Below are positions 1 to 64,000 of a stretch of DNA of 64,000 nt, piece after piece. This stretch comes from Deltaproteobacteria bacterium (GTDB taxonomy: Bacteria; Myxococcota_A; Polyangia; Polyangiales; Sandaracinaceae). The stretch lies in NCBI GenBank assembly GCA_017303575.1, contig JAFLCL010000001.1, positions 62,001 through 126,000 on the forward strand. The letters are read 5' to 3'. Position 1 is the stretch's first letter, and every line of letters begins with the position of its first letter. The translations under genes were made by a program, and so were the position numbers. The notes under the pieces are model-generated. The model did not search any database, was not told the origin of the DNA, and was given only the letters and a program-made list of their open reading frames with translations.

Positions 1-895
1 CGCTGCCTTGCACGTCGGCCGAGACGAGCGACGCCTCCATGTCCACGTCCTCGAGGTAGATCGGCTCGTCGCACGCCGCGATGAAGCTTCGTCGTACCTC
101 GGTGAGCGCGAGCGAGACCTGCCCACATCGGCTGATGTCGACGCGATCGAGGTGACCGGCGGCGGAGACCAAGGTGTCGACCTCGAGGTGTACCGACAGG
201 AGCTCGGCGTCGAGGAAGCTCATGCGCTCGGCGACGATGCTGCCGAAGGTCACCGACGAGATCTCGAGCGCTGCTTCCCGAGCGACGATCTGCACGCGGC
301 TGAGGCTCGCATGATGGGCTCGCACGGTTCCGATCGACGCGACGAGCCGCAGCTCGGTGGCGATCACGTCCTCGAGGTGCAGCTGCCCTGCACGCTGCGC
401 AGGCGCGGCCGTGAGCGCGAGGGAGGAGCGCGATAGCGCGCCACCGTCCATGACGACCTCGACAGGCCCGTCCACATCGAGCGAGAGGTGGTGCACGTCA
501 CCCGACAGCGCGATCTGTCCGAGCTCCGTCGCGCGCACCGTGAGGCGCGTGCCCACGAGATCGCGCGCACGCAGATCGAGGAAGAAGGCGCGATCGGTCT
601 CGAGGAGCACGTCGGCGCACGCGATCTCCGGAACGTCGATCCGTCCCTCGTCCCCGACGAGGAGCGTCACGTCACCGCGCGTCTGACATCCCTCGAGCTC
701 GGCGCCGAGCACGGTGGGGGCTTCGAACGGCGGTGCGATCGGATCGAGGATGGTGTCGCAGTCGACGGCGAAGCACTGATCGTCGGGCATGCGCTCCTCG
801 AGCGGACGATCACCCACCAACGGTCGACCGATGCCCTCGCAGCCGCCGAGCGCGATCGCAGCCAGCGCGAGTGCGACGTAGGCACCGCGGCTCAT
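1..895 (-). CDS. Surface lipoprotein, C-terminal part cut by window edge
   Basis: An open frame runs from an ATG at 895 to the left edge without a stop, giving 298 visible residues. The N-terminus is a lipoprotein signal with lipobox LGGC (Cys19), so the protein is probably a lipid-anchored envelope protein. The rest is acidic, rich in beta-strand-like hydrophobic/polar alternation, and resembles right-handed beta-helix or bactofilin-like exported proteins only in general composition; I do not recognise a family. Its ATG overlaps the TGA of the upstream OmpA-type gene (ATGA at 892-895), so the two are translationally coupled and may act together at the cell envelope. The C-terminus is not visible. 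Confidence 0.7.
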   Translation of the reverse strand, partial: MSRGAYVALALAAIALGGCEGIGRPLVGDRPLEERMPDDQCFAVDCDTILDPIAPPFEAPTVLGAELEGCQTRGDVTLLVGDEGRIDVPEIACADVLLETDRAFFLDLRARDLVGTRLTVRATELGQIALSGDVHHLSLDVDGPVEVVMDGGALSRSSLALTAAPAQRAGQLHLEDVIATELRLVASIGTVRAHHASLSRVQIVAREAALEISSVTFGSIVAERMSFLDAELLSVHLEVDTLVSAAGHLDRVDISRCGQVSLALTEVRRSFIAACDEPIYLEDVDMEASLVSADVQGS

Positions 896-2109
896 GGCGC
901 CTCCTGCGATGGCGAGGCGACGCTCGACGGAGGGACGCTGGCCGGGGCCGCGAGCTCCTCGTGCGGCTCGGCCTCTGAGAGCGTTCGTTCGAAGTGGACC
1001 ACCACACGACGGTTCAACGCGAGCGCGCGATCGTCGATCTCTTCGACGAGCGGCGCAGCTTCACCGTGGGCGCGGATCTCGATGCGCTCCGCGGCCACGC
1101 CGTGCGCGATCAGGAAGCCGCGCACCGCCTCGGCGCGTCGCGTGGAGAGCGCGCGGTTGTGGGCATCGTCGCCGTTGCCGTCGGCGTGGCCCTCCACGAT
1201 CAGGCGCGTGTCGGGCGGCGCTTCGTCGATCGCCTGCAGGAGATCGTAGAGCGAGGCCTCGCCGCAGCTCGAGAGGTCGGTCGTGTCGTGGTCGAACAAG
1301 AGCGGCGCCACCATCGACGCGATGGTGCGGTGCACGGTCGCGGGCACCGCGCGATCGACCAAGCGCATCAGCGCCTCGGGATCGCTGGGCGGTGGGGGCG
1401 GCAGCCTCCGTGTCTCGACGCGCACCACGGTTCGCTCGCGCACCTCGACACGCTCGGGCGGCGGTGAAGCGGGTGAGGGTCGAGGACGAAACGCCACGAC
1501 GACGCCCGCGCTCACGAAGAGCGCATCGCTCGTGCGCAGCGGCCCGTCCTCCCACAGCACGTGGGTCGCGGAGACCTCGGGTCCGGCGGACCACTCGTCG
1601 CCGAGGTCGATCCAGAAGCCCGCGCTCCCCTCGAACACGGGCGCCACGACGAGGCCGGTGACACCGACGCCGAACGCGACACGCGCATACGGCGTGAAGC
1701 GATCGAGCCGCGGCAGGAGCCGCACGCCGAGCATCGCGTGCACCAGACCGCCCGCTCCTTCGCGACCTCCCACGAAGAGACCGCCCAGCGAGAGCTCGCC
1801 CGCGATCCAAGGCAGCGGGCGCAGACCTCCGGTCAACGTGATCCCCGCGCCTTCTCGGTCGAAGAGGAGGATCTGACGCTGGTCGTCGGTGGCCATCGCG
1901 CCGCCTCGGAGCGAGAGCGAGAGCACGTGCTCGGACTCCGCGGGCAGGCCGATCGGTCGACGCGCGAAGGCGGCGAGCTCTCGAGCGGCTTCTTCGTCGA
2001 TCGCCACCTCGTCATCGTCCGCGCGCGCCTCGGTGGCCGGCAGGAGCAGCAGCGTCGCCGGGAGTACGGCGGCCAGGAGCGCGGCGTGCGGTGCACCAGG
2101 GAGGCTCAC
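892..2109 (-). CDS. OmpA-family outer-membrane protein
   Basis: 405 residues. Residues 1-30 are a signal peptide ending ARA. Residues about 60-208 look like a small beta-barrel (alternating hydrophobic strands, many glycines). A Pro-rich linker follows (210-245), then an OmpA/MotB-type peptidoglycan-binding domain at about 268-376. That domain carries the typical GHADGNGDDAHNRALSTRRA segment, in which the conserved Asp, Asn and Arg bind diaminopimelate. The tail is Ala/Pro/Ser-rich. The likely role is anchoring the outer membrane to peptidoglycan. It overlaps the downstream lipoprotein gene by four bases (ATGA), indicating one operon. The barrel part is assigned from composition only. Confidence 0.85.
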   Translation of the reverse strand: MSLPGAPHAALLAAVLPATLLLLPATEARADDDEVAIDEEAARELAAFARRPIGLPAESEHVLSLSLRGGAMATDDQRQILLFDREGAGITLTGGLRPLPWIAGELSLGGLFVGGREGAGGLVHAMLGVRLLPRLDRFTPYARVAFGVGVTGLVVAPVFEGSAGFWIDLGDEWSAGPEVSATHVLWEDGPLRTSDALFVSAGVVVAFRPRPSPASPPPERVEVRERTVVRVETRRLPPPPPSDPEALMRLVDRAVPATVHRTIASMVAPLLFDHDTTDLSSCGEASLYDLLQAIDEAPPDTRLIVEGHADGNGDDAHNRALSTRRAEAVRGFLIAHGVAAERIEIRAHGEAAPLVEEIDDRALALNRRVVVHFERTLSEAEPHEELAAPASVPPSSVASPSQEAP

Positions 2110-2194
2110 GTCATGAGTCGCCGTGCACGCTGCCGATTTCCAACGCGTCGATGGGGCGAGTGTCGTGGTACCGTCGCCGCACCAGAGGGAGCCG

Positions 2195-2578
2195 ATGCAG
2201 GACTATCAAGAAGCCATGCTCAAGTCGCTCGTCGCTGTCGCGTGGGCGGACGGTCGCGTCGATGCCGAAGAGCACGAGGTCATCGAGGCGCTGATCTCCG
2301 CCTTCGAGGTCGGCAACGAGGACGCGGACGCGATCCGCGAGTTCGCCAAGACGCCGAAGAAGATCGACGACGTCCCGCTGAGCGACCTCTCGGCGAGCGA
2401 TCGTCGCGTGCTGCTCCAGCACGCCGTGATCCTCACCTACATCGACGGCACGCAGACCGACAAGGAGAAGGAGGTCCTCACCTCCCTCGTCTCCAAGCTC
2501 CGCGTCCCGGCCGACGAAGCGACGCAGATCCTCGCGGACGCCGACGCCCGAGCCAAGCGCCTGCTCTCCCTCCTCTGA
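2195..2578 (+). CDS. TerB-like (tellurite-resistance-domain) cytoplasmic protein
   Basis: 127 residues. The start at 2195 is preferred over an upstream in-frame codon because AGAGGGA lies just before it. The protein is all-helical, with two acidic, EF-hand-like segments (ADGRVDAEEHEVI, residues 18-30, and IDGTQTDKEKEVL, 83-95) that are characteristic of the TerB/DjlA N-terminal fold. Family members are thought to bind metal or act as small scaffolds; the function here is unknown. It is a stand-alone gene, divergent from the OmpA operon and convergent with the next gene. Confidence 0.75.
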   Translation: MQDYQEAMLKSLVAVAWADGRVDAEEHEVIEALISAFEVGNEDADAIREFAKTPKKIDDVPLSDLSASDRRVLLQHAVILTYIDGTQTDKEKEVLTSLVSKLRVPADEATQILADADARAKRLLSLL

Positions 2579-2599
2579 TGAGAAAGGCACCGCGAGGGG

Positions 2600-2670
2600 C
2601 ACGCGGGCGGGGGTCGCAGCGCAGCGTCGGTGCGGAGACAACACGCGGAGCGGAGGCCCCCGCCCGCGTG
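2600..2670. terminator. Perfect 14-bp inverted repeat between convergent genes
   Basis: CACGCGGGCGGGGG at 2600-2613 is exactly complementary to CCCCCGCCCGCGTG at 2657-2670, with a 43-base loop. It sits between the stops of two convergent genes, so it could terminate transcription in both directions. There is no T-tract, so a Rho-independent role is uncertain. Confidence 0.4.
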
Positions 2671-2746
2671 ACCCGTCCACTGGGTTTCATCTCGATGGCT
2701 CGCCCGGCCGCAAGGCGCCCCCGAATCGTTCTCGGTCTCTGACTGA

Positions 2747-3361
2747 TCAGGTGCCGAAGCGGATGCCGAGGCCTGCTTCGGCCCAGATTCCGGGCATGCG
2801 CGCGTAGTCGTCCAAACGGACGTGGAACGCGAGCACGCCCGTGAGCGCCCACTCGCGCGTGAACCACCAGTCGGCCGACATGCCCGCCGACACCTGCGCG
2901 CCGAAGCGCCACTCGTCCGAGAAGCGCTCGAGCACCGGGATGATGTCGCCGTTGTCGTTCTCGTAGGTGCGCGCGAGCTGCGCGGCCCCGTGCATCGCGA
3001 AGTACATCCCGGCGCCCACGAGCGCCTGCAGGCGATAGCCACAGCTGCCGCAGTGGTGCTCGTCGAGGAGGAAGCGCGCGCGCAGCACGTCGAGCGTGGC
3101 GAGCAGATCCTGTCGCTGCTCGTTGCCGTCCTGCCCGCCGAACGCGACCGACGCGGAGGGCCCGAGGTTGAAGCCGCACGGCGTGTGGAGCTCGATCTCG
3201 AGGTCGTAGCCGACGAGCCACGCGGCCCCTGGGTCGAAGCGGCCGCCGACGTAGATCGCCTCCGTCGTGTCGTGCCGCTGCTGCGCCGAAGCGACGGCGC
3301 TGAGGTGGGTGGTGAGGAGCGCGAGGGTGAGGAAGACGAGCGTGGAGATCGGATGACGCAT
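2747..3361 (-). CDS. Putative outer-membrane beta-barrel protein
   Basis: 204 residues from the ATG at 3361; an in-frame extension upstream is rejected because a clean signal peptide (residues 1-27, ending VASAQ) starts here. The mature part shows glycine-rich amphipathic strands (for example AIYVGGRFDPGAAWLVGYDL) and ends GLGIRFGT, as in small outer-membrane barrels. A Cys-x-x-Cys pair (HHCGSCGYR) lies mid-protein. No specific family is recognised. It is divergent from the MpaB-type oxygenase gene, with a 105-base shared upstream region. Confidence 0.65.
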   Translation of the reverse strand: MRHPISTLVFLTLALLTTHLSAVASAQQRHDTTEAIYVGGRFDPGAAWLVGYDLEIELHTPCGFNLGPSASVAFGGQDGNEQRQDLLATLDVLRARFLLDEHHCGSCGYRLQALVGAGMYFAMHGAAQLARTYENDNGDIIPVLERFSDEWRFGAQVSAGMSADWWFTREWALTGVLAFHVRLDDYARMPGIWAEAGLGIRFGT

Positions 3362-3401
3362 GGAGGCCTCGGGCTGGGGTGCGAGCGTCGGACGACCGGC
3401 T

Positions 3402-3418
3402 TCGAGAGAAGTTCTCGA
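3402..3418. promoter_or_regulatory. Short palindrome in divergent promoter region
   Basis: TCGAGA-GAAGT-TCTCGA forms a perfect 6-bp inverted repeat with a 5-base spacer. It is placed between the divergent outer-membrane protein gene and the MpaB-type gene. An operator role is possible but no matching regulator is identified. Confidence 0.3.
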
Positions 3419-3466
3419 CGGAGCCAAGATTTCTGATCGTCCCGTGTACGCGCGGCGCGACGGCCT

Positions 3467-4510
3467 GTGACCGAACCGACGCTTGCGTCCGAAAGCACCG
3501 AAGGTGACGCTCGGTGCATGGTGATCGCGGCCGCACGCTTCGATCTCGAGGAGACGCTCCGCGGAATCCGCGCGCGCACGCTCGATCCTCGCGACGGCGT
3601 CTACGGCCCCGGCTCCGTCAGCTGGCAGGTGAACCGCGAGATCGTGATCCTGCTCGGCGGTGGGCGCGCGGCGCTCTTGCAGCTCGCGCATCCCTACATC
3701 GCGCACGCCGTCGATCAGCACTCGGACACGCCCACCGATCCCGTCGGACGATTTCGTCGCACGTTCGAGCACGTGTTCGCGATGGTCTTCGGCGACCTCG
3801 ACATGGCCGAGCGATCCGCGCGACGCGTGCACGCGATCCACAAGCGCGTGAAGGGACCGATCGACGAGGACGTGGGGCCGTTCACCAAGGGCCATCGCTA
3901 CAGCGCGCTCGATCAGGGCGCACTCTTCTGGGTGCACGCCACGCTCGTCGACTCTGCGCTGCGTGTGTACGAGCAGGCGGTGGGACCGCTCTCGAGCTTC
4001 GATCGCGAGCGGTACTACGAGGAGTCGCGCGTGTTCGCTTCGCTCTTCGGCGTGCCACCCGAGACCACGCCCGAGAGCTTCGAGCGCTTCGAGCAGTACT
4101 TCGGCGACATGCTCGCGAGCTCGATGATCACGGCCTCGCGCCCGTGCCGAGAGCTCGCGGGGTTTCTCCTCCAGCCACCGCGCCGTCTCTATGCGCCGCT
4201 CACGCGCTGGTATCGCGGCGTGACGGCGGGGATGCTCACGCCGCGCCTGCGTCGTGAGCTCGATCTACCCTGGGGCCCGCTCGAGCGCGCGAGCGAGGCC
4301 GCGAGCTGGCCTGCGATCCGCGGCGTGGTGCGGACGCTGCCGCCGCGACTGCGCTACTTCCCCGACTACGTGGAGGCGATGCAGCGCATCCGCGAGCCCG
4401 GCGCACGCTCGCCCGATCGTGTGGGCCGCTTCCTCGAGACCGCCGCGCTCAACGCGATCCAGCCGAGCCGCGACGTGCTCGCCCGCGAAGCCGCGCGACG
4501 CAGCGGCTGA
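3467..4510 (+). CDS. MpaB / rubber-oxygenase-like family protein (DUF2236)
   Basis: 347 residues from GTG at 3467; the in-frame ATG at 3518 is an alternative start. The sequence follows the DUF2236 (MpaB/LcpB latex-clearing-type) pattern: a hydrophobic LLQLAHPYIAHAVDQHSD segment, GRFRRTFEHVFAMVFG, RVHAIHKRVKG, then YSALDQGALFWVHATLVDSAL. Some family members are haem b oxygenases acting on polyisoprene or terpenoid chains; conserved histidines in these segments fit haem ligation. The substrate here is unknown and no signal peptide is seen, so it is probably cytoplasmic or membrane-associated. It is convergent with a small Cys-rich lipoprotein gene, 17 bases away. Confidence 0.85.
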   Translation: MTEPTLASESTEGDARCMVIAAARFDLEETLRGIRARTLDPRDGVYGPGSVSWQVNREIVILLGGGRAALLQLAHPYIAHAVDQHSDTPTDPVGRFRRTFEHVFAMVFGDLDMAERSARRVHAIHKRVKGPIDEDVGPFTKGHRYSALDQGALFWVHATLVDSALRVYEQAVGPLSSFDRERYYEESRVFASLFGVPPETTPESFERFEQYFGDMLASSMITASRPCRELAGFLLQPPRRLYAPLTRWYRGVTAGMLTPRLRRELDLPWGPLERASEAASWPAIRGVVRTLPPRLRYFPDYVEAMQRIREPGARSPDRVGRFLETAALNAIQPSRDVLAREAARRSG

Positions 4511-4527
4511 TCAGCACCGCCGATCGA

Positions 4528-4803
4528 TCAGCAGGGCTCGAGCGCGGGCGGTACGAAGGGACCAGGCACCGCAGGCCAGAGGCACCGACCACCCGCGGCG
4601 TCGTAGTGCGCACCCTGATTGCTGCAGCACGTCTCGGCGGAGCCGTTACGGATCGACCAGCCCGCGCACGTCTGGCCGTCCATGCCGGTGCCATCGAGCA
4701 CGCGCGCGACCACACGGTCACAGCCCGACGAGAGCACGACGCCCGACAGGCCCGCCACCACCATCGCTGCGCGGAGCGCGCGTTCACGCGCGGGAGAGGA
4801 CAT
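4528..4803 (-). CDS. Small Cys-rich lipoprotein with VPGPFVPP signature (family member 1)
   Basis: 91 residues from ATG 4803 (a TTG at 4839 is an alternative). The signal peptide contains RALRAA and a lipobox giving Cys28. The mature part has the pattern C46-x12-C59-C60-x13-C74-x4-VPGPFVPP (79-86), followed by a final Cys91. Two other genes in this window (8868-9203 and 9203-9667) share the ALRAA signal-peptide motif, the same four-cysteine spacing and the identical VPGPFVPP tail, so this is a real gene family. The cysteines could form two disulfides or bind metal. The function is unknown. It is divergent from the ion-channel gene and convergent with the MpaB-type gene. Confidence 0.75.
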   Translation of the reverse strand: MSSPARERALRAAMVVAGLSGVVLSSGCDRVVARVLDGTGMDGQTCAGWSIRNGSAETCCSNQGAHYDAAGGRCLWPAVPGPFVPPALEPC

Positions 4804-4866
4804 CACGGGACTGTCGATCGTGACGCGCGATCGGGTCAACGGCCCCTCGTGCCATCATCGCGCGCG

Positions 4867-6009
4867 ATGACGCCGCGACGCTCTCGCTGGTTCGTGCTGC
4901 TGCCCGCGCTGGCGATGGGGCTCGCGGTGATCGCGACGCGATCCGCCGCGCAGCCGACGCCGATGGGACCGTCCGCGCCAGAGGCGTCCTCGGACACCGC
5001 GGAGACAGCCGCCGTGGCAGAGGCGAGCGCCGAAGCGAGCAGCGGAGACGGCGCCCCCGAAGCGGCAGAGGCAGACGACCGAGAGGCGGAAGACGGCATT
5101 CCGTCGCACGTGACCGTCGGCCTCTACATGCATCACATCCCCGAGCTCGATCTGCCGACCTCGAGCTACCTCGCCGACTTCTATCTCTGGTTCCTCTGGC
5201 GCGGTGAGCCCGACCCCACGGAGAACTGGGAGATCACGAACCTCGTCGAGGGCTGGGATCTCATGGCGGAGCCGCTCTACGTGGACGACGAAGGCGAGCC
5301 CGCGCCCGAGCTCCTGCCCGATGGTCGGCACTACCAGCTCTTCCACGTGCAGGGCCGCTTCGGTCATCCGTTCGACGTGCACGCGTATCCGTTCGACGCG
5401 CAGGACATCGTCATCGAGGTCGAGGACGGCGAGTACCTCACGGACGAGCTGATCTACGAGGTCGATCCCGGCTCGACGCTGCTCCATCCGACGCTCGAGG
5501 TGCCGGGCTGGGATCTCGGCACGCCGACACCGACGGTGATCGAGAGCGTGTACCCCACGAACTTCGGCGACATCCGCAACCCGGAGGGCGGCGATCACTA
5601 CTCGCAGTTCCGCTACGTGCTCCGCGTGCAGCGACCGGTGCTCGGCGCGTTCGTGAAGACGATCGTGCCCATCGCGGTCGTGATGATGATCACGCTCGTG
5701 ATGTTCTTGATCGACCCGAAGTACTTCGAGGGGCGGCTGGGCCTCGGCATCACGAGCTTGATCTCGGCCGTCGCGCTGCAGCTCACGGCCGCGGCCGATC
5801 TGCCTGCGACCGGCTACCTCGTGCTCCTCGATCACGTCTACAACGCGAGCTACGTCGTGATCTTCGTGGCGCTGCTCGAGAGCGTGATCTCGGTGCGCAT
5901 CGCCGATCAGGGCGACGTGGCCCGCGCGCGCCGGCTGGACCTCGGGACGCTCGTGGTGCTGAGCCTCGCCTTCTTCGGCACGGTCGCGGCCCTCGTCGTG
6001 ACGCGCTGA
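4867..6009 (+). CDS. Pentameric ligand-gated ion channel homologue (prokaryotic Cys-loop family)
   Basis: 380 residues from ATG 4867. Residues 1-29 are a signal peptide (ending AAQ), 30-76 an acidic Ala/Glu linker, and about 80-255 an extracellular ligand-binding-type domain. That domain includes the invariant YPFD (174-177) of the Cys-loop, without the cysteines, as in bacterial members such as GLIC and ELIC. Four membrane helices follow at about 262-283 (with the conserved Pro of M1), 291-310 (pore-lining M2), 318-342 and 357-378. It should form a pentameric channel gated by an unknown ligand. The short M3-M4 loop is typical of prokaryotic members. The downstream vWA-protein gene follows after 45 bases in the same direction. 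Confidence 0.88.
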   Translation: MTPRRSRWFVLLPALAMGLAVIATRSAAQPTPMGPSAPEASSDTAETAAVAEASAEASSGDGAPEAAEADDREAEDGIPSHVTVGLYMHHIPELDLPTSSYLADFYLWFLWRGEPDPTENWEITNLVEGWDLMAEPLYVDDEGEPAPELLPDGRHYQLFHVQGRFGHPFDVHAYPFDAQDIVIEVEDGEYLTDELIYEVDPGSTLLHPTLEVPGWDLGTPTPTVIESVYPTNFGDIRNPEGGDHYSQFRYVLRVQRPVLGAFVKTIVPIAVVMMITLVMFLIDPKYFEGRLGLGITSLISAVALQLTAAADLPATGYLVLLDHVYNASYVVIFVALLESVISVRIADQGDVARARRLDLGTLVVLSLAFFGTVAALVVTR

Positions 6010-6054
6010 GCCGAGACGCTCGGAACTCTCGACTCGAGCCGCTGTCGATGCGGG

Positions 6055-8016
6055 ATGCGCAGGATCACGCTGCTCTCGCTGATGGCGCTCGCGAGCACCC
6101 CGCACGTCGTATCCGCGCAGTCGACCCACCTCGGCGCGCGGACGATGCCGATCGCCTCGCCCGCTCCGACCGCGCCCACCACGACGTTCACGCTGCCGTC
6201 GTCCGCGCCACCGCCAGGGCCCGCCGTCGAGCTCGCGAGGCACCGCATGCACGTGACGATCGACGGTGGCTTCGCCGTCGTGTCCGAGGAGCTCACGCTC
6301 GAGGTCTCGAGCCGTCCGCGCTCTGCGCACGTCACGCACCTCGCCGTGCCTGCGAGGTCGGAGCTCGTCGCGCTCGAGGCTTGTCAGGCGGGCACATGCC
6401 GCGATGGCACCGCGGTGACGAACGCCAGACAGGTCTTCGAGTCCGCGCAGTACGGCGCTCGCACCACGGGCGGCGCGCCGCTCGCGCTCGCGCAGCGGGA
6501 CGGAGATCGCGTGTCCGTGCGGGTCGCCGGGCTCGAGACCGGCACCGCGACGATCCGCGTGGTCTGGAGCACGCCGACGGAGCGCATCGGTGGGCAGGAG
6601 CGCATGCGCATGCCCGCGCGCCCCGACTCGGCGGAGATCGTGCTGGTCAGTCCGTCGCTCGAGGATCTCGCGATCGACGGCGATCCCAGCCTCACCGAGA
6701 CTCCGCTCCTTCGGGCGTTCGACCTCGTCGGCACGGCGCCAGTCGGCGCGCCGACGCTCGAAGTAGGACGCATCACCGAGCTCGGTCGTGGCTTCGTGCG
6801 CGTGACCGCGCCATCCGTGCCCGCCCCCGCGCGACCCGTGGTGATCCTCGTGGACGCGTCGCCCAGCGCCCTGCGCAACGTCGAGGCGATGGAGGCTGCG
6901 CTCGCGATGCTGCTCGAGGAGACCCCGGACGGATCGAGCGTCAGGGTGATCGCGTTCGCGCGGCAGGCGCGCACGATCGCGGAAGGTGAGGTCGCGGCGC
7001 TGCGCCGAGATGGCGTCCGTGTGCCCGGCGACCTCGGGCCGTCGACCTCGCTGCGCGCGGCGCTCGCGAGCCTCGGGGACGTACCCGAAGGGGCAACGCT
7101 CGTGTGGCTGAGCGATGGCGCGGGGAGCCCCAACGAGGCCGATCGGGAAGCGCTCGCGCGGCTCGGAGTGCGCGAGCACGTAGTCGCTTCGACGGGATCG
7201 CAGCAGGTCGGCAACGTCGATCCCGTGGGCGATCCGTGGGCCGCACGCGCACGCCTGGCGGCGAGCTTCGCCGAAGCGATCGAGACGACGATCGGCGAGC
7301 GCGTCGTGAGGGTGCTCGCCGGTGGGTCTGTCCTCGTCTCCGTGCGTTCGGTCGACGACGTGCCGTCCACCGCCGTCGCGTCGCGCGTCCCCCTGATCGC
7401 GAGCGGCCCCGTGATCCGTGCGTCGCTCGGATGGGTCACACCCGAGGCGCTGCTCACGCTCGACCCGCGTGATCGGCATGCGGCGAACAAGACCGGCCGC
7501 GGCCTCTTCGGCGTCTTCGTGGGGGGCGGCGGCCTCGAGGGAAGCCGCCGGCCTTCGATCCGAATCTGCGTCTGCGGTGGCACGGACGGTCGGGGCTCCG
7601 TGAGCCGCGAGTCCTACGCGCGGATGATGGCGAACCTGCGCGCTCCCGTGAGCGCGTGCTTCGCCAGGGCGCGCGACGGTGACCCGCGCTACGAAGCGCG
7701 AGCGACGTTCGAGCTCGCGCTCCGTGGAAACGAGCTCGCTGCCGCCCACGTCGAGACCGAGGACCCCGAGCTCCGGACGTGTCTGCTCGAGACGCTCGAT
7801 GACCTCGTGATCCCGCCGGCCGAGGGCCCGCAGAACGGCACGACCGTGATCCGTTATCCGTTCGTGTCGCGGGCATCGGACACGCGCATCGAGGCGGCCC
7901 CGCTCTCGCTCGACACCACGGAGATCATCGACGGTGCGTTCGCGAGCGAGCCATCGGTCCCGCCGATGTCTCTTGTCGCGAACATCGCCGACGCCGATTC
8001 GACGACGACGCCCTGA
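6055..8016 (+). CDS. Secreted VIT/vWA-domain protein with AgmX/PglI-like C-terminus
   Basis: 653 residues. Signal peptide 1-21 (VVSAQ). Residues about 60-175 resemble a VIT (inter-alpha-trypsin) domain. About 260-430 is a von Willebrand A domain with the MIDAS start D267-A-S-P-S271. The C-terminal 535-640 region (RAPVSACFARA ... RTCLLETLDDLVIPP) resembles the tail domain of myxobacterial AgmX/PglI-type gliding and adhesion proteins. Such proteins are exported and may bind partners through the metal site. It lies 45 bases downstream of the ion-channel gene in the same direction and is back-to-back at its stop with the diiron-protein operon. Confidence 0.75.
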   Translation: MRRITLLSLMALASTPHVVSAQSTHLGARTMPIASPAPTAPTTTFTLPSSAPPPGPAVELARHRMHVTIDGGFAVVSEELTLEVSSRPRSAHVTHLAVPARSELVALEACQAGTCRDGTAVTNARQVFESAQYGARTTGGAPLALAQRDGDRVSVRVAGLETGTATIRVVWSTPTERIGGQERMRMPARPDSAEIVLVSPSLEDLAIDGDPSLTETPLLRAFDLVGTAPVGAPTLEVGRITELGRGFVRVTAPSVPAPARPVVILVDASPSALRNVEAMEAALAMLLEETPDGSSVRVIAFARQARTIAEGEVAALRRDGVRVPGDLGPSTSLRAALASLGDVPEGATLVWLSDGAGSPNEADREALARLGVREHVVASTGSQQVGNVDPVGDPWAARARLAASFAEAIETTIGERVVRVLAGGSVLVSVRSVDDVPSTAVASRVPLIASGPVIRASLGWVTPEALLTLDPRDRHAANKTGRGLFGVFVGGGGLEGSRRPSIRICVCGGTDGRGSVSRESYARMMANLRAPVSACFARARDGDPRYEARATFELALRGNELAAAHVETEDPELRTCLLETLDDLVIPPAEGPQNGTTVIRYPFVSRASDTRIEAAPLSLDTTEIIDGAFASEPSVPPMSLVANIADADSTTTP

Positions 8017-8868
8017 TCAGGCCGCGCGCTTGTCGGCCCAGGCCTTCTTGCCGGGCAGACCGAGCTCCTCGAAGCGCGGCACGATCACGTCTTCGAGCAC
8101 GGCGTAGAGGATCTCGCGACCGTCCTTGCCGTCGATCGCCCCGAGCGCGGCGAGCTCGCTGCGGAGCGCCTCGGAGATCGGCGGAGGCAGCGGCATGGCG
8201 GCGAGCATCTTCTGCTCGATGCTCCCGAGCGCGAGCGGCAGGTAGCGCGCGAGGCCCTCACGCTCTTCCGCGTCGAGCATCGGCAACCAATCTCCGAGCA
8301 AAGACCAGCCCAGCTTCGCGTGCAGGATCTCGTCGGCCGAGAGCTGCTCGACCACGCGGTGGATGCGCGGCTCGGTCGTCACCTCGCGCTCCTCGGCGAG
8401 CAGCGACGTGCTGATCGTCTCGCTCAGACACGACGCGAAGATCACGTTGCGGAGCGCGCGCTCCCGCGGCGTGCGGCCCACGTGCTCGGGCAGCGGCACG
8501 GTCGCGAGATCGCCCTCGATCTCGGGCGTTCCGCCGAGGTAGCGCACGACGTCGAGGCACAGCGACGCGTGGCGGATCTCGTCCATCGCGCTGCGGAGGA
8601 TCACGGTCTTGTACTCGATGCTCGCCTCGGCCTCGATCAGCTGCGGCAAGAGGCGCGAGAACACGCACGAGCTCTGGTGCTCGTGCAGCGCGCGCGCCCG
8701 CCACGCCTCGCGCGCGATCTCGATCGCGCGTGGCGAGGCATCGCCTTCGTAGACCACGCCGTCGGGGATCTCGGGCGCCTCGTCGCCTCGACGCAGCGCC
8801 GTGCGCACCAGGCGCTCGTGCTCGGTGCGGAGAGGCGAGCTGCCGACGCGCAGACGCAGGGTGCCCAT
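8017..8868 (-). CDS. Ferritin-like diiron protein, AurF-type motif pair
   Basis: 283 residues from ATG 8868; an in-frame extension upstream would overlap the preceding gene and is rejected. Two matching metal motifs are visible: E63-x32-D96-E97-x2-H100 and E150-x28-D179-E180-x2-H183. This is the duplicated E-x(28-37)-DExxH arrangement described for AurF-type non-haem diiron N-oxygenases, set in a four-helix ferritin-like fold. The protein is therefore likely an oxygen-activating diiron oxidase or oxygenase, substrate unknown. It has no signal peptide. Its start overlaps the stop of the upstream lipoprotein gene (TGATG), so it is the last gene of a four-gene coupled operon with a molybdopterin oxidoreductase. 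Confidence 0.8.
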   Translation of the reverse strand: MGTLRLRVGSSPLRTEHERLVRTALRRGDEAPEIPDGVVYEGDASPRAIEIAREAWRARALHEHQSSCVFSRLLPQLIEAEASIEYKTVILRSAMDEIRHASLCLDVVRYLGGTPEIEGDLATVPLPEHVGRTPRERALRNVIFASCLSETISTSLLAEEREVTTEPRIHRVVEQLSADEILHAKLGWSLLGDWLPMLDAEEREGLARYLPLALGSIEQKMLAAMPLPPPISEALRSELAALGAIDGKDGREILYAVLEDVIVPRFEELGLPGKKAWADKRAA

Positions 8869-9203
8869 CAGCTCGACTCCTCGATCGGCGGGACGAACGG
8901 CCCCGGCACGCCCACGAAGCACTCCGCGAAGCCGCCGTCGTACACGTACCACTCGCCTCCACCGAGCACGCAGCAGATGCGATCGCGCGGGATGAGGAGG
9001 CGACAGTCGGCATCACCCGGAAAGTGCGCGTCGACGAAGGCGTCGTCGTCGTAGAAGACGAGCGGCGCGTCCATCGTCGCGTCGGGAGCGCTCGTCCCCG
9101 CGTCGCCGTCGGTGCTCGGCGGGCTCGAGCATCCAGTGACGACGAGACCGCACGCGACCTGCGCGGCGCGCAGCGCGATCGAGCGCCCGCGCGAGCCGCG
9201 CAT
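8868..9203 (-). CDS. Small Cys-rich lipoprotein with VPGPFVPP signature (family member 2)
   Basis: 111 residues. The signal peptide contains ALRAA and a lipobox at VVTGC (Cys25); then an Asp-Ala-rich linker (30-65). The mature domain follows C67-x9-C77-C78-x16-C95-x3-VPGPFVPP (99-106). Both ends are coupled: its ATG overlaps the stop of the preceding lipoprotein gene (TGATG at 9201-9205) and its stop overlaps the ATG of the diiron-protein gene (TGATG at 8866-8870). Location is presumably the periplasmic face of a membrane, while the flanking enzymes lack signal peptides. No function is known. Confidence 0.8.
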   Translation of the reverse strand: MRGSRGRSIALRAAQVACGLVVTGCSSPPSTDGDAGTSAPDATMDAPLVFYDDDAFVDAHFPGDADCRLLIPRDRICCVLGGGEWYVYDGGFAECFVGVPGPFVPPIEESS

Positions 9204-9667
9204 CAGCTCACCATGGACGGCGGCACGAACGGACCAGGGACCGCGATCGCGCAGAAGCTCGACTCACCGTCCCAGAAGCCACCCGCGAGCTCGCAGCACG
9301 GCTGGTTCGTGGGTGGGAAGTCGGGGCCGCAGCCGCCATCGCCCGCGAACGTGTAGGCGTCCTCGATGGTGGGCGCGTCTTCGCCCGCGCTGGGCGCGTC
9401 CTCGCCCGTCGAAGGCGCATCGGCGGCGGCGAACGCGTCGAGACCGACGTCGGGGCCTGGTCCGATCTCGAGCGGCACGGGGGCATCGATCGGCGCGTCG
9501 GGCGTCTCCGCGACGAAGGCGTCGGGGCTCGGCGCCGTGAACGCATCGGGGGTGTCGGTCCCGCCGCCGCAGGCAGCGAGGCCGACGATGGAAGCCGAGA
9601 GCGTCGCGGCGCGCGCTGCGCGGAGGGCGCGCGCGCGCCGGAGCGTGAGAGCATCGAAGTCAGTCAT
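9203..9667 (-). CDS. Small Cys-rich lipoprotein with VPGPFVPP signature (family member 3)
   Basis: 154 residues. The N-terminus contains RALRAA and a lipobox (GLAAC, Cys33). A long Asp-Ala-Pro linker (37-108, repeated DAF/DAP units) holds the domain away from the membrane. The C-terminal domain is C113-x10-C124-C125-x13-C139-x3-VPGPFVPP (143-150), homologous to the other two members in this window. Its ATG overlaps the TGA of the molybdopterin oxidoreductase gene (ATGA at 9664-9667), and its stop overlaps the next lipoprotein start. Strict coupling suggests fixed stoichiometry with the flanking redox enzymes. The biochemical role is unknown. Confidence 0.8.
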   Translation of the reverse strand: MTDFDALTLRRARALRAARAATLSASIVGLAACGGGTDTPDAFTAPSPDAFVAETPDAPIDAPVPLEIGPGPDVGLDAFAAADAPSTGEDAPSAGEDAPTIEDAYTFAGDGGCGPDFPPTNQPCCELAGGFWDGESSFCAIAVPGPFVPPSMVS

Positions 9668-11838
9668 GCCATCGAGGATGCGGCAGCGCGCGCGTCGCTG
9701 TCCACCTCGGGGCAGGATCGCAGCGAGAGGATCGGAACGCCGCTGAAGCCCGCGTTGCCGCTCAGTCGATCGAGGAACGTCTCGTCGGTCACGTCGTTCA
9801 CCGACACGCCCGCGTGCTCGCTTGCGACGCTCATGCGCGTGCCTTCACGCGTGTGCCCCCACCCGTGCGGCAGGCTCACCACGCCGCGCATCACCTCGTC
9901 CGAGATCTCGACGGGCACCACGATGCGACCGACGCGCGTGCGCAGCTCGGCCTCGTAGCCGTCGCGGAGCCCGTGCGTCCTCGCGTCGTCGGGGTGCACG
10001 AGCAACGTGCAGCGTCGCGGTCCCTTCACCATCTTGCTGGCGTTGTGGAGCCAGCTGTTGTTGCTCCTCAGGTGTCGGCGGCCGATCAGCACGAGCGATG
10101 GAGCCGCTTCGCTCAGACGCGCCTCGAGCGCGCGTGCCTCACGCACGAAGAGCTCGGGGGCGAGGTCGACCTTGCGATCACGTGTGTAGAGGCGCGAAGG
10201 GAGGCGCGGCTCGAGCGGCCCGAGATCGAAGCCGTGCGGATGATCGCGCAGCACCTTCAAGGAGAGGCGCGGACCGTCGCGGCGCGAGAGACCATACGGA
10301 CCCGCACGAAGCCCTGCGTCCACCACCGCGTCGGGCCCGCGCAAGAGCGCGGCGAGGCTGGCGCGACGAAGGCCGCGCGGCACCACGAGGCCCGCGGTGA
10401 GGTGGGCCATGATCTCCCAGTCGTGCCGCTCGTTCTCCCCGCGTGGGAACACCGGCGGCACGTACTTCGCGGCGTTGCGTACGGAGAACACGTGCAGCGC
10501 GAGATCGTAGTGCGCGCGCTGGAGCGGCGAGACCGGCGGCAAGATCACGTGGGCGTGGCGCGTCGTCTCGTTGAGGAACGCATCGACACACACGACGTGC
10601 TCGAGCGTCGCGAGCGCGCGCTCGAGGCGTGGGCCGTTGGGCGCAGAGAGCGCGGGATTGCCCGCGAACGTGAGCAGCGCGCGAACCTGTCCGGGGCCCG
10701 ACGTCTCGATCTCGTCGGCGAGCGTCGCGACGGGGATCTCACCCATCAGCTCCGGCAGCCCGCGCACACGGCTCCGCCAGCGGTCGTACCCCTTCGACAT
10801 GCCCACGATCCGCAGCACCTCCATCGGGTCGACAGCGGGGGTCGCGAACATGGCCCCGCCGACCTCGTCGAGCCTTCCGCACACCACGTTGAGCGCGACG
10901 AGCAGCCACGACGCGAGCGTGCCGTGCTCTTGTGTGCACGTGCCGATGCGACCGTACGCGACCGAGGTGCGCGCCGCGGAGAACGCACGCGCGAGCCTCG
11001 CGATCGTCTCGGCCGACACGCCCGTGCGCTCCGCGACGCGCGAAGGCGCGAACGCTCGCGACAGCGCCCGCAAGCGCTCGAGCCCCGCGACGTGATCACG
11101 CAGCCGACCCACTCGTTCGAGCCGCTCCTCGAAGATCACGTGGAGCATCGCGAGCACGAGGAACGCGTCGGTGCCCGGCCTCACGAAGACGTGCTCGTCG
11201 GCGACCTCGGCCGTCTCGGTGCGTCGCGGATCGATCACCACGACCTTGCCGCCTCGCTCGCGGATCGCGCGGATGCGCCGCTTCATGTCGGGGGCGTTCA
11301 TGAGCGAGCCGTTGGACACGAGCGGGTTCGCCCCGACGATCAGGAAGTAGTCGGTTCGATCGACGTCGGGGATCGGGACCATGCCGACGTGGCCGAACAT
11401 CTTCTCGGCGGCGAGCATCTGGGGCGCCTGATCGGTGGAGCTCGCCGAGCACACGTTCTTCGTGCCGAGGAGGCGCGTGAGCGGCAGGCCGTGCGTGAGG
11501 AGCCCGAGGTTGTGCGCCGTCGGGTTGCCGTAATACACGGCCATCGCGTCCTTGCCGTGATCGCGACGGATGCGCGCGAAGCCCTCGATCGCGATTCGGA
11601 GCGCCTCGTCCCAGCTCGCCTCACGAAAGCCCGAGCCGTCTCGGATCAGCGGCGTACGAAGTCGATCGGGATCGTGATGGAGCTCGCCCATCGCGTGGGC
11701 CTTGGGGCAGAGGTAGCCACGCGAGGCCGGATCCTCGTCGTCGCCGCGGATCGACACGACACGATCGGCTTCGGTCTCGACGACGATGCCGCACGCTGCT
11801 TCGCACAGCGTGCACGTCGCGATGTGTCGTTCGACCAT
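9664..11838 (-). CDS. Molybdopterin oxidoreductase (formate dehydrogenase/nitrate reductase-like)
   Basis: 724 residues from ATG 11838, which is preceded by a strong GAGGAGGAG ribosome site; a longer in-frame reading is rejected. The N-terminus carries a 4Fe-4S motif C9-x2-C12-x3-C16-x27-C44, followed by the bis-MGD-binding molybdopterin domain and a C-terminal dinucleotide-binding domain. The predicted metal-ligand region reads GTKNVCSASSTDQ, with Cys130 as a candidate Mo ligand. There is no Tat signal, so it is cytoplasmic. It heads an operon with two VPGPFVPP lipoproteins and a diiron ferritin-like protein. The substrate cannot be told from sequence. Confidence 0.85.
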   Translation of the reverse strand: MVERHIATCTLCEAACGIVVETEADRVVSIRGDDEDPASRGYLCPKAHAMGELHHDPDRLRTPLIRDGSGFREASWDEALRIAIEGFARIRRDHGKDAMAVYYGNPTAHNLGLLTHGLPLTRLLGTKNVCSASSTDQAPQMLAAEKMFGHVGMVPIPDVDRTDYFLIVGANPLVSNGSLMNAPDMKRRIRAIRERGGKVVVIDPRRTETAEVADEHVFVRPGTDAFLVLAMLHVIFEERLERVGRLRDHVAGLERLRALSRAFAPSRVAERTGVSAETIARLARAFSAARTSVAYGRIGTCTQEHGTLASWLLVALNVVCGRLDEVGGAMFATPAVDPMEVLRIVGMSKGYDRWRSRVRGLPELMGEIPVATLADEIETSGPGQVRALLTFAGNPALSAPNGPRLERALATLEHVVCVDAFLNETTRHAHVILPPVSPLQRAHYDLALHVFSVRNAAKYVPPVFPRGENERHDWEIMAHLTAGLVVPRGLRRASLAALLRGPDAVVDAGLRAGPYGLSRRDGPRLSLKVLRDHPHGFDLGPLEPRLPSRLYTRDRKVDLAPELFVREARALEARLSEAAPSLVLIGRRHLRSNNSWLHNASKMVKGPRRCTLLVHPDDARTHGLRDGYEAELRTRVGRIVVPVEISDEVMRGVVSLPHGWGHTREGTRMSVASEHAGVSVNDVTDETFLDRLSGNAGFSGVPILSLRSCPEVDSDARAAASSMA

Positions 11839-11925
11839 GCGCTCCTCCTCGGCTCGCGTGAGCCGCCCGCAGCGTAGCGTGGCGACGCGCCGAACGGTGC
11901 CTGCCTCGCGTACGCTCGCCGCTGC

Positions 11926-12492
11926 ATGTCGATCGCGATCGCCCGGTCTCTCCGCACCGCCAGCCACGCGGAGCTGCGGCGTCACATCGTCGAAGGTCAC
12001 GCCATCGATCCGAGCGCGATCGAGGGCTACGCCTACCGCGGCACGAGCCTGGGCCTGCCGAGGCTCGTCGAGCTCGCGACGTGGAAGACCTTCCAGAAGA
12101 CCTTCTGGCGGCACCCCGATGGGCGCCTCCTCGGCTGGAACGTGCGCCTCGAGCAAGACGGCATCGACGCGCCGAGCCGTCCCAAGCGCAAGCACGGCGT
12201 GCCCGTGACCGAGTGGCCGTACGGTGTGATCGCGTGCGACGGCGTGCCGATGCCCCGCGGGTTCGATCGTGGGCTCGTCATCGACTATTCGCTCGCGCCG
12301 AACCCGCCGCAGCAGCGGCTCGTGAAAGACCCGCTCGTGGCGCTCAGCGCGGGCGATCACGACGCGCTCCTCGGCGTCAGCTACGTCGTGCTCGGCGGGC
12401 GGTGCCTCGAGACACCGACGTACTTCACCCTCGAGCGCGATCACCGGATCGATCACGTGCCCGACGTGGTGAAGGCCGAGGTGGGCCGGTGA
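11926..12492 (+). CDS. Conserved hypothetical protein, partner of GMC oxidoreductase
   Basis: 188 residues from ATG 11926. Soluble, no signal peptide or membrane segment. Notable are aromatic and basic stretches such as ATWKTFQKTFWRHP and GWNVRLEQ in the first half and LGGRCLETPTYFTLERDH near the end. I do not recognise a family with a known function. Its TGA overlaps the GTG of the GMC oxidoreductase gene (GTGA at 12489-12492), so the two are made together. By context it may help the flavoenzyme with its substrate or act in the same lipid-alcohol pathway; this is inference. Confidence 0.7.
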   Translation: MSIAIARSLRTASHAELRRHIVEGHAIDPSAIEGYAYRGTSLGLPRLVELATWKTFQKTFWRHPDGRLLGWNVRLEQDGIDAPSRPKRKHGVPVTEWPYGVIACDGVPMPRGFDRGLVIDYSLAPNPPQQRLVKDPLVALSAGDHDALLGVSYVVLGGRCLETPTYFTLERDHRIDHVPDVVKAEVGR

Positions 12493-14411
12493 GCGCGCTA
12501 CCTCCGCGCGAGCGCCGGTGGGCGGAGGCGCTCTTCGACGCGATCCTCGGGCCCGTCGAACGACACGGCCTTCCTTCGTTCGCGTCGATCGATCACGCAG
12601 GCTTCTACCGCGCGATCGATCACGCGCCAGGTCCTCCGTTCGCACCGGGCCTGCGCGGCATGGTGACGGCCGCGACGCTCGCGACGCTGCCGACGCACGG
12701 GCGGCCGTTCCACGCCCTCGATCGCGACGCGCGGGTGCGCGCGATCGACACCATGAGCGCGGACCCTCGCTATCTCGTGCGGCAGATCCTCTCGACGCTG
12801 AAGATCCTCGCGACCTTCGCCTACTTCGAGGATCCGGAGGTGCGTCGACGCGTGGGCGCAGACGTCGATGCTCCGCACCCCGACCCACGCGACGACGCGC
12901 ACGAGGCCGCGAGCGCGCTGGTCCACCTCGACGGGCGCACGCTCGATCGTCCGCGCTCGTTCGACTGCGACGTGGTGATCGTGGGCAGCGGTCCCGCTGG
13001 AGCGACCGTCGCCCGATCCCTCGCGAGGCGAGGCCTCGACGTGATCGTGCTCGAGGAGGGCCACGAGGCGAGACCGTCGAGCTTCGTCGCCTCGGGCCTG
13101 CAGTCGATGGCGCGTCTCTACCGCGAGATGGGCACCTCGATGGCGCTCGGCACGAGCCCGATGCCGTTCCTCCAGGGCGTGGCCGTGGGCGGAACGAGCG
13201 TGGTGAACGGCGCGATCAGCTGGCGCTTCAGCGAAGAGACGCTCGCGCGCTGGATCGCGTCGGACCCGAGCCTCGCGCCCGTGCTCGAGCTCGGCCGAAT
13301 CCGCACACACGAGGAGGCGCTCTTCACGCGTCTCGGTGTCACGCCCACCGACGATGCGATCGCGGGGCCCAAGAACCTCCTGCTCGCGAAGGGCGCGAAG
13401 GCGCTCTCGATCGCGAGCCGTCCGATCGAGCGCAACGTCGAGGGATGTCGCGGCAGCGGGCGATGTCTCCAGGGCTGTCCGCACGGCGCCAAGCTCTCGG
13501 TCGATCGCAACCTCCTCGTCGATGCGAAGGACGACGGCGCACGCATCCTCGCGGGCATGCGCGTCGATCGCGTGCTCCACGACGGCGCGCGCGCGATCGG
13601 CGTCGCAGGCACGAGCGCCGGAGGAGCGCGCTTCGACGTGATCGCGAAGAAGGTCGTGCTCGCCGCGAGCGCGATCGGCACGCCGACGCTGCTGATGAAG
13701 AGCGGCATCACGCACGGCCCGGTCGGTCGACACCTCACGGCGCATCCGGGCGTGTCGGTCACTGCGCGCTTTGGCGAGCGCGTCTCGAACCACCGCGGCG
13801 CCACGCAAGGCCACGAGGTGACCGGCCTCCGCGGTGAGGGCCTCAAGGTCGAGGCGCTCGGTTTCGATGTCTCGATCCTCGCGAGCCGCGTCCCCGGCTA
13901 CGGCACCGAGCTCGCGGAGAGACTCGCCTCGCTCGATCGTTTCGCCGTGTGGGGCACGGCGCTGCGCGCCGAAGGCGAAGGGAGCGTGCGCCTACTCGGC
14001 GATCGCGCACAGGTGCTCTATTCGCTCGCGCCGGGCGACGTGAAGAAGGCGCGCGCTGCCGTGCGACGGATGGGCGAGCTCTTCCTCGCGGCGGGCGCCG
14101 AGGAGGTGTATCCCGGAGTGCCCGGCTTCCACGCGATCGTGCGCGACCCGAAGTCGATGGCGCGCTTCGAGCAGGAAGGTCCGCTCTCACCACGCGCGTA
14201 CGCGATGTCGATGACGCACCTCTTCGGCACGACGCGCCTGGGCAGCGACCCGGCGCGATCCGTGGTCGGTCTCGACTTCCAGCACCACGCGCTGCGCGGT
14301 CTCTTCGTCGCCGACTCGAGCGTGTTCCCCGGCAACCTCGGCGTGAACCCACAGCTGCCGATCATGACGCTCGCGTCGATCGCCGCGGAGTCGATCGCGT
14401 CGGCACCCTGA
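12489..14411 (+). CDS. GMC-family FAD oxidoreductase with N-terminal helical domain
   Basis: 640 residues from a GTG start. Residues 1-150 form a helical domain resembling gluconate 2-dehydrogenase subunit 3. The FAD-binding GMC domain starts near 158 with VIVGSGPAGATVARSLARRG (GxGxxG at 166-171) and the ribose-binding Glu shortly after. GVAVGGTSVVNG (230-241) is the second typical flavin motif. A cysteine cluster C320-x5-C326-x3-C330 followed by HGAK matches long-chain fatty-alcohol-oxidase-type members. The C-terminus (VNPQLPIMTLASIAAE) is the GMC C-terminal signature. It probably oxidises a hydrophobic alcohol or sterol. It is coupled to the upstream unknown gene. Confidence 0.87.
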   Translation: MSALPPRERRWAEALFDAILGPVERHGLPSFASIDHAGFYRAIDHAPGPPFAPGLRGMVTAATLATLPTHGRPFHALDRDARVRAIDTMSADPRYLVRQILSTLKILATFAYFEDPEVRRRVGADVDAPHPDPRDDAHEAASALVHLDGRTLDRPRSFDCDVVIVGSGPAGATVARSLARRGLDVIVLEEGHEARPSSFVASGLQSMARLYREMGTSMALGTSPMPFLQGVAVGGTSVVNGAISWRFSEETLARWIASDPSLAPVLELGRIRTHEEALFTRLGVTPTDDAIAGPKNLLLAKGAKALSIASRPIERNVEGCRGSGRCLQGCPHGAKLSVDRNLLVDAKDDGARILAGMRVDRVLHDGARAIGVAGTSAGGARFDVIAKKVVLAASAIGTPTLLMKSGITHGPVGRHLTAHPGVSVTARFGERVSNHRGATQGHEVTGLRGEGLKVEALGFDVSILASRVPGYGTELAERLASLDRFAVWGTALRAEGEGSVRLLGDRAQVLYSLAPGDVKKARAAVRRMGELFLAAGAEEVYPGVPGFHAIVRDPKSMARFEQEGPLSPRAYAMSMTHLFGTTRLGSDPARSVVGLDFQHHALRGLFVADSSVFPGNLGVNPQLPIMTLASIAAESIASAP

Positions 14412-14441
14412 TCGAGTAGGCTCGCCGCGCGGAGGTCTCTC

Positions 14442-15692
14442 ATGGCAGACAGCGGCATCGGTGAGCTTCGGGTGAACGGCGAGAGGCTCTGGGCCTCCCT
14501 GATGGAGCTCGCGCAGATCGGCGCGACGGACAAGGGCGGCGTGTGTCGCCTCGCCCTCACCGATCTCGACAAGCGCGGACGTGATCTCGTCACGGGATGG
14601 GCGCGCGAGGCCGGCATGACCGTCACGATCGACAAGATCGGCAATGGCTTCATGCGCCGCGAGGGAAAGAACCCTTCGCTGCCGCCGATCGTCACGGGCA
14701 GCCACATCGACACGCAGCCGACGGGCGGAAAGTTCGACGGCAACTACGGCGTGCTCGCGGGCATCGAGGTCGTCCGCACGCTGAACGATCGCGGCATCCA
14801 GACCGAGGCGCCGATCGAGGTCGCGTTCTGGACGAACGAAGAGGGCTCTCGCTTCGTGCCCGTGATGATGGGCTCTGGCGTCTTCGCGAAGGCGTTCACC
14901 CTCGAGCACGCGTACGCCGCCAAGGACCAGAGCGGTGCGAGCGTGAAGGACGAGCTCGAGCGCATCGGCTACGTCGGCCCGGAGGAGCCCGGCGCGCATC
15001 CGATCGGCGCGTACTTCGAGACGCACATCGAGCAGGGGCCCGTGCTCGAAGATCACGGCGTGACGATCGGTGTGGTCACCGGTGTGCTCGGCATCCGCTG
15101 GTACGACTGCGTGGTCACCGGCATGGAGGCTCACGCCGGCCCTACGCCGATGGCCCTGCGCAAGGACGCGCTGCAGGTCGCGACGCGCATCATGCAGGAG
15201 GTCGTGGCGATCGCGCTGAGGCACGCGCCACACGGGCGCGGCACCGTGGGCATGGTGAACGTCCACCCGAACAGCCGGAACGTGATCCCCGGTCGCGTGA
15301 AGTTCTCGATCGATCTGCGCAACGCGAGCGACGCGCTCTGCGATCAGATGGACGCCGAGATCCGTGCGTTCATCGCGAAGACGAGCGAGGAGAGTGGGCT
15401 CCCGATCACGATCGAGCAGGTCTCGAACTACCCCGCGCAGCCGTTCCACGCCGAGTGTGTGGAGGCCGTCGGCAAGGCTGCGAAGGCGCTCGGCTACTCG
15501 AACATGCCCGCCGTCTCGGGCGCGGGGCACGACGCCGTCTACATGGCGAGGCTCGCGCCGAGCGGGATGATCTTCATCCCCTGCAAGGACGGCATCTCAC
15601 ACAACGAGATCGAAGACGCCAAGCCCGAGCACATCACCGCCGGCTGCAACGTGCTCCTCCACGCGATGCTCGAGCGCGCCAAAGTGGTCTGA
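14442..15692 (+). CDS. M20-family Zn hydrolase, N-carbamoyl-L-amino acid hydrolase / ureidopropionase type
   Basis: 416 residues; GGAGG lies about ten bases before the ATG. Metal-site motifs are visible: GSHIDTQPTGGKFDGNYGV (H88, D99), NEEGSRF (E133/E134), FETHIEQGP, and GISHNE near the C-terminus. The HIEQGP and NEEGSRF signatures are those of the HyuC/AmaB/allantoate amidohydrolase subgroup rather than the peptidases. These enzymes hydrolyse N-carbamoyl amino acids, beta-ureidopropionate or allantoate, releasing ammonia and CO2. No pyrimidine- or hydantoin-pathway neighbour is present, so the substrate is open. Cytoplasmic. Confidence 0.9.
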   Translation: MADSGIGELRVNGERLWASLMELAQIGATDKGGVCRLALTDLDKRGRDLVTGWAREAGMTVTIDKIGNGFMRREGKNPSLPPIVTGSHIDTQPTGGKFDGNYGVLAGIEVVRTLNDRGIQTEAPIEVAFWTNEEGSRFVPVMMGSGVFAKAFTLEHAYAAKDQSGASVKDELERIGYVGPEEPGAHPIGAYFETHIEQGPVLEDHGVTIGVVTGVLGIRWYDCVVTGMEAHAGPTPMALRKDALQVATRIMQEVVAIALRHAPHGRGTVGMVNVHPNSRNVIPGRVKFSIDLRNASDALCDQMDAEIRAFIAKTSEESGLPITIEQVSNYPAQPFHAECVEAVGKAAKALGYSNMPAVSGAGHDAVYMARLAPSGMIFIPCKDGISHNEIEDAKPEHITAGCNVLLHAMLERAKVV

Positions 15693-15713
15693 CCACGACG
15701 CCCTGTCGTCACG

Positions 15714-17033
15714 TCACGTCGCGCGCTCCACCTCGACGCCGAATTCGAGGGCCGCTCGGCGAAACGAGCCCTCGGGGTACACCCCGTTCCAGCCGAAGGG
15801 AATGCAGCCTTCTGCATACACCGCTCGCATCTGCTCGGCTGCGCGGGCCAGGTGCCACGGCTCGTCCCCGTAGCTGATGCTCGCGCGCGCGGCGATCCAC
15901 TCCAGCAGCGCAAGCTCGGCGAGAGCGTGCACGTCGGAGTCGAGGCAGTCGCGCACGTTCATCGGGAGCACAGCTGCCACGCGCTGCCATCGCTCCGGAG
16001 GTGGCTTGGACGCCGATCCGCGAAGCTCGCGTCCCAGGTCGCCCAAGAACCCATAGCGGGCGCCAATCAGCGAACCGAGGTGATCCCTCCATCCGAGGTC
16101 GTCGAGCTCGCCATCCACGCCTCCGAGCCGCCTGAGCTCGTGACTGAGCGGGAGCATCGCCTGCGTGAGCGCCTCGACGTCCTCTGCATCACGCACTCGC
16201 ACCTCCGCGGAGGTCGGACTCTCACGATGCTCCAGCGCTCGGACCACGAGCGAGATCGCCTCGTCCCAGCACTTGGTGGCCTCGGCAAGTACCGCGTCTC
16301 GGCCGCCGAGCGCCTCGAACGTGACGCGAGGCCGCATGGCGAAGCGGACTCCCTCTTCCACGAGGGCGCGCCAACGCTCCATCGTCGTGTGCGCGGGGTG
16401 TCCGAACCACGGCGCAAGCGCTTCCACGGCGAGCGCCCGCGCTCGCTGCCATTCCTCGCGCGCATGCAGCGCCTCGATGGTCCAGAGATCGGCGTGGTTT
16501 GCACCCGTGATCCCGGCGAGATGAGCATCGAGCGTGCGCGCCTTGTCGAGTGCGTACGCCTCGAAGTTGTGCCGACCCGGCGTCCGGACCCTCGAGAGCG
16601 CGTCGTGAAGTGGGAGGCTGAGCTCTTCGAGGCACGGCTTGGTCCCGCGACATCGAAGTCGCGCTTCTTGCGCATCGGCATCGAGAGACAGCGCGTGGAT
16701 CGCGCCCAGCAACGAGCCCGCGCGATCCGCGAACCGCGTGTCGCCCGGGTCGCTGACTCGTCCCGTGGCCTCGTGGCTCGCCACCAACGCCAAGAAGCGC
16801 TCGATGCCCAGCACCGCACGCCCCTCGCCGGGGTGTGCGAGGGAATCATCGACGACCACCGCGTCCGCATCGCGGAAGATCTCCACGTGGAAGATGTTCC
16901 CGCCGATCTCGACCCATCGCTTCGACTCATCGCCGAGAGCCGCTCGCAACGCACCCACCACGTGAGCTTCTGCGCCGAGCATCCGCTCGACCAGCATCGC
17001 GTAGCTCTCCCGCGTGTCCGGAACGTCCGTCAT
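15714..17033 (-). CDS. Hypothetical 439-residue protein downstream of a HipA-like remnant
   Basis: 439 residues from ATG 17033. Soluble, mostly helical, rich in Arg/Glu/Ala, no signal peptide or recognised domain. Segments such as WVEIGGNIFHVEIFRDADAVVVDD (47-70) and a C-terminal PFGWNGVYPEGSF stand out but do not identify a family. Its ATG overlaps the stop (17030-17032) of a short frame that resembles a HipA toxin C-terminus, which suggests it was once the second gene of a coupled hipA operon. Gene reality rests on length, typical codon use and this overlap. Confidence 0.65.
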   Translation of the reverse strand: MTDVPDTRESYAMLVERMLGAEAHVVGALRAALGDESKRWVEIGGNIFHVEIFRDADAVVVDDSLAHPGEGRAVLGIERFLALVASHEATGRVSDPGDTRFADRAGSLLGAIHALSLDADAQEARLRCRGTKPCLEELSLPLHDALSRVRTPGRHNFEAYALDKARTLDAHLAGITGANHADLWTIEALHAREEWQRARALAVEALAPWFGHPAHTTMERWRALVEEGVRFAMRPRVTFEALGGRDAVLAEATKCWDEAISLVVRALEHRESPTSAEVRVRDAEDVEALTQAMLPLSHELRRLGGVDGELDDLGWRDHLGSLIGARYGFLGDLGRELRGSASKPPPERWQRVAAVLPMNVRDCLDSDVHALAELALLEWIAARASISYGDEPWHLARAAEQMRAVYAEGCIPFGWNGVYPEGSFRRAALEFGVEVERAT

Positions 17034-17216
17034 GTCTCTGCCAATCGGAATGCTCTGGCCATCGTCAGCTGTGCCGCACGCGAGAGGCCGAGCTTCTTCG
17101 CGGCCTCGGGCCAACGACGCACGGCCGTGAGCACTTCGTCTTCGACGACGCGCGCTCGCGCTGCGGTCAGTCGGAAGTACGGCGCGACCTCCCGGGCGAG
17201 CTCGACCTTCCAGTCT
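17030..17216 (-). pseudogene. HipA-like C-terminal remnant without a start
   Basis: The frame ending TGA at 17030 encodes about 60 residues including WKVELAREVAPYF, ARARVVEDEVLTAVRRWPEAA and a final MARAFRLAET. This resembles the helical C-terminus of HipA-family kinase toxins (pattern: helix, AV..W...A, helix, A.AF). No start codon lies in this frame, and upstream it dissolves into the antisense-like reading of the MerR gene. It looks like the tail of a deleted hipA gene fused out of frame to the MerR gene. The resemblance is judged by eye. Confidence 0.45.
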
Positions 17217-17997
17217 TGGGCCGTCTCGTCGTGCGTCTCGGTTTCTTGGCGGCGGTCGTCGGTGCGTCGGTCTTGACGACGTCCTCGAGGATGGGCAACA
17301 GCATCTTGCGACGCAGCAGCACGATCAGCTTCTCGCTCAAGAGCGTCGCTGCCTCGGTGAGCTCGCCGAGGTTTCCATCGGCGCGCGGCATCACGCCCTC
17401 GCGGAACATGCGGAGCTCGACACGCACCAGCGTCGAGAGGGCCTGCACGTACTCGCCGAGGATCGTCACCGGCAGCATGTCCGGCGTGATGCCGGCCTTG
17501 CGCGACGCTCCGAGCACGCGCAGGAGCTCGAGGTCGTCGCCCGCGTAGCTCTCGGGGCTCACGCCTGCGATCGGCGCGACGAGGCGCGCGCCCTCGAGCC
17601 ACGCGAGCTGCTGCTTCGGCATGCCCGACGCGAGCAGCTCCTCTTTCGTGCGTCGCTCACGTGGCGCGACGCTCGCCATCGTGCGCGCGATCGCAGCGCT
17701 CACGGTCTCTTCGGGCGAAGGCAGCGCGGCCTCGTCCAAGACCTCCCTGATCACCTTGAGCGGCAGGAAGCGTGTGCGCTGGATCTCCTTGATCCGCTGG
17801 ATGCGCGGCACGAGCGCGACGTCGTAGTACGCCATGTTGCGGCTCGTGCGCTCGGGCTCGGGGAGCAAGCCTTCGTGGAGATAGTGCTTGATCGTCGCGG
17901 CGGGCACGCCGCTCAGACGCGCGAGCACCGACATCTTCACGACGTGGGTGTCGCTCGCCCGCGGAGCGTCGGGCTTTCTGTTTCGAGGTCGCGTCAT
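17167..17997 (-). CDS. MerR-family transcriptional regulator with aberrant tail
   Basis: 276 residues from ATG 17997. Residues about 20-88 are a MerR winged helix (MSVLARLSGVPAATIKHYLH, then LLPEPERTSRNMAYYDVALV). The remainder is a helical effector or dimerisation region without the cysteine set of metal-sensing members. The last 30 or so residues are Arg/Ser/Thr-rich and overlap the HipA-like remnant in another frame, so the native C-terminus was probably lost by a deletion. It follows the alpha/beta hydrolase gene by 17 bases and is probably co-transcribed with it. A 21-base palindrome in front of that hydrolase gene is a candidate binding site. Confidence 0.75.
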   Translation of the reverse strand: MTRPRNRKPDAPRASDTHVVKMSVLARLSGVPAATIKHYLHEGLLPEPERTSRNMAYYDVALVPRIQRIKEIQRTRFLPLKVIREVLDEAALPSPEETVSAAIARTMASVAPRERRTKEELLASGMPKQQLAWLEGARLVAPIAGVSPESYAGDDLELLRVLGASRKAGITPDMLPVTILGEYVQALSTLVRVELRMFREGVMPRADGNLGELTEAATLLSEKLIVLLRRKMLLPILEDVVKTDAPTTAAKKPRRTTRRPKTGRSSSPGRSRRTSD

Positions 17998-18014
17998 GCC
18001 GTCGCTCGGACTGA

Positions 18015-19130
18015 TCAGGGTCGGTGCATCGTCGTCACGCCCGTCGGCACCGAGGCGCCGGTGAGCGTCGCGTCCATGCTCGCATCGCTCGCGAGGTGAC
18101 GGCGGAAGAACGCCGTGAGCAGCGTGCGGTTCGTGCGGAGCACGGCGCCGTCGTCGGCGGGTCCGTCCGGGCAGACGCTGCACGTGAAGCCGCAGTCCGG
18201 ATCGTCGAGGAAGTCCATGTGATCGGCGCCCGTCACGTCCCACTGCGCCGCCCACGGTGCTGCCGCGGCGGCCGCATAGAACTGCGTGAAGTTCTGCTCG
18301 GAGGGCGCGCACGCCATCGATCCGAAGCCGCCGCCGGCCATGCCGTTGGTGGTCTCGCCGAGGAAGCCCGCGGGCACCGTGATCTCGCGGCCGCGCGACG
18401 GAACGAGGTCGGGGCGATCGGGCGAGCCACCTCCGAGCGGGCTCGGATCTCCGTCGACGGGATCGATCGCGTAGAGCGCGTCGATGCGATCGTCGTCCAT
18501 CGTGATCAGCGTCGAGAGCTTTCCGCCGAGGCTGTGGCCCGCGACGCCGATGCGCGTGGCATCGACGCTCGACGCGAACGGCGCCATGGACGTCGCCCAC
18601 CCGATCACTGCGCGACCATCGGCGGCCATGTTCACGTGGTTCACGCTGAACAAGCTCCCCGCAGGGTTGGCGCCCACGACGACGAACCCGTGCGAGGCGA
18701 GGTGACGCAGGGTGCCCGCGTACTGGCTCGTGTCGAGCTGGAAGCCGGGCAAGAACAGCACGAGCGGCGCCGTGGTGCCCGAAGGCAGCATGGGAACGTA
18801 CGCGGTGACGGGCGTGGTCCGTCGATCGGCCATCACCATCGCCGTCGACTCCGTCACCGTGTACGGCCCCAGGGTCGACGGATCGCCGGCCATCGACGAG
18901 GGTGCATCCGCCCCGACGACGAACGCGTCCACGGTCGGCAGACCTGCATCGACACCCTCGAGCACGAACGCATCGGTTCCGGGGGCGACGAACGCGTCGA
19001 CGTCGCTCGAGCGTGCGTCGGGCACGTCCGTCGTTCCGTCGCCGCACGCGGCGAGACCGAGAAGGAGACACGAAGCTGCGAGGCGCGGTGCCTGCGCCGC
19101 GGACAGAGGGGAGCGTCGGATCGGATGCAT
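18015..19130 (-). CDS. Lipoprotein alpha/beta hydrolase (PETase/chlorophyllase-like fold)
   Basis: 371 residues from ATG 19130. Lipobox LAAC (Cys29), then an Asp-Ala-rich linker (37-78). The catalytic domain starts near 85. It has an oxyanion-hole-type LFLPGF segment, a GHSLGG nucleophile elbow (Ser200), an acidic residue region AIDPVDGDP and a late His in GADHMDFLDD. This layout resembles the dienelactone hydrolase/chlorophyllase/PET-hydrolase group of secreted esterases. A Cys-rich end (CGFTCSVC) may give disulfides. It is divergent from an Old Yellow Enzyme gene and lies ahead of the MerR regulator. Confidence 0.8.
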   Translation of the reverse strand: MHPIRRSPLSAAQAPRLAASCLLLGLAACGDGTTDVPDARSSDVDAFVAPGTDAFVLEGVDAGLPTVDAFVVGADAPSSMAGDPSTLGPYTVTESTAMVMADRRTTPVTAYVPMLPSGTTAPLVLFLPGFQLDTSQYAGTLRHLASHGFVVVGANPAGSLFSVNHVNMAADGRAVIGWATSMAPFASSVDATRIGVAGHSLGGKLSTLITMDDDRIDALYAIDPVDGDPSPLGGGSPDRPDLVPSRGREITVPAGFLGETTNGMAGGGFGSMACAPSEQNFTQFYAAAAAAPWAAQWDVTGADHMDFLDDPDCGFTCSVCPDGPADDGAVLRTNRTLLTAFFRRHLASDASMDATLTGASVPTGVTTMHRP

Positions 19131-19175
19131 GTCGGGCTCGTTTCTGCGGGAGTCGTTGGAAGGCGGCCAGCCAAA

Positions 19176-19196
19176 GTGAGACGTTCGACTTCTCAC
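19176..19196. promoter_or_regulatory. Candidate operator palindrome between divergent hydrolase and OYE genes
   Basis: GTGAGA (19176-19181) and TCTCAC (19191-19196) are perfect inverted half-sites separated by nine bases. The position in the 140-base divergent region, with a MerR-type gene in the same operon as the hydrolase, makes it a reasonable operator for both directions. Binding by that regulator is inferred. Confidence 0.4.
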
Positions 19197-19270
19197 ATTG
19201 TGCCGGCGCGATCAAGCCCCCCTCGAACGACTGCATCGCACCGTCGCTGCCGCCCTAGACTCGGCCGCCC

Positions 19271-20344
19271 ATGACGCTCCTCAGCCCGCTCACGCTCCGC
19301 CCCGGTGTGGTGTCTCGCAACCGCGTGTGGCTCGCGCCGCTCACCAACATGCAGAGCCATCCCGACGGCACGTGCTCCGAGATCGAGGAGACGTTCCTCG
19401 GGATGCGCAGCGATGGCGGCTTCGGCCTCGTCGAGAGCTGCGCCGCGCACGTGTCGCAGGACGGCAAGGCGTGGCCCGGCGAGCTCGGCGTGCACGACGA
19501 CGCGATGATCCCCGGCCTCACGAAGCTAGCGGCCCGCATCCGCGCGGGCGGCGCGCTCGCGAGCGTGCAGCTCTTCCACGGCGGCCTCCGTGCCGACGAG
19601 AGCGTCAGCGGCATGCCGACGATGAGCGCGAGCGCGTACGAGGAGAGCGGCAACGCGACGCCTCGTGCGATGAGCGAGGACGACATCGCACGCCTCATCG
19701 CGGACTTCGCGCGCGCGGCCAAGCGCTGTGCGTTGGCGGGCTTCGACGCGATCGAGCTCCACGGCGCGCACGGGTACGTGCTCTCGCAGTTCCAGAGCAC
19801 GGTCTACAACCAGCGCACCGATCGCTGGGGCGGCTCGCTCCCGAACCGGTGCCGCTTGATCCGCGAGGTGACGCGCGCGGTGAAGGCCGCGGCCCCGTCG
19901 CTCGTGCTCGCGATTCGTCTCTCGCCCGAGGACTTCGGCCAGGCCAAGGGCATCGACCTCGACGAGACGATCGAGCTGTCGCGCTGGCTCAAGGACGACG
20001 GAATGGAGGTGCTGCACCTCTCTCTCTGGCGCTCGAGCCAGGTGACGAAGAAGCGACCCGACACGCACGCGACACCGCTGTTCCGCGATGCCGTCGGCAA
20101 GGACGTGGCGATCGTGGCGGCGGGTGGGATCTGGACGCGCGAGGACGCCGAGCAGCAGCTCACGCACGGTGCCGACGCCGTCGCGCTCGGTCGCGCGGCG
20201 ATCGCGAACCACGACTGGCCCAAGCGTGTGGCCGAGGGTCTCGAGATCGCGAGATCGCCGCTGACGCCCGAGCACCTGATGTCGCAGGGCGTCTCCGAGA
20301 GCTTCGTGGGCTACCTACGCAAGTGGAAGAACTTCGTCGCGTGA
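19271..20344 (+). CDS. NADH:flavin oxidoreductase, Old Yellow Enzyme family
   Basis: 357 residues. TIM-barrel flavoenzyme with FMN- and substrate-binding signatures: an N-terminal RVWLAPLTNMQSHPDG segment, HGAHGYVLSQF (H164 and H167, the pair that binds the substrate carbonyl), the nearby NQRTDRWGGSLPNR, and a C-terminal phosphate-binding GADAVALGRAAIANHDW. It reduces activated C=C bonds of enones using NAD(P)H. Cytoplasmic. It is divergently arranged with the lipoprotein esterase and may share its regulator. Confidence 0.92.
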   Translation: MTLLSPLTLRPGVVSRNRVWLAPLTNMQSHPDGTCSEIEETFLGMRSDGGFGLVESCAAHVSQDGKAWPGELGVHDDAMIPGLTKLAARIRAGGALASVQLFHGGLRADESVSGMPTMSASAYEESGNATPRAMSEDDIARLIADFARAAKRCALAGFDAIELHGAHGYVLSQFQSTVYNQRTDRWGGSLPNRCRLIREVTRAVKAAAPSLVLAIRLSPEDFGQAKGIDLDETIELSRWLKDDGMEVLHLSLWRSSQVTKKRPDTHATPLFRDAVGKDVAIVAAGGIWTREDAEQQLTHGADAVALGRAAIANHDWPKRVAEGLEIARSPLTPEHLMSQGVSESFVGYLRKWKNFVA

Positions 20345-20372
20345 GCGCGATCCATCGAGGCATGATGCGTCG

Positions 20373-21431
20373 ATGCGCCCGAGCCTCGCTCTGCTGATTG
20401 CGTCGACGAACGCATCGACGCTGCTCGCGACTGGCTGTGCGTGTGAAGAGAACCGCGCGCGCATCGATGCGGGCCGCGGATCCGATGCGAGCCCAGTCGA
20501 CACCGGTGTCACGATCGACGCGAACGTCGAAGGTGTCGACGTCTACCTCACGCGCATCGACGCCTACGCCGACGACGCACCGCCCGACGCCGCTGCGATG
20601 ACGTGTGGCGGAACGACCGCCCCGCTGCCCTATCCGTCCGAGACGCCCGGCAGCATGCGCACCGAGCCCGCGAGCTGCAGCGAGTGCGCCGCGTTCGTCG
20701 ACGTCGGCGCGAGCGCGACGGGCACGACCGCGCGCATCACGGGCACGACGTCGAACGTCGCGATCGAGTGTCGCTGGTACCTCGAGTCCTCTGGCTGTGG
20801 GAGCACGAGCGGCTCGTTCCTGCCCGACGAGTTCGGCACGTTCGGCATCACGCTGCCGCTCTTCTGCGGCACCAACACGCTGCAGCTCGTCTGCGAATCG
20901 GCGGCCGGGCGATCGATCGCGACGCGAGAGATCACGGGCCCCGCGTGCGACGGTCGTGACGTGCAAGTGACGCTCGCGTGGGGCGCGACCGCGTACGACA
21001 TGGAGCTTCACCTCGTGCGGGACGGCTTCCACATCAACGACGCGACGAACGACTGCACGTGGTTCACCTGCATGTCGATCTCTCCCGACTGGGGCACACT
21101 CGGCGACGCGACCGACGATCCACGCAAGGACGTCGACAACACGACCACGTACGGGCCCGAGAACATCTACCTCACGCGCGCGCCCGCGGGCCGCTACCAC
21201 GTGATGGTCGAGTACTGGGGCAGTGGCACCGCCGACACGAGCGAGGTCTCGATCACGCTCGGCGGTGCAACGGTGTGGCGAGGTGAGCGCGCGATGAACG
21301 TCCACGAGGTGTGGTCCGTCGGCACGCTCGACTTCCCCGGAGGCAGCTTCACGCCCGTCGACACGCTCACGCCCTGCGAGAGCGCGTGGCGAACGGGCGG
21401 AAGCTACGGCTGCGCGTTGCCGATCCCCTGA
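20373..21431 (+). CDS. Lipoprotein with YfaP/DUF2135-like domain
   Basis: 352 residues. Lipoprotein signal with Cys near 22-24 (ATGCAC), followed by an Asp-Ala linker and a Cys-rich middle region (several paired cysteines, 100-190). The C-terminal part contains VTLAWGATAYDMELHLVRDG, a TWFTCMSISPDWG segment, DDPRKDVDNT and APAGRYHVMVEYWG. This matches the D-x-D-L-H-L ... P-x-G-x-Y-x-V pattern of the YfaP/DUF2135 beta-sandwich seen in many myxobacterial surface proteins. The function is unknown and a surface location is likely. It is 28 bases downstream of the OYE gene. Confidence 0.7.
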   Translation: MRPSLALLIASTNASTLLATGCACEENRARIDAGRGSDASPVDTGVTIDANVEGVDVYLTRIDAYADDAPPDAAAMTCGGTTAPLPYPSETPGSMRTEPASCSECAAFVDVGASATGTTARITGTTSNVAIECRWYLESSGCGSTSGSFLPDEFGTFGITLPLFCGTNTLQLVCESAAGRSIATREITGPACDGRDVQVTLAWGATAYDMELHLVRDGFHINDATNDCTWFTCMSISPDWGTLGDATDDPRKDVDNTTTYGPENIYLTRAPAGRYHVMVEYWGSGTADTSEVSITLGGATVWRGERAMNVHEVWSVGTLDFPGGSFTPVDTLTPCESAWRTGGSYGCALPIP

Positions 21432-21559
21432 CGATCGAATGGTGAGGGCCGCGCGCGGCGGACGGTGACGATCGTTCCGAATCGGTGGCGTTCGAGCGCG
21501 ATCGCGCGCGATCGATGTCGCGCGGACGTCACGCGCTCGGGTAGCATCGCGGCCCTCTC

Positions 21560-24500
21560 GTGAGCGCCTCGAACACCCCGCCGCCGAACACACTCGGTCG
21601 CTACCGCGTCGTGCGCCGCCTGGGCGCGGGCGGCATGGCCGAGGTGTTCCTCGCCAAGTACACGGGCGCGGAGTCGATCGAGAAGCTGCTCGTCGTGAAG
21701 CGGATCCTCCCGACCTTCGCGCGCAGCCCGAAGTTCGTGTCGATGTTCGTCGACGAGGCCAAGCTCGCGATGCGGCTCAACCACCCGAACATCGTTCAGG
21801 TGTATGCGTTCGAGCAGGTGAAGGAGGAGTTCCTCCTCGCGATGGAGTTCGTCGACGGCCTCGACCTCGGTCGCGTGCTCTCGGCCGCGCGACGCCGCGG
21901 TCGACGCATGCCCTACGCCGTCGCGGCGCTGCTCGTGATGGAGATCGCGAAGGGCCTCGACTACGCGCACAACCGCAAGGACGAGGCTGGCATCGCGATG
22001 GAGATCGTCCACCGCGACGTCTCGCCGCAGAACGTGCTCGTCTCCTACGACGGCGCGGTGAAGGTCGCGGACTTCGGCATCGCGCGCGCACGCATGATCT
22101 CGGAGGAGACCGGCGTCATCAAAGGCAAGTTCAGCTACATGTCGCCCGAGCAAGCGCGCGGTCAGCGCGTCGATCGGCGGAGCGACGTGTACTCGCTCGG
22201 TGTGCTGTTCGCCGAGCTGTTGATGAACCGGATCATGTACCCGGGCCTCCAGGGCATGGAGATCCTCGAGCAGGTGCGTGATGGACGCACGACGCAGTCG
22301 CGCGCGGTCGACCCCTACGTGCCCGAGGAGCTCGACGCGATCGCGACGAAGGCGATGGCCGTCGATCGCGAGGAGCGTTACCAGACGTGTCGCTCGCTCG
22401 CGGGCGCGCTCTCGCGCTGGCTGCACTCGCAAGAAGAGCTGCACGACGCGGCGCAGATCGAGGCGTTCCTCGCGGACGTCGCACCGCGCGAGGTCACGCA
22501 GGCGGAGGCTGCTGCCGCACGCGCGCCGGGCGAGCTCGGCGCGCAGGCGACGATGCTCTCGCACGCGAGCGGCCTTCCACCGCCGGGAGGTCGCGAGCTG
22601 CGTGAGCGACGCAACGTCGTGGTCGTGGTGGGCAAGCTCCGCGATCTCGGTGTGGGCACCGAGGGCGCGGGCGAGCGCACCGGTGTCGCAGCGGCGAGCC
22701 AAGCGATGCGCGTGCTCGAGGACATCGCGTTCAAGTACGACGCCGTGATGGAGTGGCCCGAGGGGCCCGAGAAGCTCGCGTTCCGCTTCGTCCTCGGCAT
22801 CGGTCGCGCGTCAGCCGACGATCCGCTCCACGCCTCACGCCTCGCGCTCGACGTGCTCGACGCGCTCGAGGGCCTGAGCGCCGATGCGATCGCACCGCTC
22901 ACGGCGGCGATGGGCGTCTCGCGCGGCTTGGTCGCGACGATCCGACAAGGCAACGCGCGCGCGCGCTTCGAGCCGATCGGCAACGTCTTCGACGTCGCCA
23001 AGGAGCTGGGGGCGGCCGCGGGCCCGAGCGAGGTGCTCGCGAGCGGCGAGGTCTATCGCCTCGCGCGGCGCATCTTCTCGTTCGAGGACGACGGCACGCG
23101 CTCGGTCAGCGTGCCCAGCACCGACGGTGCTCGCACGCTGCGCGCGTATCGCCTCAAGGGCGCACGCACGCGCGAGGAGCGCGCGAAGGAGAGCGCACAG
23201 CTCGCGAGCCAGGTCGGGCTCGTCGGTCGCGCGAGCGAGATCCAGGCGCTCGTCGAGAGCTACGCCGAGGTCGTCTCGCAAGGAAAGAGCATCTTCCTCG
23301 CGATCGCCGGCGAGATCGGTGTGGGCAAGACAGCGCTCGTCGCCGCGGCGATGAGCCGCTTCCGGCCCGACCCCGTGCTCATCCAGGTGGACTGCCCCTT
23401 CGGCATGCAGGAGGTGCCGTACGCGGCGCTCAACGATCTCCTGCGTGAAGCGTGGGGCATCGACGAGGACGTGCCGCCGGAGCAGGCCAAGCAGCGCGTG
23501 CGCGAGCAAGTGCGACGCGTCATCAAGTCGCCCGACCGACGCGAGGCCGCGATCGAGGCCTTCGAGGCGATCATCGCGCCGGACAAGCGCGCCACGGACG
23601 TGGGGGATCGGAGCCAGCGCCTCTTGCAGGCAGTGCGCGACTTCCTCACCGGCGTCGCGCAGAAGGCGCCCACGGTGCTCTGGATCGACTCGGTGCAGTT
23701 CGCCGACGGTCCGACCTCCGAGCTGCTCGCGCGGCTGTTCCTCCAGCCGATCCAGGCGCCGCTCTTGGTCATCGTCTGCGCGCGCCCCGACACGCGCATC
23801 GATCCCGTGCTGAGAGGCCTGCTGCGCATCGATCTCGAAGAGCTCACCGACGACGACCGTCGCTCGCTCGTCGAGGCGCACCTCGGTGGCGCGCACGTGC
23901 CGCCCGACGTGCACACGGCGATCATCCATCGCGCAGGCGGCAACCCGTTCTTCTTGAAGGAGCTGCTCGACGCCCTGCTCGAGCGCGGCGTGCTGCGCTT
24001 CGAGGAAGGTCCCGAGCGCCGCATCGTGCGTCGCACGGGCGCAGCGTTCGCCCTCCCCTCGACGCTCGAGGACGTGATCGCGGCGCGCATCGGTGAGCTC
24101 GCGGATCGCGAGCGCACGACCCTGCGCTGGCTCGCGGTCGTCGGCGCAGGCGTGTCGCCCGTCGAGGTCGGTCAGCTCATGGGGCTCGACGCGAGCGAGT
24201 CGCTCCAGGTGCTCGAGGAGCGCGGGCTCGTCGTGCGTCGACCGGGCGGCAGCCTGGCGTTCCCTTCGGTCATCGTTCGACAGGTCGCGTACGAGAGCAT
24301 CGACGCCGAGGATCGTGGACGCCTGCACAAGCGCGTCGCGCAGTACCTCTCGGGCCTGGCCAACAAGCCACCGCCCGCACGCATCGCGCGACACTTCGAG
24401 CTCGCGGGTGAAGGCGTGCTCGCAGCGCGCGCGTACCGCGAGGCGGGCTTCCTCGCGCGATCGGTGTACTCGAACCGCGATGCGCTGCGCTTCTTCGCCC

Positions 24501-25819
24501 GAGCGCTCGCCCTGCTCCCCGAGACATCGAACGAGCGCTTCGAGCTCCACGAGGTGCGCGAGCAGATCCTGCGCGTGCTCTCGATGCGGAGCGATCAACG
24601 CGTCGAGCTCGAGCAGATGCGAGCGATCGCTGAGCGCGCGCGTGATCCGAAGCTGCTCGCGATCGCCTACGACCGTCTCGCGCGCCACGACCTCGACATC
24701 GGTCGCGGTCTCGGCGTGGACGCCCTGCTGCGCAAGGCGCTCGACGCTGCGATCTCCGCCGGTGATCGCGCCTCGGAGATCGAGGCGCTGCGGCTGCTCG
24801 GCCACCTGCGCCGCGATCAGGGTGACACGGTCGGAGCGGTCGAAGCCCTCGATCGAGCGCTCATCCGCGCAGGCAACGAGCCCGAGCACCTCGCCGCGCG
24901 CGGCCTCACGCTCGCGAACCGAGGCACGCTCCAGTGGCGGGCGGGCAACGTGAGCGAGGCGACGGAGTCGGCCGCCGAGAGCATCGCGATCTTCCGTCGT
25001 CTGGGTCTCAAGGGCTACCAGGCGCACGCGCTCAACTCGCTCGGTGTCGCGCTCCTCTCGACGGGCGCGTTCGAGGACGCGATCGCGTGCATCCGGGCCT
25101 CCGTCGTCCTCGACCGCGAGGCCGGCGATCGGATCCACGTGGGCCGCAAGGTCTCGAACGTGGGGCAGATCTACGCCGAGCTCGGCGACACCGCGCGCGC
25201 CCGCGAGTTCATGGAGCGCGCGCTCTACGTCTTCGATCGCGCCGACGATGCCGGAGGTCGCGCTGACACGCTCTCCGCCCTCGCGGAGCTGATGATCGAG
25301 CAGGTGGGAGACCTCGATCGCGCCGCCGAGCTGCTCGACGAAGCACGCAAGGTCGCCGAGCGCCTCGACGACGCGTACGACCTCGCGCACGAGCGCATCG
25401 TGCGCGCGGAGTGGCACTTCGCGCGCGGCGACGTCGCGCGCGCGGAGAGCACGGCCAAGGAAGGCGTCACCCACGCGCGCGCCGCCGCCACCCTCGCCTA
25501 CGAGCTCCTCGCGGCCGCGGTGCAGTCGCGCTGTCTGGCGCGCCTCGATCGCAAGGAGGAGGCGATCCGCCTCGCGACGGGCGTCATCGCAGACGTCACC
25601 ACCCGCGGCTCGATCGAGCGTGCCGAGCGCATCCTGGCCCACAGCGCGCAGGCCCTCTTCGACGCGGGCGAGCGCGATCGGGCCCGCGACGCCGCCAGCA
25701 AGGCGCGTGGTGTGCTCGATGCGCGCCTCGTGCGCGTGCGCGACGAGTCCCTCAAGAACCGCTACCTCGACACGCCCGTCGCACGTCTCGTACGCGACCT
25801 CGAGAGCGCGCCGACGTGA
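21560..25819 (+). CDS. Ser/Thr protein kinase fused to cyclase-like, AAA ATPase and TPR regions
   Basis: 1419 residues from GTG 21560. Kinase domain at about 14-285: glycine loop GAGGMAEV (22-29), Lys47, HRDVSPQN (151-158), DFG (171-173), SPE (195-197), all catalytic residues present. Residues about 350-510 resemble a degenerate class III nucleotide cyclase domain lacking clear metal-binding aspartates. An AAA_16-type ATPase starts near 553 with Walker A GEIGVGKT and Walker B VLWIDSVQFAD. From about 950 on, TPR repeats are likely (for example LNSLGVALLSTGAFEDAI). This is a large cytoplasmic signalling protein of a type common in myxobacteria. The activating input is unknown. Confidence 0.9.
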   Translation: MSASNTPPPNTLGRYRVVRRLGAGGMAEVFLAKYTGAESIEKLLVVKRILPTFARSPKFVSMFVDEAKLAMRLNHPNIVQVYAFEQVKEEFLLAMEFVDGLDLGRVLSAARRRGRRMPYAVAALLVMEIAKGLDYAHNRKDEAGIAMEIVHRDVSPQNVLVSYDGAVKVADFGIARARMISEETGVIKGKFSYMSPEQARGQRVDRRSDVYSLGVLFAELLMNRIMYPGLQGMEILEQVRDGRTTQSRAVDPYVPEELDAIATKAMAVDREERYQTCRSLAGALSRWLHSQEELHDAAQIEAFLADVAPREVTQAEAAAARAPGELGAQATMLSHASGLPPPGGRELRERRNVVVVVGKLRDLGVGTEGAGERTGVAAASQAMRVLEDIAFKYDAVMEWPEGPEKLAFRFVLGIGRASADDPLHASRLALDVLDALEGLSADAIAPLTAAMGVSRGLVATIRQGNARARFEPIGNVFDVAKELGAAAGPSEVLASGEVYRLARRIFSFEDDGTRSVSVPSTDGARTLRAYRLKGARTREERAKESAQLASQVGLVGRASEIQALVESYAEVVSQGKSIFLAIAGEIGVGKTALVAAAMSRFRPDPVLIQVDCPFGMQEVPYAALNDLLREAWGIDEDVPPEQAKQRVREQVRRVIKSPDRREAAIEAFEAIIAPDKRATDVGDRSQRLLQAVRDFLTGVAQKAPTVLWIDSVQFADGPTSELLARLFLQPIQAPLLVIVCARPDTRIDPVLRGLLRIDLEELTDDDRRSLVEAHLGGAHVPPDVHTAIIHRAGGNPFFLKELLDALLERGVLRFEEGPERRIVRRTGAAFALPSTLEDVIAARIGELADRERTTLRWLAVVGAGVSPVEVGQLMGLDASESLQVLEERGLVVRRPGGSLAFPSVIVRQVAYESIDAEDRGRLHKRVAQYLSGLANKPPPARIARHFELAGEGVLAARAYREAGFLARSVYSNRDALRFFARALALLPETSNERFELHEVREQILRVLSMRSDQRVELEQMRAIAERARDPKLLAIAYDRLARHDLDIGRGLGVDALLRKALDAAISAGDRASEIEALRLLGHLRRDQGDTVGAVEALDRALIRAGNEPEHLAARGLTLANRGTLQWRAGNVSEATESAAESIAIFRRLGLKGYQAHALNSLGVALLSTGAFEDAIACIRASVVLDREAGDRIHVGRKVSNVGQIYAELGDTARAREFMERALYVFDRADDAGGRADTLSALAELMIEQVGDLDRAAELLDEARKVAERLDDAYDLAHERIVRAEWHFARGDVARAESTAKEGVTHARAAATLAYELLAAAVQSRCLARLDRKEEAIRLATGVIADVTTRGSIERAERILAHSAQALFDAGERDRARDAASKARGVLDARLVRVRDESLKNRYLDTPVARLVRDLESAPT

Positions 25820-25847
25820 GCCCGCACCACGAGAGAGCGACGAACGC

Positions 25848-27056
25848 ATGATGACGCAGGCCTCGATCCCTCCGGCCTCGGTCCACGCGGGCCACTCCGC
25901 GATGGTCTTCTCGGGCGGCGGCGCGCGCGGCGCGTACGAGGCCGGTGTGCTCCGCTACCTCTACGGCGAGTTCGCGCGAAGGCACGGCGTGCCGACGATC
26001 GACATCGTCTCCGGCACCAGCGTGGGCGCGATCAACGGCTCCTACCTCGCGTCCGTCGTGCACGAGCCGATGGCAGGCATCGAGCGCCTCGTGAAGCTGT
26101 GGAGCGAGCTCGAGCTCGATCGCGTGATCGGCTTCGGCGTGACGCAGGCCACGAAGCTCCCACGCGTGCTCTTCGGTGGACGTCAGGGCGCGGGCATCCT
26201 CGACGTCTCGCCGCTCATCAAGCTCGTCTCGACGAACATGCGCTGGTCCGACCTCGTGCGGAACCTTCGTCGCTCGCGCCTCCGCGCGTTGACCATCAGC
26301 GCGACGCACGTGGCCACGGGTCGACCGTGGGTCTTCGTCGACCGAGCGCCCGACGTCGCGCTGCCCTCCCGCCTTCCGCCTTCGATGATGGTGCGCGCCG
26401 ATCGCATCGGGCCCCAGCACGTGCTCGCCTCCGCCGCGATCCCGATCCTCTTTCCGCCGGTGCCCGTGCACGGCGATCTCTTCGTGGACGGAGGCCTCCG
26501 CCTCAACACGCCGATGTCGCCTGCCATCCACCTCGGCGCGCGGCGCGTGCTCGTCGTCGCGCTCACCTCCGCCGTCGGCACGCCCAAGCCCGCCTTCGAG
26601 GCCGGCGTGTTCCCCGGCGTGGCGTTCCTGATCGGCAAGATGATGAACGCGTTCCTCCTCGACCACGTGAACGCGGACTTCTACGAGATCGAGCGCGTGA
26701 ACCGCATGCTCGACGACGGCTGCGCGGTGTACGGGCCGGACTTCGTCGACAAGCTGAACGCGCAGGCCGAGTCCGAGGGTCGGCCGCGCCGCGAGCGCTT
26801 GCACGCGCTGGCGGTGGCGCCGAGCGACGACATCGGCCTCATCGCCGCGCACCACATGCAGTCGAACAAGGCGCGCTTCGGCCGCGCGCTCGGCAAGCAG
26901 CTGCTGCGACTTCTCGACATCGGCGAGGGCGTCGACGCGGACCTCGTGAGCTACCTGCTCTTCGACGGTGACTTCGCGCGGCAGCTGATGGACCTGGGCG
27001 AGCACGACGCGCGTCGTCGTGAGGAAGACCTCGCCCGCTTCTTCTTCGGCTCGTGA
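25848..27056 (+). CDS. Patatin-like phospholipase
   Basis: 402 residues from ATG 25848. The patatin motifs are complete: oxyanion loop GGGARG (23-28), nucleophile elbow GTSVG (Ser58) and catalytic Asp in VDGG (about residue 214). These enzymes are Ser-Asp dyad lipid acyl hydrolases. There is no signal peptide. The stop overlaps the GTG of the methyltransferase gene (GTGA at 27053-27056), and a hotdog thioesterase follows, so the cluster may combine lipid hydrolysis and acyl-group handling. That combined role is inferred. Confidence 0.9.
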   Translation: MMTQASIPPASVHAGHSAMVFSGGGARGAYEAGVLRYLYGEFARRHGVPTIDIVSGTSVGAINGSYLASVVHEPMAGIERLVKLWSELELDRVIGFGVTQATKLPRVLFGGRQGAGILDVSPLIKLVSTNMRWSDLVRNLRRSRLRALTISATHVATGRPWVFVDRAPDVALPSRLPPSMMVRADRIGPQHVLASAAIPILFPPVPVHGDLFVDGGLRLNTPMSPAIHLGARRVLVVALTSAVGTPKPAFEAGVFPGVAFLIGKMMNAFLLDHVNADFYEIERVNRMLDDGCAVYGPDFVDKLNAQAESEGRPRRERLHALAVAPSDDIGLIAAHHMQSNKARFGRALGKQLLRLLDIGEGVDADLVSYLLFDGDFARQLMDLGEHDARRREEDLARFFFGS

Positions 27057-28402
27057 CGCGGCCCGCGATCGATCCATCGATCGAGGTGCACGAAGCCTCC
27101 ATCCTCGCGACGAACGAGGGCACCAAGCACGTCGTCCACGGCATCCTCGACGGCGCGGCGATCACGGCGATCGGGCTCGGTGCGACGCGGACCAGAGACG
27201 AAGCCGACGCTGCTGTGCGGCTGCACGATCATCCCTTAGCGCCGCGCAACGCGAATGCCCTCGGCGAGTGGTGGGTCGTCCCCCGGGTCCGACTCGGACG
27301 GCGTGGCTCTGCCCTCGAGGCGATCGATCACGCACACGAGACGACCGAAGACACGATCGAGCGACTGCTCGAGCACGCCGCGCCTGCGCGCGATCGTGGG
27401 GGCAACGTCGACGTGGTGCGCGCGTTGAGGCACCTCGAGCTCCCGCGTGGACCGCTCGATCGCTGGCTCGCATCGATCGAGCGCGCTTCGTTCGTGCGAG
27501 GCCCCGATCTCGGCGGCCTCGATCCCGCTTTCTTGGCGATCGATGACGAGAGCGGACGCGAGGTGTCGCTCAGCCTGCGACGCGCGCGCCTCGACGGCTT
27601 GCCCGAGCTCGACCGCGCGGCCGAGGAGCTGTTCACCGAGACCGAGCGCGCAGCCGCCGAGGACGACGCGATCGAGCTCGCGCGTGATCTGGCGCGAATG
27701 CACGTGTCCGTGCGCGAGCTCGTACGAGCGAGGCCCGGCACGCTGCGGGATCGCGCGACAGCGATGGCGACCGAGCGTGTGCTCGCACGGCTGATGCGTC
27801 AGCGACCTCGAGAGCGTCGTGCACCGTTCCGAGATCCGGAGCCGCAGCGCGTGCGTCGACAGCGCCTCTTCAGCCGCTTCTTCGAGGGGATCCGCTACGA
27901 CGACGAGGGCCTCTACTCGGCGACGCCCGAGGCGCTCGCGCTGCGCGTCGCCGCGGGGCTCTCGGGCCGTGTGCTCGACGCGACGTGCGGCATCGGCGCG
28001 ATCGCGATCGCGCTCGCACGAAACGCGACCGTGCGCGAGGTCGTCGCGATCGACGTGAGCGCCGAGCGCGTCGAGATGGCACGACACAACGCGCGCCTCT
28101 ACCGCGTGAACGATCGCATCGCCTTCGTCGTCGCCGACGTGCTCGACGTGATCGCGAGAGAGCGCTTCGATGCAGTCGTGATCGACCCGCCGTGGGGCGG
28201 TCGCGACTACGACAGGACGCGCACCGCGATCGAGGACCTCGGGCTCGATCTCCGACGCGTGCTCGCGCACCACCGCGGCGCGGTGCGCCTCAAGCTCCCG
28301 AAGAGCTTCGCGCGCGAGGAGCTCCCGGACTTCGCGTTCGAAGAGCTCGCCGACGAGCGTGGCGTGGTGAAGATGCTGCTCGCCTCGCGAGGCGCGCGCT
28401 AA
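27053..28402 (+). CDS. TGS1-like (RNA cap guanine-N2 methyltransferase family) SAM methyltransferase
   Basis: 449 residues from GTG 27053. The C-terminal half from about 272 follows the trimethylguanosine-synthase pattern: RLFSRFFEGIRYDDEGLYSATPEALA, SAM motif VLDATCGIGAIAIALA (about 306-321), an acidic motif II AIDVSAE and the catalytic DPPWGG (about 377-382). Eukaryotic TGS1 hypermethylates snRNA caps; bacterial relatives have uncharacterised RNA or small-molecule substrates. The N-terminal 270 residues are Arg/Glu-rich and unrecognised, and may bind the substrate. It is coupled to the patatin gene and sits 10 bases before the thioesterase gene. Confidence 0.8.
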   Translation: MTRPAIDPSIEVHEASILATNEGTKHVVHGILDGAAITAIGLGATRTRDEADAAVRLHDHPLAPRNANALGEWWVVPRVRLGRRGSALEAIDHAHETTEDTIERLLEHAAPARDRGGNVDVVRALRHLELPRGPLDRWLASIERASFVRGPDLGGLDPAFLAIDDESGREVSLSLRRARLDGLPELDRAAEELFTETERAAAEDDAIELARDLARMHVSVRELVRARPGTLRDRATAMATERVLARLMRQRPRERRAPFRDPEPQRVRRQRLFSRFFEGIRYDDEGLYSATPEALALRVAAGLSGRVLDATCGIGAIAIALARNATVREVVAIDVSAERVEMARHNARLYRVNDRIAFVVADVLDVIARERFDAVVIDPPWGGRDYDRTRTAIEDLGLDLRRVLAHHRGAVRLKLPKSFAREELPDFAFEELADERGVVKMLLASRGAR

Positions 28403-28412
28403 GGTCGCGCCC

Positions 28413-28814
28413 GTGACGACCCACTCGCACAGCGTGCAGATCTACTACGAGGACACCGACCACTCGGGCCTCGTCTACCACGCGAACTACCTCAAGTACT
28501 TCGAGCGCGCGCGCGAGCACCTGCTCGGCACGCACGAGCTCGTGCGGCTCTTGAACGAAGAGGGCAAGGGCTTCGTGGTCTACAAGTGCGAGATGACGTT
28601 CAAGCAGGGCGCTGTGTTCGGCGACACCATCGAGATCCGATCGACACCGAGGCTCGAGAGCGAGTACCGGGTCGTGTTCCAGCAGGATGTCTACCGACGC
28701 GACAGCGCCACACAGAGAGACGAGCTCCTCGTCCAAGGCGTCGTGCAGATGGTCTGCGTCGGCGCGGACAAGAAGCTCGTCCGTCTGCCCGAGAGCGTGA
28801 CGTCCAAGCTCTGA
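28413..28814 (+). CDS. Acyl-CoA thioesterase, YbgC/4-hydroxybenzoyl-CoA thioesterase-like hotdog
   Basis: 133 residues from GTG 28413. The active-site segment YYEDTDHSGLVYHANYLKYF carries the conserved Asp16 and the following His, as in YbgC and 4-hydroxybenzoyl-CoA thioesterases. Length fits a single hotdog domain that works as a tetramer. It hydrolyses acyl-CoA thioesters. No tol-pal genes are nearby, so the usual YbgC context is missing. It is the third gene after patatin and the TGS1-like enzyme. Confidence 0.88.
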   Translation: MTTHSHSVQIYYEDTDHSGLVYHANYLKYFERAREHLLGTHELVRLLNEEGKGFVVYKCEMTFKQGAVFGDTIEIRSTPRLESEYRVVFQQDVYRRDSATQRDELLVQGVVQMVCVGADKKLVRLPESVTSKL

Positions 28815-28821
28815 AGGAGGC

Positions 28822-31800
28822 TCAGCGGAGCACGACGCCATCGAGCTGGAACACCAGCTCGGACATCTGCACGGGCGTGGGCGGTGACGAGCCCGACGTC
28901 GTGTAGACGTGCACGGTGATCGTGTGCTCCTTGCTCTCGCCCTGCCTGAGCCACGGGTTCATGCCGAGCACCACGCGCGAGCTGCCCACGGTGCGCTCGT
29001 AGCCCTCGATGTCGCCGTACTCCTGCACGAGCGCGCGCCATCCGAACGTGCGCAGGCCGAACAACAGGCCCGACATCGACTTCGCGTTCGCGTAGCGGCT
29101 GGCCAGATCCTGCGGCTCGAGCTCGACGACGGCGCGCGTGAGCTGACCGAAGGGCTGCGCGATCGCGTAGTCAGCGAGCTGCTGTCCCCAGCGCGCGACG
29201 AGGTTCGGCGTGTCGCGCAGCGTGTAGGGATGGACGAGCCCCACGCGTGCGCCCTCGGGCAGCTCGAAGAGATCGTCGTCGACGGTCGCGAGTGTTCGAT
29301 CCTCGGCGACGCGGAACGTACCGAGCAGCGCGCCCTTCGTGTCGAACGCGCCCCAGACGAGGCGCTTGGCGAGGTGACCGACGAGCGGGTGCTTCACGAA
29401 GGCGTCGACGAACACGTCACTCGCGACGCGTCGCTCGTCCGCCATCAAGCGCTCGAGGCGCGCGATCTGGTCCTTGCTGACCTTCTCGGCCTCGCTCTTG
29501 AGCTCCTTCCACGCCTCGCTCGCGAGCTTGGCCTTCGCCGCATCGTCGGTCTTCTGCGCGCGCGGGAAGCTCTCGAGGCGCTCGCTGCCGTCGGCCGATT
29601 GCACGAACGGACGCAGGTGCTCGTCGAAGCCGGCGCGGAACGCGCGCGGTCCGAAGTCGAAATGCATCGAGCCGCTCTCGTCGAGGCCGAGGTCGGGTGC
29701 GGTGCGATCCTCGAGCTCTTCGGGGGAGAGGCCGCGCGCGTCGGCGATCTCCGCGAGCACCTCGACCGCCCGATCCTTCATGTACTGCCGCGCACCGCTG
29801 CGCGAGACGCGACCGACCAACGAGAGCGCGAGGTCCGTGCCCATCGCGCCGAGCACGTCGAGCGACAGGAGCGCGCGCTGCTTGGCGTTGTCGAGCGCCC
29901 ACGCGCGGCCGCGATCGAAGAGGAAGCGCGCGGACCGGTCGCTCCCCAGGATCGCGACTGCGCGGACCATCCACTCGTGAGCCGGCACCATGCCGTTGGC
30001 GACCCACGTGCGCACGAGCGACTCGACGAACGCGTCGAGCGAGCGCCCATCGCACGCTGCCTTCACGTGGTCGATGCCGGTGTACGGCGGATCGATCGGC
30101 GAGAACGTGAGCATCTCGCAGAGCACCGTGGTCGCGTCCCGCGTGATCACGCGCCCGTCTTTCAGCTTGGGGCGCGTGACGTTCTCGAGGTTGTCGGGCA
30201 GCTTCGCGATCTTGCTCGGCACGAGATCGAGGGGATCGCGATCGAGCAGCGCCTGGAAGGCGGCCCTGACCTCTTCGCCGTGGTGCGCCGCTTCTTCGAG
30301 CGCCACGTCGCGCTGCCCCGCGTGCGCGAGGGCAGCGACCAACAACGACGCGCGATCGCGATCGGTGCCCGACTTGCCGAGCACGATCGGGATCAGGCCG
30401 GCCGCCGCGTGCCGCGGGAAGCGACGCACCCACGCGTACGCCGACCCTCGCGCTGCCTTGCTCCCGAGCCAGCCCACGGCGAGCGGCGCGATCGCGCTGG
30501 CGCCCGCGTACTCGAGCTCTGCTTGGAGGTTGACCTTGAGGTTGGGCGCCATCGCGAGGATCGGCTCGAGCGCCTCGACGCCGTGTCGGTCGAGGATAGA
30601 CGTGAGGCCGGGCGTGTAGCTGTCCGCCTGCCACCACTTGCTCGTGATCTTCGCCATGAGACCCTCGGCGTGGAGCGCCTTCAGATCCTCGAGCGAGAGG
30701 CCGAGCGTGTTCGACGCGTCGGTGTAGGCGCCGCTCGCGAGGCCATCGCGGATGGTCTTCGCCGAGTACCGATCGTAGTAGGCGAGGCGCTGTCGGTAGG
30801 TCGCGAGCTTGCGCGGCTCGACGGACGAGAGGTCGATCGCGTGCGGCACCTCGCGCGCCACGAGCCCCTCGATCACCGTCTCCTTCGCCGCCTTCTTCTT
30901 TGCGCGCCACGGCGGGGTGCGCAGCACGGGCGGCAGCGCGTCGCTCGGCGCCTCCTCGCCCAGGTCCTCGACCTCGCCCGAGCTCGCCTTCGCGCCTGCC
31001 GCGTACGTCGAGAGCAACGACTCGATCGCGTCGCGGTACTTCGGCTTCTTCTTCAGCGCCTCCGTGAGAGCGCGCGTCGCCTCTGCGGGCATCGTGGCGA
31101 GCGCGTCGCTCACCACCTTGCGGTTCGTCTTGTTCTCGAGCATCGGCACGAGCAGCCGCGCCGCGTGGATCGACGGATAGCAAGCGAGCACCGGCACCCA
31201 ACGACGCGGTGAGTGCGTGTCCATCGCCGCGCGCGCGAACGCGAGCGGTGCGAACGACAGGCCGAGGCGCATCGCCGCGCGGACGAGGGCACCGCCATCG
31301 GGACCGTCTTGGGAGAGGCCCGGTAGGACCTTCGCGACGAGCTCGAGGTCGTCGAGGAGAGGCAGAAGGAGCGTGACGACGCGGTACTGGTGCGCCTGCG
31401 CGTCCGGCATCGCGATGATGTCGGCGGCCTCGGAGCCGTCGTCGAAGAGCCACGCCATCGACGAGCGCTCGTACGGCGTCTGCGGCTTGCCCTGCGACGC
31501 GAGGCCCTCGCGCACGACGTCGGCACCGAACGCGCGTGCGAGCTCGCGCAGCGCCGAGAGCTCATGGTGCTGGAGCGGGTAGCGATCCGTCGGCTTGTCG
31601 ACGAAGTAGAGCGGCCGGGGCCACTTCGCCTCGGCCGAGGTGTAGGGCTGCAGCTGCTTGGCGCGCAGGTACGTGCGGATCGCCTCGACGGGACCGACGC
31701 GATCGGTCCAGTGCCACAGCGCGCGGCTGGGTCGATCTTCGGCCTGGTAGGACTGAAAGCCGAGCAGCGCGAGGGTCGCGGCTTCGAGGTCGACTTCGAA

Positions 31801-32505
31801 GCCATCCCCCTGCTTCTTCGCGTCGAGCCGTGCCTTCACGCGCGCACCGAGCGCCCTCATCTCGGGCGTCGCGCTCGGGTGATCGTACTGCCAGCGGTAG
31901 TGGTTCGGGTTCGTCGCAGACCACTGCGCGTTCTTCTCGAAGAGCCCGTCCCACACCTTCTCGAAGGGCTGCGCGCGCTTCTTCGCGAGGGGACGATCGA
32001 GCGGCGCCTCCGCCTCTTCGGCGGCGAACGATGGCACCACGAACCACACGGTCTCGCCGTCGATCGTCGTCGAAGGCCCCGTACGCTCGCCGCTCGCGGG
32101 CGATGTCGCGACCTCCTCGGACGCGGCACCGTCCCGCTCGACGGGCGAAGAAGCCTCCACAGCGGGTTCGGAAGCCTTCGCAGCAGGCGCAGAAGCCTTC
32201 GCAGCAGGCGCAGAAGCCTTCGCAGCAGGCGCAGAAGCCTTCGCAGCAGGCGCAGAAGCCTTCGCAGCAGGTGCAGAAGCCTTCGCCGTCGCGTCACCGC
32301 CGACCTCGGCGTAGCCCTTCTTCGTCTTCTCGAGGACGAGCTTGTCGGCTTCCTTCTGGGCGGCCTCGTTCGTGGCGAACGACTTGGTCTTGGTCTGTCC
32401 CGTCGTGCCGATGCGGCCGTACGTCACGGTCATGTCGGTCCCGTCGACCGAGACCTCCCAGAACTTGCTCGAACCGCCTTCTTCGAACTCGAACCTTCGC
32501 GCCAT
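28822..32505 (-). CDS. WGR-DUF4132 protein (MolR-like) with heptapeptide repeat linker
   Basis: 1227 residues from ATG 32505, behind AGAGGTGG. Residues 1-70 are a WGR domain (core YGRIGTTGQTKTKSF; the Trp is replaced by Tyr29). Residues 75-123 are seven copies of K-A-S-(A/E)-P-A-x. The rest is helical HEAT-like repeats ending in a DUF4132 domain, as in E. coli MolR and YehI. WGR domains of PARPs bind DNA ends or nucleic acid; DUF4132 has no proven activity. No membrane segment is seen. The gene is convergent with the thioesterase gene and divergent from the SH3 lipoprotein gene. Confidence 0.82.
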   Translation of the reverse strand: MARRFEFEEGGSSKFWEVSVDGTDMTVTYGRIGTTGQTKTKSFATNEAAQKEADKLVLEKTKKGYAEVGGDATAKASAPAAKASAPAAKASAPAAKASAPAAKASAPAAKASEPAVEASSPVERDGAASEEVATSPASGERTGPSTTIDGETVWFVVPSFAAEEAEAPLDRPLAKKRAQPFEKVWDGLFEKNAQWSATNPNHYRWQYDHPSATPEMRALGARVKARLDAKKQGDGFEVDLEAATLALLGFQSYQAEDRPSRALWHWTDRVGPVEAIRTYLRAKQLQPYTSAEAKWPRPLYFVDKPTDRYPLQHHELSALRELARAFGADVVREGLASQGKPQTPYERSSMAWLFDDGSEAADIIAMPDAQAHQYRVVTLLLPLLDDLELVAKVLPGLSQDGPDGGALVRAAMRLGLSFAPLAFARAAMDTHSPRRWVPVLACYPSIHAARLLVPMLENKTNRKVVSDALATMPAEATRALTEALKKKPKYRDAIESLLSTYAAGAKASSGEVEDLGEEAPSDALPPVLRTPPWRAKKKAAKETVIEGLVAREVPHAIDLSSVEPRKLATYRQRLAYYDRYSAKTIRDGLASGAYTDASNTLGLSLEDLKALHAEGLMAKITSKWWQADSYTPGLTSILDRHGVEALEPILAMAPNLKVNLQAELEYAGASAIAPLAVGWLGSKAARGSAYAWVRRFPRHAAAGLIPIVLGKSGTDRDRASLLVAALAHAGQRDVALEEAAHHGEEVRAAFQALLDRDPLDLVPSKIAKLPDNLENVTRPKLKDGRVITRDATTVLCEMLTFSPIDPPYTGIDHVKAACDGRSLDAFVESLVRTWVANGMVPAHEWMVRAVAILGSDRSARFLFDRGRAWALDNAKQRALLSLDVLGAMGTDLALSLVGRVSRSGARQYMKDRAVEVLAEIADARGLSPEELEDRTAPDLGLDESGSMHFDFGPRAFRAGFDEHLRPFVQSADGSERLESFPRAQKTDDAAKAKLASEAWKELKSEAEKVSKDQIARLERLMADERRVASDVFVDAFVKHPLVGHLAKRLVWGAFDTKGALLGTFRVAEDRTLATVDDDLFELPEGARVGLVHPYTLRDTPNLVARWGQQLADYAIAQPFGQLTRAVVELEPQDLASRYANAKSMSGLLFGLRTFGWRALVQEYGDIEGYERTVGSSRVVLGMNPWLRQGESKEHTITVHVYTTSGSSPPTPVQMSELVFQLDGVVLR
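32158..32283 (-). repeat. Six tandem 21-base units encoding KASAPAA
   Basis: Six almost identical 21-base units (on the plus strand, variants of TTCGCAGCAGGCGCAGAAGCC) encode residues 75-116 of the WGR protein. A diverged seventh unit follows. Copy number can change by recombination or slippage without breaking the frame, altering linker length between the WGR and DUF4132 parts. Confidence 0.9.
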
Positions 32506-32582
32506 GGGCCCACCTCTCGCGGGCACCCTACCAGCCAACAGCGCGCTGGTGATCCTCGACCGCGCGGGGCGAGGATGCCGGC

Positions 32583-34082
32583 ATGAGCTGGTCACGCACG
32601 TACCTCCTCGCGGTGATGCTCGTCGGCTGCGGCGGAACGACGTCGACGATGGGCGCGTCGAACGCATCGAGCTCGCCGGTCGACGGCGCCGACCCGGTGA
32701 CGACGGAAGCCTCCGACGACGAAGCCCCGAGCGAGGCGAGCACCGACGAGCCGTCGTGGATCGCCACATGCGACTACGGCGTGGCCCGCAGCGACGCGCC
32801 GACGGGCGCGGTCCTCGTCGCGGACGGCATGGTCACGGTGCGCGCCGACTCGATCACGATCGACGATCCGAACGCCGAGCAGCTGACGGTGTGTCGCGCG
32901 ACGCGAGCGCTGGCGACGGGCGCGCGGCTCGTGTTGGTGGTCGGCGAGTGGGAGCTCGCGACGGGAACGTGGAACGGCACGGCCTTCACGCCCGGCTGGG
33001 GCGAAGCAGAGAGCGCGTCGAGCGCCCCGCCGATCCCCGACGTGGTCCTGCCGGGTCAAGAGGTGACAGCCGCGCGCTACATGACCTACTGCCCCACCGA
33101 TCCCAGCCATCCGTGCATGGCGCTCGGCAGCTACGCGGCACTGAGCGCGATGTCGTCGAGCGACCCGAACGGGCCGCGATCGGGCTGGGACTTCACGGAG
33201 ACCGCGCTGACGCGCGCGCCGATGACGAGCCGGGGCGCGCTGCTCACAGACGACGCGTGTGGCCTCCGCGTTCGGGTCCGTGTGCCCGCCGAGGCTGGCT
33301 CGACGTGCAGCGAGACGACGCTCGAGGCCCGCCTCGCGTGTCTCTCGGCAGAGCGAGTGTCCGCGTGGGATCTCATGGACGCCGAGGCCGAACGAGACGC
33401 GGATGCCGCGGCAGCGGCGGTGAGCGCGCGCGGTCGGGCGCAGAACGCTGCGACGCTCGCGCTCACCGATGGGACACGCGAGATCGAAGTGCCTGCCTAC
33501 GGCACGGGGCAGATCGTGTGCGCCGACGGAGTCGCGCTCGTGCTCGAGACCCCCGCGGAATTCGGCTCGACGCGTGGCTTCGTCGCGATCTCACTCACGC
33601 GAGGGCGCATCACGAGCGCGCACCGTCTCTCGATCAGCGACCACGAAGAAGGCAGCTCCGACTGCGCGAACGCGTGGGACGGCGTGTACCTCGTGCCCAT
33701 CGTGCAGCGCGGCCGTCTCGTGGGTGGCGTGGTGCGAGGCGCGGGTGGTGCGCCCCGCTTCGACGTGGGACGCGGCGACGTGGGTGAGCTGCCGCCGAGC
33801 GACGACGAGGACGAGCCACCGGTCGCGTACCGCCTCGCAGGAGAGGCCCTCGCGGCGATCGATCTCGAGGCTGCGCGCGCCGAGGTCTGTCCGCTTCGCG
33901 TCGCAGACGACGACGGCGAGACGAACGTGCGCCCCGATCCTTCCACACGTCGAGCGCCGATCGGCACGCTGCGCAACGGCACGGTGCTCGCGCCCGTCGA
34001 GCAGCGCGGTCGCTGGTACCGCATCGAGCAACCGCTGTCAGGCTGGGTGTGGTCCGAGGGCCTCGCGCGCCGCTGCCCGTGA
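32583..34082 (+). CDS. Lipoprotein with C-terminal bacterial SH3 domain
   Basis: 499 residues. Signal and lipobox (MLVGC, Cys16), then a Ser/Asp/Glu-rich linker (20-58). The middle 60-420 region is unrecognised and contains repeated Cys-bearing segments. The C-terminus from about 445 (TNVRPDPSTRRAPIGTLRNG ... RGRWYRIEQPLSGWVWSEGL) is an SH3b domain, which in secreted bacterial proteins usually binds cell-wall material. Probably an outer-membrane or periplasmic lipoprotein touching peptidoglycan. It is divergent from the WGR protein gene. Confidence 0.72.
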   Translation: MSWSRTYLLAVMLVGCGGTTSTMGASNASSSPVDGADPVTTEASDDEAPSEASTDEPSWIATCDYGVARSDAPTGAVLVADGMVTVRADSITIDDPNAEQLTVCRATRALATGARLVLVVGEWELATGTWNGTAFTPGWGEAESASSAPPIPDVVLPGQEVTAARYMTYCPTDPSHPCMALGSYAALSAMSSSDPNGPRSGWDFTETALTRAPMTSRGALLTDDACGLRVRVRVPAEAGSTCSETTLEARLACLSAERVSAWDLMDAEAERDADAAAAAVSARGRAQNAATLALTDGTREIEVPAYGTGQIVCADGVALVLETPAEFGSTRGFVAISLTRGRITSAHRLSISDHEEGSSDCANAWDGVYLVPIVQRGRLVGGVVRGAGGAPRFDVGRGDVGELPPSDDEDEPPVAYRLAGEALAAIDLEAARAEVCPLRVADDDGETNVRPDPSTRRAPIGTLRNGTVLAPVEQRGRWYRIEQPLSGWVWSEGLARRCP

Positions 34083-34121
34083 TCGCTCTCCGTGATCGAC
34101 GACGATGATCGGGATGCGTCC

Positions 34122-36182
34122 TCAGCGAACGCAGAGATCGGTGACGAGCTCACGGTAATAGGGCAGCTCGTCCTCCCAGTACTCGCCATCGAAGGGCCAG
34201 ATCTGATCGCCCTGCACCGCGACGATGGACACCGGTCGCTCGGGCTCGCTCGTGAGGGGCTCGCCCTGCTCGAGCGCGAGGCGCGTGCGGGTGTCGATCT
34301 CCAGCGCGACGGTGTCGATCTCGTTCGCATGATCGCGCAGTGATCCGGTCACCCGCGCGAGCCTCTCACGCACGAGCCGGCCGCCCAGCTCGACGGTGAA
34401 CGAGCGCGCGAGCGCGAGCTCCTGCGCGATGCGCGTGCCGAGCGATCCTTCGCGCATCGCGACCGGCGCATGCGCGAGCCGATCCTCCTCCGCGTCGATC
34501 GCGCGCACCGAGACGAGCAGGCGCGCGAGCTCCCGATCGTCGAGCGCGGCGCGGACGACCTCTCCGATCTCTCCCCGCGGACCTCGATCCGATCGCACGG
34601 CGTCGAGCAGCGCGTACGCCGCCTCGATCGCTTCCACCTCGTGCTCGGTGCGCTCGAGGCCCACGAGCAGCGGATCGAAGCGCGCGTGGAAGTCGTCCAC
34701 CGTCCGGCGTGCGGCCTCGAAGCGGCAGTGCTCGAAGTAGATCGTCGCGCGGAGCACGAGCGCCTCGGGGTGCGGGCGGCCGCGCAGCTGCGGCGCGAGG
34801 AGCGCGTGCACGTGGCCGAGCGCGCGGGGGCTCTCGTCGAGCAGGTAGAGCGCCCAGGACTCCTCGAAGAACGCATCGAGGCCGGCCTCGCTGCCGAACG
34901 GGATCTCCTGCCAGCTGGCGAGCGCGTCGCCGAGGAGCTGCGTGCGGCGTGGGTCGTCGCCGGTCTCGGCGGGACGCGCCGCCGTGTAGCGAACACGCGC
35001 GATCGCGAGCCGCGCGAGGTCGCGGTAGCGATCACGCTCGCCGCTGCCCTCGCCCGCCGACCCACCGACGGCCTCGATCACCGCCTCGAATGCGGCGATC
35101 GCCGGAACCGCATGACGGGCGCGCACGTGGCTCATGCCCTCGAGGTAGCGCGCAGGCACGTAGAAGCGGTGGCCGCGCGGCACGGACACGAAGAGCTGCG
35201 CGGCCGCTTCGAGCTCGCCTGCGTCGTAGCGCGCGCGCGCCAGCAGGTAGCGCAGCGTGCCTCGGTGCTGCGCGTCGGCGCGCTCGATCTCGGGGAGCTC
35301 GTAGTGGCTGATCGAGGCGACGACGCCGCGCGGGTCTGGCAGTCGCTCGCCGAGGCGCGCGATGAGCTCGAGCGCGGCGACGCGCCCGCGGTGGTCCTGA
35401 CGTTGCGCGATCCCATCGACGATCGAGGCGCTCGTCGTGACGTAGCCCAGCGTGAAGAGGCAGCGCGCGAGCGCCAGCTCGGCCTGCTCCACGTGCTCGG
35501 GCGCGTCGGTGGTCTCTCCCTCGATGATCCGCGAGAGGAGCGGCGCGGCCTCGGCGCAACGATCGCTCGCGACGAAGCGCGCGGCGTCCGCGAAGAGAGG
35601 CGTCGGACCGGTCGGTGGTGGCGAGGCCGAGGACTTCGAGGAAGCGAGGTGATCCGAGTCGATCACCGGAGACGCTTCGTGTTGGCGCTCGGACACGAGG
35701 ACGAGGCCCGATTCGATCACAGCGTCCGACTCGATCACGGGGCTAGCGTCGATCACGAGGCTCGCGTCGATCACCCGGCGCAAAGGCGCGGTGCGTTCCG
35801 ACCCGACCGTGGACGGTGAATCGTTCCAGGGATCGGAGTCGGTCGCGGGGGCCCACTCGCCCACGGCGTCGACCTCGATCGCTGGAATCGCTTCGGCCAC
35901 CCGAGTCGCTTGGACCGCGGGGCTGGGCGCGATCACGCCGAGCTGCGGAGCGCGACGATCGGCGATCGTGCGCGGGATCCCGGGGCCGGACGTGCCCAGG
36001 CCCAGCGCGGCGATCGCGATCACCAGCGTGAGCCACGGCGTCCCGCGGCGCGGTGCGCCGACGAGCGTGCGTCGGACGGGCGCGAGCACGTCGTGCGCGG
36101 GTGTCGCGCCGCGCAGGGTGTCGACGAAGTCCGCGAGCAGCGCATCGTCCGTGGGATCGAAGTCGTCGTGGTGGCCGTTCAT
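34122..36182 (-). CDS. Membrane-anchored TPR-like protein, probable anti-sigma partner
   Basis: 686 residues from ATG 36182. A short cytoplasmic N-terminus (1-48, acidic then basic) is followed by one membrane helix (50-64), then a low-complexity stretch of VI(D/E)-(A/S)-(S/D) units (137-177) and a long helical region (195-640) of TPR-like character. The ATG overlaps the stop of the ECF sigma gene (ATGA at 36179-36182). Single-span proteins coupled to an ECF sigma gene are commonly anti-sigma factors, and that is the likely role of the N-terminus; no zinc anti-sigma motif is seen. Confidence 0.68.
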   Translation of the reverse strand: MNGHHDDFDPTDDALLADFVDTLRGATPAHDVLAPVRRTLVGAPRRGTPWLTLVIAIAALGLGTSGPGIPRTIADRRAPQLGVIAPSPAVQATRVAEAIPAIEVDAVGEWAPATDSDPWNDSPSTVGSERTAPLRRVIDASLVIDASPVIESDAVIESGLVLVSERQHEASPVIDSDHLASSKSSASPPPTGPTPLFADAARFVASDRCAEAAPLLSRIIEGETTDAPEHVEQAELALARCLFTLGYVTTSASIVDGIAQRQDHRGRVAALELIARLGERLPDPRGVVASISHYELPEIERADAQHRGTLRYLLARARYDAGELEAAAQLFVSVPRGHRFYVPARYLEGMSHVRARHAVPAIAAFEAVIEAVGGSAGEGSGERDRYRDLARLAIARVRYTAARPAETGDDPRRTQLLGDALASWQEIPFGSEAGLDAFFEESWALYLLDESPRALGHVHALLAPQLRGRPHPEALVLRATIYFEHCRFEAARRTVDDFHARFDPLLVGLERTEHEVEAIEAAYALLDAVRSDRGPRGEIGEVVRAALDDRELARLLVSVRAIDAEEDRLAHAPVAMREGSLGTRIAQELALARSFTVELGGRLVRERLARVTGSLRDHANEIDTVALEIDTRTRLALEQGEPLTSEPERPVSIVAVQGDQIWPFDGEYWEDELPYYRELVTDLCVR

Positions 36183-36721
36183 TCGAGCGTCCCTCGCGCG
36201 CGCAGACGCCGGAGCGTCGCGGCGATCTCCTTCTTCGCGGCGTAGAGCCGCGAGTAGGCCGTCTGGAGCGGGCATCCGACGATCTCCGCGACCTCGCTCA
36301 TCGCGAGCTGCTCCACTTCGTGCAGCACGAACACCACGCGCTTGTCGTCGTCGAGCTCGCCGAGGATCGCGAGCGCCTGCGCGAGCTTCTGCGTCTTCTC
36401 GAGCTCCTCGAGCGGGTCCGACACGCCCGAGGCGGCAGCCACACGAGACTCGTCCTTCACCTCGCGCGATGCGCGCCGGGCCGCGTCACGGCGCGCCGAG
36501 AGCGCCTTCTTCACGCAGATCGCGTAGAGCCACGCGCGGAGGCGTGAGGCGTCCGAGAGCTCCGCGAGCCGACCGTGCACGACGAGGAAGACCTCTTGGA
36601 TCACGTCGCCGAGCTCGTGCTCGCGCACGCCGAGGCAGCGCAGCGACCGCCCGACGTACGCCGCATGCGCATCGAACACCTCCGCCAGCGCCTTGGCGGA
36701 GCCCACGCCCTCTCCGGGCAT
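36179..36721 (-). CDS. ECF-type RNA polymerase sigma factor
   Basis: 180 residues from ATG 36721; in-frame starts further up (to 36808) are possible but add a non-conserved Arg-rich end. Region 2 is visible in LAEVFDAHAAYVGRSLR through DVIQEVFLVVHG and SRLRAWLYAICVKKAL. Region 4 is ALAILGELDDDKRVVFVLHE ... SEVAEIVGCPLQTAYSRLYAAKKEI, a typical helix-turn-helix that reads the -35 element. It is coupled to the downstream membrane protein, which probably controls it. The target promoters are unknown. Confidence 0.87.
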   Translation of the reverse strand: MPGEGVGSAKALAEVFDAHAAYVGRSLRCLGVREHELGDVIQEVFLVVHGRLAELSDASRLRAWLYAICVKKALSARRDAARRASREVKDESRVAAASGVSDPLEELEKTQKLAQALAILGELDDDKRVVFVLHEVEQLAMSEVAEIVGCPLQTAYSRLYAAKKEIAATLRRLRARGTLE

Positions 36722-36891
36722 GGGGCTCACCGCCAGCGCTGGGGTTCGTCCGTTCACGAGCCTCCGTTCCCCGAGCCTGCCCGTCTTCTGACGGAAAGTG
36801 GCGAGCACGCTCGCGTGGGCTGGGATGTGCCAGCAGTCGGTTCGTTCCGTCTGTCCGCGGGGCGCCGCTCCATGCGAGCATCGCGCCCCGC

Positions 36892-37629
36892 ATGTTCGTG
36901 AAAACAGAGTGGTACTCGGATCGCATGAAGCGCAGCTCCACCCTCGTTCGGTGGGGCCATTTCGGACAGCCCGTCCTCGTGTTCCCCACGGCCGGCGGTG
37001 ACGCCGAAGAGATCGAGCGGTGGAAGATCATCCACGTGCTCCAGCCGCTCATCGAGGCCGGTCGCATCAAGGTCTACTCGTGCGACTCCGTCGGCGGTCA
37101 GGTGTGGTTCGGCAAAGAAGGCACCCCGCAGTACCGCATGTGGATGCAGCACCAATTCCACCAGTACGTGAAGCACGAGGTGGTGCCCGCGATCCGCAAG
37201 GACTGCGAGAACGACGACGTGAAGATCTGGACCACGGGCGCCTCCATCGGCGCCTGGCACGCGGTCGCGGTCACGTGTCGCTTCCCCGATCTCTTCTCGC
37301 GCGCGCTCGGCATGAGCGGCACCTACAACCTCATGCGCTTCATCGAGACCGATCGCTACACGGAGGAGTACTTCGTGAGCTCGCCGCTGCAGTTCGTGCC
37401 GACGCTCTCGGGCCCGCACCTCGATGCGGTGCGGAAGAACTTCATCCTGCTCGCGTCCGGCGATGGTCGCGCCGAGAACATGGCCGAGACCTGGACGATG
37501 GCGAACGTGCTCGGCCGCGCGGGTATCCCGAACCGCGTCGATCCGTGGGGCCCGGACTGGCACCACGACTGGCCCACCTGGCGACACATGCTCCCGAAGT
37601 ACCTCGGTGAGTGGACCGAGAGCGCGTGA
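36892..37629 (+). CDS. Putative alpha/beta-fold esterase (esterase D-like)
   Basis: 245 residues from ATG 36892. Full-length alpha/beta hydrolase of the PF00756 (esterase D/antigen 85) type. An N-terminal HFGQPVLVFPTAGGDA segment holds the oxyanion region, GASIGA (Ser about 117) is the nucleophile elbow, and WHHDWPTWR near the end supplies the catalytic His. No signal peptide. The natural substrate is unknown. A hairpin lies shortly after the stop and separates it from the next gene. Confidence 0.85.
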   Translation: MFVKTEWYSDRMKRSSTLVRWGHFGQPVLVFPTAGGDAEEIERWKIIHVLQPLIEAGRIKVYSCDSVGGQVWFGKEGTPQYRMWMQHQFHQYVKHEVVPAIRKDCENDDVKIWTTGASIGAWHAVAVTCRFPDLFSRALGMSGTYNLMRFIETDRYTEEYFVSSPLQFVPTLSGPHLDAVRKNFILLASGDGRAENMAETWTMANVLGRAGIPNRVDPWGPDWHHDWPTWRHMLPKYLGEWTESA

Positions 37630-37663
37630 GTCCCTCACGCGATCGAGTGGTCGTGCGGGGTTT

Positions 37664-37678
37664 GGGGGCAACGCCCCC
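37664..37678 (+). terminator. GC-rich hairpin after esterase gene
   Basis: GGGGGC-AAC-GCCCCC forms a perfect 6-bp stem with a 3-base loop, 35 bases after the esterase stop. No T-run follows, so termination efficiency is doubtful. Confidence 0.35.
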
Positions 37679-37723
37679 GACGCGTGGCACGTGTGCCGCG
37701 CAGAAAGCAGAGAAGGGCTGACC

Positions 37724-39706
37724 ATGGAGGACACGCGCGACCACAAGAAGGTCGAAGGCATGCTCGCGGGCGAGGAGCGACGTCGCTTCACGCGCGCGAT
37801 CCTCACGGATCTCCGTGCGCTCGAGCGCATGCTCGACGAGGGCGTCTTCGACGAGGGCCCGCCGCGCATCGGCGCCGAGCAGGAGATGTTCCTGATCGAC
37901 AAGGCCACGTTCGAGCCCACCAAGGGCTCGCTCAAGATGCTCGAGGCCTTGCAGGACACGCACTTCACGACCGAGCTCGGCTTGTTCCAGCTCGAGATGA
38001 ACGCGGACCCGCAGTACTTCCACGGCAAGGGTCTCTCGACGCTCGAGGATCAGATGCAGGGGCTCTTCGAGCGCTGCCACGCGCTCGGCGACCCGCTCGG
38101 CATCCTGCCCGTGCTCGTCGGGATCCTGCCCACGATCCGCAAGTCGGATCTCGGCCTCGACAACATGGTGCCCTCGCCTCGCTACCTCGCGCTCAACCAC
38201 GCGACGACCGCGATGCGCGGCGAGCACTACGACTTCTCGATCAAGGGCATCGACGAGCTCCAGGTCAAGCACGACTCCGTGATGGTCGAGGCGTGCAACT
38301 CGAGCTTCCAGGCGCACTTGCAGGTCGCGCCGAGCGACTTCGCGCGCATGTACAACCTCTCGCAGGCGCTCGTGGGGCCCGTGCTCGCGACCGCGTGCAA
38401 CTCGCCGCTCTTGTTCGGCAAGCGGCTCTGGGCCGAGACCCGCATCGCCCTCTTCGAGCAGGCCGTCGACACGCGCAAGACCGGCACGTACCTCCGCGAC
38501 GCGAGCGCGCGCGTGTCGTTCGGCAGTCGCTGGTGTCAGAGCGGCATCCTCGAGATCTACAAGGAAGACGTCGCGCGCTTCCGCTCGCTCGTCGGGACGG
38601 ATCTCGACGAGGACGCGATCGAGGTGCTCGACCGCGGCGAGATCCCGCAGCTCAAGGCGCTGCGTCTCCACAACGGCACGGTCTATCGCTGGAACCGCGC
38701 CTGCTACGGCTACCACCCCGAGACGCCCCACCTCCGCATCGAGATGCGCGTGATGCCCTCGGGCCCGACGATCGCAGACGAGATCGCGAACACCGCACTG
38801 TGGCTGGGCCTCATGAGCGAGCTCGGGGCGACCGTCGAGGACGTCCGCCACCACATGGAGTTCGAGCAGGCGCGCAACAACCTCTACGCGGCCGCGCGTG
38901 ACGGCATCGGCGGTCACATCCAGTGGCTCGACGGCGTGGAGAAGCCCGCGCAGAAGCTCTTGCTCGACGACCTCCTGCCCAAGGCCGAGGCCGGCCTCCG
39001 CCGCGCGAAGGTCGACGACGACGACATCGCTCGCTACCTCGCGATCGTCGACAAGCGCGTGCGCACGATGCGCACGGGCTCGCGCTGGATGCTCAAGTCT
39101 CTGGCCGACATGAAGGAGCGAGGCTCGGCCGGCGAGAAGCTCACCGCGCTCGTCGCCGCGACCGTGCAGCGACAGAAGACGGGCCGGCCCGTCGCGGAGT
39201 GGGAGCGCGCGCGCCTGGACGAGGTGCCGAGCGCACGCTCGAGCTACCTCAAGGTCGGTCAGTACATGACGACCGACATCTTCACCGTGCAGCCCGACGA
39301 CGCGGTGCAGCTCGTCGCGGATCTCATGGGCTGGGAGCGCGTGCGTCACGTGCCGGTCGAGGATCGGGATGGGCGGCTCGTCGGCCTCGTGAGCTACCGA
39401 TCGATCCTGCGCTTCCTCAATGGCCTCCAGACCGGAGGCAAGCGCGTCGAGGGCAAGGACGCGTCGCTCACGCCGGTGTCCGACGTCATGCGCCGCGACG
39501 TGCTCACCGTCACACCCGACACCGAGACGCTCGACGCCATTCGCCTGATGCGCCGCTACCGCATCGGCTGCCTGCCCGTGGTGCAGGACGGGCATCTCGT
39601 CGCGATCCTCACCGAGGAAGACTTCATGGGCATCGCGAGCGAGCTGCTCGAGCAGCAGCTCACGCGCGCCGGAAGTCAGCCTCCGCCTCCCCCCGAAGAG
39701 GAGTGA
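37724..39706 (+). CDS. Glutamate-cysteine ligase-like (GCS2) domain fused to a CBS pair
   Basis: 660 residues from ATG 37724. The first 480 residues match the GCS2/carboxylate-amine ligase group: PRIGAEQEMFLID at the start of the ATP/metal site, ELGLFQLEMNADP, and LRIEMRVMPSGPT. Residues about 507-640 are two CBS domains (starting VGQYMTTDIFTVQPDD and SDVMRRDVLTVTPDTE), which usually bind adenosyl nucleotides and regulate activity. The enzyme probably joins an amino acid to a glutamate-type carboxylate using ATP. Its stop overlaps the GTG of an aspartoacylase-like gene, so synthesis and cleavage of an N-acyl amino acid may be paired. Confidence 0.85.
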   Translation: MEDTRDHKKVEGMLAGEERRRFTRAILTDLRALERMLDEGVFDEGPPRIGAEQEMFLIDKATFEPTKGSLKMLEALQDTHFTTELGLFQLEMNADPQYFHGKGLSTLEDQMQGLFERCHALGDPLGILPVLVGILPTIRKSDLGLDNMVPSPRYLALNHATTAMRGEHYDFSIKGIDELQVKHDSVMVEACNSSFQAHLQVAPSDFARMYNLSQALVGPVLATACNSPLLFGKRLWAETRIALFEQAVDTRKTGTYLRDASARVSFGSRWCQSGILEIYKEDVARFRSLVGTDLDEDAIEVLDRGEIPQLKALRLHNGTVYRWNRACYGYHPETPHLRIEMRVMPSGPTIADEIANTALWLGLMSELGATVEDVRHHMEFEQARNNLYAAARDGIGGHIQWLDGVEKPAQKLLLDDLLPKAEAGLRRAKVDDDDIARYLAIVDKRVRTMRTGSRWMLKSLADMKERGSAGEKLTALVAATVQRQKTGRPVAEWERARLDEVPSARSSYLKVGQYMTTDIFTVQPDDAVQLVADLMGWERVRHVPVEDRDGRLVGLVSYRSILRFLNGLQTGGKRVEGKDASLTPVSDVMRRDVLTVTPDTETLDAIRLMRRYRIGCLPVVQDGHLVAILTEEDFMGIASELLEQQLTRAGSQPPPPPEEE

Positions 39707-40857
39707 CGGCGGCGATCGAGATCGCCGCGCGCGAGATCGGTCGCGTCCGCGGTGAGCGCGCCGGGCCGACGTTGATCGTGGTGGGCAGCCTCCACGGCAA
39801 CGAGGCGGGCGGCGTACGCGCTTGCGAGCGCGTCTTCGGAGCGTTGCGCGAGCGACCGCTGCCGATCGCCGGCGAGCTCGTGATGCTCGCTGGCAACGTC
39901 GGTGCGCTGCGCGAGGGGCGCCGCTACCGCGTGAAGGATCTCAACCGCGTGTGGCGTGAAGAGCAGGTGGCCGCGCTGCGCGCTCGGGATCCGGCGCACG
40001 ACGACGCCGAAGATCGCGAGCAACGCGAGCTCCTCTCCGCCATCGACGAGGCGCTCGCCCGCGCGCGCGGCCCCGCGTTCCTCGTCGATCTGCACACGAC
40101 GAGCGCGGCAGGGCATCCGTTCGTCCTCTTCGGCGACACCATCCCGCAGCGCGAGTTCGCGATCACGCTTCCCTTGCCGATCCTGCTGGGCCTCGAAGAG
40201 CAGGTCGATGGCGTGCTCTCGGAGCACATGACGCGGCGTGGGCTCGTCACGCTCGCGGTCGAAGGTGGGCAGCACGACGATCCCGCTTCGATCGATCACC
40301 TCGCGGCGGTCGTGTGGATCGCGCTCTCGAGCGCCAGCCTGCTCGCGCGATCCGACAACCCGCACCTCGAGTCGGCGCTCGCGCGGCTCGATCGGGCGCG
40401 CGGCGCGGTCCCTCGCGTGCTCGAGGTCTCGTCGCGACGCGTGATCGGCGAGGGGGACGCCTTCCGCATGGAGCCTGGCTTTGCCAACCTCGCGCCGGTG
40501 AGCAAGGGCCAGACGCTCGCGACGCACACCCGAGGGGGCGTGACCGAGACCGTGCGCGCGCCACACGACGGCTGGGTGATGCTGCCGCTCTACCAAGGCC
40601 AGGGAAGCGACGGCTTCTTCTGGGGCCGCGCAGTGTCCGAGCGTCGTCTGCGCGCGTCGCGCCTGCTCCGTGACCTTCGTCTCGATCGACTGCTGCGCGC
40701 GCTCCCCGGCGTGTCGCGCGATCGAGGTGATCGTGATCGGCTGCGTGTCGACACCCGCGTCGCTCGCTTCTATCCGCTCGAGGTCTTCCACCTCTTCGGC
40801 TTCCGGAAGATCCGCGAGGAAGGCGCGACGCTCGTCGTCGAGAGACGGAAGCACTGA
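39703..40857 (+). CDS. Succinylglutamate desuccinylase/aspartoacylase-family hydrolase
   Basis: 384 residues from GTG 39703, overlapping the previous stop (GTGA). The zinc site of the M14-like AstE/ASPA family is present: H31-x-x-E34 in GSLHGNEAGG, the substrate-binding DLNR, and the third ligand His about 131 in DLHTTSAAGHP. A VEGGQH motif follows (E/H, catalytic region). The C-terminal 130 residues form a separate beta-rich domain. These enzymes cleave N-acyl amino acids. The partner ligase upstream suggests the substrate is a dipeptide-like or N-acyl-glutamate compound; that is inference. Confidence 0.87.
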   Translation: MTAAIEIAAREIGRVRGERAGPTLIVVGSLHGNEAGGVRACERVFGALRERPLPIAGELVMLAGNVGALREGRRYRVKDLNRVWREEQVAALRARDPAHDDAEDREQRELLSAIDEALARARGPAFLVDLHTTSAAGHPFVLFGDTIPQREFAITLPLPILLGLEEQVDGVLSEHMTRRGLVTLAVEGGQHDDPASIDHLAAVVWIALSSASLLARSDNPHLESALARLDRARGAVPRVLEVSSRRVIGEGDAFRMEPGFANLAPVSKGQTLATHTRGGVTETVRAPHDGWVMLPLYQGQGSDGFFWGRAVSERRLRASRLLRDLRLDRLLRALPGVSRDRGDRDRLRVDTRVARFYPLEVFHLFGFRKIREEGATLVVERRKH

Positions 40858-40893
40858 AGCGGGACGCCGCCGCGGTGACGCCCACGGTGCCGT

Positions 40894-41685
40894 CTATTGC
40901 GCGAGCCACCCACCATCGAGGTTCCACGCGACGCCGCGCACCTGATCGCCGGCGTCGCTGCAGAGGAAGAGCACGAGCCGCGCGAGCTGATCGGGCGTCA
41001 CGAACTCACCCGAAGGCTGCTTCTCGGTGACGAGCGACTCCTTCGCCGACTCGCGGTCGGTGCCTTCGTGCTGCGCGCGCGCCTCGACCTGCGCCTCGAC
41101 GAGCGGCGTGAGCACCCAGCCGGGACAGATCGCGTTGCACGTCACGCGCGACTTGGCTGTCTCGAGCGCGGTGACCTTCGTGAGGCCCACCAGGCCGTGC
41201 TTGGCCGCGACGTAGGCGCTCTTGTTCGCCGACGCGACGAGGCCGTGCACCGACGCGACGTTCACGATGCGGCCCCAGTTCTTGGCGCGCATGCCGGGCA
41301 GCGCGAGGCGCGTCGTGTGGAAGGCCGACGTGAGGTTGATCGCCATCACGTCGTCCCACTTGTCGACGGGGAACTCGTCGAGCGGCGCGACGTGCTGGAT
41401 GCCCGCGTTGTTCACGAGCACGTCGATCTCGCCGATCTGCTCGCGCGCTTCGCTCATCATCGTCTCGATCTCGCCCGCCCTGCGTAGATCGGCGCCGACG
41501 TAGACGACGCGCCCACCACGTGCGACAGCGCTCACCTCGGCCACGGCGGCGTCGACGTCGCCGAAGCCGTTGAGCGCGACGTTGGCCCCCGCCGCAGCGA
41601 GCGCCTTCGCGATCCCGAGGCCGATGCCGCTCGTCGACCCGGTCACGAGAGCCGAACGATCCGCGAGCGTGTCCGTCGTCGTCAT
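40894..41685 (-). CDS. bdhA: D-3-hydroxybutyrate dehydrogenase (SDR)
   Basis: 263 residues from ATG 41685. Classical short-chain dehydrogenase: TGSTSGIG (15-22) binds NAD, NNAG follows, and the catalytic set is the Ser in VASVHG with YVAAK. The HGLVASANKSAYVAAKHGLV and CNAICPGWVLTPLV segments are those of 3-hydroxybutyrate dehydrogenases, which oxidise D-3-hydroxybutyrate to acetoacetate. Its start overlaps the depolymerase stop (ATGA at 41682-41685), forming a polyhydroxybutyrate mobilisation operon. Cytoplasmic. Confidence 0.92.
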   Translation of the reverse strand: MTTTDTLADRSALVTGSTSGIGLGIAKALAAAGANVALNGFGDVDAAVAEVSAVARGGRVVYVGADLRRAGEIETMMSEAREQIGEIDVLVNNAGIQHVAPLDEFPVDKWDDVMAINLTSAFHTTRLALPGMRAKNWGRIVNVASVHGLVASANKSAYVAAKHGLVGLTKVTALETAKSRVTCNAICPGWVLTPLVEAQVEARAQHEGTDRESAKESLVTEKQPSGEFVTPDQLARLVLFLCSDAGDQVRGVAWNLDGGWLAQ

Positions 41686-42962
41686 GCGTCGCTCCCTGCG
41701 AGCAGCTTGGTTCCTTCGTCGGCACCGCGGATGAAGTCGCGCAGCTCGGGATAGATGGACTCGCGCCAGCGGCGCCCCGAGAAGATGCCGTAGTGCCCGC
41801 AGCCCTTCGCCACGAGGTGACGGCGGCGCGTGGCCGGGATGCTGGTGCAGAGCCCGTGTGCGGCCTCCGTCTGGCCGAGGCCGGCGACGTCGTCGTTCTC
41901 GCCCTCGATCGTGAAGAGCGCGGTGGTCGTGATCGCGCCCGGCTCGACGCGGTGACCGGCGACCTCGAACGTGCCGCGCGCGAGCGCGAAGTCCTGGAAC
42001 ACGCGCTTCACCGTCTCGAGGTAGTACGGCGCGTCCATGTCGAGCACGGCGTTGTACTCGTCGTAGAAGCGCTCGTGCGTCTGCGTGCGTTCGTCTCCGC
42101 GCGGGCCGCGCAGCACGTCGCGCCAGTAGCTCCAGTGCGACTCGAGGTGTCGCTCCGGGTTCATCGCAACGAACGAGGTGAGCTGCAGAAAGCCCGGATA
42201 GACGCGCCGTCCCGCGCCGCGGTGCCCAGGGCCCACGCGGTAGACCATGTTCTGCTCGAACCATGCGTACGAGCGCTTGGTCGCGAGCTCGTTGACCTTC
42301 GTCGGGTTGCGGCGCGCGTCGACGGGGCCGCCCATCAGCGTCAGCGAGCGCGGCGTGACCTCGCCGTCCTGCGCCATCAAGGCCACGGCCGCGAGCACGG
42401 GCACCGTCGGCTGACAGACCGCGACGACATGGAGCTCTCCGGCGCCCAGGTGCCGGAGGTAGCGCTGCACGGTGTGCACGTAGTCATCGAGGCCGAACGT
42501 GTCGTCGCTGAGGGGGACGTCGCGCGCGTCGAGCCAGTCGGTGACGTAGACGTCGTGGTCGTGGAGCAGCGACTCGATCGTGTCTCGCACCAGCGTGGCG
42601 TGGTGCCCCGAGAGCGGCGCGCACACGAGCACCTTCGGATCGCGCGCGAGGCGCGCGGCGATGTCGGGCGAGGAGCTCGCGCGCTCGAACCGCACGAGCC
42701 GACAGAACGGCTCCTGCACGAGCACCTGCTCGCGAACTGCGACGCGCACGCCGTGCGCGGCCACGTCGCTCAGACCGAAGGCGGGCTTGTCGTAGCGACG
42801 CGTGAGGCGATGAAGGAGCGCGTGATTCGCAGCCGCCCAGCGCGCCGGCCACGTGCGGGCGAGCGGGGTGCGAGGGTCGCGCAGGAGACGCGCTGTGGCA
42901 CCGGAGTAGGTCGCGACAGGGTCCATCCAGCTGCGATGGAAGTCGTGGAGGAGGTAGAGCAC
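41682..42962 (-). CDS. phaZ: Intracellular polyhydroxybutyrate depolymerase
   Basis: 426 residues from GTG 42962, chosen because family members start (M)LYxLHE near this point. The nucleophile is Cys183 in VVAVCQPTVP, as in the Ralstonia eutropha intracellular enzyme. The acid is in IEGENDDVAG and the His in KGCGHYGIFSGRRWR. It degrades native intracellular PHB granules to 3-hydroxybutyrate oligomers. The downstream dehydrogenase then oxidises the monomer. A 235-base region with repeated TGCAnnGCAGCAA elements separates it from divergent aspS. The first of these two elements is closest to phaZ. Confidence 0.93.
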   Translation of the reverse strand: MLYLLHDFHRSWMDPVATYSGATARLLRDPRTPLARTWPARWAAANHALLHRLTRRYDKPAFGLSDVAAHGVRVAVREQVLVQEPFCRLVRFERASSSPDIAARLARDPKVLVCAPLSGHHATLVRDTIESLLHDHDVYVTDWLDARDVPLSDDTFGLDDYVHTVQRYLRHLGAGELHVVAVCQPTVPVLAAVALMAQDGEVTPRSLTLMGGPVDARRNPTKVNELATKRSYAWFEQNMVYRVGPGHRGAGRRVYPGFLQLTSFVAMNPERHLESHWSYWRDVLRGPRGDERTQTHERFYDEYNAVLDMDAPYYLETVKRVFQDFALARGTFEVAGHRVEPGAITTTALFTIEGENDDVAGLGQTEAAHGLCTSIPATRRRHLVAKGCGHYGIFSGRRWRESIYPELRDFIRGADEGTKLLAGSDA

Positions 42963-42972
42963 CCGCCGAGCA

Positions 42973-43093
42973 TGACCAAGACGGATGATTTGTGCAATGC
43001 AGCAATCTTCCTTGCCTGTATTTCTAGGACGATCCGCGCGTCGTTGGACCTTGCCATGCTGCGGTGACAAAGACGGACGTTGCACCGCAGCAA
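42973..43093. promoter_or_regulatory. Two copies of an imperfect 30-bp direct repeat in phaZ-aspS intergenic region
   Basis: Copy 1 (42973-43005) and copy 2 (43065-43093) both read TGAC(C/A)AAGACGGA(T/C)G, then TGCA(AT/CC)GCAGCAA. The second part contains a TGC-N3-GCA dyad, resembling the cores described for PhaR/PhbF-type regulators of polyhydroxybutyrate genes. The region is lower in GC than its surroundings, as expected for promoters of phaZ (minus) and aspS (plus). Confidence 0.5.
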
Positions 43094-43197
43094 CCCCGAG
43101 CCGCCCGGCTGCGTCCGCTTCGCGTCGGTGCGGCGTCCTTGCTAGGGTGCCGCCCCCCGCGACGCACCTGCGCTGCGGCTACCCGGAGGATTCGGTC

Positions 43198-45102
43198 GTG
43201 GCGCGCTTCATCGACGAGCTCAAGCGGACTCACTACTGCGGCTTGCTCCGCGAGGGCGACATCGACCGCGAGGTCGTGCTCTTCGGCTGGGTGCACGCGC
43301 GCCGCGACCACGGCGGCTGCATCTTCATCGATCTCCGAGATCGCGAGGGCCTCGCGCAGGTGATGTTCGATCCGCAGATCGCCGCACAAGCGTTCGCGGT
43401 CGGCGACCAGGCGCGCAGCGAGTGGGTGCTCGGCGTCCGCGGCAAGGTGCGCGACCGCGGCGCGATGCGGAACCCGAAGATGCCGACGGGCACCGTCGAG
43501 ATCGTCGCGCTCGAGGCGGTGGTCTTCAACAAGGCCGAGACGCCCGTCTTCCCGATCGAGGACGACATCGACACGAATGAGGAGAAGCGCCTCGAGCACC
43601 GCTACCTCGACCTCCGACGTCCCCGCCTGCAGCACAACGTGATGACGCGCTCGCGCATCTATCACCACACGCGCAACCACTTCGCGGACCACGGCTTCGT
43701 CGAGGTCGAGACGCCGATCTTCGTGAAGTACACGCCCGGCGGCGCGCGCAACTTCCTCGTGCCCGCGCGCCTCAACCCCGGCATGTTCTACGCGCTCGCG
43801 GAGAGCCCTCAGCTCTTCAAGCAGCTGCTGATGGTCGCGGGCTTCGACCGCTACATCCAGATCGTGAAGTGCTTCCGCGACGAGGATCTGCGCGGCGATC
43901 GTCAGCCCGAGTTCACGCAGATCGACGTCGAGATGTCGTTCGTGAACCAGGACGACATCTTCGGGATCATCGAGAAGCTCGTGATTCGTCTGTGGAAGGA
44001 GATCCACGGCGTCGATCTCACGCAGCGCTACCCCGCGGTCGTCGGCGACGACGGCGTCACGCGGCACTTTCCGCGCATGAAGTTCGACGAGTCGATGCGT
44101 CGCTTCGGCAACGACAAGCCCGACATGCGCTTCGGGCTCGAGCACGTCGATCTCACCGAGCAGCTCATCGCCCACGCGGGCGGCGGCGTCCCGATGCTCA
44201 CGCCGATCGCCGAGAAGTTCGCGAGCGGCGCGTACCGGCGCGATCTGCCGGAAGAGATCTTCAAGGGCCTGCGTGTTCCTGCCGAGCAGGCGGGAGGCCT
44301 CTCGCGCGCCGAGCTCGACAAGCTCGAGGGCTTCGTGAAGCAGATGGGCGCCAAGGGCCTCGCGCGCGCCAAGGTCGGCCCGAGCGGCGAGTGGCTGCAG
44401 TCGCCGTTCGCGAAGACCGCGACGCCCGACTTCGTGAAGGCGGTGAACGAGGCGCTCGGCGCGAAGGAAGGCGATCTCCTCCTCTTCCAGTTCGGTCCCG
44501 AGACGGCGGTGCACACGGTGATGGCGAACCTCCGCCTCCACCTCGGCAAGAAGCTCGGCCTCATCCCCGAGGTCGGCGCGAAGTCGAAGTCGCACGAGAC
44601 GGGCGACTGGAACTTCCTGTGGGTCGTGGAGCCTCCGCTCTTCGAGCGAGGCGACGACGGCAAGAGCTGGGCGGCCGCACACCATCCCTTCACGCGTCCG
44701 CACGACGGCTCACTCGAGGACCTCGAGAAGGATCCCGGCAAGGTGCTCTGTTACCGCTACGACCTCGTGCTCAACGGCGTCGAGCTCGGCGGCGGCTCGG
44801 TGCGATTGCACGATCCCGAGGTGCAGAAGCGCGTCTTCGCCGTGCTCGGCATCGACGACGCCACGGCGCAGGAGAAGTTCGGTTTCTTGCTGAACGGCCT
44901 CAAGCACGGCGCGCCTCCGCACGGCGGCATCGCGCTCGGCCTCGATCGCCTCTGCATGCTGCTCACCGAGAGCGAGAGCCTGCGCGACGTGATCGCGTTC
45001 CCCAAGACGGGCAAGGGCTCGGACCTCATGACCGGCGCGCCGAACACGGTGCTCCCCGAGCAGCTCGCGGAGCTCAAGGTCCGTTCGCTCGTCGAGGGCT
45101 GA
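43198..45102 (+). CDS. aspS: Aspartyl-tRNA synthetase, bacterial type, probably non-discriminating
   Basis: 634 residues from GTG 43198, behind a GGAGGA site. Anticodon-binding OB domain (REVVLFGWVHARRDHGG), class II motif 2 (KCFRDEDLRGDRQPEFTQID), the bacterial GAD insertion (about 310-440) and motif 3 (GGIALGLDRLC). It charges tRNA-Asp. The RRDHGG His occupies the position where Pseudomonas-type non-discriminating enzymes have His and E. coli has Leu, suggesting it also charges tRNA-Asn and needs GatCAB. That specificity is inferred. A terminator follows. Confidence 0.95.
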   Translation: MARFIDELKRTHYCGLLREGDIDREVVLFGWVHARRDHGGCIFIDLRDREGLAQVMFDPQIAAQAFAVGDQARSEWVLGVRGKVRDRGAMRNPKMPTGTVEIVALEAVVFNKAETPVFPIEDDIDTNEEKRLEHRYLDLRRPRLQHNVMTRSRIYHHTRNHFADHGFVEVETPIFVKYTPGGARNFLVPARLNPGMFYALAESPQLFKQLLMVAGFDRYIQIVKCFRDEDLRGDRQPEFTQIDVEMSFVNQDDIFGIIEKLVIRLWKEIHGVDLTQRYPAVVGDDGVTRHFPRMKFDESMRRFGNDKPDMRFGLEHVDLTEQLIAHAGGGVPMLTPIAEKFASGAYRRDLPEEIFKGLRVPAEQAGGLSRAELDKLEGFVKQMGAKGLARAKVGPSGEWLQSPFAKTATPDFVKAVNEALGAKEGDLLLFQFGPETAVHTVMANLRLHLGKKLGLIPEVGAKSKSHETGDWNFLWVVEPPLFERGDDGKSWAAAHHPFTRPHDGSLEDLEKDPGKVLCYRYDLVLNGVELGGGSVRLHDPEVQKRVFAVLGIDDATAQEKFGFLLNGLKHGAPPHGGIALGLDRLCMLLTESESLRDVIAFPKTGKGSDLMTGAPNTVLPEQLAELKVRSLVEG

Positions 45103-45127
45103 ACCTTCCTCACCTCACGATGATCTC

Positions 45128-45166
45128 GAAGAGACGCGGGCGCGCGATGCGTGCTCGCGTCTCTTC
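45128..45166 (+). terminator. Terminator hairpin after aspS
   Basis: GAAGAGACGCG (45128-45138) pairs perfectly with CGCGTCTCTTC (45156-45166) around a 17-base GC-rich loop. CGTTTCGAC follows, a weak T-run. It begins 25 bases after the aspS stop. Confidence 0.65.
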
Positions 45167-45213
45167 CGTTTCGACGCGGGAACATTTCGATCGCGGCGAG
45201 CGGATGACGGGTC

Positions 45214-45567
45214 ATGGACACCAAGAAGAACCGCACGCTGTCGGCGACGGACATCGTCACCGAGAGCAAGACCGTCGGGCGTCGATCGGCGCTCGGCCTC
45301 CTCGGAGCCACGGGTGGCGCGCTCGCTGCGTTGGGCATCGTCGGCGCGAGCGCCCGCGCCGGAGCGCAGGTCACCGATCGCGATCCGAGTGACCCCGCCT
45401 GCCAGGGTCGAGGCGCTGGTGGCGGCTTCACGGACACCGATCCCAGCGATCCTGCGGGCGCAGGGCGAGGACGCGAGGGTGGCGCGGCGGGCATCAGCGA
45501 CTGCGACCCGACCGATCCCGCGGGTGAAGGACGTGGACCAGGATCGCGTACGCCGCCCACGCGATGA
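45214..45567 (+). CDS. Small Tat-type exported protein with DxDPxDP repeats
   Basis: 117 residues. A twin-arginine-like signal (GRRSALGLLG, Arg23-Arg24, then a hydrophobic Ala/Gly/Leu stretch to about 50) is followed by three copies of a 14-residue unit: TDRDPSDPACQGRG (54-67), TDTDPSDPAGAGRG (73-86) and SDCDPTDPAGEGRG (95-108). The Asp pattern could bind Ca2+; two lone cysteines lie in units 1 and 3. No family is recognised. Genes on both sides are transcribed in the same direction but spaced, so it is probably an independent unit. Confidence 0.7.
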   Translation: MDTKKNRTLSATDIVTESKTVGRRSALGLLGATGGALAALGIVGASARAGAQVTDRDPSDPACQGRGAGGGFTDTDPSDPAGAGRGREGGAAGISDCDPTDPAGEGRGPGSRTPPTR

Positions 45568-45623
45568 GATCGCTCCGAGCGCATTGAGCGCGCGACCGCG
45601 ATGGGTCAGATCCCGTCACCCCG

Positions 45624-46229
45624 ATGCCGCGCCTCTGCACTCTGCTGCTCTCCACGCTCGCTCTGGTCGCGGTGCTCCTCGGCGTCACGAGCGCGCACGC
45701 GCAAGACGCGGAGGTCACCAACACCGTCACCCCGCCCCCGAGCGAGTACGTCGTGTCGGGCGGCGAAGGCGGGTCTCGCTCACGCCTCGAGCTCGTCCGC
45801 GACGACGACGCGCGCGGCCCGACGGACATCTCGGTCGTCACATCGGCGGGTCTCTACGCGTGTCACGTTCCGTGCTCGCTCGACGTCCCTTCGGGCGTCG
45901 TGGAGCTGCGCGCGGAGGGGCTCGAGCAGCGCTTCGAGCTGCAGCTCCCCGTGGCTCGCTTCCGAGTGCGCGCAGGAGATGCCGTGCCGTGGCTCGAGTC
46001 CTCCGGCGGCATGGCCGCGGGGCTCGGGCTCGGCGCCGTCGGCCTCTACGTGGCGCTCACGAGCACGAAGGACACGGAGATCGCGGGAGGCATCGCGCTG
46101 GTGGCGCTCGGCGCTGCGTTCTTCGGCCTGAGTCTCGCGCTCCTCATCGTCGCGGTCGCGAACGAGCACGGCTCGGCCGAGCTCGACACGTTCGAGACTG
46201 CGCTGCGCGAGGGCGTGCTCCGCTTCTGA
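45624..46229 (+). CDS. Exported protein with PEGA-like part and two membrane helices
   Basis: 201 residues. Signal peptide 1-26 (AHAQ). Residues about 60-110 (TSAGLYACHVPCSLDVPSG, VVELRAEGLEQRFELQL) resemble a PEGA-type small beta domain, judged by eye. Two hydrophobic segments follow at about 128-145 and 152-178, so the C-terminus is likely membrane-embedded. Function unknown. It lies 56 bases after the Tat-type protein gene. Confidence 0.6.
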   Translation: MPRLCTLLLSTLALVAVLLGVTSAHAQDAEVTNTVTPPPSEYVVSGGEGGSRSRLELVRDDDARGPTDISVVTSAGLYACHVPCSLDVPSGVVELRAEGLEQRFELQLPVARFRVRAGDAVPWLESSGGMAAGLGLGAVGLYVALTSTKDTEIAGGIALVALGAAFFGLSLALLIVAVANEHGSAELDTFETALREGVLRF

Positions 46230-46271
46230 CGTGTTCCTCTCCGACACGCGGCATCGGCTACGCTCGCGAGC

Positions 46272-46874
46272 ATGACCAAGACCGTCGAGCTCTTCTACGA
46301 CATCGCGTCCTCGTACTCGTACCTCGCGTGCACGCAGATCGACGCGGTCGCGAAGCGGACGGGCGCCGAGATCCGATGGCGGCCGTTCCTCCTCGGCGGC
46401 GTGTTCAAGTCGACGGGCAACGACATGCCCGCACGCATCCCGAGCAAGGCGCGCTGGATGCTGGGCGATCTCGATCGCTGGGCGAAGAAGTACGACATCC
46501 CGCTGCGCATGCCCTCGCGCTTTCCGATCCTGACGATCGCGACGCAGCGCGCGCTCGTCGCGGCCGACCGACTCTTCGGCCAAGACGCGCAGAAGAAGCT
46601 CGCCCTCGCACTGTTCACCGCGTACTGGGCCGACGATCGCGACGTCGCCGACAAGGCGGTGATCGGTGAGATCGCGGCGAGCGTCGGGCTCGACGCGGCC
46701 GCGCTCCTCGCCGGCATCGACGCACAAGAGACCAAAGACACGCTGCGCGCGAACACCGACGAGGCCGTGAGCCGCGGCGCGTTCGGCGCTCCGTCGATGT
46801 TCCTCGGCGACGAGCTCTTCTGGGGCAACGACCGCCTCGATCTGCTCGAGGGAGCGCTCGCGGAGAAGGGCTGA
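46272..46874 (+). CDS. 2-hydroxychromene-2-carboxylate isomerase/DsbA-like thioredoxin-fold protein
   Basis: 200 residues. The N-terminal ELFYDIASSYSYLACTQID carries the catalytic Ser in the position of the HCCA isomerase/kappa-class GST, without a CxxC, so it is not a disulfide oxidase. The C-terminal GAFGAPSMFLGDELFWGNDRLDLLE matches the same family. HCCA isomerases use glutathione in aromatic catabolism; here the substrate is unknown since no aromatic pathway genes are present. The next gene starts eight bases after the stop. Confidence 0.85.
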   Translation: MTKTVELFYDIASSYSYLACTQIDAVAKRTGAEIRWRPFLLGGVFKSTGNDMPARIPSKARWMLGDLDRWAKKYDIPLRMPSRFPILTIATQRALVAADRLFGQDAQKKLALALFTAYWADDRDVADKAVIGEIAASVGLDAAALLAGIDAQETKDTLRANTDEAVSRGAFGAPSMFLGDELFWGNDRLDLLEGALAEKG

Positions 46875-46882
46875 CCACCGCG

Positions 46883-48337
46883 ATGCGCGCTCGTCTCTCG
46901 TTCGCGATCGCGCCTCTCGGGGTGAGCGTCGCGCTCTTTGCGCTCGGCTGCCCTCCTGCGTCCTCGTCGGTCGATGCCGGTACCGACGCGGGGGTGCCTG
47001 CGTGCGACACCGCGGCCTCGTGCACGCTCGCCGCGTGCGCCAGCACGCCGTTCTGTGTGACCTGCGACGACGCCTGCAACCCTTGCGAGCGATGCATGCG
47101 CGGTGTGTGTGTGCCCATCGCTGATGGCGAGCGCTGCACGAGCGGCACTTGCTACGCAGGCGCCTGCTGCACCGGGTGTTGGGACGGGTCTGCATGCGTC
47201 GCGGGCAACGATCCGCTGATCTGTGGTGCAGAGGGCGCAGGCTGCGAGGCGTGCGACGCTTTCTCGACGTGCGGTGAGCTCGGGTGCGCGCTGAGCGCCG
47301 ATGCAGGTGCGATCGCAGGCGGCGACGTGACCTGCGCGGTCACCGCGACCAACGTCGCGTGCTCGGGCTCGAACCGCCTCGGACAGCTTGGAGTCGGAAC
47401 GACCGATCCGGTGACGATTCCCGTGCCCGTCACGCCCGCGGTCGGTGTGGTGATCGGCGGCGACGCGGCGGACGGCCTCACGTGCTTCCTCGGTGCCGAT
47501 GGAACGCTCGGATGTGCGGGCGCGAACAACTTCGGACAGCTCGGTCGCGGCGACACGTCCGATCGTGCTCGCGCCGAGCCGGTCATCGGACCCACACGCT
47601 TCGGTCACGTCGCGGTCGGTGCAACGCACGTGTGCGCGCTCTCGCGACCGGGCGCCCTCTTCTGTTGGGGCAACAACTTCTACGGACAGCTCGGTCTCGG
47701 CGACACGGGCCCTCGGCGCGCACCCACGCCCGTCGGCATCGACGAGGGCTGGCGCGACGTGGCGGTCGGCCTCGATCACAGCTGCGCGATCCGCGGCGAG
47801 AGCGGTGAGCTGCTCTGCTTCGGGAACGACAACACAGGTCAGCTCGGTGACGACGGCAACATGCCGCGTGCGATCGCCGTGCGGATCGGCGAGGGCTACG
47901 CGCAGGTCAGCGCGGGGACCGGACACACGTGCGCGATCCGCGAGGGTGGCGTGCTCGAGTGCTGGGGCGCGAACGTGCACGGACAGCTCGGTCTGGGCGA
48001 CACGATGCTGCGCCGCGTGCCCACGCGCGTCGGCGACGGCTTCACGCAAGTGAGCGCAGGCAACGGCCACACGTGCGCCGTGCGCAGCGACGGCACGGTC
48101 CAGTGCTTCGGCGAGAACGACGACGGCGAGCTCGGCGCAGGCACGATGGGCACGGACGAGCTCGCGCCCATCGCCGTGGCAGGCGTCGCGAGCGCGCTCC
48201 GTGTCGACGTCGGCACCGATCACTCGTGCGTGACACTGGTCGATCGATCGGTGCAGTGCTGGGGCGCGAACCGCGCGGGCCAGCTCGGTGCCCCCACGCC
48301 CGCCGCGCGCGGAAGCGCCGAGGCGTTCCCTCCGTAG
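46883..48337 (+). CDS. RCC1-repeat lipoprotein with Cys-rich N-terminal module
   Basis: 484 residues. Lipobox (ALGC), Asp-Ala linker, then a densely Cys-rich segment (35-140, CC and C-x2-C groups). From about 150 to the end there are RCC1/BNR-like repeats with the hallmark (W/S)GxNxxGQLGxG, spaced about 50 residues apart (GSNRLGQLGVG, GANNFGQLGRG, GNNFYGQLGLG, GNDNTGQLG, GANVHGQLGLG, GENDDGELGAG, GANRAGQLG). This gives about seven blades of a beta-propeller. Probably a surface binding protein; partner unknown. Confidence 0.82.
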   Translation: MRARLSFAIAPLGVSVALFALGCPPASSSVDAGTDAGVPACDTAASCTLAACASTPFCVTCDDACNPCERCMRGVCVPIADGERCTSGTCYAGACCTGCWDGSACVAGNDPLICGAEGAGCEACDAFSTCGELGCALSADAGAIAGGDVTCAVTATNVACSGSNRLGQLGVGTTDPVTIPVPVTPAVGVVIGGDAADGLTCFLGADGTLGCAGANNFGQLGRGDTSDRARAEPVIGPTRFGHVAVGATHVCALSRPGALFCWGNNFYGQLGLGDTGPRRAPTPVGIDEGWRDVAVGLDHSCAIRGESGELLCFGNDNTGQLGDDGNMPRAIAVRIGEGYAQVSAGTGHTCAIREGGVLECWGANVHGQLGLGDTMLRRVPTRVGDGFTQVSAGNGHTCAVRSDGTVQCFGENDDGELGAGTMGTDELAPIAVAGVASALRVDVGTDHSCVTLVDRSVQCWGANRAGQLGAPTPAARGSAEAFPP

Positions 48338-48341
48338 CGGA

Positions 48342-50018
48342 TCAGCTGGGGATGTCGCCGCCGATCGGCGGGACCACGAAGTACACGTCGCGCGTGTCGA
48401 GCACCGTGACGCCATCGCCGACGACGTCGACGAGCGCCCGGTAGAGCTGTGGCGCGGCGGTCGGCATCACGGTTGTGTTCATGCGCGGGATGATGTCGAA
48501 GCACACGGGCGTGCCCGGCGTGACGTCGGGGAACGTCTCGTCCCTCCCGTCCCCATCGGTATCCGTGGTGGGCAGGCCCGCGACGCACACGATCGACGGA
48601 TCACGGGGATCCATCACGCCGCCTGCGGTGTTCGGCTCGATGCGCTCGATGAAGATCGTGGCGTCCACCGACTCGCCGTCGTCCGCGTCGCGCGCGCGCG
48701 CCGTGATGTCGAGCGGCGTCGAGCTCGCGAGCGTCGAGATCGCATCGACCACCGCGGCGTCGACAGTGGCCTCGCCTGCCTCCGCGAAGATGAGCGGCGC
48801 ACCGCTCCCGTCGACGGCGCCCGTCCCTCGCACGAGCGGCGCCCACTCCGTCGAGCTGCCCGTCGGTCCGAGCACCAGGAGGCGTCCACGGATCGCAGCG
48901 AACGCATCGAGGATGTCCATTGCGCTGGGGAAGGTCTCGCAGCTCGAGCACGTCGCGCCAGCGCACGGCGTGCCTCCGACGGTGTGCGACTCGCTGTAGC
49001 GCTCGTCACCGATCACCACGAGGATCGGCAGCGCGCCCTCGCGTACACAGCCCAGACCGACCGCGCCCGCGGGACAGCTGGGCGCACGCATCAACGGCCA
49101 ACGGCTCGTGTCGCCCGTCGCCCACACCCACGCGGCCTGCGCGTACGGCTCGTGCACGGGACGGCAGTCCGCCGTGAGTGAGCTGAGCGCCGTGTTGACC
49201 GCCGCGGTGTCGGCGGTGCTCGTCTGCGTCTGCTCGATGCCCACGCACGTCGAGCGCGAGTAGCTGCTCTGCGGGCACACGTCGAACTGTCCGACGCCGA
49301 GCTGCACGTCGGGGATCGCCGTCGTGATGCCGGGGATCACGGTCGTCATCAGCGAGGTGCGAACCGTGTCGATGTAGCCCTGCATGGAGATCGACGTGTC
49401 GATGATGAAGTGCACGTCCGCGCGCTGGATGTTCGTCGCGAACACGAGCGTGTCGCGCGCCGGCGTGGGCACGCCCTCGAACGGGACGAGGAAGAAGAAG
49501 TCGCCACGCGCGCGCGGGCTGTCGGTCGCGTCGCGCGGATCGGTCGAGGCTGCCACCTCGACGAGGTCGCTCACGCCGTCGTCGTCCGAGTCCTCGTCGC
49601 GCGGATCCGATCCAGCCGCGATCTCGTCTGCGTCCGGAAGTCCATCGCCGTCGCTGTCGGTGTCGCGAAAGTCCGCGCGCCCGTCGGCGTCGGTGTCGAA
49701 CGGCAGCGTCGTGAGCACGTCGTCACCCGCTTCGTCGCGATCGGAGATGCCGTCTCCGTCGCTGTCGTCGTCCATCGAGTCGGGCACACCGTCGGCGTCG
49801 GTGTCGACGGCTCCGTCGCCTTCCTGCAGATCGGTGATCGTGTCGCCGTCTCCATCGGTCCCGGGGTCGGTGCGCGACCCCACGTCGAGGCCACTCGTGC
49901 TCCCCGTGTCTTGTCGCGCCGCATCGCCGCGCGAGCCGACCGGCGTCGAGTCGCACCCGCCGAGTCCGAGCGAGACCACACACGTCACGAGCACCGTCAC
50001 ACGCTGGGCACCGGTCAT
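48342..50018 (-). CDS. Lipoprotein with thrombospondin type-3 repeats and vWA domain
   Basis: 558 residues from ATG 50018, behind GGAGGT. Lipobox GLGGC, then acidic thrombospondin type-3-like Ca2+-binding repeats (about 55-155, many DxDxDG units). A vWA domain follows with MIDAS start DTSIS (about 215) near ADVHFIIDTSISMQG. The cysteines in the vWA part are paired. A metal-dependent adhesion role at the surface is likely. It is convergent with the RCC1 lipoprotein (4-base gap) and divergent from the carboxylesterase. Confidence 0.83.
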   Translation of the reverse strand: MTGAQRVTVLVTCVVSLGLGGCDSTPVGSRGDAARQDTGSTSGLDVGSRTDPGTDGDGDTITDLQEGDGAVDTDADGVPDSMDDDSDGDGISDRDEAGDDVLTTLPFDTDADGRADFRDTDSDGDGLPDADEIAAGSDPRDEDSDDDGVSDLVEVAASTDPRDATDSPRARGDFFFLVPFEGVPTPARDTLVFATNIQRADVHFIIDTSISMQGYIDTVRTSLMTTVIPGITTAIPDVQLGVGQFDVCPQSSYSRSTCVGIEQTQTSTADTAAVNTALSSLTADCRPVHEPYAQAAWVWATGDTSRWPLMRAPSCPAGAVGLGCVREGALPILVVIGDERYSESHTVGGTPCAGATCSSCETFPSAMDILDAFAAIRGRLLVLGPTGSSTEWAPLVRGTGAVDGSGAPLIFAEAGEATVDAAVVDAISTLASSTPLDITARARDADDGESVDATIFIERIEPNTAGGVMDPRDPSIVCVAGLPTTDTDGDGRDETFPDVTPGTPVCFDIIPRMNTTVMPTAAPQLYRALVDVVGDGVTVLDTRDVYFVVPPIGGDIPS

Positions 50019-50098
50019 CGAGACCTCCGAGCGCCATGGTACGCGAGGTGCGCCGACCACGGATCGCGTCGGCGCGCGGAGCACGATACCGTCTCGGC

Positions 50099-51751
50099 AT
50101 GCGCGCTTCGCTCTTCGGTGCACCCACGTTGGTCCTCGCATCGCTCGCGATGGGCTGTGGCGATCCTCCCGCGGGCCTCGACGCCGCAGCGAGCCCCGAT
50201 GCGGCTGAGCCCGCCCCCGACGCGGCCGTCCCGATCGATGCGTTCGAGCCGCCGCCGCCCGAGGTCACGATCGACGGCCTCGGTACGGTGCGAGGCATCT
50301 ACGAGAGCGGCGCGCGCTCGTTCTATGCGATCCGCTACGCCGAGCCGCCGGTGGGCGCGCTGCGCTGGCAGTCTCCCGTCGCGAGCGGCGCGTGGGAGGG
50401 CACGCTCGACGGATCGTCGAAGCCCGATGCGTGCGCCCAGTCGGCGCTCTCGTTCGGCTCGCTCGGCAGCGAGGACTGCCTCTTCCTCAACGTTCACACA
50501 CCGAACCCGGCGCCGACGAACGCGCCCGTGATCGTGTGGATCCACGGCGGTGCCTTCGTCTTCGGCGAAGGCGTGCAGACCGATCGCGGCACGCGTGGTG
50601 ATCTGCTCGCGGCCGAGGGTGCCGTCGTCGTCAGCATGAACTACCGCCTCGGCGCGTTCGGCTTCTTCGTGAACGACGCGCTCGAGACGTCGGGCAACGC
50701 AGGCTTCGAAGATCAGATCCTCGCGCTCGAGTGGGTGCGCGATCACATCGCAGACTTCGGCGGTGATCCGTCGAACGTCACGATCGTCGGCGAGTCGGCG
50801 GGCGGTCTCTCCGTCTGTCTCCACCTCGTCGCCCCGCGCTCACGTGGCCTCTTCCAGCGCGCGATCAGCGAGAGCGGCCTCTGTGATTCCACGCTCTCGC
50901 CGCGCGAGGAGCGACTCGAGGTGTCGAACGATCTGGTCGCCGCGCTCGGCTGCGACACGGCGTCCGACGAAGGCGCGTGTCTCCGCGACGCGAGCCTCGA
51001 CGCGGTGCGCGATGCGAGCGGTCTCGACGGGGTGTTCGGCACACTCACCGCGCGGGTCCGGCCGTGGTGGCCGTACGCCGACGGCACCGTGATCCCCGAG
51101 CAGTTCCGCGCGGCCGTGGAGAATGATCGGGCCGCCGAGGTCCCCATGATCGTCGGCTGGAACCGTGACGAGGGCACGCTCTTCGTCGATCTCGCCGAGC
51201 GCAGCGGTGTGACGGCCGACGAGACGACCTACCACTCGCTCGCGGCCTCGCTCGGCGCGAGCGTCGGAGCAGAAGCCAGCGTCGTCGAGGCACAGTACCC
51301 GCTCGCCGACTACGACGACGCCGGCGCCGCGATCGGCGCGATGCTCGGACACGCCGCGCTCGCTTGTCCTTCGCGTCGCGCGGCGCTGCTCCTCGCCGAG
51401 CAAGGCTACGACGTGCACGTGTACCGCTTCGAGTTCCCCGACGCGCCGTTCCAGCTCGTGGAGCGCCCCGAGCGCGAGCTCGGCGCGTTCCACTCCGCGG
51501 AGATCCAGTTCGTCTTCGCGCACTCGGCGCGCCTGGGCCGACCGCGCTTCATGGAGGACGAGGCCGCGCTCTCCGCCGCGATGCAGGGCGCGTGGTTGCG
51601 TTTCGTGCGCACCGGAGATCCGAGCGATGCGTCGCTGACGTGGCCCACGTTCTCGGCCGCGAGCGACACGCACGTGATCTTCGATCGCACCGTGACCACG
51701 GGCACCGCCGCGGATCGCGAGGCCTGCATGCTCTGGGATCCCGCACGGTGA
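50099..51751 (+). CDS. Carboxylesterase type B lipoprotein
   Basis: 550 residues from ATG 50099. Lipobox AMGC (Cys20), an Asp-Ala-Pro linker (25-50), then a full carboxylesterase B domain: EDCLFLNVHTP, WIHGGAFVFGEG (oxyanion hole), GESAGG (nucleophile Ser), and a late acid/His pair in the GAFHSAEIQFVF region. It hydrolyses carboxylic esters outside the inner membrane. The stop overlaps the GTG of the MOSC gene (GTGA at 51748-51751). Confidence 0.9.
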   Translation: MRASLFGAPTLVLASLAMGCGDPPAGLDAAASPDAAEPAPDAAVPIDAFEPPPPEVTIDGLGTVRGIYESGARSFYAIRYAEPPVGALRWQSPVASGAWEGTLDGSSKPDACAQSALSFGSLGSEDCLFLNVHTPNPAPTNAPVIVWIHGGAFVFGEGVQTDRGTRGDLLAAEGAVVVSMNYRLGAFGFFVNDALETSGNAGFEDQILALEWVRDHIADFGGDPSNVTIVGESAGGLSVCLHLVAPRSRGLFQRAISESGLCDSTLSPREERLEVSNDLVAALGCDTASDEGACLRDASLDAVRDASGLDGVFGTLTARVRPWWPYADGTVIPEQFRAAVENDRAAEVPMIVGWNRDEGTLFVDLAERSGVTADETTYHSLAASLGASVGAEASVVEAQYPLADYDDAGAAIGAMLGHAALACPSRRAALLLAEQGYDVHVYRFEFPDAPFQLVERPERELGAFHSAEIQFVFAHSARLGRPRFMEDEAALSAAMQGAWLRFVRTGDPSDASLTWPTFSAASDTHVIFDRTVTTGTAADREACMLWDPAR

Positions 51752-52251
51752 CGAGCGAGCTCGCGGAGCGCCTGCGGCGCGTTCCCCAACGAGGAGAGAT
51801 CGTGTGGATCGGCGTGCGTCCCGCGCGCGACGAGCCGATGGTCGTGCTCGATCACGTGAAGGCCCTCGCCGATCGCGGCCTCGAAGGCGATCGCGCGAGC
51901 AAGGCGTCACGCGGCGGCAAGCGTCAGGTCACGCTGATCCAGGAGGAGCACCTCGCGGTGATCGGCGCGCTCGTCGGGCGCGGAGCGATCGATCCCGGCC
52001 TCGTACGCCGGAACGTCGTCGTGCGCGGCATCAACCTCGTCTCGCTCAAGTTGCTGCGCTTCCGCATCGGTGACGAGGTGCTGCTCGCAGGCACCGGCCC
52101 CTGCGAGCCCTGCAGCAAGATGGACGCGGCGCTCGGTGACGGTGGTTTCCACGCGATGCGCGGACACGGCGGCATCACGGCCCGCATCGAGCGGGGCGGC
52201 ACGCTCAAGATCGGCGACGTGGTGTGGGTCGAGGCCGATGCCCCGACGTGA
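51748..52251 (+). CDS. MOSC-domain protein (YiiM-like)
   Basis: 167 residues from GTG 51748. MOSC features: GLEGDRA near residue 50, QVTLIQEEHLAVI, LVRRNVVVRGINL, and a Cys-containing GPCEPCSKMD in which the first Cys is the usual Mo/S-related residue. MOSC proteins handle sulfur or molybdenum cofactor chemistry or reduce N-hydroxylated bases. It is translationally coupled to the carboxylesterase, an unusual pairing with no obvious shared pathway. Confidence 0.85.
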   Translation: MTSELAERLRRVPQRGEIVWIGVRPARDEPMVVLDHVKALADRGLEGDRASKASRGGKRQVTLIQEEHLAVIGALVGRGAIDPGLVRRNVVVRGINLVSLKLLRFRIGDEVLLAGTGPCEPCSKMDAALGDGGFHAMRGHGGITARIERGGTLKIGDVVWVEADAPT

Positions 52252-52254
52252 GGC

Positions 52255-54393
52255 TCAGACGTCCTTGGCCGTGCACACGCGGTCGCGGCCGCTGTGCTTG
52301 GCCGCATAGAGCGCCTTGTCGGTGATCTCGAAGAGGCCCGCCGAGCTCGAGGCGTCCTCGGGGAACGTCGCGACGCCGAGCGACGCCGCCACCCGCAGCT
52401 TGCCGAGCTCGGTCTGGAACACGGTCTTGCCGAGCTCCTCGCGCACACGCTCGGCGAGCAGCGTCGCCCCTTCGGTGTCCGTCTCCTCGCAGAGCACGCA
52501 GAACTCCTCCCCGCCGAAGCGCGCGACACGATCCGTCTCGCGCTTCACGCGCATGAGGATGGCGCCGAGCTCCTTGATCACCACGTCGCCCGTCGCGTGC
52601 CCGTAGGTGTCGTTCACGCTCTTGAAGAAGTCGATGTCCGTGACGATCAGCGAGACTTTCTTCTGGAAGCGCTGCGCCGATCGGATCTTCGCCTCGAGCT
52701 CTTCGAGGAACGCGCGCTTGTTGAGGCAGCCGGTGAGACCGTCCGTGGTCGCCATCTCTTCGAGGCGCTTCACGGCGCGTGCGTTGGAGAGCGCGATCGC
52801 GAGCTGGTTGCCGAGCACCTGCAGCGCCGAGCGCACGCTGTCGCCGAAGGCGCTCGCGCGCTCCGCCCCGACCACCAGCGTCCCCATCGCGCCCTCGCGC
52901 ACGATGAGCGGAATCACCAACGCAGAGCGCATCGCGGGGAGCGGCGTCTTCGCGGTGAAGAGCACCTGCTTGGGGTCGAGCTCGCCCTTGTACGGCAGGT
53001 AATGCTTGTTCTTCACCACCATGGCGGCGAGAGAGTGGTTGTCCTTGAACGACGTGCCGCGGACGACGTCCGCGCCGGTGCCGCGCGCCGTCCGCACGCT
53101 GTGGAGACGCTTCTCGGCATCGAAGAACGTGACGGCCGCGAAGTCGAATCGCGCGAGCGCTGCTGCCGCAGAGAGACCCGCGTCGAGCACCTCGTCCTCG
53201 GTGAGGGCCGCGCCGAGCTCGCGCGACGCCTTGAACAGCTGCCCCTGCTCGCGCTTGCTGCGCTCGAGCTGCACGAAGACGCGTTCGTTCTGGATGCCGC
53301 GTAGCACCTGACCGACGGCGCTCTTGAGGATCTCCTCTTCCCGCGCGGTGAACGGGCGCCCGTCGAGCCGATCGGCGCAGAGCGCACCACGCAGCTGCCC
53401 TTGCTCGACCACCGGCACACCGAGGAACGAGCGCGCCTGCGACGTACCCTCTCGGTAGTAACAGAGCCCGCGGTAGCCCGACTTGAGGTTCTCGAGGTTC
53501 ATGACCACGCCGCGGGTGGCCACTGCGCCCACCGCGCCCGCGCCGACCTCGAACGGACCTTCGTCCACGTCGTCCGAGTCAGTCGCCATCTCGATGATGC
53601 GAAGGCGCTTGTCCTCGCCCGCGAAGAGCAGGATGCAGGTGTGCAGATCGAGCGTCTTCTTCAGCAGATCGAGCACGTGGAAGAGCGAGTCGCGCACCTC
53701 GTCCACCGACGAGCGCACGACCTTGTCACCCGAGCCCTCGGTGCTCTCGACGCTCGGCGCGCCCACGAGCCGGAACAACCGCACGTCCGCCTCCACGCGC
53801 GCACGCTCCTCGTCTCGCTCCTTGCGCGAACGCTCTCGCACGCGCGCGATCTCGACGCGCGTGAACACGAGGTTGAGCACGCCGAAGAACGCGATGAACA
53901 CGCCGTGGATCGCGAGCCGCTCGATCGACACGGAGCGCTCGGTCGTCAGCCAGACGAGCGCCTCGTACGCGATGGCGACGAGGACGAGGATCGCGCCGAT
54001 CGGCGCTGCCGCGAACGCCGCGATGAAGGCGACGAGCACGTAGACCATCGCGTAGACAGGCCCCTCGATCCCACCCGTCGCCTGGACGATGGCGTGAACA
54101 CCCGCGATCAGCAGCACGCCGAGCTCGAGCTCGAGGGCGAGCCGCTCACGGTGCGTCACGCCGCTCACGGCTTGCTCGTCACGTCGCAGCCGCTGCGATC
54201 CACGCCACACGAGCCACGCGGCCCACGCGAGACCGACCACGACGTGCTCGACTCCGATCGCCACGGGTCCTGGCGACGACGTGCGAAACACGCCGAGCAA
54301 GGGGACCAACGCGAACACGAAGCAGACGAGCAGCCCGAACGAGGCACGAACCGTCTTGCGCATCGTGAGCGCGGCGTGAACGAGCGACGCCAT
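52255..54393 (-). CDS. Membrane diguanylate cyclase with two GAF domains
   Basis: 712 residues from ATG 54393, behind GGGGGA. The N-terminal 1-175 has about six membrane helices, then a short coiled region, two GAF domains (about 240-370 and 390-535), and a GGDEF domain (about 550-705). The active site is GGEEF, and the product-inhibition site RETD lies exactly five residues before it, so both catalysis and feedback by c-di-GMP look intact. It makes c-di-GMP, controlling motility or matrix. Convergent with the MOSC gene by three bases. Confidence 0.93.
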   Translation of the reverse strand: MASLVHAALTMRKTVRASFGLLVCFVFALVPLLGVFRTSSPGPVAIGVEHVVVGLAWAAWLVWRGSQRLRRDEQAVSGVTHRERLALELELGVLLIAGVHAIVQATGGIEGPVYAMVYVLVAFIAAFAAAPIGAILVLVAIAYEALVWLTTERSVSIERLAIHGVFIAFFGVLNLVFTRVEIARVRERSRKERDEERARVEADVRLFRLVGAPSVESTEGSGDKVVRSSVDEVRDSLFHVLDLLKKTLDLHTCILLFAGEDKRLRIIEMATDSDDVDEGPFEVGAGAVGAVATRGVVMNLENLKSGYRGLCYYREGTSQARSFLGVPVVEQGQLRGALCADRLDGRPFTAREEEILKSAVGQVLRGIQNERVFVQLERSKREQGQLFKASRELGAALTEDEVLDAGLSAAAALARFDFAAVTFFDAEKRLHSVRTARGTGADVVRGTSFKDNHSLAAMVVKNKHYLPYKGELDPKQVLFTAKTPLPAMRSALVIPLIVREGAMGTLVVGAERASAFGDSVRSALQVLGNQLAIALSNARAVKRLEEMATTDGLTGCLNKRAFLEELEAKIRSAQRFQKKVSLIVTDIDFFKSVNDTYGHATGDVVIKELGAILMRVKRETDRVARFGGEEFCVLCEETDTEGATLLAERVREELGKTVFQTELGKLRVAASLGVATFPEDASSSAGLFEITDKALYAAKHSGRDRVCTAKDV

Positions 54394-54489
54394 GGAGTCC
54401 CCCCAGCTACCGGTTCGCGCCTCGAATCGTCAACAAATCGGCGGCCCTCGCTTCGTGGGCATGGCGCCTCGCTCGTGTAGAGTGCGCGC

Positions 54490-55596
54490 GTGTTGCGGTG
54501 CCTCGCGATCTCGTTGCTCCTCGCTTCGACGCTGCTCGTGTCGAGCCGCGTCGCCGCGCAGAGCTCGCAGGGCGGCTCGGTGCCGATGAGCCCCATCCCG
54601 GCCGGCGAGACCCGCGATGCGCAGGCGCGTCTGGGCGCGCTGCGCGCTTCTCCGAGCGGCGACCTCACGGTGATGGACGAGCGGCTCTCGCTCCGCTGCG
54701 AGCGCGCGGACGACGCACTCGTCGAGTGCGAGGTCGAAGTGCGCTGGTCGCTGAGCTCACCTCGCGATCAAGAGGCGCGCTTCTACGCCTCGGCGGTGGG
54801 CGTCGAGCACGCGCTCCTCACCACGGGCGAGGACAGCACCGATGCCCCCTCGCTCGCGCCGCTCACGACGCGGTTCGTTGCGGACACGCCGCGCGAGATC
54901 GTCCTCACGGGTCGTATCCGCCTCCGACCCGACGGCGGCACGACCGACGCGCTCGACGCTCGCCACATGGTGCTCGCGACGCCGCGGGTCGGTCCGCACG
55001 CGACGCTGCTCTTCACGCGCGCCGTTGCCCGCACCTTCGCGGCGAGCCCCACCACGATGTCGGTGTCGACCACGTTCGCCGGCGAGACGCCTCGCTTCTC
55101 GGCGCGCGCCCTCGACACAGCGATGGACGAGGCACCGATCACGCTGAGCGCCGAGCAGCTCGGCGAGCGCGCAAACGTCCCCATTCGCATCGAGCGGGAC
55201 GGTGGTTTTCCGCTCAGGCACGGCGGCCCCTTCCTCGGACTCGGAGGGACCTTCGATCGCGGCTTCCGCGGCCGCGTCGGCTACGAGCTCGGCATCGACG
55301 AGCTCGTGACCGTCGGCGTGATGCTCGACTCCGACTTCAGCGAGTCGATCGTGCTCGGCGCCATCGTCGAGGTCGCGACGCCGAGCTTCGTCGTGCCGCC
55401 TTCGCTCTCGGCGGGCGTCGGCTTCGTCCAGCGCTGGCGCGTGGGCGTGCTTCCCGCGGGGATCGCCCCGACGTCGTCGGGCTTTCGCCTCGAGGTCGGC
55501 GCGGTGTTCGCCGTGATCGGAATCGTCGCGTCGTTCGATTACTTCCCCGACGACGCCGCGTTCACTTCCTCGCTGCTGGGCCGGCTCTCGCTCTGA
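54490..55596 (+). CDS. Exported protein with probable outer-membrane C-terminal part
   Basis: 368 residues from GTG 54490. Signal peptide 1-23 (VAAQ). The middle resembles the N-terminal beta-rich domain of VIT-like exported proteins (DLTVMDERLSLRCERADDALVECEVEVRW), and the C-terminal 230-368 is glycine- and valine-rich with barrel-like strands ending LLGRLSL. No named family is recognised. Its last 58 bases overlap the end of the convergent exporter gene. Confidence 0.65.
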   Translation: MLRCLAISLLLASTLLVSSRVAAQSSQGGSVPMSPIPAGETRDAQARLGALRASPSGDLTVMDERLSLRCERADDALVECEVEVRWSLSSPRDQEARFYASAVGVEHALLTTGEDSTDAPSLAPLTTRFVADTPREIVLTGRIRLRPDGGTTDALDARHMVLATPRVGPHATLLFTRAVARTFAASPTTMSVSTTFAGETPRFSARALDTAMDEAPITLSAEQLGERANVPIRIERDGGFPLRHGGPFLGLGGTFDRGFRGRVGYELGIDELVTVGVMLDSDFSESIVLGAIVEVATPSFVVPPSLSAGVGFVQRWRVGVLPAGIAPTSSGFRLEVGAVFAVIGIVASFDYFPDDAAFTSSLLGRLSL

Positions 55597-58001
55597 GCCG
55601 AGCGTGGCGTGCCCCAGATCGCGAGCATGGCCGGCAAGAGCACGGTCTGCGAGATCGTCGCGCCCGCGATCGCCACGAGCGACAGCTCTCCGAACAAGCG
55701 GATCGGCTCGAATCGCGACGTGAGCAGCACCACGTAGCCCACGCACAGGGTGAGCGAAGACAGCCACACCGCACGCCCGCTGCCTCGCACGGTCCGTCGC
55801 AGGATCTCGCTCCGATCGCCGCCCTGGCCGAGCTCCTCGCGGAACCTCGACACGACGTGAGTCGTTCCGTCGACGGCGAGGCCCACGGTGACGGTGAAGA
55901 CGATCACCGTCGCCGCGTGCAACGCGATTCCCCGCGCTGCCATGTAGGCCAGGGTGACGAGGAGCGGCAGCGCATTGGGAGGGATCGCGATGAGGCCGAG
56001 GCGCACGCTCCGGAAGAGCAGCGTCATCACGACGAAGATCGTGACCACGGCGACCGCGAGCCCACCGAGCGCGCGCACGATGCGCTCGAGGCCGCGCGAC
56101 GCGATGTAGGCCTCGCCACCGACGCGCACGTGGACGTGCAGGTCGCGCGCGCGCGACTCTCGCTCTGCCGCCGTGCGCAGCTCTTGGACGAGCGCGAGCG
56201 TGCGCATCGCACCGCCATCACGCAGACGGAGCTCGAGGCGCGCCGCCGATCCATCGGCCGACAGGTGGGAACGGATCACCGACGCGTCGCTGCTCGCGAG
56301 CAGGGCGACGAGCGCGTGCACCTCCGCGTCGCTACGAAAGCTCGCCGCGCGGGCGGTATCGTCACCAGCCAGGCGCGCCAACGCTTCGTGCGCCACGTCC
56401 GACACGGTGCTCGCGCGAAGGACGACCTCGTCGCCACGCGCACGGACCGCGAGCGCATCGAGCAGCTCGATCCCGCGCACCGACTCGAACGTGCCGGGAT
56501 CGCCGAACAAGCCGATGTCCAGCGTGCGGAAGCCATCGAGCTCCGCTTCGAGCGTGGCGGAGGTTCGGGCGATGTCGGAGCCGCGCGCGAACTGATCGAG
56601 AAGGCGCGACTCGACGGCGACCTCGCTCGACATCGCGGCCGCGACGATGCCTATCACCGAAGCCACGAAGATGGTCGTGAGGGGGCGCCGGGTGGTGGCG
56701 TCCACGATGCGGAGGAGCACACGCTCGAGGTTCGCCTCGTTCGCGCCGCTCTGAGGCTTCGCCGCTCTGCCCATCATGGGCAAGGCGGCGGGCACGAACG
56801 CAACGGTGACGACGTAGCTGAGCATCGTCGCGATCGCCGCGATCCCACCGAACTGTCGGAGCGCGGGAGATTCCGTCACGAGCAAGGCTGCGAAGCCGAT
56901 CGCGGTCGTGAAGGTCGTGACGAAGCAGGGCAACCACATGGTGCGCACGACCTCGATCGCAGCAGCGACAGAGTCCGTTCCCGACGCGACCTCGTCGCGA
57001 TGACGCAGGACCATGTGCATCGCTTCCGCCAGACCGATGGTCAGCAGGAGCGGAGGGAGCATGTTCGTGAGCAGGTTCAACGACGTGCCCGTCCACGCCA
57101 TGAGCCCCATCGTGAGGCCCAGCGCGATGCCCACCGCGCCGAGCGGTAGGAGAACACCGGCCACGGTGCGCATCCCAGCGAGCAGCACGAGGATGGTCCC
57201 GATCACCGCCAGCGCGACGAGCTGCGTCTGGTCTGCGCGGAGCGCGCTCGCCATCTCGTCGCGCATCGCCGGCAGGCCGGTGACTTCCACCGTGACGCCG
57301 GGCGCCTCGTAAGCAGCACACGCCCGTCGCGCCTCGGCCAGCGCGCGCGCGGAGGTGTCGAGATCCACGCCGTCGGCGAGGAACGCGGCGATGAGGGCGA
57401 CGTCACCGTCGCGCGAGACGAGTCGGCCTCGCACGCTCGGGAGCTCGTCGAGCAGGCGCCGCGCGTCGAGCGCCTGCTCCGCCGTCAGCGCGCCCTCGTC
57501 GCCGATCGCCTCGACAGCCACGGGACCTGCGATCGAGAGCAGACCCGCGGGGAACCGCTCCGGCTCCGCGAGCACGACGGTGCGCACGTGCTCCTCGACC
57601 TCCGGTGCCGTCTCCTCCAGGTCCTCGAGGGTCGCGGTGTCCTGCGATCGATTGCGTGGCAGACGCGAGGTGGTGAGGCTCTCGACACGCTCGACACCCT
57701 CGATCGCGCGCAGCCGCATCGCGAGCGCGTGCATCTGGGCCAAGCCCTCATCGGCGAGGAGCGCCGAGCCGTGCTCGCGCGCATCGAGGACGACCACGAT
57801 CGGTGGCGACGGAATCACGAAGGCCTGCGCGAGCGCATCCCGGTCCGCGGCGACCTCCGCATCGACCACGACGAGCTCGTCGGGATCGAAACGGACGTCG
57901 ATGTCGCGTGCAGATGCCAGCGCCAAGAGCGACATCAGCGCGAGCACCGCGACGACGAGGCGGCGATGACGCACGAGCAGGGTGGCGAGCGCTTCCGTCA
58001 C
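55539..58001 (-). CDS. MMPL/RND-superfamily exporter (HAE3-like)
   Basis: 820 residues. Twelve membrane helices in two six-helix halves, each led by a large exported loop (about 30-260 and 440-620). The start MTEALATLLVRHRRLVVAVL gives the first helix. Conserved Gly-rich helices GTILVLLAGMRTVAGVLLPL and the GLAVDGTTHVVSRFREE motif fit MMPL/hopanoid- or lipid-transporting RND proteins driven by the proton gradient. Its ATG overlaps the stop of the transglycosylase gene (ATGA at 57998-58001). The likely cargo is a lipid. Confidence 0.88.
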   Translation of the reverse strand: MTEALATLLVRHRRLVVAVLALMSLLALASARDIDVRFDPDELVVVDAEVAADRDALAQAFVIPSPPIVVVLDAREHGSALLADEGLAQMHALAMRLRAIEGVERVESLTTSRLPRNRSQDTATLEDLEETAPEVEEHVRTVVLAEPERFPAGLLSIAGPVAVEAIGDEGALTAEQALDARRLLDELPSVRGRLVSRDGDVALIAAFLADGVDLDTSARALAEARRACAAYEAPGVTVEVTGLPAMRDEMASALRADQTQLVALAVIGTILVLLAGMRTVAGVLLPLGAVGIALGLTMGLMAWTGTSLNLLTNMLPPLLLTIGLAEAMHMVLRHRDEVASGTDSVAAAIEVVRTMWLPCFVTTFTTAIGFAALLVTESPALRQFGGIAAIATMLSYVVTVAFVPAALPMMGRAAKPQSGANEANLERVLLRIVDATTRRPLTTIFVASVIGIVAAAMSSEVAVESRLLDQFARGSDIARTSATLEAELDGFRTLDIGLFGDPGTFESVRGIELLDALAVRARGDEVVLRASTVSDVAHEALARLAGDDTARAASFRSDAEVHALVALLASSDASVIRSHLSADGSAARLELRLRDGGAMRTLALVQELRTAAERESRARDLHVHVRVGGEAYIASRGLERIVRALGGLAVAVVTIFVVMTLLFRSVRLGLIAIPPNALPLLVTLAYMAARGIALHAATVIVFTVTVGLAVDGTTHVVSRFREELGQGGDRSEILRRTVRGSGRAVWLSSLTLCVGYVVLLTSRFEPIRLFGELSLVAIAGATISQTVLLPAMLAIWGTPRSAQSESRPSSEEVNAASSGK

Positions 58002-60304
58002 GGCCAGAGCTCGGTCCAGCCCTCGTCGTCGGGCCGGGACGCCTCCGTGTCGTCGCCGGCCTCCCCATCAAGGGGCTCGTCAGCGTCGCCTTCTGCCCAA
58101 GCCACGGCCGGGAAGCCCGAGAATCCATCGATCGGGAGCTGCGCCGAGCCGCCTCGGAGCATGTCGGGCCCCACCCGCTCGCCCCCGCGAGAGAACGCGA
58201 ACACACTCAACTCTTCGCGACCTTGTGCCGTCGCCTCGGCATCGATACGGCCGCGATGCTCCAGGATCCCGATGAACCCGCCGACGCGACGACGAAACGA
58301 CGCCGGCACCTCGTTCGTGTCGTAGTGCTCGTGGAAACCGGGGGGGTTGGGAAGGATCATCGCGAGGTACGCGGCCTCCGCCACCGACAGCTCTCCAGGG
58401 CTCCGGCCGAAGTAGTGCGCTGCGGCGTGTCTTATGCCGTACACCGACGGTCCGTACTCGATCACGTTCAGATAGAGCTCGAGGATCTGCGCTTTCGTCA
58501 TGGCGCTCTCGATCCACCACGTGAGCAGCACTTCCTGCACCTTGCGGGCGAGCGTCTTTTCTCGGCGCAGGAACACGTTCTTGACGAGCTGCATGGTGAT
58601 GGTCGACGCGCCGAGGACGTACCGTCGCTCCCGCAGATTGCGGACGAGCGCATCGCGGATTGCCCACGGGGCGAAACCCGAGTGAGTGAAGAAGCTCGCG
58701 TCCTCGTGGGCTAGCACCGCATGCACGAGAAAAGGGGACACCTCGGTGATGGGGGTCCAGGCAGCGGTGCCAGGCCCGGTCTCCATGCGAAACACGCGGT
58801 CCTCCGGCTCGACGACCTCGTGCTCGAACGGCGCAGCAAAGCGGGTGACGTCGGCCATCGAAGGAATGGCGGTGAATCGACAGCGGTCCTCGACGGAGAA
58901 CTGAAGCGCCGTGTCCTCGAGGTGCTCGGAGTCCACGCGAAGCGAGACGCTGGCGGCGATTCGTCCCTCGAGATGCATCGCGTGTAGATCCTGCAGAAAT
59001 CCCGCCGGAATTGCGTGGACTGCGACGTCACAGGGCGTCGAAGGGAGGCTGGCACGCACGTCGAGCGCGTACTGGTCGCCCGACATCGACACACGCCCCG
59101 CGACCGTCGCGCGTGCCCCGCCGGTCGAGATGGAGCCCCGCTCCAGCTCCAGGAGGTGGTCGTGTCGAAACCAGCGCCCGGCACCTTCCGCCTGGAACGC
59201 GATGCCGAGGACCGGCCTACTCGCGATCCGAGGACTCTCGAGCGCCAGACCTTCGATCCCCACGCTGCCGTCGAAGTCGACGACGCCGCCGTCTCCTGTG
59301 CTGACTCGCGCGTGCGCAGAGACCAGCGCGCGAGCTGGGTCGTGAATCGGAAGTGCAGGGAGGAACGGGATGAAGACGCTCAGCGGAACGTCCTCGAGGG
59401 AGACTGGCCCGTCCACTCGAAGCGCGGCAGCATCGAGACGGAGATCCCAGGACATGTTCCCGCTGCCGCGCGGGTGTCCAGTCCCGCGGGCGCGAAACGA
59501 TGACCCGGAAAGTCGGGCGATCTCGACCTCGAGGCCCGACAGGGCATCGCCCTGCTCGTCCGCAATCGTGCCGTCGGCGATCTGAATCGAGGCACCCTCG
59601 CGCAGCCATTCCCACACCGCGCGAGGGGTCTCCGAAGAGGAAGTGGCCGGATGGGAAGAATCGGAGTCCATCCACACGCGCGCGGCGTCTTGAAGGGAAG
59701 AGCCGGCACGGGCAGCCACGCGAAGGCCTCGGAGCTCGAGCGATTCCACACTTCGAGCCGACAGGTCGACGATCAGGTGCGCCTCGGTGGCGGCAACGAC
59801 CGGATGAAGATCGGCGGAAGTCGCTGTGTCGGTCGCCGTGACCGTCCACCGAGATCCCGTCCCCTCGACGGCCAGGGTCGTGTGGACGAGCTCTCCCCCT
59901 TCCACCGCCAGGGCCACCTCCAGGTTCGTGACTGAAACCAGGACGCCCACGGTCGACCGATCCGGTGCGCCCGTGGCCGCCGCGCGATCCGCCGGCCCGT
60001 GTGGTCGCGAGGTCAAGGTGGATTGGCCCCCACGTACCCTCACCGCGGTCGGCGCGAGCTCCAGCCAGTTCACATCGGCCTCGACCCGGTCGAGCGCGAC
60101 ATGCCCATAATCGCAGACGAGCTCCAGCGGCTCGAAGGTGACAGTGCTCAGCCCGAGGCCCACGCGCCCGATGTGCGCCGTGCAGCCGGTCCGCGCCTCG
60201 ACGATCGCTGTCGCTCTCGCGCCAAGCACGGCGGGCGCGGCCGCTGCGAGAAGCAGGGCTACGACGACGACGACGGCAATGGCGATCCAGCGTCCCCGAG
60301 TCAC
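57998..60304 (-). CDS. AsmA-like/GT51 peptidoglycan glycosyltransferase fusion
   Basis: 768 residues from GTG 60304 (a TTG at 60316 is an alternative). Residues 1-30 are one membrane helix. About 30-500 resembles AsmA/YhdP-type intermembrane bridge domains (beta-strand-rich, repeated DGxxxxxG units). About 525-690 is a GT51 transglycosylase: HEDASFFTHSGF (catalytic Glu), GASTITMQLVKN, RKVQEVLLTWWIE, ELYLNVIEYGPSVYG. It lacks a transpeptidase domain, so it only polymerises lipid II. Coupled to the MMPL exporter. Confidence 0.85.
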   Translation of the reverse strand: MTRGRWIAIAVVVVVALLLAAAAPAVLGARATAIVEARTGCTAHIGRVGLGLSTVTFEPLELVCDYGHVALDRVEADVNWLELAPTAVRVRGGQSTLTSRPHGPADRAAATGAPDRSTVGVLVSVTNLEVALAVEGGELVHTTLAVEGTGSRWTVTATDTATSADLHPVVAATEAHLIVDLSARSVESLELRGLRVAARAGSSLQDAARVWMDSDSSHPATSSSETPRAVWEWLREGASIQIADGTIADEQGDALSGLEVEIARLSGSSFRARGTGHPRGSGNMSWDLRLDAAALRVDGPVSLEDVPLSVFIPFLPALPIHDPARALVSAHARVSTGDGGVVDFDGSVGIEGLALESPRIASRPVLGIAFQAEGAGRWFRHDHLLELERGSISTGGARATVAGRVSMSGDQYALDVRASLPSTPCDVAVHAIPAGFLQDLHAMHLEGRIAASVSLRVDSEHLEDTALQFSVEDRCRFTAIPSMADVTRFAAPFEHEVVEPEDRVFRMETGPGTAAWTPITEVSPFLVHAVLAHEDASFFTHSGFAPWAIRDALVRNLRERRYVLGASTITMQLVKNVFLRREKTLARKVQEVLLTWWIESAMTKAQILELYLNVIEYGPSVYGIRHAAAHYFGRSPGELSVAEAAYLAMILPNPPGFHEHYDTNEVPASFRRRVGGFIGILEHRGRIDAEATAQGREELSVFAFSRGGERVGPDMLRGGSAQLPIDGFSGFPAVAWAEGDADEPLDGEAGDDTEASRPDDEGWTELWP

Positions 60305-60326
60305 GACGACCCACAACGGCCAATAG

Positions 60327-60363
60327 GAAAACCCCGCTTCCCCTTGTTGGGGGGAAGCGGGGT
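60327..60363 (-). terminator. rRNA operon terminator
   Basis: ACCCCGCTTCCCC (60331-60343) and GGGGAAGCGGGGT (60351-60363) form a perfect 13-bp stem with a 7-base loop; on the minus strand TTTTCC follows (60330-60325). This closes the rRNA operon about 20 bases before the transglycosylase start. Confidence 0.9.
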
Positions 60364-60372
60364 CTGAGATAG

Positions 60373-60489
60373 ACCCGGCGGCGTCCTACTCTCCCACTCA
60401 CTCACGCGAGCAGTACCATCGGCTCTGGAGGGCTTGACTTCCGAGTTCGGGATGGGATCGGGTATGGCCCCTCCGACGTTGCCACCGGA
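60373..60489 (-). rRNA. rrf: 5S ribosomal RNA
   Basis: The minus strand reads CCGGTGGCAACGTCGGAGGG at its 5' end and GCCGCCGG near its 3' end; these pair as helix I (60481-60488 with 60375-60382). The internal CATACCCGATCCCATCCCGA and GAAGTCAAGCCCTCCAG segments are typical of 5S rRNA. Ends are accurate to a few bases. It lies between the 23S gene and the terminator. Confidence 0.95.
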
Positions 60490-60639
60490 AGAAACGGAAG
60501 TGTGTCACTCGACCAATGGGGTCGAGAGCGGCGACCACCTACGCACACGGCGCGGGTCACTCTTACTCCCAACCTTGAGCTCGAACCGATCGCGACTTCA
60601 CCCGAAGGTGGCGCGAACATCGACGTTTGCCTTAGAGAA

Positions 60640-63597
<2,958 letters not shown>

Positions 63598-63707
63598 TAT
63601 CCCTAAGGCACGCGTCGTGGCTCGAGCTCAAGGTTGGTGACAAGAGAACTCGTCACCGCCCATGGCTCAACGCCATTGACGATTGATTTCACACTTCCTT
63701 TATTCAG

Positions 63708-63719
63708 TTTTCAAAGAGC
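63708..63719 (-). promoter_or_regulatory. BoxA-like antitermination element in 16S-23S spacer
   Basis: GCTCTTTGAAAA on the minus strand matches the rrn boxA consensus bound by NusB/S10. It lies about 110 bases upstream of the 23S gene, between it and tRNA-Ala. The rest of the spacer (63598-63789) holds nothing else I can name. Confidence 0.6.
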
Positions 63720-63789
63720 GGCCTCGTCAGCCGCTCGTCCATCGCAACGATGCGTTCGTCGAGATGGACGAGGTGCTCACGCGCGGAGA

Positions 63790-63862
63790 TGGAGCTGATC
63801 GGGATCGAACCGACGACCCTCGGCTTGCAAAGCCGATGCTCTCCCAGCTGAGCTACAGCCCC
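63790..63862 (-). tRNA. tRNA-Ala (anticodon UGC)
   Basis: 73 bases. Acceptor GGGGCTG pairs with CAGCTCC, the D arm is AGCTCAGCTGGGAGAGC, the anticodon stem-loop CGGCTTTGCAAGCCG gives TGC, and the T arm TCGGTTCGATCCCGA is perfect. The discriminator is A and CCA is not encoded. It is located in the 16S-23S spacer, the standard Ile-Ala arrangement. Confidence 0.97.
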
Positions 63863-63875
63863 AGTGCGGGACGAG

Positions 63876-63949
<74 letters not shown>

Positions 63950-64000
63950 TCGAGCGCTCGCAGGAGCGCCAGAAGGCACGCAGTACTTCAAAGACCAACC

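Follow-up and report, generated by a model that had tools for sequence, protein, structure and literature searches.

A myxobacterial lipoprotein family with a conserved Cys...GPxxPP tail is genetically paired with a predicted ferritin-like diiron oxygenase

Introduction

The closest described counterparts of the locus reported here are the DAG-RiPPs, which are made by MNIO enzymes of the ChrH/DybH type. DybH recognises only the C-terminal CPxCxMG motif of its lipoproteins (PMC12636315). Work on MNIO enzymes indicates that recognition needs no more than a short C-terminal motif, which leaves the N-terminal parts open to variation, and that the products can subsequently be lipidated (PMC12636315). 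A further group of MNIO products, the bufferins, are Cys-rich exported proteins, some of which are lipidated (PMC12452194).

Here we analyzed a window, by which we mean the whole stretch of 64,000 nucleotides of DNA under study, in which lipoproteins also share a short C-terminal motif and the neighboring gene also encodes a putative iron enzyme. Both the motif and the predicted fold of the enzyme are different from those of the MNIO systems.

Results

We examined three genes that a preliminary description had grouped by an ALRAA signal-peptide motif, a C..CC..C pattern and an identical VPGPFVPP tail. All three were recovered with these traits on the minus strand, together with the gene of a putative diiron enzyme:

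4528..4803, minus strand: P1, 91-aa lipoprotein precursor with the tail VPGPFVPPALEPC, supported by the ORF and by an orthologue in a same-genus genome
4546..4569, minus strand: VPGPFVPP codons of P1 (residues 79-86)
8017..8868, minus strand: predicted ferritin-like diiron enzyme, 283 aa, with the ligand-type residues E63, E97xxH100, E150 and E180xxH183
8868..9203, minus strand: P2, 111-aa lipoprotein precursor with the tail VPGPFVPPIEESS
8886..8909, minus strand: VPGPFVPP codons of P2 (residues 99-106)
9203..9667, minus strand: P3, 154-aa lipoprotein precursor with an Asp/Ala/Pro-rich linker, a Cys region and the tail VPGPFVPPSMVS
9218..9241, minus strand: VPGPFVPP codons of P3 (residues 143-150)

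TGATG stop/start overlaps connect the stop of P3 with the start of P2 and the stop of P2 with the start of the diiron gene. P1 has no diiron gene adjoining it and is convergent with an MpaB gene in the window. The lipoprotein assignment follows the lipobox pattern, with the lipobox Cys at C28 in P1, C25 in P2 and C33 in P3. The four-cysteine spacing, described earlier as identical, proved only similar, at C-x12/9/10-CC-x13/16/13-C in P1/P2/P3. The eight tail residues are encoded by GTG CCT GGT CCC TTC GTA CCG CCC in P1, GTG CCG GGG CCG TTC GTC CCG CCG in P2 and GTC CCT GGT CCG TTC GTG CCG CCG in P3. Because these codons differ synonymously, it is the peptide and not the DNA that is conserved, indicating selection at the level of the peptide; the window composition gives VPGPFVPP a probability of ~4e-10 per site.

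The family was proposed to be new to domain databases, and this holds for the two that were searched. Pfam gave no match at E<=1 for P1, P2 or P3, NCBIfam gave only matches below cut-off, and no common known domain containing the tail was found in either. The lipo-invert C-terminal anchor model (NF058595) reached 15.5 bits against a cut-off of 37, and its match lay at the N-terminus of P3. The predicted lipoprotein structure is of low confidence overall, with a confident small helix-hairpin at residues ~110-140 and values near 70 at the tail.

A search with the 44 C-terminal residues recovered a further two family members on contig C201 of the window genome, as well as homologues from its genus, family and order. 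In the precursor alignment, M1, the A-L pair of ALRAA, the lipobox Cys, CC, C and PGPF-PP are retained and the linkers differ, as had been claimed; the Cys at the lipobox position, assigned by pattern, is invariant in 18/18 aligned precursors. Between the window genome and a same-genus genome, the tail is identical at 8/8 positions in all three orthologues, and linker identity is 18/20, 29/50 and 42/91, so that for P1 the linker, too, is well conserved. Literature searches, whose coverage lacked most subscription journals, returned no description of the family or the system, and the lipoproteins form a large, apparently undescribed myxobacterial family.

Among the called genes of the surveyed loci, 16 lipobox proteins carry an ALRAA-type segment. 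Thirteen have the tail by regular expression, and two of the three tail-negative ones (L154, L176) are family members that the expression missed. Since nearly all ALRAA lipobox proteins are thus family members, the segment is close to a family mark, and it may be a second recognition element. The N-terminal pattern of the GPL class differs from the ALRAA type. Tat export from the RRxALR stretch was considered and ruled out, the second Arg not being conserved.

Across the wider set, the motif that defines the family is C..x-GP[FPLY]x-PP, that is, GP[F/P/L/Y]x-PP after a Cys. In 92 precursors, G and P are present in 100%, PP in 94-96%, and a Cys at -4 in 76%. With these values and diverging linkers, the family has the conserved motif in variable precursors that is looked for in RiPPs. 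Three tail types were distinguished, VPGPF(V/T)PP, (I/V)GPLxPP and WGP(P/F/Y)xPP, and the IGPL and WGPP variants rule out VPGPFVPP as a universal motif. The tail had been suggested to be a binding or sorting signal. It does behave like a recognition signal; a surface-sorting role is unsupported, since the proteins are anchored through the N-terminal lipobox and neither a transmembrane helix nor a basic cluster lies behind the tail. In the VPGPF class only a few residues and no helix come after the motif, unlike in a MYXO-CTERM-type signal.

Some members depart from the common form. WGPP-class precursors at L145, L155, L170 and L171 have CC pairs that recur at distances of ~30-40 residues ahead of the tail. 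At L050:5519-6442 (contig C239 of genome G000), a 307-aa membrane protein that lacks a lipobox ends with VPGPFVPPSMDD; the only homologue found, L236 (35% identity), lies in a sister genome and lacks the tail. One family member (L040:620-1435) adjoins a fatty-acid-hydroxylase-type gene (PF04116), which belongs to another iron oxygenase family.

We next consider the protein encoded beside P2 and P3. In 63 enzyme sequences, the six ligand-type residues (E63, E97, H100, E150, E180, H183) show no variation, and neither do C104, H129, W56 and R59. AlphaFold2 with 63 natural homologues gave a model of pLDDT 97, and its nearest PDB folds (Foldseek, VIA-align) are ADO, PaaA, VlmB, soluble methane monooxygenase (sMMO) and R2, with Z ~17. 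With a four-helix bundle predicted and the E, ExxH, E, ExxH pattern present, the enzyme is predicted to belong to the ferritin-like diiron oxygenase superfamily. No Pfam or NCBIfam model claims it above cut-off: the window enzyme scores 20 bits for AurF (PF11583) against a gathering cut-off of 29.6, and 15/63 of its relatives match AurF at E<=0.01. The MNIO model PF05114 matches 0/63 enzymes, and the MNIO genes of the window genome are on other contigs. No signal peptide was seen in the enzyme, which should therefore be cytosolic.

In neighborhood comparisons, the diiron gene repeatedly adjoins a lipoprotein gene. To survey this pairing, we searched 377 genomes from the phylum and a set of 84,980 species genomes with the enzyme alone, presupposing no tail. 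All 71 of 71 loci from the latter search were in records labelled Myxococcota, 'Deltaproteobacteria', Proteobacteria or merely bacterium. After removal of duplicates, 89 full-length enzymes scored >190 bits, and 76 of these 89 have, by regular expression, a same-strand adjoining ORF with C..GPxxP[PGA] near its end. When the exceptions to the regular expressions were read, the count rose to 80/89 adjoining and 84/89 within ~2 kb; these counts rest on gene calls from a simple codon-bias caller, and some loci are short MAG contigs. The paired loci belong to Sandaracinaceae, Nannocystis, Sorangium, Polyangium, Minicystis and others in Myxococcota.

The exceptions are of several kinds. At L092, L145, L154 and L166 the adjoining gene has a variant tail (GPFVAP, WGPPMPV, WGPPVPR, or WGPPAPP further from the end), and at L041, L043, L094 and L102 a tail gene lies within ~2 kb of the enzyme. 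The genome of L116 has its lipoprotein on another contig, and L174 stops at a contig edge. At L176 (CAIXWQ010000018.1, ~1788 to 3336), an ALRAA lipoprotein, a Cys region containing GGPLAPAPMPP and the diiron domain are all encoded by a single ORF, either as a natural fusion or through a lost stop in the MAG. For L143 and L162, the enzyme is present and no tail gene was found nearby.

A tail neighbor was found in 0/11 of the distant AurF-like full-length relatives (<150 bits), and only 7/3,392 ORFs further from the enzyme fit the tail pattern. A GPF pattern scan of relatives gave many chance matches and was left out of the counts. Enzyme and lipoprotein co-occur in genomes with a Fisher p of ~3e-18. 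The enzyme is genetically paired with a tail-bearing lipoprotein throughout Myxococcota, and the precursor gene is encoded with a dedicated enzyme gene, as is looked for in a RiPP system. The C201 pair, like P1, has no enzyme gene adjoining it.

We further compared the enzyme phylogeny with the tail types. In a phylogeny of 100 enzymes, those linked to a tail group together in a single clade (SH-aLRT 97). Tail type changes 3 times among the tail-bearing rows, and all labels together require 8 changes, compared with 38 when the labels were shuffled. Such clustering could arise from relatedness alone, and paralogues within one genome therefore matter as evidence. Two or more paralogous enzymes per genome each lie beside their own tail type in G000 (VPGPF/IGPL), G043 and G053 (VPGPF/WGPY) and G249 (VPGPF/WGPP). 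The enzyme profile alone led to the window genome's second enzyme (C468), and the genes just upstream of this enzyme end with CCAVIGPLYPPDLVV and CCAAVGPLSPPDLAV (CCAVIGPLYPP, CCAAVGPLSPP). Enzyme clade and tail type match, also between paralogues of one genome.

The preliminary description had placed all three lipoprotein genes beside redox-enzyme genes. The diiron gene is indeed a conserved neighbor; the MpaB and Mo-oxidoreductase genes are incidental, and both were ruled out as partners since they adjoin or lie close to the family in no more than two genomes, that of the window and one of the same genus. Adjacency of the Mo gene to the P2/P3-diiron locus is confined to the genus, and the MpaB gene lies near the P1 orthologue in the same-genus genome alone, separated from it by two predicted genes. 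Clustering of 507 neighbor proteins revealed no extra partner family throughout the set, with LysR and kinase families in subsets only.

Two further neighbors were observed. A gene for a LysR-type regulator lies near WGPP-class loci, mostly in Nannocystis (19 loci in the cluster; L131, L134, L135 and others). At 4855-6009 on the plus strand, the window encodes a protein like pentameric ligand-gated ion channels (TIGR00860, E 3e-16, below cut-off), whose gene also adjoins the P1 orthologue in the same-genus genome.

Discussion

From the computed pairing, covariation, fold and ligand residues, we infer a modification, its site and its chemistry. The lipoproteins are probably ribosomally made precursors that carry a site for modification at the C-terminus; the adjoining diiron enzyme is probably the cytosolic enzyme that modifies them. 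The enzyme would meet the unfolded precursor in the cytosol, bind the C-terminal C..x-GP[FPLY]x-PP segment and perhaps the ALRAA segment too, and oxidise the tail segment with O2 before export and lipidation. The likeliest sites would be the Cys 2-5 residues before GP, or the residues of h-G-P-x-x-P-P. The precursor would then pass to Sec and signal peptidase II and would end up in the envelope, held there by its lipid anchor and exposing a modified Cys/Pro tail. A single enzyme may act in trans on substrates encoded elsewhere, namely P1, the C201 pair and perhaps others; these copies, and the L040 copy beside the fatty-acid-hydroxylase-type gene, suggest such trans-acting use.

The genetic pairing itself might also reflect a complex or regulation. 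One alternative, which we regard as unlikely, is that the lipoprotein is a stable partner whose tail docks the enzyme at the inner membrane face, or which acts as a chaperone or activator, while the enzyme oxidises a small molecule. Pairing and tail/enzyme covariation would also follow from a binding interface, and related folds do act on small molecules. However, two substrates per enzyme and unlinked copies fit substrates better, and no conserved pathway genes lie beside the pair. Moreover, the lipobox and signal peptide carry the lipoprotein across the membrane and the enzyme lacks a signal, which makes a lasting complex improbable.

It is rather improbable that the tail is recognised in the envelope as a signal for sorting, maturation or binding, with the diiron gene linked for another reason such as shared regulation. 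Such a signal would suit a short near-terminal peptide that is strongly conserved while the linkers are free, as well as the small predicted Cys hairpin that precedes it and the one non-lipoprotein, L050, with the same tail. On the other hand, the sister-genome homologue of L050 lacks the tail, the pair has no other gene family as a recurrent neighbor throughout the set, and tail type tracks enzyme clade even between paralogues in one genome.

Metal handling, in which the lipoproteins, whether modified or not, would bind periplasmic copper or iron and the enzyme would be an iron- or oxygen-responsive partner as in a bufferin-like system, draws on C-termini that are Cys-rich throughout and is very improbable as a rival, with no recurrent metal transport genes and no EGKCG motif at the loci; it concerns function and is compatible with an enzyme-substrate relationship.

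We further regard it as somewhat more likely than not that enzyme and lipoproteins represent a new phylum-wide RiPP-lipoprotein class, in which a ferritin-like diiron oxygenase would read the Cys...GPxxPP tail and add an oxidative modification to proteins displayed at the myxobacterial envelope. Literature searches returned no report in which a ferritin-like diiron enzyme has a ribosomal peptide as its substrate. If the proposal is right, it would add a new enzyme class for ribosomal peptide modification, with ~90 enzyme-substrate pairs, and a large number of myxobacterial lipoproteins that now lack annotation would gain a chemical function. The tail might then serve as a portable modification tag, as CPxCxMG does with GFP. 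The RiPP-lipoprotein principle, reported so far with MNIO enzymes, would also have arisen with an unrelated iron enzyme.

Several known systems share features with this one. Like MYXO-CTERM and other C-terminal sorting signals, the tail is a short conserved C-terminal motif on otherwise unrelated secreted proteins; unlike them, it is followed by no helix or basic cluster, its proteins are anchored by an N-terminal lipobox, and its partner is a soluble oxygenase. Bufferins resemble the family in having a signal peptide, many Cys residues, an iron enzyme encoded nearby and, in part, lipidation (PMC12452194), whereas the present loci have no MNIO, EGKCG motif or copper link. AurF, CmlI, VlmB and the ADO/PaaA-type oxygenases share with the enzyme the predicted fold, the six carboxylate/His ligand-type residues and a weak Pfam AurF match. 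The enzyme differs from them in falling below the Pfam cut-off, in forming a distinct clade, in the additional invariant C104 and H129, and in its apparent substrate, a protein tail rather than a small molecule.

The nearest parallel is with DAG-RiPPs of the ChrH/DybH-type MNIO (PMC12636315). In both, a non-heme iron oxidative enzyme is encoded beside precursors that share only a short C-terminal Cys/Pro/Gly motif and vary in their N-terminal parts, the precursors have lipoprotein signal peptides with a lipobox Cys, and some larger proteins carry the motif. The present enzyme is predicted to be ferritin-like and not an MNIO (PF05114), the system is in Myxococcota, the tail is GP[FPLY]xPP after a Cys and not CPxCxMG, and a modification is here only inferred. 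The proposed logic would be that of the MNIO-made DAG-RiPPs, carried out with an unrelated enzyme and an unrelated motif.

Follow-up and report, generated by a model that had tools for sequence, protein, structure and literature searches.

A conserved gene pair of a predicted ferritin-like diiron protein and C-terminally tagged lipoproteins in Myxococcota

In Myxococcota, a gene for a predicted ferritin-like diiron protein and one or more genes for small lipoproteins with a common Pro-rich C-terminal tag form a conserved, hitherto undescribed two-gene unit. The unit is found in the window, i.e. the whole stretch of 64,000 nucleotides of deltaproteobacterial DNA analysed here, where four minus-strand ORFs follow one another with overlapping junctions (Table 1), and ATGA at 9667-9664, TGATG at 9205-9201 and TGATG at 8870-8866 are all present in the sequence. 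The original prediction took the four genes as one set; the overlaps are real, but what is conserved elsewhere is the diiron gene together with the small lipoprotein genes, without the molybdopterin oxidoreductase (Mo) gene. Its view that the lipoproteins represent an apparently new family holds. Neither lipoprotein A nor lipoprotein B reaches the cut-off of any Pfam or NCBIfam family, and a literature search gave no paper on them.

Table 1. Features of the conserved unit and its surroundings in the window.
Feature	Position	Strand	Description
Molybdopterin oxidoreductase, 724 aa	9664..11838	-	Pfam PF00384, PF01568, PF04879
Lipoprotein A, 154 aa	9203..9667	-	RRARALRAA n-region, lipobox-like Cys33, Asp/Ala-rich linker, C..CC..W..C domain, VPGPFVPP tail
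Lipoprotein A tag VPGPFVPP	9218..9241	-	stop codon 4 residues further on
Lipoprotein B, 111 aa	8868..9203	-	ALRAA n-region, lipobox-like Cys, C..CC..C domain, VPGPFVPP tail
Lipoprotein B tag VPGPFVPP	8886..8909	-	stop codon 5 residues further on
Ferritin-like diiron protein (predicted), 283 aa	8017..8868	-	core of conserved pair; predicted iron ligands E63, E97, H100, E150, E180, H183
Third tagged lipoprotein	about 4528..4803	-	start at MSSPARERALRAA Met chosen by us; no adjoining diiron gene
Third lipoprotein tag VPGPFVPP	4546..4569	-	GPFVPP DNA pattern

Three copies of the GPFVPP DNA pattern are present in the window, as compared to zero expected from 100 shuffles, and the third, which was absent from the original prediction, ends another tagged lipoprotein. 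The gene of this third lipoprotein is divergent from a plus-strand frame (4606-6009) that by eye looks like a pentameric ligand-gated ion channel, and this order is kept in a locus of the same genus (L066). Upstream of the Mo gene, the opposite (plus) strand encodes a GMC-type oxidoreductase at 12081-14411, with weak cholesterol oxidase/MftG-like matches far below the cut-offs.

When about 85,000 species genomes were scanned for VPGPFVPP, 76 stretches were obtained. In those of the lipoprotein type, the motif closes a short ORF in which a C..CC..C domain is preceded by an ALRAA-like n-region and a lipobox-like Cys; the source records are named Myxococcota, Myxococcales, Sandaracinaceae, Polyangiaceae, Bradymonadaceae or Deltaproteobacteria, or are unclassified MAGs. 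The main recurring gene at these loci is a homologue of the diiron gene of the window, often right behind the lipoprotein gene, an order also seen in L014; the Mo gene is present solely in L065. A diiron profile detected homologues in 167 of 379 Myxococcota genomes, and a profile of the VPGPFVPP domain matched 19 of the 379, 16 of them with E<1e-6; all 16 possess a close diiron homologue. Moreover, the sequences on either side of the 95 best diiron loci revealed that distant diiron genes, too, adjoin a gene for a Cys-rich exported protein with a related tail. With a fixed tail pattern, a tagged ORF was found at 58 of the 70 loci whose diiron score reached 165 bits or more, as compared to 0 of the 29 below, shuffled tails matching at a rate of 5e-4 per ORF, and a stricter filter that drops Arg-rich tails gave 55/72 high-scoring versus 1/26 low-scoring diiron loci (Fisher p 4e-11). 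As this tail pattern had been fixed after part of the data had been seen, the search was repeated from the tag side. The tag-domain profile alone, which was built from diiron-near tagged proteins and the VPGPFVPP scan and is thus independent in method but not in starting material, matched 57 of 360 genomes, and most matches with E<=1e-6 are no more than a few hundred bases away from a diiron gene, the two sets of coordinates having been compared by reading two tables rather than by script. Matches away from a diiron gene are mostly extra VPGPFVPP lipoproteins, with the enzyme encoded elsewhere in the same genome.

Most tagged genes are located upstream of the diiron gene, their ends ranging from an overlap of 1 base with the diiron match to a gap of a few hundred bases in front of it, and the others lie downstream of it, opposite to it or unlinked from it. 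One enzyme is often accompanied by several tagged proteins, some of which are encoded elsewhere in the genome. Some loci negative for the pattern carry tail variants (WGPYxPP in L161-163, WGPPAPL in L173), and a recognisable tag is missing at a few loci of the clade (L168, L182, L195-L198). L112 is cut by a contig end and the tagged gene of L100 is on another contig; since many of the genomes are fragmented MAGs, a missing neighbour may reflect a gap in the assembly. Among the diiron loci no other enzyme or transporter recurs, except for a LysR-type regulator at 12 loci (L110, L111, L119, L161, L162, L169, L170, L180, L185, L189, L190, L195). The 42 genomes reached via loci of other phyla, a set that has no positive control, gave no match.

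The genome of the window contains five exact PGPFVP matches and, beside the copy on contig C201, a further, more divergent family member, also a lipoprotein. In this genome six lipoproteins with GPFVPP-type tails stand against one enzyme of that clade. Two lipoproteins with GPFVPP tails are encoded at C201:12453-13129 (L006, L144), with no diiron gene found nearby. A second pair, on C468 (L155), consists of a diiron gene and two tandem lipoprotein genes whose products end with VGPLSPPDLAV and IGPLYPPDLVV, and is a second tag dialect (GPL type) within one genome. On C54 (L159) a distant diiron homologue is located just behind a lipoprotein with a CCVLGPAEESAP end, perhaps a decayed tail or another kind of tail. 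Finally, VPGPFVPPSMDD stands at the end of a larger protein (C239:5519-6496, L007) that has a hydrophobic region and, at its N-terminus, a CxxC pair resembling a zinc ribbon. As its homologue from the same genus (37% identical) lacks the VPGPFVPPSMDD tail, this end probably arose by chance or maybe is a recent gain, and we do not use it as evidence for a portable tag on unrelated proteins.

The tagged lipoproteins share a common architecture. At the start of 62 of the 74 tag ORFs there is a charged n-region followed by a hydrophobic stretch and a Cys, according to our own rule, ORF calls and lipobox rules both being heuristic. The n-region motif R/K/H..A[LIV]x[AIS] is present in 49 of these 62 as compared to 1 of 7 control lipoproteins, a very small control set. 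A linker rich in Asp, Ala, Ser and Thr leads to a Cys-rich domain at whose end stands the tail pattern C-x(1-7)-GP[F/L/P/Y]xPP; in the family alignment this C-terminal domain reads CC..W..C, followed by GPxxPP. A model of the last 48 residues of lipoprotein A (pLDDT 75, i.e. modest) places the CC pair on a helix and the Trp and the third Cys on a hairpin, from which an extended tail emerges. The tails stop 3-20 residues past GPxxPP without a hydrophobic helix, and neither a transmembrane helix nor a basic end comes after the tag. Tat export, as the RR motif of some n-regions might imply, was dismissed as a general feature, several bradymonad sequences having KK and GPL-type sequences having no RR.

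The diiron protein scores below every Pfam and NCBIfam cut-off, with weak matches to AurF and rubrerythrin alone; for AurF (PF11583) it reaches 20.0 bits (E 4e-4), short of the curated cut-off of 29.6. Sequence profiles against the PDB likewise gave weak ferritin-like matches. The AlphaFold2 model (pLDDT 96.9) has an all-helical core, and its best fold matches in the PDB are cyanobacterial aldehyde-deformylating oxygenases, followed by PaaA/PaaC, the azoxy synthase VlmB, RNR R2, AurF and CmlI, the top match being 4tw3 (E 3e-4, ~17% identity, TM-score about 0.5-0.6). All 69 aligned sequences share W56, E63, S66, E97, H100, E150, E180, H183 and G187. Six of these residues (Table 1) are the predicted diiron ligands and correspond to the E, ExxH, E, ExxH set of carboxylate-bridged diiron oxygenases; their invariance implies catalysis. 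By its modelled fold and its predicted ligands the protein belongs to the ferritin-like diiron superfamily, but not to AurF, for which its score is too low. As judged by eye it has no signal peptide, and it is predicted to be cytoplasmic, soluble and oxygenase-like; members of the superfamily bind iron and activate O2, as this protein may do.

Aldehyde-deformylating oxygenases have the ligand order E, ExxH, E, ExxH. The cyanobacterial enzyme, the nearest solved fold, thus shares this kind of order with the diiron protein, but the low identity, the different partner genes and the lack of any sign of an aldehyde substrate set the two apart. The N-oxygenases AurF and CmlI are likewise diiron helical bundles, AurF giving the sub-threshold Pfam match; however, they match the fold less well than aldehyde-deformylating oxygenase, and the genomic context here is tagged lipoproteins rather than an antibiotic cluster.

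Beside distant diiron genes the tags are IGPLxPP[DE]L, EGPLTPP, AWGPF[VN]PP and, most commonly, WGPPxPP, and tag type (VPGPFVPP, IGPLxPP, WGPPxPP) tracks the enzyme tree. In a 97-row maximum-likelihood tree the tag-associated enzymes are placed on one branch of 73 rows (SH-aLRT 95), and among the tagged rows the GPF, WGPF, GPL and GPP types require 4 changes, the minimum being 3. All labels taken together require 12 changes as compared to a shuffled mean of 48.9, the tag types of L096, L115, L116 and L124 having been assigned by hand after inspection. Since shuffling ignores relatedness, this comparison shows that the dialect follows the lineage rather than how many independent changes occurred, and the numbers for co-evolution look stronger than independent events would, the sequences being related. 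As tail type changes with enzyme lineage, the sequences suggest that the diiron enzyme recognises the tail and probably modifies it.

A strict diiron site, a lineage-linked tail and one enzyme for several tailed proteins together indicate a pair of enzyme and C-terminal tag. We therefore propose, as the likeliest of the explanations considered although we regard its chances as evenly balanced, that a diiron oxygenase in the cytoplasm acts on lipoproteins that await export and modifies their tails. The enzyme would recognise newly made lipoproteins by the n-region R/K..ALxAA in front of the lipobox and by the small Cys domain ending with C-x(1-7)-GP[F/L/P/Y]xPP, and would oxidatively alter the tail or adjoining residues, with export and lipidation coming afterwards. 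Several tagged lipoproteins, encoded beside the enzyme gene or elsewhere, might be served by one enzyme. As the enzyme lacks a signal peptide and the tagged proteins have one, the two could meet solely before export. What the sequences show is the gene pairing, the joint change of tag type and enzyme clade, the predicted set of diiron ligands and the lipoprotein architecture; the lipoprotein as substrate, oxidation as the reaction and its timing are what we infer. The n-region faces the cytoplasm and its motif may thus be a second recognition point, although it might function in export alone. In a wider and more tentative version, which we consider possible but rather doubtful, a phylum-wide maturation class would exist, i.e. 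a family of diiron oxygenases, each with its own dialect (VPGPFVPP, IGPLxPP, WGPYxPP or WGPPxPP), by which lipoprotein tails are oxidised, or trimmed by oxidation, ahead of export.

The enzyme might instead be a partner that leaves the lipoprotein unmodified, both acting in a shared pathway, e.g. in lipid or metal handling, with the tail contributing to structure or docking once the lipoprotein is mature. The nearest folds (aldehyde-deformylating oxygenase, PaaA/PaaC, VlmB, AurF) all use small molecules, and the tail, which comes right after a predicted disulfide-type hairpin, may belong to that small domain. However, enzyme and lipoprotein are predicted to reside in different compartments, the tail and the enzyme clade change jointly, and no further enzyme or transporter recurs at the loci, but solely the LysR-type regulator, so that we hold this explanation to be unlikely, albeit a serious one.

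Enzyme/C-terminal-tag systems include PEP-CTERM/exosortase and GlyGly-CTERM/rhombosortase. C-terminal sorting tags are also common in Myxococcota, where MYXO-CTERM/myxosortase combines a short C-terminal signature on exported proteins with a dedicated enzyme (PMC11980579). The unit described here resembles this system in that a C-terminal signature co-occurs with an enzyme in the same phylum, and, as would be expected of an enzyme/C-terminal-tag pair, tag type follows enzyme lineage. The tail might thus send the lipoprotein to the cell surface or outer membrane, with the diiron protein taking part in this route without oxidising the tail. Yet the MYXO-CTERM tag comprises a signature Cys motif, a transmembrane helix and a basic end, of which the helix and the basic end are absent here, and the partner in sortase-like systems is an intramembrane or membrane protease, whereas here it is a predicted soluble ferritin-like protein with a strictly kept diiron site, all of which makes a mere sorting tag improbable.

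If the proposed tail modification holds, a further parallel would be MNIO (DUF692) systems, in which the gene of an oxidative, iron-dependent enzyme adjoins those of small Cys-rich proteins made by the ribosome. Fold and family differ, however, the enzyme here being a ferritin-like helical bundle, and it is paired with lipoproteins that have a lipobox-like Cys and end in a Pro-rich tail. No DUF692 enzyme was matched by Pfam or NCBIfam among the genes of the window.

A Pro-rich C-terminus on an exported protein whose gene precedes another one is also reminiscent of RAPP-type arrest peptides that monitor export, RAPP/RGPP-like C-terminal motifs being known in exported proteins upstream of regulated genes (PMC12992588, PMC10951233). 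The tail could then stall the ribosome and tune the downstream diiron gene according to lipoprotein export, in line with the majority of tagged genes being upstream. But a tagged gene that is downstream of, opposite to or unlinked from the diiron gene cannot control it in cis, the Arg of RAPP/RGPP is missing from the tail, and the stop/start overlap in the window leaves no space for a separate regulated leader; we consider this explanation very improbable. A defence system was also discarded, as PADLOC gave no match.

Hardly tenable, finally, is the reading of the original prediction, in which the Mo enzyme, the diiron enzyme and the two lipoproteins make up a redox system that uses two metal centres. 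The overlapping junctions tie the four genes together here, and the ATGA overlap between the Mo gene and the lipoprotein A gene is kept in the same-genus locus L065, but the Mo gene adjoins the others only in these two genomes. Its orthologues in four other genomes of the family, all from other genera (G001, G004, G005, G006; 53-56% identical), lie at loci without tag or diiron gene, and BLAST did not find it at any other diiron locus compared, so that it was rejected as a member of the conserved unit. The modelled Cys domain, made up of helix, hairpin and tail, suggests no redox centre in the lipoproteins either, and as a general system the redox reading is largely refuted. The linkage was to count as accidental if lipoprotein homologues were never found beside these enzymes in other genomes; the link to the diiron gene is conserved across the phylum, that to the Mo gene is not.

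A literature search found neither the tail motifs nor the pairing of a ferritin-like protein with lipoproteins. Whatever its chemistry, the unit is an undescribed two-gene family that is present in dozens of genomes and unnamed in the protein-family libraries searched. Should the enzyme act on the tail, it would be, to our knowledge, the first ferritin-like diiron enzyme devoted to a C-terminal protein tag and would reveal a new route of envelope-protein maturation in Myxococcota, a phylum in which predation and multicellular behaviour abound. If, moreover, the tails are oxidised or trimmed throughout the phylum, this would amount to a new peptide chemistry on the cell envelope.

Follow-up and report, generated by a model that had tools for sequence, protein, structure and literature searches.

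A short gene for a twin-arginine repeat protein

The window analysed here, 64,000 nucleotides of a contig from a Sandaracinaceae genome, contains at 45214..45567 on the forward strand an ATG-initiated gene for a precursor-like protein of 117 residues (P0001), which has an orthologue in a genome of the same genus and paralogues in its own. The protein opens with an N-terminal leader, MDTKKNRTLSATDIVTESKTVG (residues 1-22; 45214..45279, +), whose core TLSATDI (45235-45255, +) belongs to a motif TL-x-x-[DE]-[IL] that is kept family-wide and also occurs in enzyme-adjacent peptides of other phyla. A twin-arginine export signal follows (45280..45366, +), made up of the arginine pair at residues 23-24 (VGRRSALGLLGATGG; 45280-45285, +) and a stretch rich in Ala, Gly and Leu, and ending, by eye, near AGA at residues 49-51. 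The pair is invariant in 19 aligned members, so that the twin-Arg within a signal peptide that marks a Tat substrate is present by sequence in all of them, in agreement with the original prediction of a signal of this type.

Behind the signal lie three units of the pattern DxDPxDPAxxGRG, namely DRDPSDPACQGRG (residues 55-67, D55-G67; 45376..45414, +), DTDPSDPAGAGRG (residues 74-86, D74-G86; 45433..45471, +) and DCDPTDPAGEGRG (residues 96-108, D96-G108; 45499..45537, +), spaced by 19 and then 22 residues. A unit of 14 residues occurring three times had been proposed for this protein; the three occurrences hold under the strict pattern, and each is 13 residues long rather than 14. Shuffling the mature part 20,000 times never produced even a single looser copy, and the ORF is the sole stretch of at least 40 aa in the window with three such motifs, a single loose match being found in one other ORF stretch at about 48344-50264 (-).

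The upstream neighbour is an ORF ending at 45102 (aspS by eye), separated from the gene by a gap of 111 bp, and the downstream neighbour is an ORF of 201 aa. Further along the window, 46883-48337 (+) encodes repeated GxxHxCAxxxxGxxxCWGxNxxGQLG-like units and resembles an RCC1-type repeat protein by eye, and 48342-50018 (-) is a long secreted-looking ORF with acidic repeats of the DGDG type, von Willebrand/thrombospondin-3-like by eye. The latter has a DGDGD-rich orthologue in the same-genus genome (L029), and similar ORFs adjoin family members at two other loci (L043 and L045).

Conservation of the gene and its peptide family

The orthologue in the same-genus genome (G001:C46) is 74% identical to the window protein, and its flanking genes are homologous to the window flanks on both sides. 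The two sequences differ 23, 18 and 51 times at codon positions 1, 2 and 3, respectively, and dN/dS in the window frame is 0.21/0.73, about 0.3. In one antisense frame, reverse shift 1, dN/dS comes out much alike (0.22/0.62) because the third positions coincide; the ratio alone thus leaves the strand unfixed, and it is the family relatives that fix it. Third-position bias, dN/dS and the orthologue with homologous flanks together indicate a gene, and the reading as a chance open frame, plausible at first sight since long frames are common in GC-rich DNA, can practically be dismissed against the orthologue, the paralogues, the dN/dS and the conservation across the family. The original prediction had taken a frame that relatives do not conserve as the sign of such an accident, and orthologue, paralogues and relatives all keep the frame.

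Six family members occur in the genome itself (C1, which is the window copy, C13, C46, C168, C290 and C508), and the own-genome loci L006-L008 turned out to be non-members on reading. A DNA-pattern scan built on just the window peptide had no matches. In the first round of searching relatives, 7 of 38 genomes, the own genome included, had a match, of which G018 was then discarded; a search with a 19-row profile gave matches in 15 of the 377 genomes of the phylum, scored on 13 candidate stretches per genome so that absences are soft, and 11 genomes were kept, all from three families (f1, f4 and f5) of the same order. The phylum matches that were dropped as chance (L059-L062, in G350, G182, G359 and G198) were frames without a protein combining RR and repeats, the same ground on which G018 was removed. 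Members were picked by motif and start string, whereby L033 was missed and L038b is partial, and several of the short family genes escape the gene caller (L029, L030 and L043 are among the loci that carry no family flag).

Across 35 members, 115 [ST]DxD units were counted, 2 to 5 per protein, with two main types, DxDPxD (49) and DxDxGxxxD (60). Positions that never vary in the 19-row alignment are Leu9, both arginines, Asp in the first and in the last unit, and a few others. Several members show, by eye, a lipobox-like Cys after the signal and may, judging from this residue, be lipidated, and many end in GRxC, an ending that the window protein lacks.

No Pfam or NCBIfam family was found for the window protein, which agrees with the earlier impression of an undescribed family. 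Scans of this protein and a spread of 11 members gave only weak matches to signal-like models; the sole Pfam match of the window protein up to E 10 was QcrA_N (E 0.29), and in the NCBIfam scan it did not match the Nif11-like leader model (TIGR03798). The suggestion that the acidic units bind Ca2+ found no such backing, as the window protein had no Pfam match to the Ca2+-binding repeat families EF-hand, RTX and TSP3 and the Asp spacing differs between DxDPxD and DxDxGxxxD units, a variability that would seem unlike a fixed Ca2+ loop.

A JmjC_2 oxygenase linked to the peptide genes

Among 34 neighbourhoods (33 fetched and the window), the standout neighbour family besides the peptides is a protein of about 394 aa with a JmjC_2 domain (PF08007), belonging to the Fe(II)/2-oxoglutarate oxygenases. 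Its gene directly adjoins the peptide gene in 14 of the 34, divergently in 8 pairs and in tandem with the peptide first in 6, with gaps of 39-384 bp, and is non-adjacent in the other 20; in the neighbourhoods examined, neither the window copy nor its orthologue has one as a neighbour. The short ORF beside a dedicated enzyme that is typical of RiPP precursors is therefore found for the family and not at the window locus. The own genome has one close enzyme, G000:C290, which adjoins a paralogous peptide.

PF08007 scored above cut-off in all 7 enzymes scanned and in the Streptomyces clavuligerus enzyme described below. Scanning 13 genomes that carry the peptide gave 27 JmjC_2 matches, 16 of them at E<=1e-23; 14 of these 16 are peptide neighbours, the other two, both in G006, are not adjacent to a peptide, and no peptide was found in the flanks of 6 of the 11 weaker JmjC_2 genes. 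A close enzyme, by a cut-off (E<=1e-138) that was set after the list was seen, is present in 12 of the 377 phylum genomes, 11 with both genes, 1 with the enzyme only and 0 with the peptide only (Fisher p 2.5e-20, uncorrected for kinship). G147 has a close enzyme and yielded no peptide, even with a wider profile. As the substrate of the enzyme, gene linkage would point to the peptides rather than to a ribosomal protein.

Other recurring neighbours noted by eye, FG-GAP-like, kinase-like, ruvAB-like and transketolase-like, look like local synteny and were set aside as partners. At one locus (L120, G006:C24; 6063-7652), a JmjC_2 gene directly follows a 105-aa ORF ending in AKGGVGDDMYNATAGADWDGQ, which resembles another precursor type.

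Predicted structure of the enzyme

The motifs HxDxH...GxKxW and PRGxxH, which we take to be the metal and 2OG ligands, are present in 76 of 80 enzyme loci (the best 80 of at least 563). The enzyme model (pLDDT 87.9) has NO66 as its best structural match (Z 31.4, rmsd 4.8, 386 residues, 22% identity), followed by MINA53, with YcfD-type entries lower at Z about 19-20. Modelled alone, the C-terminal 99 residues (pLDDT 94.8) match the same domain of NO66 and MINA53 at Z 9.6-12.1. The 37 rows below these comprise, by our own sorting, 7 YcfD-type proteins, 7 carbamoyltransferases and 23 entries that are either RiPP enzymes or domains that bind leaders; the RiPP-type matches include MccB, TigE, PbtF RRE, ThcOx, TbiB1, PqqD, TruD, McbB and others. 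Each Z as low as those of these rows (5.2-7.0) proves little alone, and it is the RiPP kind of most non-oxygenase rows that makes the predicted resemblance of the C-terminal domain to RRE domains suggestive.

Leaders and cores beyond myxobacteria and beyond Tat

The family reaches far wider than myxobacteria. More distantly related enzymes of the phylum adjoin peptides that share the leader, lack a Tat signal and carry Asp-rich cores of other kinds, for instance KKTLTDADIV followed by a (GDSDAG)n core in G283, and TTLTDDEIETL (G209) and TTINDDEIETL (G383) followed by DADSD-like repeats, and the G269 peptide has the leader ETLTDDEIETL. In S. clavuligerus, a 48-aa 'hypothetical protein' with the accession WP_009999493.1 (MDDKKTSLEPDEIEV...ADNDPSDPPIAIADPDPFDPVI) lies right before a 'cupin domain-containing protein', which is the JmjC_2 enzyme, and combines the leader with the core DNDPSDP/DPDPFDP.

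Scanning GTDB contigs for the enzyme gave at least 563 relatives, of which the best 80 were kept as named loci, and a profile built from 35 myxobacterial leaders was run on their 15,650 ORF stretches. Among these best 80 of at least 563 loci, 37 leader matches were obtained at E<=2, all but one (36/37) within 2.3 kb 5' of the enzyme; with the six myxobacterial loci removed, 30 of 31 matches, in 24 of 74 loci, still fell within 2.5 kb 5' of it. Dense D-x-D ORF stretches in the same best 80 of at least 563 were concentrated in the first kilobase 5' of the enzyme (45/949) and the second (22/933), compared with 26/8,856 in the bins outside these two kilobases and the enzyme. In 64 of the 80 loci (best 80 of at least 563), the leader motif TL-x-x-[DE]-I, a D-x-D repeat ORF or both lay just 5' of the enzyme; the remaining 16 had neither by these rules, and in several of them (L219, L227, L241, L250, L252, L254, L220, L224 and L242) a plausible peptide can be seen by eye.

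Record titles of the best 80 of at least 563 loci include Pararhodobacter, Roseicyclus, Boseongicola, Maricaulis, Brevundimonas, Gammaproteobacteria, Acidobacteriota, Chloroflexi (L205), Bacteroidetes (L194) and Flavobacteriales (L246), many of them metagenome bins whose labels may err. The leader profile transfers across these phyla and the cores vary, as in (DPDKKPA)n of a Bryobacteraceae bin of the Acidobacteriota (L184), DPIGEGSDYD (L180) and (GDSDAG)n (L158), all three beside the enzyme. Leader and D-x-D core without a Tat signal occur in S. clavuligerus, Chloroflexi and other loci, and in Maricaulis- and Brevundimonas-type peptides RR and this core are present and the TLxxEI leader is missing. 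A conserved leader set apart from a variable core, as in RiPP precursors, is thus found except in these two types.

Some loci hold arrangements of a different kind. A JmjC_2 gene, a radical SAM gene and a precursor with a Nif11-like leader (TIGR03798) lie together in L165 (G359, 8651-11446) and L166 (G349, 4144-6945). On a Nostoc paludosum contig (L222), a single stretch holds two JmjC-like ORFs, a radical SAM-like gene, a C39-peptidase ABC exporter and a small ORF that is Nif11-like by eye, apparently another JmjC-containing peptide cluster. A 415-aa ORF of Pararhodobacter aggregans (L193, 4617-5922, -) consists mostly of near-identical GLTDSDSGAGADPAGNGRG units, the number of which differs strongly between the relatives L192 and L193.

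A proposed route from leader to export

Tight linkage to a JmjC oxygenase, together with a leader conserved in front of the RR, points to a modified precursor peptide, and we consider it probable that the gene encodes a RiPP-like precursor, guided by its leader and hydroxylated on its D-x-D repeats before Tat export. The precursor would consist of the N-terminal leader (MDTKKNRTLSATDIVTE), the twin-Arg signal and the D-x-D repeat core; the cytoplasmic JmjC_2 oxygenase G000:C290 would dock the leader, likely through its C-terminal RRE-like domain, and would hydroxylate the repeats, most likely at the Asp beta carbon within [ST]-D-x-D. Oxidation would take place in the cytoplasm, which supplies Fe(II) and 2-oxoglutarate, and Tat would then export the modified peptide, from which the signal would be cleaved. 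Such docking would not apply to every member, since the Maricaulis- and Brevundimonas-type peptides lack the leader.

That the JmjC_2 enzyme modifies these peptides in some way is very likely. Asp is favoured as the target because D-x-D is common to the cores, whereas Arg, Gly and Cys come and go, and modification on Asp seems likely to us even though the residues that JmjC_2 enzymes are known to target are His, Arg or Orn, not Asp. The same pathway could act on another target, with the enzyme hydroxylating the Arg of GxGR or carrying out some other oxidation on the repeats. An Arg after a Gly run follows 92 of the 115 units (loose pattern), and YcfD, a structural relative of the enzyme, hydroxylates Arg of ribosomal protein L16. 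BipG acts on Orn (PMC12707348). Nevertheless, cores lacking this Arg adjoin the enzyme (S. clavuligerus, L158, L180 and L184) and the element common to the cores is D-x-D, which makes this variant unlikely compared with Asp hydroxylation.

Since no enzyme gene adjoins the window copy or its orthologue, action on the window peptide is what we infer: a single enzyme would serve scattered substrates, six in the own genome, and the window peptide, a likely substrate, would be acted on in trans. Prochlorosins are reportedly a case in which one enzyme serves many precursors. Alternatively, only enzyme-adjacent members might be modified, the window copy being an orphan paralogue, a former substrate or drifting, for which its isolation from the enzyme and its missing GRxC ending could speak; this is rather improbable, as leader, RR and three units are intact and shared with the orthologue and dN/dS is about 0.3.

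A plainer reading, in which the repeats form an unmodified secreted peptide that binds metal or matrix and the oxygenase acts elsewhere or is linked by regulation only, draws on the capacity that acidic repeats could have to bind cations unaided and on the many neighbourhoods without an adjacent enzyme. We regard it as improbable in view of the adjacency in several phyla, the leader common to members whatever their export type and the near-perfect co-occurrence with the enzyme. For the hydroxylated precursor that we prefer, the exported (hydroxy)Asp-rich polypeptide could, in the periplasm or outside, bind a metal ion, a somewhat doubtful guess made because of (hydroxy)Asp chemistry and the exported copper-binding RiPPs described elsewhere (PMC12636315).

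Taken more broadly, our results raise the possibility, whose chances we see as close to even yet short of it, of a new widespread ribosomal-peptide class, with a TLxxEI leader and D-x-D cores that would be Asp-hydroxylated by a NO66-like JmjC oxygenase with a leader-binding domain. Export would depend on lineage, with Tat used in Proteobacteria and Myxococcota, a signal of the lipoprotein type in Bacteroidota and other groups and, for peptides that have no signal, probably ABC exporters, and the products would be repetitive beta-hydroxyaspartate polymers, presumably metal ligands. If true, a peptide-modification system present in several phyla was probably overlooked since its precursors are short, repetitive and signal-bearing, and it would offer a genetically encoded source of hydroxyaspartate-rich polymers.

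Relation to known systems

The JmjC_2 family is known mainly for its ribosomal oxygenases, and a large bacterial branch of it would hereby gain a likely substrate. The partner enzyme shares with NO66, MINA53 and YcfD the same domain (JmjC_2, PF08007), the predicted fold and the C-terminal winged-helix domain, whereas those enzymes act on His or Arg of ribosomal proteins and the partner enzyme is linked to small exported Asp-repeat peptides. It is conceivable from this that in human NO66 and MINA53 the winged-helix domain derives from, or acts like, a peptide-docking domain. RRE-like folds fused to PF08007, a layout that the partner enzyme may share, and bacterial homologues in RiPP-like contexts have been described, in a report whose accessible part does not identify the precursor or mention Asp repeats or Tat (PMC12710340).

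The peptide family itself, Asp-repeat Tat peptides with a JmjC enzyme, was not found described in the open-licence literature, an absence that is weak evidence. The biphenomycin RiPP pathway, with its JmjC ornithine hydroxylases BipG, BpmG and PbsQ, is comparable in that a ribosomal precursor is the substrate of a JmjC or cupin-like hydroxylase, which there modifies a single Orn of a short cyclic peptide together with an MNIO, a radical SAM enzyme and an arginase (PMC12707348, PMC12257519). The system here differs in its D-x-D repeats, in its mostly single enzyme and in its Tat export. The precursors of bufferins, oxazolins and DAG-RiPPs also carry signal peptides and undergo their modification in the cytoplasm, ahead of export, and some of them have repeated metal-binding motifs or are lipidated, but they combine MNIO enzymes, Cys motifs and Sec or lipoprotein signals, in place of the JmjC enzyme, Asp motifs and Tat signal of our family (PMC12636315). 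SmaO, an Asp beta-hydroxylase acting on a RiPP precursor in a graspetide pathway, is reported to work at the precursor N-terminus, not on the repeats of an exported peptide (cited in PMC13097080). An oxygenase-modified ribosomal peptide is therefore a known kind, and what appears to be new is the family of precursors, with its leader, its breadth and its export by Tat.
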